Virus record (IMG/VR): IMGVR_UViG_3300035670_000734
Span: 1 to 35,521 of that record
Direction: 5' to 3' (one strand)
From: a virus
DNA: 35,521 bases
Shown here piece by piece: positions 1 to 35,521 of the stretch. Each line of letters opens with the position of its first letter. Positions within the stretch are counted from its first letter, which is position 1. The notes beneath the pieces are model-generated. The model did not search any database. It worked only from the letters and a program-made list of their open reading frames with translations, and was not told where the DNA came from. Both the position numbers and the translations under genes were made by a program.

Positions 1-127
1 GCGCCTTGCTGCGGTCGGCCAGCTTGATGGGGTCCTTGAGCGTGAGCGTGACCTCGCCGCGGCCGTCGGGCCCGGCGATGCGGTCGACGATGAAGCGCTC
101 GACGGTGCCGGTGCCGCGCGTGCCGGC
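1..127. repeat. Terminal direct repeat (left copy), assembly overlap
   Basis: Bases 1-127 are identical to bases 35395-35521. The repeat lies inside an open reading frame that continues in phase across the join. A length of exactly 127 bp equals a common largest assembler k-mer, so I read it as the closing overlap of a circular or permuted assembly, not a biological terminal repeat. The unique genome length would be 35,394 bp. Confidence 0.93.
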
Positions 128-574
128 AGCGTTGACGAACGCACGGTCGATGCGCGCCGGGCGGCCGACGATGTTGTGGTTGCGCGCCAGCAGCCGCAGC
201 CAGAACGTGCCCTGCGCCGCCGAGGCGCGCGTGGCGACGTAGGGGTCGGTCTCGATGTCCGAGTCGGTCTCGTCCATCATCTTGACCGTGCTCGAGGCGC
301 GGGCGGCGAGGCCGCGCGCGACGTCCAGCTCGGTGGCCGCGATCTCCACCGACGAGATGTACGGCCGCAGCGCCTGGCCGACGGGGATGGGCCCGCCGGC
401 GCCGGTGAACTTGAGCGTCTGCGTGCCGCGAGTGAACGCGGCTTTCGCGCGGCAGGTCCGCCAGGTGTTGTAACACTTGGTCGCGCCCGTCGCGGTGCAG
501 GGCGCCACGCCGAAGGTCAGGGTGCACTTGTCGACGTCCAGCTCGACGACGGTGCTCTCGATCCGCGCCGCCAT
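1..574 (-). CDS. Tail hub / minor tail protein, N-terminal part (gene crosses the cut)
   Basis: N-terminal 191 codons of a 564-residue protein; the rest is at 34274-35394. The ATG at 574 shares one base with the stop of the upstream tail gene (TGATG), so the two are translationally coupled. My translation starts MAARIESTVVELDVDKCTLT and has four early cysteines (about residues 17, 26, 34 and 41) in a C-x8-C-x7-C-x6-C arrangement followed by CYNT-like and aromatic residues. That pattern is typical of minor tail proteins made just after the tape measure gene in siphophages. By position it should form part of the tail tip or hub. Family naming is from memory and moderately certain; the reading-frame continuity is certain. 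Confidence 0.75.
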   Translation of the reverse strand, partial: MAARIESTVVELDVDKCTLTFGVAPCTATGATKCYNTWRTCRAKAAFTRGTQTLKFTGAGGPIPVGQALRPYISSVEIAATELDVARGLAARASSTVKMMDETDSDIETDPYVATRASAAQGTFWLRLLARNHNIVGRPARIDRAFVNAAGTRGTGTVERFIVDRIAGPDGRGEVTLTLKDPIKLADRSKA

Positions 575-1335
575 CAGTTGGCCACTCCCGACAGGGCGAA
601 CTCCAGCCGGCACAGCTCGCCGCCGATGGTGGGCGCGGAGAAGTCGCCGTCCATCTGCGCGAGCACGGTCTCCTGCGGCCGCGTGACCGTGTCCCAGGCG
701 TAGAGGAAGGGCTCATCACGCAGCCAGGCCTTCCAGGCCGGGACCCAGGTGTTGCGCAGGAAGGTCCAGCTCACCACGTCGATGGAGATCTGCTGCCGCC
801 ATTCCTCGTAGCTGATCACCCGGCCCAGCGGGTAGCCGGCCACGGAGCGGTTTGTCTGCGCCTTGACCGCGCGGGACAGCGGGTCGAAGCCCAGGGTGTG
901 GCGGCGTGGCAGGGTGAGCGCGGCGCCGATGAGGGCGATGCCGATGGTCGGGGCAGTCGAACCGGAGAACCGCAGACGCCAGTAGCGGTACGAGACGCTG
1001 TTGAAGGTCACCACAACAGGCGCATCGCTTGTCGGCGTGCTGGACGCAACCAGCACATCGCTGGCCGAGAAGTTGTCCGTCGAGCCCCGAACCTGCACGG
1101 TGACGCCACGCGAGAACATGTCATGCGCGTAGATGGCCGCATAGTCGGCGGCCTTGGCGCTGCCGCAGTCGACCGTGATGGTCTGCGATGACGCAAACGT
1201 CGACGGCTTCCAGAACGAGTACGGCCGCATGTCCCGCACGTTGAGCACGTTGAATCCCGTGGCCGTGGTCGAGGCCACCGGCGTGCCGTCGTTGAACCGG
1301 TTGTCGTACAGGATCTTCGGCAGCCCGACGCTCAT
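574..1335 (-). CDS. Tail tip protein, discoidin-like fold (253 aa)
   Basis: Directly follows the tape measure gene; its ATG at 1335 lies in the last codons of that gene and its stop shares a base with the hub start. The N-terminal half has short beta-rich stretches (NVRDMRPYSFWKPS, ITVDCGSAKAADYAAIYAHD, YRYWRLRFSG) that look like a discoidin / F5-8 type C carbohydrate-binding jelly roll, a pattern common in phage tail-tip proteins. The C-terminal half (GYPLGRVISYEEW, FLYAWDTVTRP) has no motif I recognise. The likely role is a distal tail or tail-tip component next to the hub, possibly glycan-touching. The fold call is from residue pattern only. Confidence 0.6.
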   Translation of the reverse strand: MSVGLPKILYDNRFNDGTPVASTTATGFNVLNVRDMRPYSFWKPSTFASSQTITVDCGSAKAADYAAIYAHDMFSRGVTVQVRGSTDNFSASDVLVASSTPTSDAPVVVTFNSVSYRYWRLRFSGSTAPTIGIALIGAALTLPRRHTLGFDPLSRAVKAQTNRSVAGYPLGRVISYEEWRQQISIDVVSWTFLRNTWVPAWKAWLRDEPFLYAWDTVTRPQETVLAQMDGDFSAPTIGGELCRLEFALSGVAN

Positions 1336-3884
1336 GCCGGCCTCACGTTCAGGGTCACGCCGTCGCCCAGCGCCTCATTAAGGCCAGGGATCAGCACGTC
1401 GCGGATATAGCTCTGCGTCGGCGAGCCTTCGCCGCTCAAGATCAGGTTGATGGTTCGCTCCGGCGTGGGCAGGCGTTGCGGGGCGGTGATGGGCACCACG
1501 GCGGCATCGCCGGCGACCACCGGGCCGCTCATGCCGCCGCCGGACAGCATGGGCGAGGCCGAGGTCGATCCGAACGAGGTCGAGCGGATGGCCGCCACGC
1601 GCGCCATGCCCACCAGGACGGCCGAGGCGGCCGCGGCGACGCCCAGCGCCGGGCCGACCACAGGGATGCCCGCCAGCGCGGCGTAGGCGCCCTGCGCCGC
1701 CCTGTAGGTGTTCACGATGGTCTCGCCGATAGCGCCGGCCTTGCCGATCTCGAACAGGCTGCGACTCTTGGTCTGCATCAGCGCGCCGATCTGCGAGAAG
1801 AAGAAGCCCATCGAGTCCACGTTCATTTTCCGGTAGCGCGTGGCACCGGCCAGCGACTGGCTCTCGAAGAAGTTGCGGATGCCGAGCAGCCGCGACTGGT
1901 GGCTCTGCTCGTCGGCCTCGATCTGCGCCTGGTAGGCCTGGCGCGCCGCCGGGTCGTCCACCACCGCCCCGCCGGGCCCCATGCCGCCGACCACGCCGGC
2001 CATCTGCCCGGCGGCCTCGGCCACCCCCACCGTGCCCGCCTGCAAGCCCAGGGCGAAGCCCTGCGCGGTCTGCTGGCCGAGGTCGAACATCACCTGCGAG
2101 GGCGAGCGGATCGACAGGGCGGACTTAACCGCCCCCACGATGTCCGCCGCCAGCTGCTTCGCGCTGGCAATCATCGCAAGCGCCCGCTCTTTGATCCCGT
2201 CGATCAGGCCCTGCACGATCAGGATGCCGAAGCTCCGCATCTGGATGCCGAGGTCGGAGAACGCCTTGCGCATCGAGGCGAGCTTCTCGGAGATCCACGT
2301 CGGGATGGCCTGCAGCTTGGCCTTGAAGCCCTCGACCAGCTGGAACAGCGCGGTGCCCAGCGTGGCGCCCGGCCCGGCGATGGCCTCGACGGCGACGTTG
2401 ATCTGCTCGGCGATCCAGCCGCCGAACTTCCAGCCCACCACCGCCGCCGCGCCCACGCCGAGGATGGCCAGCGCCACCGGGTTGGCCGCCAGGGCCGCGA
2501 GCACCGGCGCTGCCGCCGTGGCCGCCGTGGCGATGGCGCCCAGGCCGGTGGCCACCGCGCCGAAGGTGGCCGCGATGCCCGCCGCGGTGAGGCCCACGCC
2601 GCCGATGGCCACCAGCGCCGCGCCGATGCCGCCGGCGATGGTGGCGATGGCCTCGGCCAGGCCGCGGTTGTTCTCGATCCAGCTCTGCACCCGCTCGGAG
2701 GTGGCGCCAAACCAGTCGACGAACTCGCCCAACTTGGGCGCGAGCAGCTCGCCGATCTTGGCCAGCAGGTTCTCGAAGGTGCCGAAGGCCGCCTCCCAGC
2801 GCGCCGACAGTGTCTGCAGCTGCACGGCCGAGCGCGTGGCAAGGTCCGCCTGGTCGGCCATGCTTTGCTGCATGGCGGCGAATTTTTGCGTGCCGCCCTG
2901 GGCCAGGAGCGCGGCGATCTGCTGGTCCTGCCCGCCACCGAACATGGTCTGCAGCACCTGCGTCATGCGCTCCTGGTCGAGCGCCTGCAGCTGGCCGAGC
3001 TGGGCCACCATGTTCTCGACGCCCTTGAACTCCTTGGTCTGGTTGTCGAAAAAGTCCAGCTCGATGCCGAGCTTGCGCAGGTCCGCCTGCAGCGCCTGCA
3101 CCTCGGCCTGCTTTTTGTCGCTGTAGAGGTTGAAGTCCCACTTCGCCAGCGTGTTGAGCATGGACACGAGGTTCGTGCCCGCTGTCTCGCCCGACATGCC
3201 GCCCTTGAGCAGCAGGGCGAACAGCGCGGACATGGACTTCGAGGCCTCGAGGCCCTGGATGGCGAACTGCTTCAGCCCGCCCGAGGACCGGGCAAAGGCG
3301 TACATCATCTCGCTGGCCGCCACGCCCTGGTGCCCGACGCGCTGCAGCGTGTCCATGAACTGCAGCATGTCGGTGTTGGCGGTGCCCGTCGCCTCCTTCA
3401 ACTTGGCGGCCACCGTGGCCGCCTCCTCATACGGCAGCTTCATCACCGCGGCGAGCTTGGCCGCTGCTTCGCCCACGCCGCCAAGCACGTCCTGCTCGGC
3501 CACGCCGAGCTGGAGGAGCTTGTTGATCATGTTGGCGAAATCTTGCGTGTTGCCCGGCAGCTGATTGCCCAGCGAGATGGCCAGGTCGGATACGGCCTGG
3601 AAGTTCTCGCTCAGGCCGCCCTTGCCCGTCATGGTGGCCTTGAGGCCGGCGAGGCCGCTTTCCAGGTCCGCGAACTTCTTGACGGTGATGCCCAGGGCCC
3701 CGGTGACCACGGCGCCGGCCGCCACCGCCACCTGGCCGAACTCGCGCAGCTCGGTGGACAGGCGCTTGGCGTCGTCGGCAAAGCCCTCGAGCGCGCCGCG
3801 GCTCTTGCGCACGGCAGTGTTCACCTGGTCGGACATCTCGTCGACCAGCTGCAGCACCACCGACATCGTCATCGCGCTAGCCAC
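1332..3884 (-). CDS. Tail tape measure protein, TP901 family (850 aa)
   Basis: Sets tail length and is held in the tail tube until ejection. The N-terminal 280 residues match the TP901-type core (KFADLESGLAGLKATM, long alanine-rich helices, GVAASEMMYAFARSSGG). Helical and glutamine-rich coiled segments follow, then a hydrophobic Ala/Gly-rich stretch at about 410-490, the usual membrane-inserting part of tape measures. The C-terminal third contains a second hydrophobic region (about 735-775) and a Gly/Ser/Pro-rich tail. The start at 3884 overlaps the end of the frameshifted chaperone extension by 8 nt, as in lambda T-H. At about 34 tail rings per 100 nm no exact tail length should be read from this, but 850 residues suits a medium-length siphophage tail. 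Confidence 0.93.
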   Translation of the reverse strand: MASAMTMSVVLQLVDEMSDQVNTAVRKSRGALEGFADDAKRLSTELREFGQVAVAAGAVVTGALGITVKKFADLESGLAGLKATMTGKGGLSENFQAVSDLAISLGNQLPGNTQDFANMINKLLQLGVAEQDVLGGVGEAAAKLAAVMKLPYEEAATVAAKLKEATGTANTDMLQFMDTLQRVGHQGVAASEMMYAFARSSGGLKQFAIQGLEASKSMSALFALLLKGGMSGETAGTNLVSMLNTLAKWDFNLYSDKKQAEVQALQADLRKLGIELDFFDNQTKEFKGVENMVAQLGQLQALDQERMTQVLQTMFGGGQDQQIAALLAQGGTQKFAAMQQSMADQADLATRSAVQLQTLSARWEAAFGTFENLLAKIGELLAPKLGEFVDWFGATSERVQSWIENNRGLAEAIATIAGGIGAALVAIGGVGLTAAGIAATFGAVATGLGAIATAATAAAPVLAALAANPVALAILGVGAAAVVGWKFGGWIAEQINVAVEAIAGPGATLGTALFQLVEGFKAKLQAIPTWISEKLASMRKAFSDLGIQMRSFGILIVQGLIDGIKERALAMIASAKQLAADIVGAVKSALSIRSPSQVMFDLGQQTAQGFALGLQAGTVGVAEAAGQMAGVVGGMGPGGAVVDDPAARQAYQAQIEADEQSHQSRLLGIRNFFESQSLAGATRYRKMNVDSMGFFFSQIGALMQTKSRSLFEIGKAGAIGETIVNTYRAAQGAYAALAGIPVVGPALGVAAAASAVLVGMARVAAIRSTSFGSTSASPMLSGGGMSGPVVAGDAAVVPITAPQRLPTPERTINLILSGEGSPTQSYIRDVLIPGLNEALGDGVTLNVRPA

Positions 3885-4200
3885 GCCGCTGCACCTCGCT
3901 CAGCACTTCATGCTCCATCTGCCGCAACCCGCCGAACACCATGGACCACTCCGCCCGCTCGATGCCGATCAGCTCCAGCACCGGCATGATGGCCGCGTAG
4001 TCCAGCCCCACCAGCTGGCCCGACGGCCCCAGCCGCCACTGCGTCGACAGGCTGGCCCAGGCCTGCACCGTCGCCCAGTTGTCCGGCCAGATCTGCGAGC
4101 CGTCGTCCTCGACCGGCCCCTCGATCACCAGCCCGAAGGCGCGGGCCGCGTCCTCGAGGTCGCTCTTGCCGCCCAGCCAGCGCCGGGCGGCTGCCTTCAG
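3877..4200 (-). CDS. Tail assembly chaperone T-like extension (DUF1799-like), made by -1 frameshift
   Basis: Continues the upstream chaperone gene after a -1 slip at GGGAAAC (4206-4200). The extension reads from CTG at 4200, starting LKAAARRWLGGKSDLED, and gives 107 residues, so the fusion product is about 219 residues. Its content (WPDNWATVQAWASLSTQWR, GLDYAAIMPVL) resembles the DUF1799 family, which occupies the lambda T position in many phages. No good start codon or Shine-Dalgarno exists for independent translation: the open frame upstream to 4344 overlaps the chaperone in another phase and is low-complexity shadow. The frameshift product should bind the tape measure while the short form recruits tail tube subunits. 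Confidence 0.82.
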   Translation of the reverse strand: MKAAARRWLGGKSDLEDAARAFGLVIEGPVEDDGSQIWPDNWATVQAWASLSTQWRLGPSGQLVGLDYAAIMPVLELIGIERAEWSMVFGGLRQMEHEVLSEVQRRG

Positions 4201-4535
4201 TTTCCCAGCCGCGCTCCGGCCAGCTCGGCGGCGTAGGCCGTGAACATGGACTGCGCGGTGGCAGGGAACTGGTCGATCATCTGCGCCAGCGCATCCCGCG
4301 AAAACGCCACTGGCTCGCCGCCTGGCGTGCCCACGCCCTCCCACGACACGATGATCGAGGCCAGGGCGTCGATGGCCTCGGCGTCGCGCTTCGTCTTGGT
4401 CTCGTCGAGGAAGGCCTGCAGCTTTGACTGCGTCATGTGGCGGAACTCGACGGTGAACGGCTTCACGTCGCCCTCGCCCGGGCGATGTACGGACACCTGG
4501 GCGCGGAAGGTGGGCTTGGCCTGCAGCGTGAACAT
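4197..4535 (-). CDS. Tail assembly chaperone, lambda G-like (112 aa)
   Basis: Small acidic-to-mixed protein directly between the tail tube and tape measure genes, the fixed position of tail assembly chaperones. The ATG at 4535 follows an AGGTGA Shine-Dalgarno with short spacing inside the tail tube gene end. The last codons are CTG GGA AAC TGA, which contain the slippery heptamer G-GGA-AAC in the correct phase for -1 slippage, equivalent to lambda GGGAAAG. Most ribosomes should stop here; a minority should read on into the 107-residue extension. No catalytic motif is expected or seen. Confidence 0.88.
   Translation of the reverse strand: MFTLQAKPTFRAQVSVHRPGEGDVKPFTVEFRHMTQSKLQAFLDETKTKRDAEAIDALASIIVSWEGVGTPGGEPVAFSRDALAQMIDQFPATAQSMFTAYAAELAGARLGN
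4200..4206 (-). promoter_or_regulatory. Programmed -1 ribosomal frameshift site GGGAAAC
   Basis: On the minus strand the zero frame reads CT-G GGA AAC-TGA. Slipping back one base lets the two tRNAs re-pair on GGG AAA and continues as CTG AAG GCA, which opens the T-like frame through 3877. The heptamer fits X-XXY-YYZ and lies immediately before the zero-frame stop, in the classic tail chaperone location. Confidence 0.85.
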
Positions 4536-4539
4536 CAGA

Positions 4540-5499
4540 TCACCTCACGCAGATGCGCAGTTCGTCGTTGCCGGTGGACGGCACCAGGCGCAGGTCGTAG
4601 CCGATCATCCGGCGGCCGTCGACGTCCTGCTTTGTCGGATTCAGCAGCTGCACCGTTGGCGCATGCAAGATGACCACCGACCCAGCAGCGGTGCCATGCT
4701 GTATGCCCACGCTCTGCGTGGTGTTCGCAATGACGTTGCTCATGAGCGACACCTCTTGCGCCGCGGTCAACTCCAGCTCGATCTTTCCCGTCATCTCGCG
4801 CTGCACGATGTCCACCGAGTCTCCGCCGACGAGCGGGGTAAATTTGACGTCGTTGCCTGACATGACTTCGATACCGCGGCTGGGGTAGGCGGTGCCGGTG
4901 CCAAGCGTTCCGGTCGTGTACGCGCAGCCGAACGTGAGGTCGTTCGTGTTGGCGTCGGTCACCACCGCTGGCGGCTTGAATTTGCTGTACGTCGGCGTCG
5001 GGCTTACAACGGCGCTGATCCCGTCATATTTGCCGATGAACTTGAACGACAAGATCGGCTTCGCACCCAGCGGCAGCTTGACATCAACCGACCCCATGCA
5101 ACCCGCGGCCTTGTGCAGCACACCGTCGTCGTAGTAGTAGATGTAGACCGAATCCAGCGACGCCGACTTCGGCAAATACTCAACTCGATTTCCGGCCGTA
5201 ACGGTCTCGGCAAACGCGCAGGCTTTGAGCAGCGGCCCCCAGCCTGGCGCAGTGCCCGCGGTCCCAGATGACTGCAGCTCGACGTCGAAGCTGATCTCAA
5301 CGTATGCCGTGCCAACCAACTGCTCGCTCGCCCCAAAATAGGCGAGCACCAAATCCCGGTTCACGTTGCTGGCGTTGAGCGGGTTGACGCTTATGTTTGA
5401 GACGGAAATTGCGTTGTCCGCACCAGTGGGCGTCGGATCCACGCCGTAGGTGACTTCGGTCTTGGCCAGAATGAGGGACTTGCGAACGTAACGAGACAT
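4540..5499 (-). CDS. Tail tube protein (319 aa)
   Basis: Major tail subunit. The N-terminus MSRYVRKSLILAKTEVTYGV is the familiar opening of siphophage tail tube proteins ('lla K-E-TYGtdptPt'). It continues with ADNAISVSNISV and a beta-rich body with GWGPLLKACAFAETV, also typical of this family. The ATG at 5499 follows GGAGAGCGCC, a usable Shine-Dalgarno. The gene is immediately upstream of the chaperone pair, confirming the role. The length is somewhat above the usual 200-250 residues, so the C-terminal 80 residues (from about DIVQREMTGKIELELTAAQE) may be an added surface domain. Confidence 0.88.
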   Translation of the reverse strand: MSRYVRKSLILAKTEVTYGVDPTPTGADNAISVSNISVNPLNASNVNRDLVLAYFGASEQLVGTAYVEISFDVELQSSGTAGTAPGWGPLLKACAFAETVTAGNRVEYLPKSASLDSVYIYYYDDGVLHKAAGCMGSVDVKLPLGAKPILSFKFIGKYDGISAVVSPTPTYSKFKPPAVVTDANTNDLTFGCAYTTGTLGTGTAYPSRGIEVMSGNDVKFTPLVGGDSVDIVQREMTGKIELELTAAQEVSLMSNVIANTTQSVGIQHGTAAGSVVILHAPTVQLLNPTKQDVDGRRMIGYDLRLVPSTGNDELRICVR

Positions 5500-5511
5500 G
5501 GCGCTCTCCGG

Positions 5512-5826
5512 TTATTGGCTCTGGACGACCACGTCGAAACTGCGCTCGGCCGTGCGGCCGCCGGCGGTCGTGATGCGGTTGGTCACCCGATAGGTCGTGC
5601 CCGCGCTCCCGCCGCTGAGCCACACCGTGGCCTTCAGCGTGGAGTGCGTGGCGTTGTTCTGCGTGAGGCCGGCCGGCACGGTCCAGCTGCTCGAGGCGAT
5701 CGTGTCGGCGCCCGAGTCCGCCAGCCAGGCGGTCCAGTCGATGGTGTAGTCGAGGACGGCGTCGGGATCCTTGGCGATCCACGCCACCGAGGTCGCGCCG
5801 CGCAGGGTGAAGTCGTCGAGCCTCAT
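5512..5826 (-). CDS. Phage fibre-tail adaptor-like protein (104 aa)
   Basis: The ATG at 5826 overlaps the stop of the repeat-protein gene by 4 nt (ATGA). The sequence DPDAVLDYTIDWTAWLADSG, then ASSSWTVPAGLT, ATVWLSGGSAGTTYRVTNRI and TTAGGRTAERSF matches the small 'fibre-tail adaptor' family found in many phages, a single beta-sandwich of about 100 residues. In those phages it sits next to fibre or virion-surface genes and is thought to join a fibre to the tail or capsid. Here it closes an adhesin-type cluster and precedes the tail tube gene by 12 nt. Family recognition is good; the precise attachment point is inferred. Confidence 0.8.
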   Translation of the reverse strand: MRLDDFTLRGATSVAWIAKDPDAVLDYTIDWTAWLADSGADTIASSSWTVPAGLTQNNATHSTLKATVWLSGGSAGTTYRVTNRITTAGGRTAERSFDVVVQSQ

Positions 5827-6638
5827 CGTCCGAGCACCTCCAGCGTCCTGGTGCCACCCGGCACCTCGAGGATGCGGCCGCCGCCCAGCACCTCGAGCGC
5901 GCGCGCATAAGGCGCCGCGTAGTTGCTCGGGATCAGCGGCACCGGGCCAAAGGCCTCGGCGCTCGCGATCCCGCCGGCGGACTGGATGAACACCTGCGAG
6001 CCGCGCACCAGGGCGTCGCCGAAGGTCTCGGCACTCGCGATCGCGCCCACGCCGGCGATGGTGACCACGCCGGGCCGCACCTGGCCGGAGCCGAACGCCT
6101 CGGCGCTGGCGATGTTGCCGGCGGCCGAGACGCTGACCGCGCCAGGTGCCACGGTCGAGCTGCCGAACGCCTCGGCGGAAGCAATGGCCCCGGCGGACTG
6201 GATCACCGCGCCGCCCGAGGTCACCAGCGCGGCACCGAAGGCTTCGCCGCTGGCGATGTTCCCCGCCCCGGCGATCGTCGTGACGCCCGCCGCGACCGTC
6301 GAGCTGCCAAAGGCCTCGCCGCTGGCAATGGCCCCAGCCGACGACACCGTGACCGCGCCAGGCGCGAGCGTGGCCGCGCCGAACGCCTCGGCGCTGGCGA
6401 TGTTGCCCACCGCCGACAGCAGCGTCCCGCCCGCGCTGACGACCGCGTCGCCGAACGCCTCGGCACTCGCGATGTTGCCGGCCGAACTGATGGTGACCGC
6501 GCCGCGGGCGAGGGTCGAGCTGCCGAAGGCTTCGGCGGAGGCGATGTTGCCGGCCCCGATGATGGTCTGCGCAGACGACCCCGCCGCAGGCAGGCCCGCC
6601 CACGGCAGTTCAGCCCACGGCGCTGCAGCCCATGTCAC
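5823..6638 (-). CDS. Tail/fibre protein made of nine 24-residue repeats (271 aa)
   Basis: After a 26-residue Trp/Pro/Ala-rich leader the protein contains nine consecutive repeats of exactly 24 residues (about residues 27-242), each built on AG-x-IASAEAFG followed by a short hydrophobic beta pattern such as SSTVAPGAV. A 29-residue tail follows with three LEV-GG-R turns. No indel breaks the register, so repeat expansion or contraction by recombination is likely. Regular short beta repeats of this type suggest a beta-solenoid or spiral fibre shaft. It is coupled by 4-nt overlaps to both neighbours (the adaptor and the 148-residue protein). I do not recognise a named family; a structural role in a fibre is inferred. 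Confidence 0.7.
   Translation of the reverse strand: MTWAAAPWAELPWAGLPAAGSSAQTIIGAGNIASAEAFGSSTLARGAVTISSAGNIASAEAFGDAVVSAGGTLLSAVGNIASAEAFGAATLAPGAVTVSSAGAIASGEAFGSSTVAAGVTTIAGAGNIASGEAFGAALVTSGGAVIQSAGAIASAEAFGSSTVAPGAVSVSAAGNIASAEAFGSGQVRPGVVTIAGVGAIASAETFGDALVRGSQVFIQSAGGIASAEAFGPVPLIPSNYAAPYARALEVLGGGRILEVPGGTRTLEVLGR
5913..6560 (-). repeat. 72-bp period tandem repeat, nine units
   Basis: The DNA behind the nine 24-residue repeats: 648 bp, period 72 bp, units recognisable by GCCTCGGC-GC near the middle of each on the plus strand (the AEAFG codons). Units differ at many third positions, so the array is old or under selection at the protein level rather than a fresh slippage product. Confidence 0.85.
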
Positions 6639-7081
6639 TCAGGCCACCCACCGATGGTCAGTTGCTCAACCGCCTCGACCGTGGTGCAAGCGTCCACATC
6701 GGCTTCCAGCAAATCAGAGCGAGCGCGGACCTCTTTGATCCACGCCCAGACGGCCTGGATCTGCTGCGCCTCCGGGCCGGTGGTCTGGCCGAGGCTGACC
6801 AGCTCGACCGCGCGGGCGGTCATGTTCTGCTGCTGCCACTCGGGATAGCGGGCGAGGATCTGCGCGCGGGCGGCGGTTTTGATCTCGGTTTTCTTGGCGG
6901 CTTTGAACTCATCCAGCGACGGCATCACCCAATCGCTGCCGGTCCACTGTGCCGTATGGTGCGGCCTCGGCGGTGCGGGCTGGTAGTAGTCAGCTTTCGG
7001 GTTGCCGTTCGCGACCCACATGGCGTAGGTATCGTCGTCGATTTCGACCAGTTGCCCGGTGGGGGTGTAGTAGAGGCTCAT
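6635..7081 (-). CDS. Fibre assembly / tail chaperone-like protein (148 aa)
   Basis: The N-terminus MSLYYTPTGQLVEIDDDTYA, the PPRPHHTAQWTGSDWVMPS segment, then a helical region with KTEIKTAARAQILARYPEWQQQNMTA resembles small proteins encoded next to phage fibre genes, which carry a short beta N-domain and a helical region that includes 'kA-I-a-yP-wkQ-N'. These act as fibre assembly or attachment factors in other phages. The ATG at 7081 shares one base with the stop of the LamG gene, and its stop overlaps the repeat protein start by 4 nt. Confidence in a fibre-related role is moderate; the exact family is not certain. Confidence 0.6.
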   Translation of the reverse strand: MSLYYTPTGQLVEIDDDTYAMWVANGNPKADYYQPAPPRPHHTAQWTGSDWVMPSLDEFKAAKKTEIKTAARAQILARYPEWQQQNMTARAVELVSLGQTTGPEAQQIQAVWAWIKEVRARSDLLEADVDACTTVEAVEQLTIGGWPE

Positions 7082-7701
7082 CAGTAGACTCTCGGGTGCG
7101 TCGAAACGGTCGCGGTGTTGTTGTTCGTCAACGCCAATGCGGCACGAAAATCAGCAATGTCGCGCACAAGCGGCGCGTAGAACAATAGCGACTGCGGGCG
7201 AATTCGGCGCGGGCTAAAACCCTTTGCCAACGCAGTTATTTCAGCAGCGGTTAATGCGACATTCCATATCGCGCACTCAGCTAAATCACCATCAAAATAT
7301 CCGTCTGTCGATGATCGCGTTCTCGCCCCAATGTTCAAATTTGTCGGGTTTGCAGTTTGCGTTAACGATGACGTGTTGGGGGTTCCGGCAACACCATCGA
7401 CATACGCTGTGCGCGATGCATTTGATGTAAAAACAGAACAAGCGTGGCGCCATTGGCCTGTTGTAAAACTGCTTGACAGCGCGACTGCACCAACAGTGTT
7501 GCCACGTTGCTCTGCGCGCACTTGTAAACCGCTAATGTCACCAAAAAAATGGTCGGTCAGTGCAGTCAACGACTGCGTCATCCATGCCTCATATCCGCTC
7601 GATCGGTCCGTGTCGAACCACGCCGAATAAGTCATTGGGACTGCGGTGACGACAACACCGCCCGACAGGTATTGGCTCGTGCCGTTGAATTCATACGCCA
7701 T
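7081..7701 (-). CDS. LamG / concanavalin A-like lectin-fold virion protein (206 aa)
   Basis: Shows the LamG-like jelly roll pattern: MAYEFNGTSQYLSGG, MTYSAWFDTDRSSGYEAW, SSSFTTGQWRHACSVFTSNA, RTAYVDGVAG, NLNIGARTRSSTDGYFDGDL and AECAIWNVALTAAEITALA, ending in LLFYAPLVRD. This order (edge strand, W-H, YVDG, iGar-....fdG-lae--iwn-aLt--Ei) is diagnostic of the fold. Such domains bind surface sugars and in virions usually serve as adhesins. Base composition is markedly lower in GC than its surroundings: I counted 116 G+C in 240 bases at 7201-7440. A GTG at 7704 is an alternative start; I chose the ATG at 7701, one base overlapping the upstream stop. Confidence 0.8.
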   Translation of the reverse strand: MAYEFNGTSQYLSGGVVVTAVPMTYSAWFDTDRSSGYEAWMTQSLTALTDHFFGDISGLQVRAEQRGNTVGAVALSSSFTTGQWRHACSVFTSNASRTAYVDGVAGTPNTSSLTQTANPTNLNIGARTRSSTDGYFDGDLAECAIWNVALTAAEITALAKGFSPRRIRPQSLLFYAPLVRDIADFRAALALTNNNTATVSTHPRVY

Positions 7702-8498
7702 CACGCCACCCCAGTCAGTTCAACCGTAACCAGTTCCGCGTCGCCGGTCATGGTGTCGCCACCTGCGTTGGCGTCCCGAGAAATGCGGACACGGAACACA
7801 TCGCCGTTGGTCAGCGAGTCAATCGCTGTGCAGGTAATCGTAGCGGTGTTTACGACACCAGAAGTGCCGCTCGTCGTCGTGGTTGCGGTCGTCGCCGTGT
7901 CGAAACTGTCAGAGTCGATGTCCTGCCCGGTCGTCTTTTCAAACTCGGCGCTCCAGACGCAATCGCCGCTGGTAGCCGACGTCGCAGCCCATGAAATAAC
8001 CACCTGAATTCCGCCGGACAGATCCACGCCTGCCGGGATCTCGCCGACAAACACCGCAAACTCGTCCGTGCCTGCATCAAAGTCGAGCACCGCGACGCTG
8101 TTGCGCGTGTCCAACGTGGCGAAGTTGCTCGCAGGCGGCTGGTTGTCGAGCGGCGTGAAGACCGCGATGCGCCGCGCAGTGCTCTCCATGCGATTGCCAA
8201 AGTCCGCCGTGGCGATGACGCTGACAATCGCTCCGGTGCCGAACGACACCGCTCCACCACCGGCAGCGCTGCTGGCCTCACGTGTCCCGCGATCAACCGA
8301 CGGCGTGGCGTGCGTGTACAGGCAGTTCCGGCACACCTCCCAGTTGTTGCCTTCCACGATCAGGATGTCCACGGTGGCGTCGGCCCCGTAGGCGGTCCCG
8401 AACGACTGATAGCCCGCCGTTGCCGACGCGAGCGTGATCGGCCCAGTGCCCGGCGACCCGGACACCGTCATCTGGACGCGGTTGGCGTGCTGGCTCAC
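7701..8498 (-). CDS. Virion tail/fibre protein with N-terminal attachment domain (265 aa)
   Basis: Starts with GTG at 8498 in a 4-nt GTGA overlap with the preceding stop. Residues 6-75 (NRVQMTVSGSPGTGPITLAS, ATAGYQSFGTAYG, WEVCRNCLYTHATPSVDRGT) match a short beta domain that opens many phage fibre and virion proteins ('-V-ETT-T-GTG-itLa-A-tGy-sF'). The C-terminal half (SVAVLDFDAGTDEFAVFVGE, SWAATSATSGDCVWSAEFEK, DSDSFDTA) matches another recurrent virion-surface beta domain. The two together suggest an adhesin or decoration protein mounted through its N-terminus. It sits just before the LamG gene in the same cluster. Confidence 0.72.
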   Translation of the reverse strand: MSQHANRVQMTVSGSPGTGPITLASATAGYQSFGTAYGADATVDILIVEGNNWEVCRNCLYTHATPSVDRGTREASSAAGGGAVSFGTGAIVSVIATADFGNRMESTARRIAVFTPLDNQPPASNFATLDTRNSVAVLDFDAGTDEFAVFVGEIPAGVDLSGGIQVVISWAATSATSGDCVWSAEFEKTTGQDIDSDSFDTATTATTTTSGTSGVVNTATITCTAIDSLTNGDVFRVRISRDANAGGDTMTGDAELVTVELTGVA

Positions 8499-8683
8499 GC
8501 GCCCAGCGCCTGCCGCAGCTGTGCCCGCTCGGCGTCGCTCATTGCGGCCAGGCGGCGCTCGATGGTGTCGGCGGTGCGCAGGGCGTCGAGCTTGCGCACG
8601 ACGGCCTGGGCCTCGTCACGCAGGGCGTCGCGGCGGGCGTTGAGGTCCGCCAGGTCGTGTTCGAGTTGCTCGATCTCGGTCAT
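8495..8683 (-). CDS. Small coiled-coil protein (62 aa)
   Basis: A single charged helix: heptad-like spacing of Leu/Ile through EQLEHDLADLNARRDALRDE, then AERAQLRQALGA. The ATG at 8683 starts 3 nt after the preceding stop, and the GTG start of the next gene overlaps this stop. Such short helical proteins are common between virion genes and can form trimeric stems or act as assembly factors. No family assigned; the tight packing and coding composition argue it is real. Confidence 0.65.
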   Translation of the reverse strand: MTEIEQLEHDLADLNARRDALRDEAQAVVRKLDALRTADTIERRLAAMSDAERAQLRQALGA

Positions 8684-8685
8684 CG

Positions 8686-9051
8686 TCACTGCCTCGTCTT
8701 GGTTGGCTGCTGCACGCGCACGGTTGGCGTGCCGAAACATTCCGCGCTCTTGACCCCGCCCGGCATGTAGCGGCGCAGGTCGGAGTTCCAGGCGGCCTCC
8801 TTGCGGGCCTCGTCCAGGATGCGCGGGTCGGACGACAGGCCGAAGTTGCTGCCGGCGCGCAGCAGCACGGCGCTGTCGGCGGCGATGCGCTCGGCCTGGG
8901 CCCACTCGTCGGCAAGCAGGCCCTGCTGGCGCAGCTGCGCACCCAGCTCGACCGCGACGCGGCCCTCGAGCTGGATGACGAAGCTCTTGCCGCCGTCGTC
9001 GAACTGGACGAGCACGTGCTCGCCTTCCCTGCGGATCCTGGTGGTGAGCAT
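8686..9051 (-). CDS. Unknown virion-region protein (121 aa)
   Basis: I chose the ATG at 9051, which overlaps the preceding stop by 4 nt (ATGA), over an upstream ATG in the same frame. The protein starts MLTTRIRREGEHVLVQFDDG, has a beta opening, then a helix with VAVELGAQLRQQGLLADEWA, and a basic C-terminus ending TKTRQ. A motif SDPRILDEARKEAAWNSDLR recurs in small phage proteins from tail/virion regions. No enzymatic motif. A minor virion or assembly function is inferred from position alone. Confidence 0.6.
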   Translation of the reverse strand: MLTTRIRREGEHVLVQFDDGGKSFVIQLEGRVAVELGAQLRQQGLLADEWAQAERIAADSAVLLRAGSNFGLSSDPRILDEARKEAAWNSDLRRYMPGGVKSAECFGTPTVRVQQPTKTRQ

Positions 9052-9458
9052 CAGAGCTTGAAGATCTTGTTGCTGCCGTTGTCCCACTGGGCCGTGATGT
9101 CGCCCCCATTCGGCGTAACAGGCAGGCCGGTGGCCGTATCGATGTTGCAGATCAGCCGCGAGGTCGACTCGGTGCCGGTGTGCTTGTAGATGTCGATGCT
9201 CTCCGCCTGGTCGCCGCTGACGGCCGTCCAGGTGAGGTCCGCCGCGTCGGCCACGCCGTTGGTCGCGGTCTTGCCGCTCATGGCGGCGGAGGTGGCCACG
9301 CGGGAGGCCGCGGCGCGGTCGTCGAGGTTGTCGTCGACGGCCAGGTCGATGGTGTCGTCGGCCTCATCGATGAGGATGGAGCGGATGTCGTTGGTGTCCC
9401 AGTCGATCGACCCATCGAGGAAACCCTCGCGGCCCTTGTCGTACAGTGCGTTTGCCAT
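9051..9458 (-). CDS. Conserved virion protein, MANALYDKGREGFL family (135 aa)
   Basis: The opening MANALYDKGREGFLDGSIDW followed by an 'IR-iLiD--DdtiDl--ddnLdDr-a-sRvA-S' beta/loop pattern and a C-terminal WDNGSNKIFKL is a widely seen phage structural protein, generally found near head-tail or tail-tube genes and sometimes detected in virions. The ATG at 9458 follows GAGGA at good spacing. It is likely to decorate the virion; no biochemical activity is expected. Coupled to the next gene by ATGA overlap. Confidence 0.75.
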   Translation of the reverse strand: MANALYDKGREGFLDGSIDWDTNDIRSILIDEADDTIDLAVDDNLDDRAAASRVATSAAMSGKTATNGVADAADLTWTAVSGDQAESIDIYKHTGTESTSRLICNIDTATGLPVTPNGGDITAQWDNGSNKIFKL

Positions 9459-9468
9459 GTGGTCCTCG

Positions 9469-9921
9469 TCAGAGTCGCTCGATGGATCGCTCCGCGGTGC
9501 GGTAGGCGATCACGTAGGTTTTGGTGATGGCGGCGAGATCCTCGGCCATGCCATCGCGCAGGCGCCGGGTCGGGCCCTCGGTGATGTCCTCGGCCAGGCC
9601 GTTGAGCCACAGGCCCGCCACGGTCTGCGCGCCGAGCAGGCGGTTGTGGGACTCGACCAGGGCCGCGTCGGCCTGGGCATATGGCGCGACGCCCTTGGCC
9701 AGGACGGTGATCTCGACCTGCAGCCGCCGACCCAGAATGCCGATGAGGATGCGGTCGGGCGTGTCCTCGTCGCCGGCCTCGACGACGAGGCAGGGCATCT
9801 GCGTGGCGCGCCGGGCGTCGACGATGTCGCGGTACACGCGCGCGGCCGGCACGCTGTCCAGCGGCGGCACGGTGAGCAGGGTGATCACCTCGTCGACGAT
9901 GTCCTGCGCTGCGCTGCTCAT
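9469..9921 (-). CDS. Tail terminator / minor tail protein U-like (150 aa)
   Basis: Position just after the head-tail joining gene, size about 150 residues, and the pattern 'Aq-ivd-v-tLLt--p---vpa-rVyr-i---r-a---PclvVe-gde' fit the tail terminator class (lambda U / 'phage tail terminator-like'), which caps the assembled tail tube and joins it to the head. The conserved central part RLQVEITVLAKGVAPYAQAD has the expected strand-then-helix shape. The ATG at 9921 overlaps the preceding stop by 4 nt. Confidence 0.7.
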   Translation of the reverse strand: MSSAAQDIVDEVITLLTVPPLDSVPAARVYRDIVDARRATQMPCLVVEAGDEDTPDRILIGILGRRLQVEITVLAKGVAPYAQADAALVESHNRLLGAQTVAGLWLNGLAEDITEGPTRRLRDGMAEDLAAITKTYVIAYRTAERSIERL

Positions 9922-10196
9922 GCGGCCCTCAGCGTGGCGCGCTTGATGCGCCCGTCGTCGAGCAGCGAGATCTCGCGCACGTGGTAGGCGGCGCCGTCGA
10001 CGATGACGGCGTCACCGTGCGCCAGCCCCGGCCAGGTGTCGGTGTTGAGGGTGATGGCGGGCTCCTCGTCGATGACGAGGTCGCCGAGGGTGTTGCGCGT
10101 GGGCTGGTCGAACAGCACCCTCGCCTCGAGCGCGCCCCAGCTGGCCGGCACGCCGAAGTCCACGAACATCGCGGCCATGTTCTCGACCATCGCCAT
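9918..10196 (-). CDS. Head-tail joining protein FII-like (92 aa)
   Basis: A short protein with MFVDFGVPASWGALEARVLF at the start, then DGAAYHVREISLLDDGR near the end, the layout of lambda FII-like head-tail joining proteins: an N-terminal 'F-dFG--a-W-' helix/strand and a beta barrel with PGLAHGDAVIVDG. The ATG at 10196 shares one base with the stop of the methyltransferase-glycosyltransferase gene (TGATG), so that accessory gene is translated in line with the connectors. Confidence 0.75.
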   Translation of the reverse strand: MAMVENMAAMFVDFGVPASWGALEARVLFDQPTRNTLGDLVIDEEPAITLNTDTWPGLAHGDAVIVDGAAYHVREISLLDDGRIKRATLRAA

Positions 10197-11734
10197 CAGG
10201 CCGCGACCTCCTCGGGCTGGAGGTGCTCGAGGTAGGTCATCACGGCCGCCTCGATGTCCTCGGCGCGCACCACCGCCTGGCACATGGCCGCGCCGGTGGC
10301 CGGGTCGACCTGGCAGTGCTCCATGGTGCGCTGGATGCGGTGGCAGGGGTGGCAGGCCACCACCTTGGGCGACACCGCCACGGTGTTGTGCCAGTCGCGC
10401 GTGAGGTTGTCCTCGGAGGAGTGCGACAGCAGCACGACCTTGAGCGGCGGCTCGTAGGCCACGGCGTTCACGATGGCGCTCTCGGTGCCGACGACGACGT
10501 CGGCCAGGGCTGCGAAGGCCATGGCGTGGCGCACGTCCCAGTCGAGGCCAACAATGCGGCCGTGCGTGCCGGGCCGCAGCTGGGCGCCGCGCAGGTCACC
10601 CAGCACGATGGCGTGGATGCCGCGGGCATCGAGCAGGTCGATCATCCGCTGCACGTGCGGCCAGTGCTTGGGCGGCGTGCTGCCATTGGGCGCGATGACG
10701 ACCACGCGGCCGGGGTAGCGGGCACGCTCGATCACGGCCCAGCCCTGCTCCTCCAGCGTGGGGTAGAACTTCTGCCGCGGCTCGGCATCCTCGGGCAGGC
10801 CCGCCGCCTGGTGGAGCGCCTGCAGGTAGTTGGCGCTGCCGAACATCGCGCGACGCATGCCCTCGGGCCGCCAGAAGTCGGGCTCGTTGCTGGCCGGCAG
10901 CAGCCGGGTTTCGACGACGCCACACAGGTTGATGAAGCGGTCGTACTTGCGTTCCTCGTACACGAAGAACCCCAGCAGCCCGGCGCCGTCGTAGAGCTGC
11001 GGCACGACGATGATGCGGTCGACGTTGGGGTCGTGCCGCAGCATGGCCTCGCCAGCCTCCTGCGTGTACAGCGTGACGTGGTAGCCCTGCTCTTTGATGT
11101 GGCTGATCACGGAGCTGGCCCACAGCGCATCGCCGAGCGCGCCCATGCGCACGATGGCGGCGGTCTTGGCGGGCTTGGGCGCGCGCCAGGACTGCAGCCG
11201 CTGTCCATCGGTGCGGCGGCGCCAGACCTGCAGGAAGGAATACTCCCGCCCGCCGGTGCGCACCTCGTTGCGCTCGAGGTCCCAGCCGCCTGGGGCCTGG
11301 GCCATGGCGCCGATGATGTCCTCGGGCGCGAAGTCGTGCTTGTGGTCCACGTTCGCGCCGGGCTGGCCGATGCGCGGGTAGTGGTCGCGATGCGGCAGGT
11401 ACAGGATCAGCGTGCCACCCGGGCGCACCAGGCGCCACCACTCGCGCAGGGCCGCGCGGTAGTCGTCGATGTGCTCGAGCGTGTGGCTGGAGAACACGCA
11501 GTCGAACTGGTAGGACCCGAACACCTCGAGGTCCGAGGCGTCGGCGTTGATGTCGGCCTTCACGGGCGTGCCGAACAGGTGTACGTCCTTGAACGAGTCG
11601 ACGCCGACAAAATGCGGCCACACCTTCTCCGCGCCACAGCCGATGTCCAGGCAGCGGCCGCGCACGTAGGGCACCAGCTCGTGGCGCACCTTCGCGGACT
11701 CCTGACCCTGCGGGTCGTCAGCGCGCCAGGTCAT
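10196..11734 (-). CDS. Fused SAM methyltransferase + GT9-like glycosyltransferase (512 aa)
   Basis: Residues about 10-172 form a class I methyltransferase: motif I CLDIGCGAEK, then FDCVFSSHTLEHIDDYRAAL and WWRLVRPGGTLILYLPH. From about 190, a GT-B glycosyltransferase like the ADP-heptose:LPS heptosyltransferases (GT9): AIVRMGALGDALWASSVISH, IAPNGSTPPKHWPHVQRMID, and the donor-site region LADVVVGTESAIVNAVAYEP. Four Cys at the C-terminus (CHPCHR, HC, MC) may bind metal. It sits between the capsid-side and connector genes with 4-nt and 1-nt overlaps to both, so it is made with virion parts. It could glycosylate and methylate a virion protein, or alter host surface sugars. Domain calls are firm; the substrate is unknown. 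Confidence 0.85.
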   Translation of the reverse strand: MTWRADDPQGQESAKVRHELVPYVRGRCLDIGCGAEKVWPHFVGVDSFKDVHLFGTPVKADINADASDLEVFGSYQFDCVFSSHTLEHIDDYRAALREWWRLVRPGGTLILYLPHRDHYPRIGQPGANVDHKHDFAPEDIIGAMAQAPGGWDLERNEVRTGGREYSFLQVWRRRTDGQRLQSWRAPKPAKTAAIVRMGALGDALWASSVISHIKEQGYHVTLYTQEAGEAMLRHDPNVDRIIVVPQLYDGAGLLGFFVYEERKYDRFINLCGVVETRLLPASNEPDFWRPEGMRRAMFGSANYLQALHQAAGLPEDAEPRQKFYPTLEEQGWAVIERARYPGRVVVIAPNGSTPPKHWPHVQRMIDLLDARGIHAIVLGDLRGAQLRPGTHGRIVGLDWDVRHAMAFAALADVVVGTESAIVNAVAYEPPLKVVLLSHSSEDNLTRDWHNTVAVSPKVVACHPCHRIQRTMEHCQVDPATGAAMCQAVVRAEDIEAAVMTYLEHLQPEEVAA

Positions 11735-11925
11735 CCGCGCTTCTTCCGCGTGGCGGTCTCGGCCTCGACTTCGACCTCGGGCTCGGCCGCCGGCACCAGC
11801 ACGGCCTTGTTCATCGCCACCAGCTCCATCGCCAGCGACTTGGGCAGCTCGATGCGGCTGCCCCGCTCATGCAGGGTGCCGGCCACGTAGACGCCCGACA
11901 GCACCTCAACCTGCAGCTTGCTCAT
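11731..11925 (-). CDS. Small head-region protein (64 aa)
   Basis: Begins MSKLQVEVLSGVYVAGTLHE at an ATG (11925) behind GGAGAT. A short beta-rich core is followed by an acidic stretch and a basic tail ending KKRG. Its position directly after the capsid gene corresponds to lambda FI or a small decoration/assembly factor in other phages, and many siphophages encode a similar 'V--G-y--G---a-Gs-i-lP---A--lva--kA' protein here. It is coupled to the methyltransferase-glycosyltransferase gene by a 4-nt overlap. Confidence 0.65.
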   Translation of the reverse strand: MSKLQVEVLSGVYVAGTLHERGSRIELPKSLAMELVAMNKAVLVPAAEPEVEVEAETATRKKRG

Positions 11926-11973
11926 GAGATCTCCAGACGGGGCCGAGCAGAGCACCTGCCCGGCCCCCGCGGG

Positions 11974-13788
11974 TTAGGCCGTGATGCCGGTGCCGAGCGA
12001 GAACGCGCCCGGGTAGCGCACGCCGACGTCGACGGTGTAGAACGCCCGGACGCCCACGATGCCCGCGGCGAAGTTGGCATACGGATTCGCCTCGACCTCG
12101 AGCACGCCCCACTCGCCCACCACCACCTGGCTGAAGTCGCCCATGAGCAGCTGGCCGCTGGCCATCTGGTTGGACGACATCGCGCGCAGGCCCTCGATGT
12201 TTCCGTTCAGCAGGTTGCCCTGCCAGATCGGGGTGTCGGTGTTGCTGAAGCGCGCCTTCTGCTTGAGGATGGCCGCGATGGCCGGCGTGGTGACGTAGCC
12301 GGACCGATCGGTCAGCGCGTTGGCGGCCGCCGCGTCGGTCTGGAACTCCAGCACGTTGCCGTAGCTGACCGTGCCGGTCGTGATCGTCACGCCGCCGATG
12401 CCGGACGTCGCGGTGATGCCCGCCGGCTGGCCGCCGGTGCCCGGGCCGCTGATGCCGGCGGAGTCCACCGCCAGCGCGACCACGGCCGCCAGGTCGTTCA
12501 TCACCAGCATCTCGGCGTCCGGGCTGCTCTGCAGCAGCAGCTGCCGCGAGATCTCGGTGTAGCCGCCGACGTTCTTCGGCGTGAGCGTCATCTGCCCGAT
12601 GACCATCTGGCTTTCGGTGATGGCGGTGGCTTCGTTGGCGAGCCAGTAGCCGGTGCCGGCCGCGGTCTGGCGGGGCACGGCGACCGAGCCCTGCAGGCCG
12701 CTCAGGCGCGTGGCGCCCATGTTGAACAGCACCGAGCGGTTGCGCAGCAGCTCAATAAACCCCACGTTGCCGGTGCCGACCAGGAAGCCGCCCATGGTCG
12801 AGGTGCCGACGATGAGGTCACGCTGCTGGATGTCGAGCGGCACGAAAAACGTGTGCTCGTTGACGTGCCGGCCCATGCGTCGCGCGATCTCCTGCGAGGC
12901 CTCCAGCTCGAGCCCGGCCTTGTCCCAGGACTTGTTGATGACGGCGTTGATGGCCCGCATCATCGAATACTTCGCGGTCTCGCGGCGGCTCAAGTCGAGC
13001 TTGGTGCGGGACTCGCTGGCCTTGCTGCGGTCGGCCATGAGCTTGACGACTTCCTTGCCGGCGTCGTCCAGGCTGGTGCCCGCATCGATCCAGCGCTGCA
13101 GCGTCGGCACTTCAACCTGATACTGCGTGGCCAGGCGCTGCAGGGCAGACACGCGGCCGCGCTCGAGCTGGGCGGCAGTCTGATGGTCGAGGACCTGGAT
13201 GTCGGCGCTTGCGCCCGCCGCGGCGATTTCGTCAGCCATGATGGCTCCTTTCGAGGCTGCGGCAACAGCCGCGGAATTGTCGATGCTGCGGACCGTCACC
13301 TCGCGCTCCTCCGCCTCGGCGGATCGGCCGACGCCCACGCTCGGGTCGGCAGGCACGGTGACGATCGAGATCTCCATGGGCTCCCAGTCGGTGGCCCGAT
13401 AGGTGTCGGTCTTGGGCTCGACGTCGTAGCTGTGCACCCGATACATCAACGAGACATTGCGCAGCACGTTGTCCAGCACCATCCCGAACACCTCGTCGGC
13501 GCGCGCCGTCTTGGCGAAGCGCACGTCGGCATACCCGCGCCTGTCGCTGCCGATCTCGGCGCCCTCGACGACGCCGATAACGTCGTTCATGTCGTGGTTG
13601 AACAGCAGCGGGGCGCCGTTGTTGAGGCGGTCCATCCGGACCGCGGCCTTGCCGTGGTCCAGCACTTCGGCGCCGAACCAGCGGTCCACCGGGGTCTCGC
13701 TGCTGAACGACAGGCGCAGGGTGCGGGCCTCGGCGTCGAGCGCGGCGGCGCGCACCTCGGCGAAGCGGTGCAGGGGTTTTAACTTCAT
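11974..13788 (-). CDS. Prohead protease-major capsid protein fusion (604 aa)
   Basis: One frame carries two functions usually encoded separately. Residues 1-165 are an S78/U35-type prohead protease: LLFNHD with the likely catalytic His65, NVSLMYRV with the likely Ser113, and WEPMEISIVTVPADPSVGVG. Residues about 185-280 are a helical delta/scaffold domain. Residues about 310-604 are an HK97-fold capsid protein (VGTSTMGGFLVGTGNVGFIE, SVAVPRQTAAGTGYW, LTPKNVGGYTEISRQLLLQS, C-terminal GVRAFYTVDVGVRYPGAFS). The protease should cleave scaffold and itself during maturation. An internal ATG at 13239 with a strong Shine-Dalgarno may give the capsid part alone. The start overlaps the portal stop (ATGA). 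Confidence 0.92.
   Translation of the reverse strand: MKLKPLHRFAEVRAAALDAEARTLRLSFSSETPVDRWFGAEVLDHGKAAVRMDRLNNGAPLLFNHDMNDVIGVVEGAEIGSDRRGYADVRFAKTARADEVFGMVLDNVLRNVSLMYRVHSYDVEPKTDTYRATDWEPMEISIVTVPADPSVGVGRSAEAEEREVTVRSIDNSAAVAAASKGAIMADEIAAAGASADIQVLDHQTAAQLERGRVSALQRLATQYQVEVPTLQRWIDAGTSLDDAGKEVVKLMADRSKASESRTKLDLSRRETAKYSMMRAINAVINKSWDKAGLELEASQEIARRMGRHVNEHTFFVPLDIQQRDLIVGTSTMGGFLVGTGNVGFIELLRNRSVLFNMGATRLSGLQGSVAVPRQTAAGTGYWLANEATAITESQMVIGQMTLTPKNVGGYTEISRQLLLQSSPDAEMLVMNDLAAVVALAVDSAGISGPGTGGQPAGITATSGIGGVTITTGTVSYGNVLEFQTDAAAANALTDRSGYVTTPAIAAILKQKARFSNTDTPIWQGNLLNGNIEGLRAMSSNQMASGQLLMGDFSQVVVGEWGVLEVEANPYANFAAGIVGVRAFYTVDVGVRYPGAFSLGTGITA
13237..13251 (-). promoter_or_regulatory. 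Internal Shine-Dalgarno and ATG inside the protease-capsid gene
   Basis: On the minus strand AAAGGAG (13251-13245) lies 5 nt before an in-frame ATG (13239-13237), Met184 of the fusion, exactly between the protease and the scaffold/capsid part. Initiation here would give a 421-residue capsid protein without protease. The downstream residues MADEIAAAGASADIQ look like a normal protein start. Nearby codons do not need this AG-rich stretch. Confidence 0.65.
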
Positions 13789-15401
13789 GCGTTGCTCCTG
13801 AGCCGCACGATGCGGCTGTCATCGGCGGAGTCGTCCTCGTTGTCGGACGACGGCTCGGGCGGACTGGGCGGATCCGCAGGCTTGGCAGGCTCGGGCGAGT
13901 CGTCGGGCACGGGCGCGCCGGTGGCCAGGCGCTCGGGGTCGGTGTCGAACTCGAGGTCCATCTCGTCCATGAGGTCCAGCTCGGCGCGGCGCTGCTCGAG
14001 CACGTCCTCGATGTCCGCGCCGCCGGCGGTTTGAGCGATGACGTCGGCCACGGTGGTGAACCCGCAGCGCACCGCTTCCTTGTAGGCCGCGACCTCGCGC
14101 GTGGGGTCGACCCAGCTCCAGCCGCGGGCCTTGAACCGCGCGGCCTCGTAGCGCTCGCGGTTGTCCAGGTACTCGGCCACGCCCAGGCCGCGCACGGCAC
14201 CGGCCAGCACGGCGGCCTCGAGCCACACGCGGTGCAGCTCGGCGCGGAACGAACGGACAAACCAGCCCTGCAGGATCCGCCAGAGGTCGCGGTCGTCCAG
14301 CAGCGCCAGGCGCGACGAGGAGTAGTTGGACTGGCTGTAGTCGCGGGAAAGCGACTCGTAGGACACGCCGACCCCGGCCGCCACCTCGCGCAACATGAGC
14401 CGCATGAACGGATCCATGTTGGGGTTGGGCCGGTTGGGGTTGTTCATCACGATGTCCCAGCCGGGCGGCAGCTGCTCGACCATGCCGGGCTCGATGGCCA
14501 CCTGCCGCTGGTCTGCCTCCTGGCCGTCGGGCGGCAGGGGCGAGTTGTCCGGGGTCTTGATAAACGCCATGTAGCTGGCCGCGCCCCTGGCCGCGACGAT
14601 CTCGGCTTCCGAGTAGCCGTCCATGTCGTTTAGCCGGCGCGCGGCCGCGTGCAGCCAGGGCTCGCCCCGGGTCTGCGGCCAGCGGTCCACCAGATACAGG
14701 TGCATCATGTCGGCCGCCGGCACGCGCACCAGCTGGTCGGGCCCCCCGGCACCGACGGCGACGTCACCCGGGTGCACCTGGTGCAGCCAATACGCCACCG
14801 GCCGGTGAAAGCCGTCGACCTCCACGCCCATGCGCACGGCGTTGCCGTTGGGCGCGCGGCCGATGCTGTAGTGGTCCGCCAGACGCTCGGGCTCAATCAC
14901 CTCGAGGGCCAGAGGCACTGCGCTGCCCGGCATGGCGACCCGATGCAGGCGGATGAGCACTTCGCCCGCTTCGAAGATCTGCCCCATGCAGAAGCGCTCG
15001 AGGTCGGGGAAGTGCAGCTTGCCGCCGGTGTGGCAGTTGACCGCGCGCGCCCAGCGCGTCCAGGCGGTCTCGATGCCTTCGTTGACGGCGCGGTCCATCC
15101 GGCCGCGCGGGAACTTGACCTGCGCCTGCAGGCCGATGCCCGTGCCGACTACGTTGTTCACCACGATGACCTTGGCGCGCTTGGCGTAGGACGCATCGCG
15201 CACCAGGGCTCGAGAGCGGCCCCGCAGCCGCTGCAGCCCGCCGATCAGCTCCGCGTCGGCCGAGCTGTTGGACGACTGCCAGCCCGCCGTCAGGCGCCCG
15301 CCAGCCGCGCCGTGGTAGCCGCGCACCGACAGCCGCGGCATGCCGCCGCGCTTGGCCCCCGGGGCGATCCACGCCGCCAGCCGCTCGCGCCAGGTGGCCA
15401 T
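13785..15401 (-). CDS. Portal protein, lambda B family (538 aa)
   Basis: Dodecameric portal at one capsid vertex, through which DNA enters and leaves. Recognisable lambda-portal segments: LRGRSRALVRDASYAKRAKV with VVNNVVGTGIGLQA, GEVLIRLHR, ALEVIEPERLADH, the GYSEAEIVAARGAASYMAFI helix, and GVSYESLSRDYSQSNYSSSR, the signature loop-helix of this family. I use the ATG at 15401, which shares one base with the upstream stop; an in-frame extension upstream lies within the neighbouring gene and is arginine-rich shadow. The acidic C-terminus (EDDSADD) is common in portals. Confidence 0.92.
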   Translation of the reverse strand: MATWRERLAAWIAPGAKRGGMPRLSVRGYHGAAGGRLTAGWQSSNSSADAELIGGLQRLRGRSRALVRDASYAKRAKVIVVNNVVGTGIGLQAQVKFPRGRMDRAVNEGIETAWTRWARAVNCHTGGKLHFPDLERFCMGQIFEAGEVLIRLHRVAMPGSAVPLALEVIEPERLADHYSIGRAPNGNAVRMGVEVDGFHRPVAYWLHQVHPGDVAVGAGGPDQLVRVPAADMMHLYLVDRWPQTRGEPWLHAAARRLNDMDGYSEAEIVAARGAASYMAFIKTPDNSPLPPDGQEADQRQVAIEPGMVEQLPPGWDIVMNNPNRPNPNMDPFMRLMLREVAAGVGVSYESLSRDYSQSNYSSSRLALLDDRDLWRILQGWFVRSFRAELHRVWLEAAVLAGAVRGLGVAEYLDNRERYEAARFKARGWSWVDPTREVAAYKEAVRCGFTTVADVIAQTAGGADIEDVLEQRRAELDLMDEMDLEFDTDPERLATGAPVPDDSPEPAKPADPPSPPEPSSDNEDDSADDSRIVRLRSNA

Positions 15402-15970
15402 CAGCCGAACCTCGCGAACAACCTGCGCGGGTTGCCCAGGCCGCGCGCCACGGAGTCGAAGCTCGCCTCGTCCTGGACCAGCTTGCGCCAGTATTCGATC
15501 TGCTGGACGAAGTCCTTGCTGGAGCGGAACCACATCTCGCGCCCGCCGATGGTGTAGCGCTGGACCAGCCCCTGGCCGTTGACCACGTAGTCCTTGAACG
15601 CGGTCTCCAGCTGCTCGAGGATCTGCCGCGCGTTGGACCGGGCCTCGAAGCCGGCGGCCTGCGCCGCGAGGTCGGGCCGGACGACGATGGTGCCGCTATC
15701 GACCGTGTAGCGCTCGCCGCTGCGCTCGACGTAGGCCGCCCAGGCATAGGTGCCCGGGGCCCAGTTGTCGGTGGTGCTGGCCGCGACGTTGACCAGGTGG
15801 TCGGCGCCGGAGGCGGTCGACACGATGTCGACGTTGCCGGCGGCGTTGATCAGGCGGTACTTGAGCACCCAGCCGTCAGAGGCCGGATAGTCGGCCAGCG
15901 AGCGCGTCCACTTGACGGTGTCGCCGGCAACGACAAAAGCAGGTTCTGCGGTCGGGATGGGTGCGGCCAT
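15401..15970 (-). CDS. Head protein with beta N-domain and gpW-like C-terminus (189 aa)
   Basis: Residues 1-100 look like an immunoglobulin-like beta sandwich (AGDTVKWTRSLADYPASDGW, YAWAAYVERSGERYTVDSGT). The C-terminal 80 residues are helical with GREMWFRSSKDFVQQIEYWR, which resembles the C-terminal 'YSvGdRsv----L-dlr-qI-yW--ev' part of lambda gpW-type head completion proteins. It lies between a Mor-like gene and the portal, where lambda has W. I infer a head completion or virion-surface role; the gpW resemblance is a pattern judgement. Confidence 0.6.
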   Translation of the reverse strand: MAAPIPTAEPAFVVAGDTVKWTRSLADYPASDGWVLKYRLINAAGNVDIVSTASGADHLVNVAASTTDNWAPGTYAWAAYVERSGERYTVDSGTIVVRPDLAAQAAGFEARSNARQILEQLETAFKDYVVNGQGLVQRYTIGGREMWFRSSKDFVQQIEYWRKLVQDEASFDSVARGLGNPRRLFARFG

Positions 15971-16034
15971 GCACCCATTCGATCAGGATGCCGCGGACAT
16001 TTTCACCCCCAAAAATGTCCGCCCCGCGGGCGGT

Positions 16035-16286
16035 TTACCGCTGCGCGATGCGCCTGATCTGCCGCTCCGACAGCCCGATGTGGCGGGCAAGATCGCTCGC
16101 GCTGGTGCCCATCGCCAGGGCCTGGCGCACGGACTCGTCCCGGGCCATCTTGCGGCCGGCCACGTAGGTGTACTGCCCGCCCCACTCCAGCCGCACCTGG
16201 CGCTCGATCTCCGCCAGGTCGCGCAGCTGCTGGTGGCCCAGCCGGGCCTGGATGCGTGCGATCAGGTCTGCCACAACGTCCGCCAT
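16035..16286 (-). CDS. Mor-like transcription activator homologue (83 aa)
   Basis: C-terminal half shows the Mor/C family pattern: GGQYTYVAGRKMARDESVRQ, an 'R-e-vr-al--G-s--dLArh-gLseRqIrrI' helix-turn-helix (LARHIGLSERQIRRI). Mu Mor and C activate middle and late promoters as dimers. At 83 residues it is shorter than Mu Mor (129) and lacks most of the N-terminal dimerization region. It lies 1 nt after terminase and before the portal-side gene, unusual for a free-standing regulator, so it could be a late-gene activator or a DNA-binding packaging factor. Confidence 0.72.
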   Translation of the reverse strand: MADVVADLIARIQARLGHQQLRDLAEIERQVRLEWGGQYTYVAGRKMARDESVRQALAMGTSASDLARHIGLSERQIRRIAQR

Positions 16287-16287
16287 C

Positions 16288-18339
16288 TCAGCGCCTCCAT
16301 CCGTTCACGAATCCGCCCGGCCGCCGCACGGGCACACTCTGTCGCGGCGCCGGCTGGGCAACTGGCAAGTCCGGCTTGTCAGTTGCGACCGCCTCGACCG
16401 GCGTTGCCACCTGGTCGTCGGGCCACTCCGCCGGCGCCGCCTGGTCGAACAGGTCCCGCGTCTCCACGCGGGCCATCCACTTCGCCCACTCGGCCTCGCG
16501 CCACCGGTCCAGCCCGGCCCAGTGCGCGCCTGCGAGCGCGTACACCGCGCAGTCCAGCGCCTCGTTGCGCCGGCCTGCGGGCTTGACCCACTCCAGCCGA
16601 GGCCGACCCTTCACGTAGCGCGAGACCAGCCGCTCCGCCGTCAGCTGCTCGAACACCTCCGGCGGCAGCGAGCGCGACAGGTGCACGTACCCGGGCCCCG
16701 GCGTGGTGATGCGCAGCCGGCCGTAGATCTCGGACTTCGCCGTGTCCGTGCCCACCGGCCAGAGCTTCACGCCGCGCTTGGCCCGCTCCCCGCGCCAGGT
16801 CACGTCCTGCTCGGTCGGTTTGCCCAGCACCGCCTTGCCGGTCTGGCTCGAGCCCTTCACCGCGTGCACGTTTTCGCGCGCGTGCGCCCGCGCGTAGGCG
16901 TAGACGGCCTGCGTGTGATGACCGCCCGAGTCGATCATCGCCGCGAGCAACGGCACCGTGCGGCCGCTCACGTGCGCGATCGGGCGGCGCCGCGCTGCGC
17001 TCAGCCGCGCCCACGGGCTCTCGGCATCGGCCTCGGGCAACGCCGGGTCGCCGTAAATCACCAGGCGGTCGACTAGCTGCCGCTCGAGGCCGCGACCCCA
17101 GGCCCAGGTGTAGGCCTCGAGGCGGTCGGCCTGGACGTCCACGCCCATCGTGGCCACGCACAGCCCCCAGGTCACAACGCCGAGCGCGAGATCCTCCGCC
17201 CGGCGCCGCAGCTGGTGCTCGTCGGCCTTGTCGCCCTGCTCCTCGAAGGTCTCGGCCAGCCGCGTGTTCACGAACACGCGCAGCAGCGTCATGTCGCCCG
17301 AGCGCGACGCCACCATGGCCGCGTGCCACTCGGCCACCAGCTCGGCCCAGGACACCCAGCCCAGCGGACTGTAGAGGCTCGACAGGTGGAAGCCACGCAC
17401 CCGCCCGCCGGCAGCACCAGGCGCCTGCGCGACCCAGCGCCCCGCCGCCAGCATCGCCGGCTTGTGGTGCTCCGAGATCTCGGCCGCACAGCGTCGGCAC
17501 ACGTAGCGGGCCGAGCTGGGCTCCGGCGTCCCGTCGGGATGGCTCGACCACTTGATCCCGTAGGGCAGCGACGCGCCCCACTCCAGCGCCTGGTGCTCGC
17601 CGCAGTGCGGGCACGGCACCTCGTACCGGCAGCGATCCGACGCGAGGTAGGCGGCCTCGATGCGGCTGAAGTCGCGCGTGGTGGGGGTCGAGGTCTTCAG
17701 ACGCTTGCGCCGGGCGAATGTGGTCTGCCGAGCCTCCGCCAGCTTGATCGGATCGCCTTCTCCGTCGGCATCGAGCGGATAGGCGTCAATTTCGTCCAGA
17801 AACAGGTCTCTGACCGGCATTGACCGCAATCCGGCCGCCGAATTGGCCCCTGCGATGGCCAGGAAGCCGCCCGCGAACTCTTTCAGCAGCGTGGTGTTCG
17901 CGTCGTCGCGGGAGCGGTTCTCCCGGACCTTGCGCCGCAGCGCCTCCGACTCCTCGATCGCTGGCGTCAACCTCTGCCGGCTGTAGCGCTTGGCCATGTC
18001 GATGGTCGGCTGCACCACCATGCACGGGCCCGGATTCACGTCGATGAGGTAGCCCAGCCAGCTGGTGCCGATGGTGGTCTTGCTGGTCTGAGCGCCCCAC
18101 TGCAGCACGACCTCCTCGACCGGCGAATGCCTCGACAGGCAGTCCATCACCTCGCGCGCGTAGGGCGTCCGCGCGGCCCGGTACGGCCCCGGCTCGGCCG
18201 AGTCCTTGCCCGACAGCACCCGATTGCGCTCGGCCCACTCGGTCACCGTCATCCTGGCCGGCGGCGCCATGAACTCGCGCCACAACCCATCGACCAGCTC
18301 GCCGGCATCCAGCAGGTCCCAGTCCTCACGCGCGCCCAT
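16288..18339 (-). CDS. Terminase large subunit, GpA family (683 aa)
   Basis: Packages DNA using ATP and cuts at cos. Motifs: Walker A-like QWGAQTSKTT at 80-89, Walker B RDLFLDEIDAYP at about 177-188, a zinc site CPHCGE...CRRCAAE at about 242-285, and nuclease-domain segments GVDVQADRLEAYTWAWGRG, AAMIDSGGHHTQAVYAYARA and ALDCAVYALAG. Order and length (about 640-700 residues) fit lambda gpA-type terminases, implying cos-type packaging. The start at 18339 overlaps the small subunit by 14 nt. Confidence 0.95.
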   Translation of the reverse strand: MGAREDWDLLDAGELVDGLWREFMAPPARMTVTEWAERNRVLSGKDSAEPGPYRAARTPYAREVMDCLSRHSPVEEVVLQWGAQTSKTTIGTSWLGYLIDVNPGPCMVVQPTIDMAKRYSRQRLTPAIEESEALRRKVRENRSRDDANTTLLKEFAGGFLAIAGANSAAGLRSMPVRDLFLDEIDAYPLDADGEGDPIKLAEARQTTFARRKRLKTSTPTTRDFSRIEAAYLASDRCRYEVPCPHCGEHQALEWGASLPYGIKWSSHPDGTPEPSSARYVCRRCAAEISEHHKPAMLAAGRWVAQAPGAAGGRVRGFHLSSLYSPLGWVSWAELVAEWHAAMVASRSGDMTLLRVFVNTRLAETFEEQGDKADEHQLRRRAEDLALGVVTWGLCVATMGVDVQADRLEAYTWAWGRGLERQLVDRLVIYGDPALPEADAESPWARLSAARRRPIAHVSGRTVPLLAAMIDSGGHHTQAVYAYARAHARENVHAVKGSSQTGKAVLGKPTEQDVTWRGERAKRGVKLWPVGTDTAKSEIYGRLRITTPGPGYVHLSRSLPPEVFEQLTAERLVSRYVKGRPRLEWVKPAGRRNEALDCAVYALAGAHWAGLDRWREAEWAKWMARVETRDLFDQAAPAEWPDDQVATPVEAVATDKPDLPVAQPAPRQSVPVRRPGGFVNGWRR

Positions 18340-18838
18340 CGTCGCCTCCGGTCACATGGGCCAGCACCAGCGTCAGCTCGGCCTGCAGCACATCGTCGAT
18401 CCGCGCCGCGTCCGTCTCTGCGGCCAGCACCGGTGCCACGCGAGCCGGCAGCTGCAGCAGTGCCTCACGCAGGGATGCCAGCTTGCGAGCGTGCGTCGCC
18501 CTGACGTCCGCAGCGCGCACCAGCTGGCCACGCTGTTCCGCCAGGCGAAGCTCGGCCAGATCCGCCTCGGTGCGCTCGCGTCGGGCCCTCGAGGCCCAGT
18601 AACTGTCTTCGTCGCTCTCGTCGGCCACCGGGGCATGCACCACGCCATCGCCCTGCCCAGCTGGACGACTGCCGGCACGCACCTGCGTGTTCCTGCTCCA
18701 CTGCGCATCCGCCGCCACCGGGTCGATCTTCCCGTCGATCTCCGATATCCGCCCGTCCTTGACCGCGCGGCGCACCGCCGACTCGGTGCAGCCCCGCCGC
18801 CGGGCATACTCGGACTTGCTGACCAATTCGATGCTCAT
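18326..18838 (-). CDS. Terminase small subunit, Nu1-like (170 aa)
   Basis: N-terminal winged helix-turn-helix pattern MSIELVSKSEYARRRGCTES then AVRRAVKDGRI, as in Nu1, for cos recognition. The middle (YWASRARRERTEADLAELRL, AEQRGQLVRAADVRATHARK, LREALLQLPARV) is the conserved helical part that joins the large subunit. The ATG at 18838 has a weak ribosome site; a GTG at 18856 with GAGGTG upstream would add six residues and is a fair alternative. Directly upstream of terL with overlap. Confidence 0.85.
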   Translation of the reverse strand: MSIELVSKSEYARRRGCTESAVRRAVKDGRISEIDGKIDPVAADAQWSRNTQVRAGSRPAGQGDGVVHAPVADESDEDSYWASRARRERTEADLAELRLAEQRGQLVRAADVRATHARKLASLREALLQLPARVAPVLAAETDAARIDDVLQAELTLVLAHVTGGDDGRA

Positions 18839-18938
18839 GCGCACCAGGGCTCGCACAAGTTCGCACCTCGACCCGCTAGCGAGATGCGGAGGTTCGAATT
18901 ACCCGTGCCGGCCGGTGCCCAGGAGGGACCCATGAGCC
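18839..18938. other. Short spacer upstream of the terminase genes, possible cos region
   Basis: A 100-bp gap before the small subunit. It contains the palindrome CGCTAGCG (18874-18881) in a GC-rich stretch with GAGG/CCTC flanks that could pair imperfectly. In phages with GpA-type terminases the cos cleavage site usually lies just ahead of the small-subunit gene, so this is one candidate; the longer gap at 19922-20178 is another. I cannot identify cohesive ends by eye. Confidence 0.25.
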
Positions 18939-19700
18939 TCATGCCTGCCCCCTGACCGCCTGCTGGAGTGCGGCCTCGAACTGGGCAGGGAACACGCGCT
19001 CCGATGTGCTGCGGGCGACGAACTCGAAGTCGAAGACCGCCTCGTAGTTGGCGTGCCGCACGAAGATCAGGACCGGCCGCACTGCGCTGCCCTGAGCAAA
19101 CGCCACGCGCTGCCACACGCCGAGCGGGGCACGACCACCGGGCCGCCCGATGAAGTAGGCGTAGCCCTGCCTGCTGCGGGTGCCACGGGCCAGCTGCCTC
19201 TTGCGCCTGTCGGTCATGTTGGCCCGATAGCCCGCCTCCGGGAACGTGCGGAAGTAGGACAGGATCTCGACGATCTGGCCCGGGCTGATGTTGCCGTAGG
19301 CGTCCCGCCTGCAGGCCGCACCAGGCACCACCCGAAAGTCCTCGGGCAGGTGCCCTGCCCTGCGCAGGGCGATCTCGAATCGCTTCAACCTGCGGCTGCC
19401 GCCTGCGATCTGCGGGGCGAGGAACTTGGTGGCAGGTGTGCCCTTGCCTGCGAAGTCCTTCAGCCCGACCTCGGCGATCAGCTTCTGCTTCGTGGCCGGG
19501 CGGACGAACGTGCTCGACAGCGTGTAGGGCGTCGGCCGGTCGAAGACGTCCTTCATCTCGGCGACCTGCTTTTGCTGCACGGCCTGGGCGGTGCGGGTGA
19601 GCGCGAGGGCAGCAGCGAACGGCATCTGCGCGTAAGCCAGCTCGCCCAGCTGGTCGGTGAGCTGCTGGACGGTCTTGCTGACGTCGATGGTGAGCTTCAT
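18939..19700 (-). CDS. Minor tail protein Z-like / tail completion candidate (253 aa)
   Basis: N-terminus KTVQQLTDQLGELAYAQMPF with AAALALTRTAQAVQQKQVAE (an amphipathic helix with the 'aaAlalnrtA' pattern), then a basic strand-rich middle (RRLKRFEIALRRAGHLPEDF) and a C-terminus FPAQFEAALQQAVRG. This layout resembles minor tail protein Z / tail completion proteins. What is odd is its place: before terminase, not between connector and tail genes. The ATG at 19700 overlaps the preceding stop by 4 nt. If not a Z homologue it is an unknown conserved phage protein. Confidence 0.5.
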   Translation of the reverse strand: MKLTIDVSKTVQQLTDQLGELAYAQMPFAAALALTRTAQAVQQKQVAEMKDVFDRPTPYTLSSTFVRPATKQKLIAEVGLKDFAGKGTPATKFLAPQIAGGSRRLKRFEIALRRAGHLPEDFRVVPGAACRRDAYGNISPGQIVEILSYFRTFPEAGYRANMTDRRKRQLARGTRSRQGYAYFIGRPGGRAPLGVWQRVAFAQGSAVRPVLIFVRHANYEAVFDFEFVARSTSERVFPAQFEAALQQAVRGQA

Positions 19701-19921
19701 CGGCGGCCTCGTTTTGTGGGCAGCGGAGGGACGGTGGCGGCCACCGACACGACCGGGGCAGGCTCGCGGCCGATGCGGTGCTCGCCCTCCTCAGCGAAGA
19801 AAGTGCCGCTGGCCAGCCCGGCCCGGATCCAGGCGTCCACCTCGCCGGTGCCGAAGGCGGCCCGGAGGTCGTCGATCCAGGCGGCGCACTGGGGCATGGC
19901 GGTGCGCATCGAGCCGCTCAT
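19697..19921 (-). CDS. Small conserved unknown protein (74 aa)
   Basis: Begins MSGSMRTAMPQCAAWIDDLR after a strong AGGAG-AGAGG purine run; the 'MPqCaaWIDDLRaaFG---vd--ir-Gl' opening is followed by a loop-rich C-terminus ending TKRGRR. No motif tells its job. Coupled by ATGA overlap to the Z-like gene. It is the first gene after the 257-bp noncoding region, so a late transcript could start just upstream. Confidence 0.6.
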   Translation of the reverse strand: MSGSMRTAMPQCAAWIDDLRAAFGTGEVDAWIRAGLASGTFFAEEGEHRIGREPAPVVSVAATVPPLPTKRGRR

Positions 19922-20178
19922 CCTCTCTCCTCTCTCTCTGGGGGAATGAAGGGACGTGGACCACGCGCGCACGGGCGTGCGCCGGCCTGCGCACACACGC
20001 ATCCGGGCGCTCGCGCTCGCACACGCATGAGAAAAACTCGCGGTCCACGTGGTCCAGTGGTCCACGGCGTCCAACTCATTGACGCGCCGGCCCTTTTCGG
20101 CATGGAGGTTGACCACGGCAAAGCCGTGGACCAGCGGTCCACACCATCCCTGGGACGTCGGGGCGTGCATGAGGGGGG
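19922..20178. promoter_or_regulatory. 257-bp noncoding region with iterated GTGGTCCAC motif
   Basis: Lies between the primase/helicase and the packaging-side genes. It contains at least six copies or near-copies of GTGGTCCAC or its complement GTGGACCAC: 19956-19964, 20042-20048 (partial), 20049-20056 (partial), 20057-20065, 20126-20133 (partial), 20136-20142 (partial). The last group sits beside an inverted repeat CCACGGC-AAA-GCCGTGG (20113-20129). A purine-rich ribosome site ends the region. Replication origin iterons, a late-promoter activator site (for the Mor-like protein), or a cos-region binding site would all look like this. Confidence 0.6.
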
Positions 20179-22527
20179 TCACAGTGGCACCTCGACGGAC
20201 TCGTCGGCCGGTGCGGCAGGGGTGGACGGGCGCCGGTAGACCCAGGGTCTGGTCCCGTCGGACCGGCGCTCGCGGACGTGGGACCAGCCCAGCGTCATCA
20301 TGATGGCCTCGACGCGCCTGGCCATCTGGCCGGCGCCGTCGATCTTGTCGGCGGAGACGCCGAGCACGCCGAGGATCTCGGCGGTCGTGAAGCTCGAGCG
20401 GTCGAGGAACTTGGGCTCGCTCACGCGCTTGGGCAGCTCGTCGAGCCACGGGTCGGCGACGATGCGGGCGTCCTGCTGCGGCTGGAAGTGGTCGGCCTCC
20501 TCGGCCCGCGTGGGCCACCAGCGCTCGCCGGCGCGCACCTCGGCATAGGCCTGGGCAAACAGCTGGTCACGCCACTGGCGCAGCCGCTCGACGTCGACCA
20601 CATCGCCGACCTGCACGGGCCAGAAGCGCCGGTTGCCGGTCATGTCGCGCAGGTAGCGCTTCTGGTTTGTCGTACCCGCCATGACGACCTGGCGGGGCCG
20701 TTTGCGCACGCGGCGCTCGTAGACGCCGCGGATGTTGTCGTTGAGCGTGGTGAGGAACTGCTTGACCGAAGTGACGTCGGCCCGGCTGAAGCTGTCCAGC
20801 TCGGAGACCTCGTAGAGCCAGGTGTCTGCGAGCTGCAGCAGGGCGTCCTTGTCGCCCAGGCGGAACTGGGTGTCGCTGTACCACTCGCCTCCGAGCACGC
20901 GCAGCGCCGTAGATTTCCCCTTGCCCTGTCCGCCCTCGAGCACCAGCATGTGGTCGACCTGCGCGCCGGGCTTCCACACGCGGGCGCACATGGCCCGCAG
21001 GAAAAATGCGCCGGCCATGCGGGTGTAGGGCGTGTCGGTCGCGCCGCAGCACTCGTGCAGCCAGAAGGACAGCCGGTCGACGCCGTCCCAGGCAAGCGCG
21101 TCGAGGTAGCGCATCACGGGGTGGAACGCGCTGCGCTCAGCCGCCATCTCGACGCCGGCGTTGAGGTTGGCCTCGGCGCGGATCAGCAGGCCGAGGTGCT
21201 GGGCGAGCCACAGGCCCATCTCCCGGTCGTCGGCGGTGGTCCACTCGCCCGGGCCGGTGTGCCAGGGCGTCTCGCGCAGCGATTCCGTGCGCGAGGCGAA
21301 GCGGTTGAAGCCCACGGCACCCTGCCAGTCGGGGTGATGGGTGAGGATCAACATCACGTTCTCGCGGCAGTCCACCAGCTCGCCCCGCCGATCGCGGATC
21401 AGCGCCTGCGCCCAGCGGCCATCGTCGGGCGGGCCCCCGTCGGAAGGAGGGGCGCGGGGAGGATCCGGCGGCGGCACGGCAGGCCCGGACAGCCCGGGCA
21501 GCGGCACCAGGCGCTCGAGCAGCCACTCGCGCAGCGCCGGGCCTGTCAGCCCCTCGGCCACGGCATCGGCGACGTCCCAGCCATCGGGCCGTTCGCCAGG
21601 CGCAGGTAGCGTCACCTCGCGCACCTCGCAGCCAAAGCCCACCAGGTGCGCGCCCAGCTTGCGCATGGTCGAGATGCCCGGCTGCTGCGAGGCAGGCATC
21701 AGCGCGCCGTCCCGGCCGAGCTTCGCATCCGCATCGGGCCACACGATCACCCTGCGGCCGCGCAGGAGCGTCCAGTCGGCCTTGAGCACCGCCTTGCCAC
21801 CACCCGGCCAGGACACCACGTCCAGGGTGGCGCCCAGCTCGGCCGCTGCGGCATCGGCGCACTTCTCGCCCTCCACCACCAGACACGGCGGAAGACGCTC
21901 GCGCTCGGGGCGCCACGCCGCCAGGTAAAGCGGTCGCGGCTCGGGAAACGAGATCCAGCGCCATTCGTGCGCGCCGCTCGGGTGCGCGCACCAGCTGAGC
22001 GGCAGGACTTCCTTCCCGCCGTCGGAGGTGACGAACCGGCAGACGTAGCCGAGCAGCTGCCCGGCGGCGTCGCGGTAGGCCCAGGTCATCGCCGGGCGGC
22101 CGCGCTTGATGTGTGCCACCGGCGCCGGGCCGGCATCGGCCGGGACGGGCAGCACCGGCACCCAGTCCGTGCGTGGCGTGGGCGCTTTCGGCGGCGCTGC
22201 AGGCTTGGCCGCCCGTGACGTGCGCCGCCTGGTGGGCTGCTCGTCCACCGGCAGGCCGACCTCGTCCGCCACCGAGCGCGCGGCCTCGAGCTGCGAGACC
22301 GAGTGCATCGCGGCGTAGAGCGCCACCAGGTCGCCACCGGACTCGCCGGACTGAAAGTCCGACCAGCGCCCCGTGCGCGCATTCACCGCGCAGGACTTGC
22401 CCGGCGCGCCGGACAGGTCGCCGCAGCGCCACTCCGCACCCTCCCACCGGCCGCCAGCCAGCCAGCGCGGCAGCAGCGTGTCGGCCGAGGCGAGCGCGGC
22501 CTGGGCGATGCGCGAGATGTCCATCAT
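20179..22527 (-). CDS. VapE-like primase-helicase (782 aa)
   Basis: Replication protein. N-terminal zinc-ribbon-like primase domain (WRCGDLSGAPGKSCAVNART, SGESGGDLVALYAAMH), a Toprim-like segment (CLVVEGEKCADAAAAELGAT, WPGGGKAVLKAD, VIVWPDADAK), then a helicase core: Walker A LEGGQGKGKSTALRVLGG, Walker B TWLYEVSELDSFSRADVTSV, FLTTLNDNIRGVYERRVRKR and MAGTTNQKRYLRDMTGNRRF, the signature of VapE / DUF5906 proteins. The C-terminus may be a DNA-binding winged helix. I chose the ATG pair at 22527-22522 (MMDISRIAQAAL); an upstream ATG at 22554 is possible. No separate origin-binding protein is seen. Confidence 0.88.
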   Translation of the reverse strand: MMDISRIAQAALASADTLLPRWLAGGRWEGAEWRCGDLSGAPGKSCAVNARTGRWSDFQSGESGGDLVALYAAMHSVSQLEAARSVADEVGLPVDEQPTRRRTSRAAKPAAPPKAPTPRTDWVPVLPVPADAGPAPVAHIKRGRPAMTWAYRDAAGQLLGYVCRFVTSDGGKEVLPLSWCAHPSGAHEWRWISFPEPRPLYLAAWRPERERLPPCLVVEGEKCADAAAAELGATLDVVSWPGGGKAVLKADWTLLRGRRVIVWPDADAKLGRDGALMPASQQPGISTMRKLGAHLVGFGCEVREVTLPAPGERPDGWDVADAVAEGLTGPALREWLLERLVPLPGLSGPAVPPPDPPRAPPSDGGPPDDGRWAQALIRDRRGELVDCRENVMLILTHHPDWQGAVGFNRFASRTESLRETPWHTGPGEWTTADDREMGLWLAQHLGLLIRAEANLNAGVEMAAERSAFHPVMRYLDALAWDGVDRLSFWLHECCGATDTPYTRMAGAFFLRAMCARVWKPGAQVDHMLVLEGGQGKGKSTALRVLGGEWYSDTQFRLGDKDALLQLADTWLYEVSELDSFSRADVTSVKQFLTTLNDNIRGVYERRVRKRPRQVVMAGTTNQKRYLRDMTGNRRFWPVQVGDVVDVERLRQWRDQLFAQAYAEVRAGERWWPTRAEEADHFQPQQDARIVADPWLDELPKRVSEPKFLDRSSFTTAEILGVLGVSADKIDGAGQMARRVEAIMMTLGWSHVRERRSDGTRPWVYRRPSTPAAPADESVEVPL

Positions 22528-22581
22528 CGGCCCGCATCCCACCCCGGCCGGCATGTGCCGCCATTGGCGGACACGAATCCG

Positions 22582-22770
22582 CTAGTCCACCTCGCCCGGC
22601 CGCTGCATCCTCGCAACCCCATACAGGTGCGCCTCAACGATGTGGCGCACGTAATCGGAGACCTTGCGGTCGTGGAGGTGCGCCATGCGGGCGATGTCTC
22701 GAAACACCACATCGGAAACCCGGATGTCGATGCGCTCGATTTTTTTCTCTGACGCCATGAACTCGTCCAT
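22582..22770 (-). CDS. Ribbon-helix-helix-like DNA-binding protein (62 aa)
   Basis: Pattern KIERIDIRVSDVVFRDIARM then DRKVSDYVRHIVEAHLYG: a beta strand followed by two helices, as in Arc/CopG-type repressors, at the right length. The ATG at 22770 follows AAGGGGC. Placed after the terminator and before the replication gene, so it may tune replication or early transcription. It ends 55 nt before the primase-helicase start. Confidence 0.7.
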   Translation of the reverse strand: MDEFMASEKKIERIDIRVSDVVFRDIARMAHLHDRKVSDYVRHIVEAHLYGVARMQRPGEVD

Positions 22771-22837
22771 CGTGTTGCCCCTTGTTCACAGCTTGTTGTC
22801 GGGAGAGACCCCGGCGGGTGCCCCGCTCGGGAAGAAG

Positions 22838-22869
22838 AAAAAACCCCGCCCCGGGAGAGAGCACGGGGC
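22838..22869 (-). terminator. Leftward rho-independent terminator after cro
   Basis: On the minus strand GCCCCG (22869-22864), a 10-nt loop, CGGGGC (22853-22848), then GGGG and six T (22843-22838). Strong GC stem plus U-run in the leftward direction, between the Cro-like gene and the ribbon-helix-helix gene. More GC hairpins lie on either side (for example CCCGGGC-GT-GCCCGGG at 22877-22892). It should limit replication/late transcription unless antitermination or another promoter exists. Confidence 0.75.
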
Positions 22870-22906
22870 GAGGAAACCCGGGCGTGCCCGGGGGGGAGTG
22901 ACAACG

Positions 22907-23161
22907 TCAACCGCAAGCGGCCTCCAGCTCCGGCTCGGCCGGCGCGGTGCCGCGCAGGTAGGCCCAATCGACATCAGGCCGCAGCTGCTCGACGCGGATG
23001 CGGCCGGCGCTCTCGCGCTCGATGGCGATCGCGAGCTTCTCGCCGGGCTTCTTGATGCCCTTGCTGACCATGTACAGGTACTGCGGGCTGGTGCCACAGG
23101 CGCGGGCGAAGTCCTCGCGCTGAACGCGCCGCAAGCTAAGCCAATAGGTGTGCATTTCCAT
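22907..23161 (-). CDS. Cro-like regulator (84 aa)
   Basis: Small helix-turn-helix protein facing the repressor gene: VQREDFARACGTSPQYLYMV then SKGIKKPGEKLAIAIERESA matches YdaS/Cro-type domains that pair with phage S24 repressors. The rest (RIRVEQLRPDVDWAYLRG) is typical of their C-terminal arm. It should repress the repressor gene and favour lytic growth. The ATG at 23161 is very close to the predicted promoter start point; the ATG two codons later (23155) is an alternative. Confidence 0.85.
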   Translation of the reverse strand: MEMHTYWLSLRRVQREDFARACGTSPQYLYMVSKGIKKPGEKLAIAIERESAGRIRVEQLRPDVDWAYLRGTAPAEPELEAACG

Positions 23162-23167
23162 GCGCCT

Positions 23168-23197
23168 ACTTTACCCGGACATTTACCCTGGGATCAA
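23168..23197 (-). promoter_or_regulatory. Leftward early promoter (cro/lytic)
   Basis: Minus-strand -35 TTGATC (23197-23192), 18-nt spacer, -10 TAAAGT (23173-23168). It shares the context GGTATTGA around its -35 with the rightward promoter at 24146, and operator-like half sites cover it. The start point would be about 23161, at the Cro ATG itself. Confidence 0.5.
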
Positions 23198-23225
23198 TAC
23201 CTCAGGGCCATTTACCGGATGGTAA
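23183..23225. promoter_or_regulatory. Repressor/Cro operators in the switch region
   Basis: Three sites in a row fit TTACC-N4-GGTAA: 23212-23225 is a perfect match (TTACC-GGAT-GGTAA); 23183-23196 (TTACC-CTGG-GATCA) and 23197-23210 (ATACC-TCAG-GGCCA) are weaker. The same motif recurs at the early promoter near 24150. Three adjacent operators between divergent repressor and Cro genes is the lambda-type arrangement. Confidence 0.65.
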
Positions 23226-23246
23226 GCAGGAGGTGAGATAGCCCCC

Positions 23247-23930
23247 ATGGATATTTTTGAGGCGCGACGCGCCAATCTGCTGTCCCTCATCGCCGAACGC
23301 TTCGGCGGCACCCAGTCCGCATTCGCCAGCGCGATCGACCGGCAAAGCGACTACGTCTCGCGCCTGGTGCATGGCCACAAAGGCCTCGGCGAGCGCCTGG
23401 CCCGGCACATCGAAGCCACCCTCGGCCTGCCCTCAGGGTGGCTGGACGAACTGCACGACGAGGATTCGGGACTGCCGCCGATGCCGGTGGATCGCGACGT
23501 CGTCGCCGTGCCCGTGCTCGCGGTCACTGCCAGCATGGGGCGCGGCCGAGCACAGCCCGACCACGACCTGGTCGTGGACTACATGCGCATCACGCGGTCA
23601 TGGCTGCGGGCGCAGCTGCCGACCGTGTCATCGCCCGACCAGTTGGCCGTGCTGTCTGCCCACGGCGACTCGATGCGCCCCACCTTCGACGACGGCGACC
23701 TGCTGCTGGTCGATCGCGGCGTGCAGGAGGTGCGTGTCGACGCCGTGTACGTGCTGTCCCTTCGCGGCGAGCTGTTCGTCAAGCGTGTGCAGCGCCGCAT
23801 CACCGACGGCGCCTGGATCGTCCGCTCGGACAATCCGCTGTACGACCCCATCGTCGTCCCTGACGGCGACACTCCTCCGCTGACCGTCCTCGGCCGCGTC
23901 ATCTGGGCCTGGAACGGCCGCCGCCTGTAG
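23247..23930 (+). CDS. Phage repressor, XRE + S24 (LexA-like) domains, CI-type (227 aa)
   Basis: N-terminal HTH (residues 10-60: FGGTQSAFASAIDRQSDYVS RLVHG pattern) and a C-terminal S24 peptidase fold: SAHGDSMRPTFDDGDLLLVD with nucleophile Ser142 and GELFVKRVQ with general base Lys179. It should hold the lysogenic state and self-cleave or be inactivated on DNA damage. The linker has VTASMGRGRAQ where a cleavage site would lie, but I see no clear Ala-Gly bond, so self-cleavage is uncertain. ATG 23247 follows AGGAGGTGA at 10 nt. A YHYH-like gene begins 6 nt after. Confidence 0.92.
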   Translation: MDIFEARRANLLSLIAERFGGTQSAFASAIDRQSDYVSRLVHGHKGLGERLARHIEATLGLPSGWLDELHDEDSGLPPMPVDRDVVAVPVLAVTASMGRGRAQPDHDLVVDYMRITRSWLRAQLPTVSSPDQLAVLSAHGDSMRPTFDDGDLLLVDRGVQEVRVDAVYVLSLRGELFVKRVQRRITDGAWIVRSDNPLYDPIVVPDGDTPPLTVLGRVIWAWNGRRL

Positions 23931-23935
23931 CCGGC

Positions 23936-24121
23936 ATGTTCTCCAGGGTCGCGCTGCTACTCGCCCTGGCTCTCGTCCCCGACCTGGACCCCGATCGCAC
24001 GCCGTGCCACGGCGGCGGGCTCAACACCTGCGGCTGTCATTTCAACCGCAAGACCGGCGAATGCCACTGCCACCAAGACCTTGCCTGCGGCTGCGAATGC
24101 CAGCCGACTCGGTGCAGTTGA
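23936..24121 (+). CDS. Small secreted Cys/His-rich YHYH-like protein (61 aa)
   Basis: N-terminal hydrophobic segment MFSRVALLLALALVPDLDP looks like a signal peptide, then CHGGGLNTCGCHFNRKTGEC and HCHQDLACGCEC, with the 'GCH-nrkTGe-HCH' pattern of YHYH-domain proteins. Eight or more Cys plus several His suggest metal binding or disulfides outside the cytoplasm. It starts 6 nt after the repressor stop without a clear Shine-Dalgarno, so it is probably co-expressed with the repressor in lysogens. A lysogenic-conversion factor is possible; the function is unknown. Confidence 0.65.
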   Translation: MFSRVALLLALALVPDLDPDRTPCHGGGLNTCGCHFNRKTGECHCHQDLACGCECQPTRCS

Positions 24122-24132
24122 CCTCGGAAAGT

Positions 24133-24175
24133 TTACCCAGGGGTATTGACGCCTAGATTGACCCCGAGGTAATGT
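24133..24175 (+). promoter_or_regulatory. Rightward early promoter with two repressor operators
   Basis: Promoter -35 TTGACG (24146-24151), 18-nt spacer, -10 TAATGT (24170-24175). Operators TTACC-CAGG-GGTAT (24133-24146) and TGACC-CCGA-GGTAA (24159-24172) overlap the -35 and -10 and match the motif in the repressor-Cro gap. It should drive the block of genes from 24219 toward the integrase and be silent in lysogens. Confidence 0.65.
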
Positions 24176-24218
24176 TCTCCCACGCCGCAACGACGCGGCG
24201 ACCAACGGGAGAGCACAC

Positions 24219-24518
24219 ATGATCATCAACGCCGCAAGCTTCATCGCCAACGCCAGCCAGGCGAATGACTGGGAAGAAGGAACGGTCGAGGTGACCCTGC
24301 GCCGCGAAACGCGGCGTGTCCGGGCCATCCGCGACAGCGGTCTGGTTACCGCCTTTGGCATGACCGGCCGGTACAGGACTGGCACCAAAGCGTGGCCCGC
24401 CACAGCGAGACTGATGCGCGACCACCACACCGGCGAAATCTACGAGATTGTGTACTTCGGCCGCGACCATCGGTCCCTGGGCCATTTCGAGAAGCTGAAC
24501 GCCCTGTCGTTCGCATGA
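24219..24518 (+). CDS. Unknown early protein (99 aa)
   Basis: First gene after the rightward promoter, with GGGAGA 7 nt before the ATG. The sequence MIINAASFIANASQANDWEE, VTLRRETRRVRAIRDSGLVT, then TGEIYEIVYFGRDHRSLGHF looks like a small alpha/beta protein. No known family or motif recognised. Being first behind a repressed early promoter, it may act against the host or a host defence; that is inference from position only. Confidence 0.6.
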   Translation: MIINAASFIANASQANDWEEGTVEVTLRRETRRVRAIRDSGLVTAFGMTGRYRTGTKAWPATARLMRDHHTGEIYEIVYFGRDHRSLGHFEKLNALSFA

Positions 24519-24637
24519 CCCCACTCACCACATGGCCCTTCCCCCGCTGGATTCAGCGGCGGGGGAAGTGGGTGATGGTGCCTGCCAGACCTGCACCGCC
24601 GCCCCCATACCCTGCCGGCGAGCCGGCACCTTTCTAA
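24515..24637 (+). CDS. Very small Trp/Pro-rich protein (40 aa)
   Basis: ATG at 24515 overlaps the preceding stop by 4 nt (ATGA). MTPLTTWPFPRWIQRRGKWV then PARPAPPPPYPAGEPAPF: tryptophan- and proline-rich, basic N-terminus. Translational coupling supports expression. The next gene starts 9 nt later behind AAGGAG. No family recognised. Confidence 0.5.
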   Translation: MTPLTTWPFPRWIQRRGKWVMVPARPAPPPPYPAGEPAPF

Positions 24638-24646
24638 GGAGCGCAC

Positions 24647-24913
24647 ATGATCTCGTTTCCGCAAAGGACCATCCGCGCCGCCGTCGCCGAGCTGGGCGAC
24701 GACTGGCAGGCCTCTCGCCACGTGAAGAGCCGGCCCTTCGTGGGCTCCGGGCCCGACATCCGCGTGATGGCCATGGCCACCGACTCCGCACCGCAGGACC
24801 CGTTCGCCCGGGCCGTCTGGCTGGCCAGCCAGGGCATGACCGGCATGGAGTTCATCGACTTTATCGAGCTGATGCTCGACGACGGCGCCCCTGAGCAGCG
24901 GAGGGCCGCGTGA
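24647..24913 (+). CDS. Unknown early protein (88 aa)
   Basis: ATG follows TAAGGAGCGCAC, a good Shine-Dalgarno. Begins MISFPQRTIRAAVAELGDDW with a helical C-terminus (DPFARAVWLASQGMTGMEFI, DFIELMLDD). Mixed charge, no motif. The stop shares a base with the next ATG (TGATG). Function unknown. Confidence 0.55.
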   Translation: MISFPQRTIRAAVAELGDDWQASRHVKSRPFVGSGPDIRVMAMATDSAPQDPFARAVWLASQGMTGMEFIDFIELMLDDGAPEQRRAA

Positions 24914-25020
24914 TGGATCTCCTCGACCGCGTCATCGACCAGGCGAACCCCGCCTGGACGGCCATCGCCATCCTGGTCAACGCCGCGCTCGTCGTGGGCG
25001 TCGTGCTCGCACTCCTCTGA
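24913..25020 (+). CDS. Single-span membrane peptide (35 aa)
   Basis: A short frame starting one base before the preceding stop ends (TGATG). My translation is MDLLDRVIDQANPAWTAIAI then LVNAALVVGVVLALL: an amphipathic N-terminus and one long hydrophobic segment. GAGGTGA for the next gene overlaps its stop. Coupled small membrane peptides are common in early phage blocks. Real coding is likely from packing, not proven. Confidence 0.5.
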   Translation: MDLLDRVIDQANPAWTAIAILVNAALVVGVVLALL

Positions 25021-25030
25021 GGTGACCGTC

Positions 25031-25276
25031 ATGCGTCCAGTCTTCCTCCGCGGCATGCGCCGCCACCTCGTCCGCTACGACCTGGACCTCCTCGAGGTGG
25101 TCGGCGTCGCAGTGGCACTCATCCTCATGCTGGCCATTGGCGTCTCGATGGCCTTCGCCGCACCGCGCCAGGTGCGCGCCTGCGACGCACCCGAGCCGCA
25201 CCAGGTGCTGGTGTGGTCAGTGGACTCGGCAGGAACGAGCACCTGCCAGTACGTGGACCGCGATCGCTCCTCCTGA
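25031..25276 (+). CDS. Small membrane protein (81 aa)
   Basis: GAGGTGA lies 5 nt before the ATG at 25031; a GTG at 25022 in the same frame is less well placed. A basic N-terminus (VFLRGMRRHLVRYD) is followed by one membrane helix EVVGVAVALILMLAIGVSMA and a periplasmic-type tail with two Cys (ACDAPE, TCQYVD) that could form a disulfide. The tail faces outward by the positive-inside rule. No family recognised. Confidence 0.55.
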   Translation: MRPVFLRGMRRHLVRYDLDLLEVVGVAVALILMLAIGVSMAFAAPRQVRACDAPEPHQVLVWSVDSAGTSTCQYVDRDRSS

Positions 25277-25432
25277 TCTCGGTCCGGGCCGGTGAGCGTG
25301 TGGCGCGTGAGCGCTCGCCGGCCCTTGCCCGACCACCCTGCGGGCGAGTGGACACCCATCAGCGCCAGCGGGCCGAGTGTTGAGAACCCGCCGCCCGCCG
25401 GGGAGCGAGATCCCCGGACCTACGGAGACCCC
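25277..25432. other. Noncoding spacer with two strong stem-loops
   Basis: 25286-25324 folds as a 13-bp stem (GGGCCGGTGAGCG with CGCTCGCCGGCCC, one G-U) and a 13-nt loop. 25398-25417 folds as CCGGGGA-gcgaga-TCCCCGG just before the ribosome site of the next gene. Neither is followed by a T-run, so they are not clean intrinsic terminators. They may be RNA control elements. Confidence 0.5.
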
Positions 25433-25984
25433 ATGAAACCCAACCCGAGCAAACCCGACATCGTCGAGGAAATCGTGCGCAAGTCCGGCCCGATTTGCGC
25501 CAAGGACGTGTACGAGCTGTGCGACGAGCTGACCGATCACACTGCTGCATGTGCCGTGCTGAACGCGCTGCGCAAGCAGGAGCGCGTGGTGGTGATCGGC
25601 CACGACCAGCGCGGCCGGATGCTCTACGCCATTCCCGGCGCCGACATTGCCGCACCTCTACCCGAGAGCTTCGAGCCGCCACCCGCGCGCAACCGCAAGG
25701 CCGCAGCCAAGACCGACGCGACCACCACCAGGCGCACGGCACCGGCACCGGCCGACGCCCCGCAGATCACCCACTCCGCGCCACCCGACGCCGACCAGCT
25801 GGCCCCGCCGCCCGTCATCGTCCTGGCGCCCGCGCCCGTACCCGACCCCGTCGCCCTCGAGCGCGGCTGGCTGTCGATCAACGGCAACGGCGAGCTGCGC
25901 ATCGGCGAGACCTCGCTGTCGCGCGAGCAGACCGAGCAGCTCGGCCACTTTCTACTCGCAACCTCTGACCTCTGGGACCTCTGA
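25433..25984 (+). CDS. Winged-helix-like N-domain protein with Pro/Ala linker (183 aa)
   Basis: Residues 5-65 (IVEEIVRKSGPICAKDVYEL, AACAVLNALRKQERVVVIGH) look like a winged helix ('dI-e-I-r--gpi-a-di---l-d-----v-n-L---gR-v-'). A long Ala/Pro-rich linker follows and a short C-terminal domain (GWLSINGNGELRIGETSLSR, EQLGHFLLAT). It is upstream of and coupled to ssb by TGATG, so it is probably a DNA-binding replication or regulation protein. Starts at the ATG after CGGAG. Confidence 0.65.
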   Translation: MKPNPSKPDIVEEIVRKSGPICAKDVYELCDELTDHTAACAVLNALRKQERVVVIGHDQRGRMLYAIPGADIAAPLPESFEPPPARNRKAAAKTDATTTRRTAPAPADAPQITHSAPPDADQLAPPPVIVLAPAPVPDPVALERGWLSINGNGELRIGETSLSREQTEQLGHFLLATSDLWDL

Positions 25985-26400
25985 TGCTGAACCGTGCACA
26001 ACTCATCGGCCACCTGGGCCGCGACCCCGACACCCGCTACATGCCCGACGGCACCAGCGTCGCCACGCTCAGCGTGGCCACGACCGAGAAGTGGACCGAC
26101 AAGCAGGGCGCCAGGCAGGAGCGCACCGAATGGCACCGCGCCGTGGCCTACGGAAAGCTCGGCGAGATCTGCGCCCAGTACCTGCGCAAGGGCTCTCTCG
26201 TCTACCTCGAGGGCCGCATCGAGACGCAGAAGTGGACCGACAAGGCCGGCATCGAGCGCTACGCCACATCCATCCGCATGGATCAGATGCGCATGCTGTC
26301 CGGCCGCCCCGAGGGCGAGCGCGCAGCAGCACGGCCGGCGACTGCAGCGAACGCGCTGCCGACAGACGGGGCGCCGTTCGATGACGACATTCCGTTCTAG
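25984..26400 (+). CDS. ssb: Single-stranded DNA-binding protein (138 aa)
   Basis: OB-fold pattern MLNRAQLIGHLGRDPDTRYM, VATLSVATTEKWTDKQGARQ, EWHRAVAYGKLGEICAQYLR, KGSLVYLEGRIETQKWTDKA, then a variable linker and the acidic tip DDDIPF that binds host replication partners. Length is normal for phage SSBs. It shares one base with the preceding stop. Confidence 0.95.
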   Translation: MLNRAQLIGHLGRDPDTRYMPDGTSVATLSVATTEKWTDKQGARQERTEWHRAVAYGKLGEICAQYLRKGSLVYLEGRIETQKWTDKAGIERYATSIRMDQMRMLSGRPEGERAAARPATAANALPTDGAPFDDDIPF

Positions 26401-26408
26401 GGCGCCGA

Positions 26409-26591
26409 GTGGATAGCCCGCGCAAAGTCGCACAGCTCGAGGTCCCCGACCGCGCCGTCTGCGCCAAATGTTTGTCCACTGTCGTCCGACAAACGATGAC
26501 ACTCATCCGCATGGGCAAGGCGCGCCGTCTGGTCTGCCCCGCCTGTCTGGCTGGCCGGTCCACGTCGTGGTTCTCGCGGAGCGGCAAATGA
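26409..26591 (+). CDS. Small zinc-finger-like protein (60 aa)
   Basis: Starts with GTG 8 nt after ssb. Two CxxC pairs (CAKC, CPAC) separated by a basic TLIRMGKARRL stretch fit a zinc ribbon. The stop overlaps the next ATG by 4 nt (ATGA), which supports its reality, though the start has no clear Shine-Dalgarno. Function unknown. Confidence 0.55.
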   Translation: MDSPRKVAQLEVPDRAVCAKCLSTVVRQTMTLIRMGKARRLVCPACLAGRSTSWFSRSGK

Positions 26592-26809
26592 GGGCCGTCG
26601 CCACCGCACCAGTGTCCGCGTGGCTGGACCCGCTCGAGCACGCCCCACCGGCCGCAGAGAAGCTGCTGCTGCTCACCGCCGGCGGCATCGCGACCATCGG
26701 CCAATGGGGCGACGATTGCGTCGCCTGGGCACCCCTGCCCCGTATCCCGCCGCATCTCAAGGAGCGCTTGGCGAGCGCGATCACCACTACTTTTCGGAGC
26801 AAAACATGA
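26588..26809 (+). CDS. Small unknown protein (73 aa)
   Basis: ATG in an ATGA overlap with the zinc-finger-like gene. Sequence MRAVATAPVSAWLDPLEHAP then PAAEKLLLLTAGGIATIGQW, GDDCVAWAPLPRIPPHLK: matches the 'e-iLLLt-gGi-tiG-W----gw-plP-iP--lk' pattern of small phage proteins of unknown role. Coupled to the next gene by ATGA. Confidence 0.6.
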   Translation: MRAVATAPVSAWLDPLEHAPPAAEKLLLLTAGGIATIGQWGDDCVAWAPLPRIPPHLKERLASAITTTFRSKT

Positions 26810-27195
26810 GCGACATCGAGCAAGACATCCAGGCCAAAGGCCTGACCGCGCCGCGCATCACGCCGGCCGACATCGAGGCGGAGATCGCCTCCGAGCACTA
26901 CTTCACCGCTCAGGACGGCCGCAACGGGGCCATGTATGCCGGCGTCTACGCTGGCCGGGAGGCGCCGCAGCACTGCGATGCTGACCTGTTGCCGCTCGGG
27001 CTGCTCACCCTCTGCGTCCTGGTCCTGCGCAACGGCTTCACCGTCACCGGCGAGTCCGCCTGCGCGAGCCCGGAGAACTTCGACGCGGAGATCGGCCGGA
27101 AGATCGCGCGCGCGAACGCCATCGCGAAAATGTGGCCGCTCCTGGGCTACCAGCTGCGCACCCGCCTGCATGAGGAGGCTCGCCATGACGCCTGA
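26806..27195 (+). CDS. Phage Gp49/Sf6 gp66 family protein (129 aa)
   Basis: Pattern APRITPADIEAEIASEHYFT, GLLTLCVLVLRNGFTVTGES, ACASPENFDAEIGRKIARAN and AIAKMWPLLGYQLRTRL is the N4 Gp49 / Sf6 gene 66 family, found in many temperate phages; its function is not known. ATG behind CGGAGC. Its end overlaps the next gene by 11 nt. Confidence 0.88.
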   Translation: MSDIEQDIQAKGLTAPRITPADIEAEIASEHYFTAQDGRNGAMYAGVYAGREAPQHCDADLLPLGLLTLCVLVLRNGFTVTGESACASPENFDAEIGRKIARANAIAKMWPLLGYQLRTRLHEEARHDA

Positions 27196-27517
27196 ACTGG
27201 CTGTTGAGGACAACGACACCGTGCCAGCCTACATGTACGACCAGGTGCAGGTGGCCTACCAGAAGCAGCGCGAGCGGACCAGGAAGCTCCGCCAGGAGCG
27301 GGACGAGCTGCGCGCCGCTCTGGCGCGGTTTAAGCAGGACAAGCTGAAGCAGCAGAGTCCGATTGATCGCATGTGGGAGAGGCTGGCCGAGCATCAACGA
27401 TACGCTGACGAGCGAGGCTACGGAGAGGCATGGGCTGAGATGTGCCAAGAACGCACGTCAGAGGCAGCGTCACCGTCTCCTGCGCATCGCGCTTCATGCA
27501 GCCATTGTTGCCGGTAA
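27185..27517 (+). CDS. Coiled-coil protein with duplicated N-terminus (110 aa)
   Basis: Residues about 16-46 (YMYDQVQVAYQKQRERTRKL then RQERDELRAAL) are identical to those of the protein encoded at 28090, with only synonymous DNA changes. A charged helix then a Glu/Arg-rich middle. The C-terminus (SPSPAHRASCSHCCR) looks like read-through into a spacer, so the gene may be a truncated copy of the larger one. Starts with ATG at 27185 inside the previous gene's end. Confidence 0.55.
   Translation: MTPELAVEDNDTVPAYMYDQVQVAYQKQRERTRKLRQERDELRAALARFKQDKLKQQSPIDRMWERLAEHQRYADERGYGEAWAEMCQERTSEAASPSPAHRASCSHCCR
27230..27315 (+). repeat. Direct repeat copy A (86 bp)
   Basis: Matches 28120-28205 with 4 differences in 86 bp, all synonymous, encoding the shared 28-29-residue coiled-coil region. 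Confidence 0.9.
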
Positions 27518-27591
27518 CTTGCCGGCCCGGCAGGGCCGGTCAAGTTGACCGGCGGGTTAGCCGGCCGGTGGATAAACAAAAGGAACAAACG
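27518..27591. promoter_or_regulatory. GC-rich palindrome cluster before the 27592 gene
   Basis: Holds GCCGGTCAA-g-TTGACCGGC (27535-27553), a perfect 9-bp inverted repeat with a 1-nt centre, between other CCGG-rich repeats (CCGGTAACTTGCCGG, GCCGGCCCGGC, GCCGGCCGG). It may be a repressor operator or a mobile palindromic element. AAAGGAAC then leads into the next ATG. Confidence 0.4.
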
Positions 27592-28044
27592 ATGAGAAAT
27601 CGATATTGGGAAGCCGGCGAAGTGCCGGAGGTGCTGCTTGATTGGGTAAACGCATACGTTGTGGCCGCGATCAAATACTGGAAAGACGGCGAAGTGCCGG
27701 AAGTGCTGCTTGATTGGGTAAACGAAAACGTTGTGGCCGCGATCAAAGACTGCTGGGAAGACGACAAGCCTGTTGCCTGGGCAAACTTTGAAGACGGGAG
27801 AATGGTTTTGACCGTTACCGGCCCAGGAAAACCCACGGCCGAAGACCCTTCGGGATACCGCGACAACTACACGCTGACGTTCGACGTGCTGGAAGAACTG
27901 AGGAATTACAGCGCCCCGTATGAAGAAATTGGCGGGCCGCACAAGGCAGCAGATCTCGGGGACATGCGCGAGCGCGCCGCCGTGCTGCGCAAGCTGGCAG
28001 ACGAAGTAGCCGCGCTGGCTGCTCGCGCTGCGGAAGCCGGCTGA
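27592..28044 (+). CDS. Unknown protein with tandem-duplicated 24-residue unit (150 aa)
   Basis: ATG follows AAAGGAACAAACG. Residues 5-28 and 29-52 are near-identical copies: YW-x-x-GEVPEVLLDWVN then VVAAIK. The rest (DDKPVAWANFEDGRMVLTVT, TAEDPSGYRDNYTLTFDVLE, EVAALAARAAEAG) has an acidic then helical character. Codon use is more A/T-rich than the neighbours. Together with the 86-bp direct repeats on both sides, it may be inserted DNA. No family recognised. Confidence 0.55.
   Translation: MRNRYWEAGEVPEVLLDWVNAYVVAAIKYWKDGEVPEVLLDWVNENVVAAIKDCWEDDKPVAWANFEDGRMVLTVTGPGKPTAEDPSGYRDNYTLTFDVLEELRNYSAPYEEIGGPHKAADLGDMRERAAVLRKLADEVAALAARAAEAG
27604..27747 (+). repeat. Tandem 72-bp duplication within the 27592 gene
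   Basis: Copies at 27604-27675 and 27676-27747, in frame (24 codons each), with only scattered changes. An in-frame partial gene duplication. Confidence 0.85.
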
Positions 28045-28089
28045 CAGGTTGTTGCACGCATCGGTGGCGGAACACATGGAGATCTTGAG

Positions 28090-28986
28090 GTGAGCGAAGA
28101 CAACGACGCAGTCCCACGCTACATGTACGACCAGGTGCAGGTGGCTTACCAAAAACAGCGCGAGCGGACCAGGAAGCTGCGCCAGGAGCGGGACGAGCTG
28201 CGCGCAGCGCTCGAGCAGCTGGAGCAGGAGCCGGTGGCGTGTTTCATCGGCATCAAGGGGAGCGCGTTTGATCTGCCGACGACAAAGCGCGCTTACACAT
28301 ACGAGGAGCAACCGGGTAACGTCGTTGCCTGGAAACTTGGCCAATCACTTGAAACTGCCAAACGTTTCCCGCCCGGTGGTGACAGCATCGATGACGGGCT
28401 TGCTTTGTTGAAGACGCTGCAAGCAGAAGGTTTTGGCGTGTTTCAACTCGGCGCCGAGTACACCGCCCTCCGCGATGCGCTGGAGGAGCCGGAGCAGCCG
28501 GAGCAGGAGCCGGCCACGAATGCCGACGATTGGCTGCGGAGCCGATACGGCTCGGTTCGAGGGCATGCCGAATGGAGGGAGTTGATCGAGGCGTTCAACG
28601 CCGGGCGGGCGTCGGTGCACATGCATGAGCAGGAGCCGGTGGCGCTGTGTGACCCTGCCGAGTACGACGACTTCCAAGGAGCCGTAAGCCGCAATTGCGC
28701 CTCAGCAAACAGCCCCAATCGCCATGCGCCGGTGACGATGGAAACCGTTTACGAAACCATCATCCATTGGGACGAGGGCGGAGGAAAGCGCAGCAGGCGC
28801 GAACTAGCCCGCCGCATTGTTGACCTCTACACCACACCACCCCGCCGCGAGTGGCAGTCGCTGACGGACCAGGAGATCACCGACATCTTTGAGGCGCAGC
28901 CCCGATACCACTATCCACCAATCTGCGCGACTGACCGATGGTTTGCCCGCGACATCGAGGCCGCGCTGAAGGAGCGGAACACATGA
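28090..28986 (+). CDS. Large coiled-coil / modular accessory protein (298 aa)
   Basis: GTG start at 28090 behind GGAG. N-terminal helix shared with the 27185 gene. Three 'QEPVA' repeats (EQEPVACFIG, QEPATNADD, HEQEPVALCD) and a C-terminal WQSLTDQEITDIFEAQPRYH then DRWFARDIEAALKERNT module resembling pieces shared among lambda-like early accessory proteins. Probably a modular protein assembled by recombination; function unknown. The stop overlaps the next ATG by 4 nt. Confidence 0.65.
   Translation: MSEDNDAVPRYMYDQVQVAYQKQRERTRKLRQERDELRAALEQLEQEPVACFIGIKGSAFDLPTTKRAYTYEEQPGNVVAWKLGQSLETAKRFPPGGDSIDDGLALLKTLQAEGFGVFQLGAEYTALRDALEEPEQPEQEPATNADDWLRSRYGSVRGHAEWRELIEAFNAGRASVHMHEQEPVALCDPAEYDDFQGAVSRNCASANSPNRHAPVTMETVYETIIHWDEGGGKRSRRELARRIVDLYTTPPRREWQSLTDQEITDIFEAQPRYHYPPICATDRWFARDIEAALKERNT
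28120..28205 (+). repeat. Direct repeat copy B (86 bp)
   Basis: Partner of 27230-27315, 890 bp downstream, flanking the lower-GC gene at 27592. Confidence 0.9.
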
Positions 28987-29255
28987 CCATGCGAACAGTC
29001 TGGTATCGATGCTTGACCCACTGCGAAGAGTCGTTCTTCGTGTTCAGGACGACGCAAGCCGACTTTGACCGCTGGACAGCCCGAGAAGCCGCTGGCGATT
29101 ACCACCACGCGCACGACGGGTGGGAAGCGAACTGGCCGCTGGAGTTCGCTTTGCACGAAACGGAGAACGGTCCCGAGATCGCGCGCTTTGAGGTGCAGCG
29201 CGAGGTCGAGCCAGTGTTCTTCGCCACCGCCATTGCGAAAGCGGAAGGGAAATGA
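28983..29255 (+). CDS. Unknown accessory protein (90 aa)
   Basis: ATGA overlap with the previous gene. MTMRTVWYRCLTHCEESFFV, FRTTQADFDRWTAREAAGDY, ANWPLEFALHETENGPEIAR: aromatic-rich with CxxxC. The next gene overlaps its end by 4 nt. No family recognised. Confidence 0.6.
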   Translation: MTMRTVWYRCLTHCEESFFVFRTTQADFDRWTAREAAGDYHHAHDGWEANWPLEFALHETENGPEIARFEVQREVEPVFFATAIAKAEGK

Positions 29256-29575
29256 GCGACCGCGAACTGCTCGAACTCGCTGCGAAAGCGGCGGGGATTG
29301 AGTTCAACGACAAACGCTCTTCTACGGGAAATGTTGCGCTGTACTGCGGCCCGAGTGGAGGTTGGTGGAACCCCCTCACCGACAACGGCGACGCGCTGCA
29401 ATTGGCGGTGACGTTGCGGAGGTTCCCCGTCATTGAACTATGGTCGGATGGAAGGTTTTGGGTATTTATGCCGGGTGATGAGCAGAACGCAGAGCCGTTT
29501 GACGACGACCCCTACGCCGCTACCCGCCGTGCCATCGTCAGGGCTGCGGCTGAGATTGGGAGGACGATGAAATGA
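29252..29575 (+). CDS. Conserved small phage protein, NinX/DUF2591-like (107 aa)
   Basis: The central part 'gg-WNPL-DnGDAlqLaV-Lr' (GGWWNPLTDNGDALQLAVTL) and the C-terminal PYAATRRAIVRAAAEIGR match small accessory proteins from lambda-like ninR-type or early regions. ATGA overlaps on both sides. Function unknown. Confidence 0.65.
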   Translation: MSDRELLELAAKAAGIEFNDKRSSTGNVALYCGPSGGWWNPLTDNGDALQLAVTLRRFPVIELWSDGRFWVFMPGDEQNAEPFDDDPYAATRRAIVRAAAEIGRTMK

Positions 29576-29883
29576 CCCGAGTGCCGCCGATGCTTTGCAG
29601 GAAGCACTTCATCCCCGAGTGCCCGGAATGCCAAAAGACTGGAGTTCAATCCCAGGTGGTGCGCATCGAGATCTCCGACTTAGTGCGCGATGAGCTGGAG
29701 CGCAAGTCGGCTGCGATTCAGCGGTTGTGGAAGGAGCGAGACGAGCTGCGTCAAACACTGCAGGACGCGACCGAAGCACTGGGGCGCTTCTGCAGCGGGG
29801 AAGACTGGACGCAGGCCGACATGGAGACGCTGGACCGATGCCACGCTCGACTGTTGGGCTGGCGACTCAGCCAGATGCTGTGA
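29572..29883 (+). CDS. Coiled-coil protein with Cys/His N-terminus (103 aa)
   Basis: Opening MLCRKHFIPECPECQKTGVQ may bind zinc (C-x2-H-x4-C-x2-C). A coiled coil follows (IQRLWKERDELRQTLQDATE) with the WKERDELR pattern seen twice more in this block. It ends 10 nt before the DUF4224 gene. Function unknown. Confidence 0.6.
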   Translation: MTRVPPMLCRKHFIPECPECQKTGVQSQVVRIEISDLVRDELERKSAAIQRLWKERDELRQTLQDATEALGRFCSGEDWTQADMETLDRCHARLLGWRLSQML

Positions 29884-29893
29884 GACGACGCCC

Positions 29894-30106
29894 ATGTTCC
29901 TGACCCGCGACGAAGTCCGCAAGTTGACCGGGCGCGCCCACCGCGCCGCGCAGATCGACGTGCTCCGCGCCAACCGCATCCCGTTTTTCGTTAACGCCTC
30001 GGGTTGGCCTATCGTCACGAAGGCCGCCATCGAGGGCCGGAGTACCATGGACAGCCCTCGCCGCCGATGGAGCCCGGACAATGGGTCGCCGCAGCACCCG
30101 TCCTAA
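29894..30106 (+). CDS. DUF4224 protein, excisionase-like candidate (70 aa)
   Basis: MFLTRDEVRKLTGRAHRAAQ then IDVLRANRIPFFVNASGWPI matches DUF4224, which lies next to tyrosine integrases in many proteobacterial prophages; the 'LT--Ev--LTGr-r---Qi--Lr---iPf-vna-G-piv' pattern looks like a small winged helix. It likely helps direct excision. It overlaps the integrase start by 26 nt. Confidence 0.8.
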   Translation: MFLTRDEVRKLTGRAHRAAQIDVLRANRIPFFVNASGWPIVTKAAIEGRSTMDSPRRRWSPDNGSPQHPS

Positions 30107-31079
30107 CGCCCTGCCCCACCTGCGCGCCCGATCCAAGGGCGGCAAGACCTGGTACTACTACGACCACGGTAAGCAGCCCGACGGCAGCCGCCCCGAGACC
30201 GCCCTCGGCTCCGACTACCTGGTGGCGGTGCGCCGATGGGCCGAGCTGGAGGCCACCGACGGCCCAGCCACCACCGTGGCGGATCTGCTCGACGCCTGGG
30301 CGAAGGTCGCGTTCCGCCAGCTCGCGCCCAAGACCGTGCGCGAATACTTGGCGGCGAGCCGCCGCCTGAAGGCGTTCTTCGGCAGCCCGTTCCCTGCCCC
30401 GCTTGAGGACGTCGAGCCCGGCCACGTCGGCCAGTACCTGGCGACGCACGGCAACAGCGTCCTGGCGACGAGGGATAAGGCCGTGCTCTCCGCAGCATGG
30501 AACTGGGGCAGGCAGAGCGGCCTGGTGGCCCTGCCGAACCCCTGCGCCGGCATCCGGGGCCGCAAGAGCCGCGACCGCAGGTACGTGACCGACGCCGAGT
30601 TCCGGGCCGTGCGCGACCAGGCGGGCGTGCCGCTGCGGGACGCGCTCGACCTGCTCTACCTCACCGGCGCCCAGCCAGCCGACATCCTGACGTGGCGGGC
30701 CGGCGTGCCGGACGTGCTCGAGTTCCGCCGCAGGAAGACCGGCGAGCCGGTGCGCATCGAGGTCCAGGGTGAGCTGCGCGCCCTGCTCGAGCGCATCGCA
30801 GCCAGGCGCAAGGCTGAGGGCCGCATCAGCCCGTTCCTGCTGCTGACCGAGCGCGGTGAGCGGATGACCTACGCCGCCCTGCGGGGCCGTTTCGAGGCCG
30901 CCAGGGAGGCCGCAGGGCAGGACTGGCAGCTGCGCCAGCTGCGCGCCAAAGCCGCGACCGACAAGGCCGAGAGCGCAGGCCTGGAGGCCGCGCAGGCCCA
31001 ACTGGGCCACGCGAGCGTGACGACCACCGAGATCTACGTGCGCGGGCGGCGGGGCAAGCCCGCCGGTCCCACGAGGTGA
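30081..31079 (+). CDS. int: Tyrosine integrase (332 aa), catalytic Arg I replaced by Gln
   Basis: Site-specific recombinase. N-terminal arm-binding part (KGGKTWYYYDHGKQPDGSRP), SAM-like core-binding domain (PKTVREYLAASRRLKAFFGS), then the catalytic domain: RQLRAKAATD with Arg288, QLGHASVTTTEIYV with His310 and nucleophile Tyr319. The usual first arginine, in TG-x-R-P-A-D-x-L, is Gln198 here (TGAQPADIL, codon CAG at 30672-30674). That should cripple strand cleavage, unless another residue replaces it. Its gene lies beside attP, as expected for phage integration. Confidence 0.88.
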   Translation: MGRRSTRPNALPHLRARSKGGKTWYYYDHGKQPDGSRPETALGSDYLVAVRRWAELEATDGPATTVADLLDAWAKVAFRQLAPKTVREYLAASRRLKAFFGSPFPAPLEDVEPGHVGQYLATHGNSVLATRDKAVLSAAWNWGRQSGLVALPNPCAGIRGRKSRDRRYVTDAEFRAVRDQAGVPLRDALDLLYLTGAQPADILTWRAGVPDVLEFRRRKTGEPVRIEVQGELRALLERIAARRKAEGRISPFLLLTERGERMTYAALRGRFEAAREAAGQDWQLRQLRAKAATDKAESAGLEAAQAQLGHASVTTTEIYVRGRRGKPAGPTR

Positions 31080-31114
31080 ATTGCGAACCGGCCGGCGAAT
31101 TGCGAACCGGCCGG
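31078..31114 (+). repeat. Tandem 18-bp repeat after int
   Basis: GAATTGCGAACCGGCCGG occurs at 31078-31095 and 31097-31114, period 19 bp, between the integrase end and attP. It could be integrase arm-type sites or an excisionase binding site. Confidence 0.7.
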
Positions 31115-31136
31115 ATTCCGCAAGTTACTGATTTAT

Positions 31137-31181
31137 TGGTGCTGGCGAGACGAATCGAACGTCCGACCTACTGATTACGAA
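31137..31181 (-). other. attP: attP core: copy of tRNA-Thr(CGU) 3' half
   Basis: The minus strand reads TTCGTAA (anticodon loop with CGT), then a 5-nt stem, variable loop AGGTC, a T-arm GGACG-TTCGATT-CGTCT with all five pairs (one G-U), acceptor CGCCAGC and ACCA. It stops matching a tRNA upstream of the anticodon loop. Phages that recombine into tRNA genes restore the 3' end with exactly such a copy. The host acceptor 5' strand is predicted to be GCTGGCG. Confidence 0.75.
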
Positions 31182-31243
31182 TTACCGGCTGAATCCCAAA
31201 GAATCAACGCCTTACCATCGAAACCGATCCGCAATCGGCAAAG

Positions 31244-31252
31244 TTATCCACA
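31244..31252 (+). promoter_or_regulatory. DnaA-box-like TTATCCACA near attP
   Basis: A perfect match to the DnaA consensus, 60 bp from the attP core. Nearby CCGAT-ccgca-ATCGG (31224-31238) forms a 5-bp hairpin. A role in integration, excision or replication initiation is possible; a single box is weak evidence. Confidence 0.4.
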
Positions 31253-31302
31253 GGCTAAGCCGTTGATTCCTTGTGCCGTCGGTTACGATTGCGAGCCAAA
31301 AA

Positions 31303-31764
31303 TCAGCGCATCGCCGCGCACTGCCGCAGCTCCGACTGGCAGAGACTGAGCCGCGCCTCGAGGGCATCTCCGGCCTCGAGGGCGTTGATCACGGCGGGGA
31401 GGAGGGCGTCTGCACCAGGCGGCGGGCCAGGGGTCGCCACGGGACCGCTGGCGGGCTCTCCAGAGCTTGCGGGCTTGGCACAAATCTCGGGCACTCCGCC
31501 GGCGGCGGCGTCTTGACGGGCGCGCAGCCACTCGCGGCGAGCAGCGTCGCGAGCGCGAGTCCAGGCATCGACGTAGAGCTTCTGAACATTGGCGACTTCC
31601 TCGGTGGTGCGCCTGGCGGCGGCGGTCTGCGCCTCGCCGGCGGCCACCAGGCGGGCCAGCTCCTCCGCGCGGGAGTTGCGGCCGGTCATGTAGCCGTGGG
31701 CCCAGGCCGATCCGCAGATCACGACGGTGGCGGTCAACACGGCAACCGGCAGCGGCGCGATCAC
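31303..31764 (-). CDS. Inner-membrane spanin Rz-like (153 aa)
   Basis: GTG start at 31764 in a GTGA overlap with the previous gene. N-terminal membrane segment (VAVLTATVVICGSAWAHG) then a long coiled periplasmic region (RAEELARLVAAGEAQTAAAR) with a Pro-rich stretch and two Cys near the C-terminus. It should join with the outer-membrane lipoprotein nested in another frame to fuse the membranes at the end of lysis. Confidence 0.82.
   Translation of the reverse strand: MIAPLPVAVLTATVVICGSAWAHGYMTGRNSRAEELARLVAAGEAQTAAARRTTEEVANVQKLYVDAWTRARDAARREWLRARQDAAAGGVPEICAKPASSGEPASGPVATPGPPPGADALLPAVINALEAGDALEARLSLCQSELRQCAAMR
31389..31589 (-). CDS. Outer-membrane spanin Rz1-like lipoprotein, nested in Rz (66 aa)
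   Basis: Nested in the Rz frame. Signal MFRSSTSMPGLALATLLAAS with lipobox LAASG-C (Cys22), then proline-rich PVKTPPPAECP. GAGGAA lies 8 nt before the ATG. The architecture, size and Cys-then-Pro-rich content match Rz1 exactly. Confidence 0.82.
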   Translation of the reverse strand: MFRSSTSMPGLALATLLAASGCAPVKTPPPAECPRFVPSPQALESPPAVPWRPLARRLVQTPSSPP

Positions 31765-31967
31765 TTTTCCGCCAGCGGTTGGGTGGTGAGCATCCGCAGC
31801 ACGCGCACGGCGATGCCGCAGCCGATGAAAATCCACGGATACACGTGTGGCGGGATCTGCGCCGCCAGGTCGGGCAGGCCGAGCTGGATCGCGCCGAAGA
31901 CCTCGAGGGCCAGCGCGAACCACATGGTGCGGCTGTTGAGCCAGTGGCGCGGGATGACGGTCGTCAT
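31761..31967 (-). CDS. Membrane protein, holin-type candidate (68 aa)
   Basis: Two hydrophobic stretches (MWFALALEVFGAIQLGL and YPWIFIGCGIAVRVL) with a short periplasmic loop. ATG at 31967 in an ATGA overlap with the endolysin. Both this and the 32359 gene could be holin or antiholin. Confidence 0.65.
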   Translation of the reverse strand: MTTVIPRHWLNSRTMWFALALEVFGAIQLGLPDLAAQIPPHVYPWIFIGCGIAVRVLRMLTTQPLAEK

Positions 31968-32362
31968 GGGTAGAACACCCTCCTGCCCGATCTCGGGCCG
32001 ACAGATTGCAGGTGGCACCAGCCAGGCGTGGCGTCGGGGTGCTCGAGCCACAGTCCATAGCTTTCGAGCAGCGGCAAGGAGACCATGCACCAGTCGTCCA
32101 GCTGGTCGCCAGGATCGCGGAGGTCCACGGCCTTGCAGATCATGTGATTCGACCTGGCGGCCGCGCCGAACGTGCGCTGGTTGATGGCGGGCGGTCGGTA
32201 GCCAGACGAGACAGGCGTGGGTGGCGCAGCGGGGCACTCCGCGCGGTACATGGAGAGCAAGTGATTCACGCGCTCGACCAGGTCGAGCGCGTTGGCACGG
32301 AACTGGTCCGTCGGCGGATAGAGCACATCGCGCCCCATCCAGAACGCCTCGAGCGTGATCAC
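31964..32362 (-). CDS. Endolysin, Peptidase M15-type (132 aa)
   Basis: GTG start at 32362 (GTGA overlap with the preceding gene). Zinc-peptidase motif: SGYRPPAINQRTFGAAARSN with His73, AVDLRDP with Asp80, and TPGWCHLQ with His117, the M15 (L-alanyl-D-glutamate / D-Ala-D-Ala carboxypeptidase) signature. It should cut cell-wall cross-links. No signal peptide, so it needs a holin. Confidence 0.88.
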   Translation of the reverse strand: MITLEAFWMGRDVLYPPTDQFRANALDLVERVNHLLSMYRAECPAAPPTPVSSGYRPPAINQRTFGAAARSNHMICKAVDLRDPGDQLDDWCMVSLPLLESYGLWLEHPDATPGWCHLQSVGPRSGRRVFYP

Positions 32363-32601
32363 GGCGGGCCGCCCCAGGAGACGTGCTGCGCGATCCAGCT
32401 GGCGGCCGCACCGATGCTGGCCGCAGCGCCGCCGATCCACATCATGGCCCGCCAACCACCACGGGCCTCGGCCAGCATGTCCTGAATGCTGTCGAGCTTG
32501 TCAGACAGCGCGGTGACCGAGCGCTGCAGGTGGGCGATCTCCGTCTCCAGGCGGGCGATGGTGATCTGCGCGTCGGTGAGTCGATGATCCTCTGTCGTCA
32601 C
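32359..32601 (-). CDS. XhlA-like / holin-type membrane protein (80 aa)
   Basis: GTG at 32601 in GTGA overlap. N-terminal coiled coil (EIAHLQRSVTALSDKLDSIQ) then one membrane segment (MMWIGGAAASIGAAASWIAQ) and a short basic tail. This coil-then-one-span plan is that of haemolysin XhlA-like small phage lysis proteins. It lies just before the endolysin gene. Confidence 0.7.
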   Translation of the reverse strand: MTTEDHRLTDAQITIARLETEIAHLQRSVTALSDKLDSIQDMLAEARGGWRAMMWIGGAAASIGAAASWIAQHVSWGGPP

Positions 32602-33086
32602 TGCGCCTCCAGTGCGTCCTTGGCCGCGAAGGCGGCCGCGTGGGCCGCGTAGTTGCGCTCGACGATGGCGCGGTGCAGGGCCAGCACCATGCCGCTGCTC
32701 ATGGGCACGTTGACGTTGTCGCGATCGCGCCAGGCGAAGCCCTCGGGCAGCACGCCGCCGGCGGCCACATAGGTGGCGGTGCTGGCCAGCAGCGAGCGGC
32801 TGCGCTCGTCGGCCTGCCACCAGTGGCCGCCGAACTCGATGTCGGCCGAGACGGCCGTCTGCAGCTGGCGGTCGATCTCAGCGCGCTGATCCGCCAGCGT
32901 GATGGGCGTGGCAGACAGTTGTCCGGCCTCAACGTACCAGCCCACCGCCGGCGCCGGATCCAGGCCGGTCACGTCGATGACCTCGATGTCGTGCTCGTTC
33001 CATTCGGGCAGCTGGGCCGCGTCGAAAATTGCGTGCACGCGCCCGTGCCGGATCTGCGCGTAGGTGTGTCCCTCGATCGATCTCAT
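32598..33086 (-). CDS. DUF4376-like tail/fibre assembly protein (162 aa)
   Basis: Residues about 80-160 (DIEFGGHWWQADERSRSLLA, VLPEGFAWRDRDNVNVPMSS, LHRAIVERNYAAHAA) match the DUF4376 pattern 'G--wqaDe-Sr--l-g----a------p-w-d-dN-----t---l--l', found in phage tail fibre assembly proteins. N-terminus is a short beta domain. Uses ATG 33086; sits between the glycine-rich protein and the lysis genes. Confidence 0.72.
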   Translation of the reverse strand: MRSIEGHTYAQIRHGRVHAIFDAAQLPEWNEHDIEVIDVTGLDPAPAVGWYVEAGQLSATPITLADQRAEIDRQLQTAVSADIEFGGHWWQADERSRSLLASTATYVAAGGVLPEGFAWRDRDNVNVPMSSGMVLALHRAIVERNYAAHAAAFAAKDALEAQ

Positions 33087-33093
33087 CGCGCCC

Positions 33094-33618
33094 TCACCAG
33101 AAAACCCAGCAGCCGCCGGAGGCCCCGTTGCCTCCTGCCGCACCGGCCCCATATCCGCCGCTGCCACCGCCGCCGAATTCATTGCCCGCGGCGCCCGCGC
33201 CCAGCGTTTGCTTGAATGTGCCGCTCTGGCCCAAACCGGAGCCACCAGCCATGCCTGGCACGTCTGTGATCGATGTGCCCGCCCCGGCACCGCCACTGGC
33301 GGTGATCAATTCGCCGAACGAGGAGGCCCCGCCGTTATTCACAGTGCCGCCCACCCCAATGGTCACCAGAATCTGCTGCCCTGGCAGCACTGAGACTTTG
33401 CGAGAGAGGACTTCGCCGGACTGCCCGCCAAAGCCGCCGCGGCTGGTGGTGCCGCCACCGCCCTTTCCGCCGCCTCCGACCAGGATGACGAACAGCTCAT
33501 AGACGCCGTCCGGCACGAGAAACTGAGACCCAGACTCAGCCGACGTGAACACCGCGCAGCCATGATTGATGTTGGCCGAGGCCTGCAGCGGGAAACCCGC
33601 AAACAGCCCATAGTTCAT
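33094..33618 (-). CDS. Glycine-rich tail/adhesin protein (174 aa)
   Basis: After a short beta domain (QFLVPDGVYELFVILVGGGG) the protein is a Gly-rich array ending GGNGASGGCWVFW. Poly-glycine II type folds at the tip of phage adhesins have this composition, and the terminal aromatic motif is common for them. It probably contributes to receptor contact. Confidence 0.7.
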   Translation of the reverse strand: MNYGLFAGFPLQASANINHGCAVFTSAESGSQFLVPDGVYELFVILVGGGGKGGGGTTSRGGFGGQSGEVLSRKVSVLPGQQILVTIGVGGTVNNGGASSFGELITASGGAGAGTSITDVPGMAGGSGLGQSGTFKQTLGAGAAGNEFGGGGSGGYGAGAAGGNGASGGCWVFW

Positions 33619-33620
33619 GG

Positions 33621-34028
33621 CTAAAGGTCTCCCGCGTCAGCCATGACCATGAGCCCGGCGGCGATGGCGGTGCCGACGCTGCAATAGAGGCGCGAGCCGG
33701 CCTTCATGGGCAGATTCAGGGTGATGTTCAAGTCCTGATTGCTTTGCAGCGTCTGGGACAGGGTGTTCGCGGGGATCGTTTTTTCCGCGACCAGTGCGTT
33801 GTTGGTCGCCACGGCCGGGTCGCTCCCGTTGTTCCAGAACACGCGCAGGACGGTCGCAACGTTGGTCCCCATGTGAGCCACCAGGAGGCGGCGTACGAAG
33901 GAGCCGCCCGAGGCCGCGGTGAACACCAGGCCGGTCGTGCCCGTGCCGTCGAGCGCGGTGTTGCCGGTGAGGATCTTGACCGGCGTGCCGTTGTTGACGG
34001 TGCCGGCGAAACTGGGTGATGCGCTCAT
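33621..34028 (-). CDS. Virion-associated beta protein (135 aa)
   Basis: Starts MSASPSFAGTVNNGTPVKIL then NTALDGTGTTGLVFTAASGG, TVLRVFWNNG, and ends MVMADAGDL: the beta-rich 'tG-tal-DGTG---lvftAgs-Gs-v--l' pattern of a common phage virion protein. Located between two fibre-type genes; role unknown. Confidence 0.65.
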   Translation of the reverse strand: MSASPSFAGTVNNGTPVKILTGNTALDGTGTTGLVFTAASGGSFVRRLLVAHMGTNVATVLRVFWNNGSDPAVATNNALVAEKTIPANTLSQTLQSNQDLNITLNLPMKAGSRLYCSVGTAIAAGLMVMADAGDL

Positions 34029-34035
34029 GGGGTCC

Positions 34036-34266
34036 TCATCGCAAAGTCAAAAAGGCGTAGAGCGTGCCGGCGGCGTTGCCGGGCAGCGGAGCGGAGTCCA
34101 CGCCGTTGTGGGAGTGGGCCTTCGCGGCGGTGTACCCGTCACCCAGCCACTCGCGCAGGTGCTGCAGGTTGTTGCGGATGCTGGTCAGCAGCGTGACGGT
34201 GATGGGCGAGTCCGCATCGATGTCGCTGTCGGGGATGGTGGTGAACGAGACGGATGGCGCAGCCAT
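34036..34266 (-). CDS. Short tail-fibre-type attachment protein (76 aa)
   Basis: MAAPSVSFTTIPDSDIDADS then PITVTLLTSIRNNLQHLREW and AHSHNGVDSAPL: resembles the opening domain of tail fibres ('FttIPDadID-DSPit--lmt-lRdN---l-Ew...H-HnGvnSa') but stops after 76 residues. It could be a stand-alone adaptor or a truncated fibre. Starts 7 nt after the hub stop. Confidence 0.7.
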   Translation of the reverse strand: MAAPSVSFTTIPDSDIDADSPITVTLLTSIRNNLQHLREWLGDGYTAAKAHSHNGVDSAPLPGNAAGTLYAFLTLR

Positions 34267-34273
34267 GGGGCCC

Positions 34274-35521
34274 TCAAATGATCAGGTAGCCGGGGCTGCC
34301 GTCGCTCATCGTCCCGGCGGACGACGACACGCAGGCATACCCGGCGTTGTTGGGGAAGTTCGCCGTGCCGGCCGGCGCGACGAAGGCGTAGCGGCGGTCG
34401 AAGTTCGTCTCCAGCGCGCGATAGTCGCCGCGGGCCGCGCTGCGCTGCCGGCGCGTGATGAGGCAGCGCATGGTCTTCGGTGCGCCGGTCTCGTCGACCA
34501 GCATCGGGTGCGTGAGGTCGCGCAGGTCGCCCTCGCGCACGCTGTCGTCTTTCGGGTCGAGGGCGAAGGAGATCAGCCGCGGCGGATCGCGATACCGGGC
34601 CAGCAGCCGGCGGGCGAGCGTGCGCATGGCCAGGGCGTTGGCCGTGCCGAACCACCTCGAGGTGAGCACGCGGGTGCGGCGGTCGCCGTATTCGTTCGCG
34701 CTCTCCGCATCGAGGTCGACCGCCGCCTCGCCGAAGCGAAACGAGGCGGGCTTCGTCGGGTCCTCGGTGGCCTTCATCAGTCCGAAGTACACGGCGACGA
34801 ACGTGACGCGCTCGGTGTCCTGCCGCTCGATGGCCACGCTGCCCTCGATGAGGTTGGCCACGTCGGTGAGCGCGGTGGTGGCCGCAGTGGCGGGCGAGTC
34901 GGGCAGGACGACGCGGAACTTTACCTTCTGCTCGACGTTCGCCCACCACAGCACGCTCATGGTCTGCTGGCAGATCTCGGCCAGCAGCGTTGAGATCTCG
35001 GTCGGGTCCGAGATGAGCGTGGTGATGCGGTAGCCGGTGGACAGCCAGATGTCGTCCTGCGCCGCGAGCTGCACCAGGTCGATGTTCGCGTTGACGATGC
35101 CGGCCAGGTTGAGCAGCGTCTGGATGACCGTCGCGACCGAGGCGTTGTCGAAGTGCAGGCACTGCTGCACCAGGTCGCCCGCGGCGTGCTCGGCCGCGGC
35201 GGTGCCCCAGGTGGCGCGGGCAGTGCCGTCGGTCCACAGCAGCGTGTCGCCGCTCTTGCTGTCGTAACGGATGATCTCGTCGCCCACGCGCACGAAGCCG
35301 CTGCTGGCGTAGGCCGCGCCCTCGCCCGAGCCCAGCTCGAGCTGCGTGTCCTGCAGGCCGAGGTCGACGGCGAGCTTGCCGGTGCTGGGCGTGGGCGCCT
35401 TGCTGCGGTCGGCCAGCTTGATGGGGTCCTTGAGCGTGAGCGTGACCTCGCCGCGGCCGTCGGGCCCGGCGATGCGGTCGACGATGAAGCGCTCGACGGT
35501 GCCGGTGCCGCGCGTGCCGGC
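34274..35521 (-). CDS. Tail hub / minor tail protein, C-terminal part (gene crosses the cut)
   Basis: C-terminal part of the gene starting at 574; 35521 is the first base of a codon in that frame, and the first 127 bases here duplicate 1-127. The segment contains VRVGDEIIRYDSKSGDTLLW, resembling the repeated 'IGDEII-Y' beta motif of phage tail hub proteins, then a long alpha/beta region and a C-terminal YLII. No protease or lysozyme motif is visible. The next gene downstream begins at 34266, 7 nt after this stop. Position after tape measure and the 253-residue tail protein supports a central tail hub or baseplate role; which hub family is uncertain. Confidence 0.75.
   Translation of the reverse strand, partial: AGTRGTGTVERFIVDRIAGPDGRGEVTLTLKDPIKLADRSKAPTPSTGKLAVDLGLQDTQLELGSGEGAAYASSGFVRVGDEIIRYDSKSGDTLLWTDGTARATWGTAAAEHAAGDLVQQCLHFDNASVATVIQTLLNLAGIVNANIDLVQLAAQDDIWLSTGYRITTLISDPTEISTLLAEICQQTMSVLWWANVEQKVKFRVVLPDSPATAATTALTDVANLIEGSVAIERQDTERVTFVAVYFGLMKATEDPTKPASFRFGEAAVDLDAESANEYGDRRTRVLTSRWFGTANALAMRTLARRLLARYRDPPRLISFALDPKDDSVREGDLRDLTHPMLVDETGAPKTMRCLITRRQRSAARGDYRALETNFDRRYAFVAPAGTANFPNNAGYACVSSSAGTMSDGSPGYLII
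35395..35521. repeat. Terminal direct repeat (right copy), assembly overlap
   Basis: Second copy of the 127-bp sequence at 1-127. Joining the two copies restores one uninterrupted 564-residue reading frame on the minus strand from 574, through the junction, to 34274. Confidence 0.93.

Follow-up and report, generated by a model that had tools for sequence, protein, structure and literature searches.

Why does a bacteriophage carry a gene for a sugar-modifying enzyme in the middle of its head operon? The question is raised by the window analysed here, a stretch of 35,521 nucleotides that makes up IMG/VR record IMGVR_UViG_3300035670_000734. An initial annotation, made from the letters of the DNA, had read one of its genes as a methyltransferase fused to a glycosyltransferase of family GT9 and translated in line with capsid and connector genes, and had proposed either modification of virion proteins during assembly or a change of the host surface late in infection. 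The window also contains integrase, CI-like repressor, terminase and tape measure genes; as the integrase and the repressor are found alongside head and tail genes, we consider the phage temperate, and its gene set is of the siphovirus type.

The head module is ordered as terminase, head-tail joining protein, portal, protease/capsid, small gene, fusion, Hc1 and tail terminator (Table 1), past which lie more tail genes and then the tape measure gene. The in-line arrangement is confirmed at both ends of the gene: its start codon shares four nucleotides (ATGA) with the stop codon of the small upstream gene, and its own TGA stop shares one (TGATG) with the start codon of the Hc1 gene. According to the gene caller, overlaps of 1 or 4 nt with the next gene are present in 40 of 59 non-redundant relatives. 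As a side observation, the gene that follows the tail terminator (9051-9458, minus strand) encodes a phrog_644 protein of unknown function. At the DNA level this gene is about 67-68% identical to one from mycobacteriophages of the Marvin type, which is surprising given how distant the hosts are.

Table 1. Positions in the window of the fusion gene, its two domains and the surrounding head and tail genes.
Feature	Position	Strand	Evidence
Methyltransferase-glycosyltransferase fusion gene, 512 aa, ATG start	10196..11734	-	ORF, AF2 model, relatives, dN/dS
Class I SAM-methyltransferase domain, residues 1-178	11201..11734	-	Pfam, Foldseek, invariant columns in 53 relatives
GT9-type GT-B glycosyltransferase domain, residues 188-512	10196..11173	-	hhalign with WaaF, Foldseek, invariant columns
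Small gene (64 aa) separating capsid gene from fusion	11731..11925	-	4-nt overlap with fusion
Fused prohead protease-major capsid protein, HK97 type	11974..13788	-	Pfam Peptidase_S78 2e-9, Phage_capsid 1e-36; phrog_617 1e-131
Portal protein, lambda family	13785..15401	-	PF05136 7e-103
Head-tail joining protein	15401..15970	-	phrog_5774 7e-34
Terminase large subunit, gpA type	16288..18339	-	Protein-family match
Head-closure Hc1 (Phage_attach)	9918..10196	-	PF05354 9e-11; 1-nt overlap with fusion
Tail terminator	9469..9921	-	phrog_4204 9e-15

The N-terminal half of the protein is a class I SAM methyltransferase with a Rossmann-like fold, on both domain and motif grounds. Residues 29-111 match Methyltransf_11 (PF08241, E = 4e-12), and motif I (LDIGCG) and GVD are conserved together with the acidic post-motif residue D46; D30, G34 and D46 are invariant across 53 diverse relatives. 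Other signatures of the domain are SSHxLEH, LPHRDHYP and DHKHDF, and Foldseek on the structural model described below matched methyltransferases separately from the other half (3l8d, for example, at 5e-7).

Assigning the C-terminal half was not as straightforward: it passes no curated cut-off of any family, and the GT9 label of the initial annotation thus needed testing. HMMER gave weak support, as the window protein did not reach PF01075, the best value in relatives was 0.0097 and TIGR02193 scored 0.033; neither the window protein nor four relatives had a match above the curated PF01075 cut-off. An AlphaFold model built with an alignment of 53 diverse sequences (pLDDT 93.5, pTM 0.90) contains both enzyme folds together; an earlier AF2 model from 5 sequences was poor (pLDDT 57) and was discarded. 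When the model was submitted to Foldseek, GT9 structures ranked first, with 3tov (4e-13), WaaF (1psw, 3e-11) and WaaC (6dfe, 1e-8) followed by TibC, and the best viral fold match was a single-domain GT9 protein of an uncultured Caudovirales, A0A6J7WHE7 “RfaF” (8e-14). A profile-profile alignment by hhalign against WaaF sequences drawn from beta/gamma-proteobacterial genomes reached 97.9% probability (E = 3.9e-13) and was colinear over 302 columns, end to end; the signature (GD, K-WP and the acidic residue) and the four cysteines line up in it. The GT9 active-site signature is present, with D202 after G in the N-lobe (RxGxxGD202), K356 before WP and the acidic E418 in the C-lobe; these three residues and the four cysteines (C461-x2-C464-x9-C474-x10-C485) are invariant in the 53 relatives. 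By fold and profile, the C-terminal half is a divergent GT9-type transferase, one that fails the PF01075 cut-off, and the two-domain reading stands as first made. Both halves are under purifying selection (dN/dS of 0.12 for the methyltransferase and 0.18 for the glycosyltransferase, relative to the nearest relative, L002) and both are probably active.

What such an enzyme acts on is less easily read from its family. The initial statement that GT9 enzymes normally build LPS is too narrow: TibC and the BAHT enzymes, which also turned up as fold matches, attach heptose to proteins, TibC being an O-heptosyltransferase of a related fold class (PMC4358343). The family does, all the same, lend weight to the second option of the initial annotation, a modification of the host surface late in infection (LPS core or other glycan) directed, for example, against re-adsorption of progeny to debris or against competing phages: the GT9 enzymes WaaC and WaaF typically transfer heptose to the LPS core, and the WaaF profile match spans the full length with the four cysteines in register. 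The genomic position of the gene points elsewhere.

Relatives in IMG/VR number at least several hundred. A search seeded with the methyltransferase returned 208, of which the best 80 were kept, and one seeded with the glycosyltransferase returned at least 496, again with the best 80 kept; the two sets have many contigs in common and are not independent. Among the newly cut loci of the glycosyltransferase-seeded set (from the best 80 of at least 496), the two domains are fused in 70 of 71, the exception beginning at a contig edge, and the Hc1 gene comes no more than 1.2 kb after the fusion in 57 of 71. A capsid gene lies at most 1.2 kb upstream in 63 of the 66 loci of this same selection with enough upstream sequence; in two of the 66 it is downstream of the fusion, which is then upstream of the portal gene and has not left the packaging/head module. 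The random scatter of homologues that the initial annotation had named as an argument against its reading is therefore not what the neighbourhood survey finds. In the methyltransferase-seeded set (best 80 of 208), 44 of 59 non-redundant loci have the capsid gene at a distance of one or two genes on the upstream side, and 56 of 59 have it no more than six genes away; in L076 and L078, the fusion lies between terminase and portal, again inside the packaging/head module. The capsid proteins themselves form two groups unlinked at E < 1e-8, 66 of them protease-fused (phrog_617) and 15 short ones of 330 aa (phrog_1357), each with its own downstream genes, and the fusion is beside the capsid gene in both. 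The capsid gene is thus its one constant partner.

Phage genes that modify the host surface usually sit in lysis, tail-fibre or attachment-site regions, whereas the fusion keeps to the capsid-closure segment with either of the two capsid types, and its coupled translation late in expression fits a target in the virion better than one on the host surface. One has to keep in mind that viral collections leave out host LPS loci by design, so that finding the relatives on phage contigs proves nothing by itself; what carries weight is where the gene sits within the phage. Searching 50,697 phage isolate records by tblastn with three glycosyltransferase domains (window, L070 and L087) gave no match, and whole-protein matches among phage isolates concerned the methyltransferase half only. 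Among 399 genomes of the order to which the Aromatoleum host belongs, the gene was found only in that Aromatoleum genome, and it is thus not a host housekeeping gene.

Two of the loci have peculiarities of their own. In the prophage of Aromatoleum anaerobium LuFRes1 (L087), the capsid gene (5103-7100) is interrupted by a group I intron (6115-6399; RF00028, E = 6e-15), with an HNH-like ORF on the opposite strand at 5426-6112, and an IS630-like transposase ORF (9565-10296, minus strand) comes after the methyltransferase-glycosyltransferase gene; given the intron and the transposase, this prophage may be defective. In a Burkholderiales MAG (L086, 923-2379), the fusion is read as two ORFs, of 423 aa and a shorter second piece, and this copy is thus disrupted or mis-assembled.

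When the search starts from the capsid instead, 56 loci extend far enough downstream, of which 15 have the fusion and 41 lack it. It is therefore dispensable for the assembly of this head type, and the segment between capsid and Hc1 genes is an accessory site. The same segment is occupied in other phages by SGNH-hydrolase-like and Ntn-hydrolase-like proteins, judging by eye from their sequences; examples of the latter, also read by eye, are at 3303-3893 in L160 and 3493-4086 in L169 (MTCVVALRHEGVIYMGCDSAGVGG...). In three phages without the fusion (L186, 3272-4771; L213, 7035-8570; L206, 6609-7331), a protein N-terminus resembles by eye the small protein encoded upstream of the fusion, and in L186 and L213 this N-terminus appears joined to an SGNH-hydrolase-like domain. 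From these sequences, the small domain of the type encoded at 11731-11925 in the window looks as if it were a virion anchor.

The optional character of the gene, carried by 15 of 56 capsid relatives, would also suit a moron that serves some end other than the virion, or an enzyme acting on DNA or on a small molecule. However, a free moron should not hold one neighbour across hundreds of phages, the scan of window proteins recognised none as the product of a base-modification gene, and the fold is that of GT9, which we take, from knowledge of the family, to be distinct from the DNA-glycosyltransferase types. Comparison with phage DNA hypermodification is natural, as many phage glycosyltransferases act on DNA that is already modified, a point discussed in PMC12619734; we nevertheless hold such a target, or a moron, to be highly improbable here.

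The distance matrices of the capsid and the glycosyltransferase correlate (r = 0.82; partial r = 0.57 given the portal, against −0.21 for the portal given the capsid). For Hc1, whose gene adjoins the fusion on the opposite flank, the correlation is weaker (0.62), but this protein is short and noisy. As the fusion gene adjoins the capsid gene, linkage accounts for part of this covariation, and synteny too can arise from it. That the glycosyltransferase tracks the divergence of the capsid protein is contrary to a host-surface target. No position with Ser/Thr, Asn, Tyr, Cys or a charged residue distinguishes carrier capsids from those of phages without the fusion; the host-surface option gains from this missing protein acceptor, and yet, set against position, coupling and covariation, we find it unlikely. 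Virion-protein modification is the better of the two options initially proposed: the gene is beside the capsid gene in hundreds of phages with two capsid types and covaries with it, and the capsid is the acceptor that these patterns suggest.

Another virion component might be modified instead: a decoration protein, the tail tube, or the product of the small upstream gene. That gene shows translational coupling to the fusion, both in the window and in several of the relatives, and in short-capsid relatives a gene of about 130 aa and of unknown family adjoins the fusion, a spot where a decoration protein could lie; the tail tubes of mycobacteriophages are likewise glycosylated according to PMC12619734. 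The small protein family, however, occurs in only 23 of 85 loci (19 of 59 non-redundant ones), yet the fusion persists without it, and the constant partner is the capsid gene rather than other virion genes, which makes this alternative improbable in our view.

Some neighbours bear on the sugar itself. A TylF-type O-methyltransferase or a second methyltransferase-like protein is near the fusion in 19 of the 71 glycosyltransferase-seeded loci (from the best 80 of at least 496); the former matches a sugar O-methyltransferase family (PF05711, 3e-19), and the latter, of about 200 aa, looks like a methyltransferase by eye with no Pfam match. Such extra enzymes are as would be expected if the sugar receives methyl decoration. 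The closest cellular cousins of the architecture are in Aurantiacibacter (L091, 7716-9871) and Novosphingobium (L092, 7797-9883), where a methyltransferase of the same subfamily seems by eye to be fused to a GT9-like N-lobe and a further segment, and the GT9 C-lobe is a separate overlapping ORF (PF01075, 7e-14 and 3e-12), a split version of the same design. A PfkB+cytidylyltransferase gene (HldE-like, ADP-heptose synthesis) near the L091 cousin weakly favours ADP-heptose as the donor, a guess from the family and one distant neighbourhood.

Taken together, we lean towards a role in virion-protein glycosylation, with the capsid as the likeliest target and a sugar that is plausibly heptose and would be O-methylated by the same enzyme. 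The fusion enzyme would be made late, translated along with capsid and connector proteins; its GT9 half would take the sugar from an activated host donor, plausibly the ADP-heptose of the LPS-core pathway, and transfer it to one of the structural proteins of the phage's own virion, the likeliest being the major capsid protein encoded just upstream. The methyltransferase half would then O-methylate the attached sugar, the order of the two steps being part of the proposal, and the extra methyltransferase-like genes of some relatives would supply further methyl groups. The purpose might be to shield or to stabilise the virion. Counting against this scheme are the acceptor residue, for which the capsid comparison gave no candidate, the optional nature of the gene, and the scan of window proteins, which recognised no gene for sugar-nucleotide synthesis.

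We put forward, more tentatively, a broader possibility, namely that phages infecting Gram-negative bacteria have a module dedicated to capsid glycosylation, in which the fused enzyme would add and O-methylate a heptose-type sugar during assembly and co-evolve with the capsid protein, and which would be widespread in uncultivated phages and have been missed for want of isolates carrying it in the collection searched. If so, sugar-coated capsids would be common in environmental phages of Gram-negatives rather than a peculiarity of mycobacteriophages, with a bearing on virion stability and on the recognition of phages by antibodies and lectins. The compact pair of capsid and fusion genes would then offer a direct test, in E. 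coli, of protein glycosylation by a GT9-type enzyme.

Among known enzymes, the glycosyltransferase half is closest by fold to WaaF and WaaC, with which it has in common a full-length colinear profile, the GD/K/acidic signature and the four cysteines of most beta/gamma-proteobacterial WaaF examined; it differs in being phage-borne, beside capsid genes and attached to a methyltransferase, and in having Glu (E418) where these have the Asp of NDSG. The BAHT protein O-heptosyltransferases (TibC, AAH; PMC4358343) have in common with it a heptosyltransferase-type GT-B fold, the catalytic Asp of the N-lobe and four cysteines near the C-terminus (C339/342/358/370 in TibC, C461/464/474/485 here), and the protein substrate that characterises them is what we propose for the fusion. 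Their N-terminal beta-barrel is nevertheless absent, with the methyltransferase in its place, no autotransporter gene lies beside the fusion, and Foldseek places LPS-type GT9 structures above TibC. Membership of the BAHT family was rejected for lack of the barrel, and the cysteine motif occurs in ordinary WaaF as well. We also dropped the cysteines as proof of a TibC-like iron finger, as the same four, with a shorter spacing, occur in nearly all beta/gamma-proteobacterial WaaF examined; found in ordinary bacterial WaaF, they do not point to a protein substrate. The sphingomonad proteins (L091, L092) resemble the fusion in joining a methyltransferase of the same subfamily to a GT9-like N-lobe, and differ in their separate C-lobe ORF, chromosomal setting and, for L091, the HldE-like gene nearby; the single-domain A0A6J7WHE7 (296 aa) matches the glycosyltransferase half only.

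As for phage systems, the initial remark that no function is assigned to this arrangement was right for the enzyme and too sweeping for the process. No description of a phage GT9 enzyme or of a capsid glycosyltransferase/methyltransferase fusion was found in the literature searched, where the fused GT9 form thus looks undescribed. Glycosylated virions as such are already known: PMC11256854 and PMC12619734 report, citing Freeman et al. 2023, that mycobacteriophage capsids and tails are glycosylated. In those phages (Che8, Rita and others), as proposed here, phage-encoded glycosyltransferases are thought, according to the same papers, to target the phage’s own capsid and tail proteins, and a phage-encoded glycosyltransferase is likewise what the window contains. 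Virion glycans have been reported in mycobacteriophages, whereas for the fusion they are predicted; and the mycobacteriophage glycosylation genes are described, for Maravista, as lying near the 3' end of the genome (PMC11256854), whereas here one fused GT9-methyltransferase enzyme is encoded inside the head operon.
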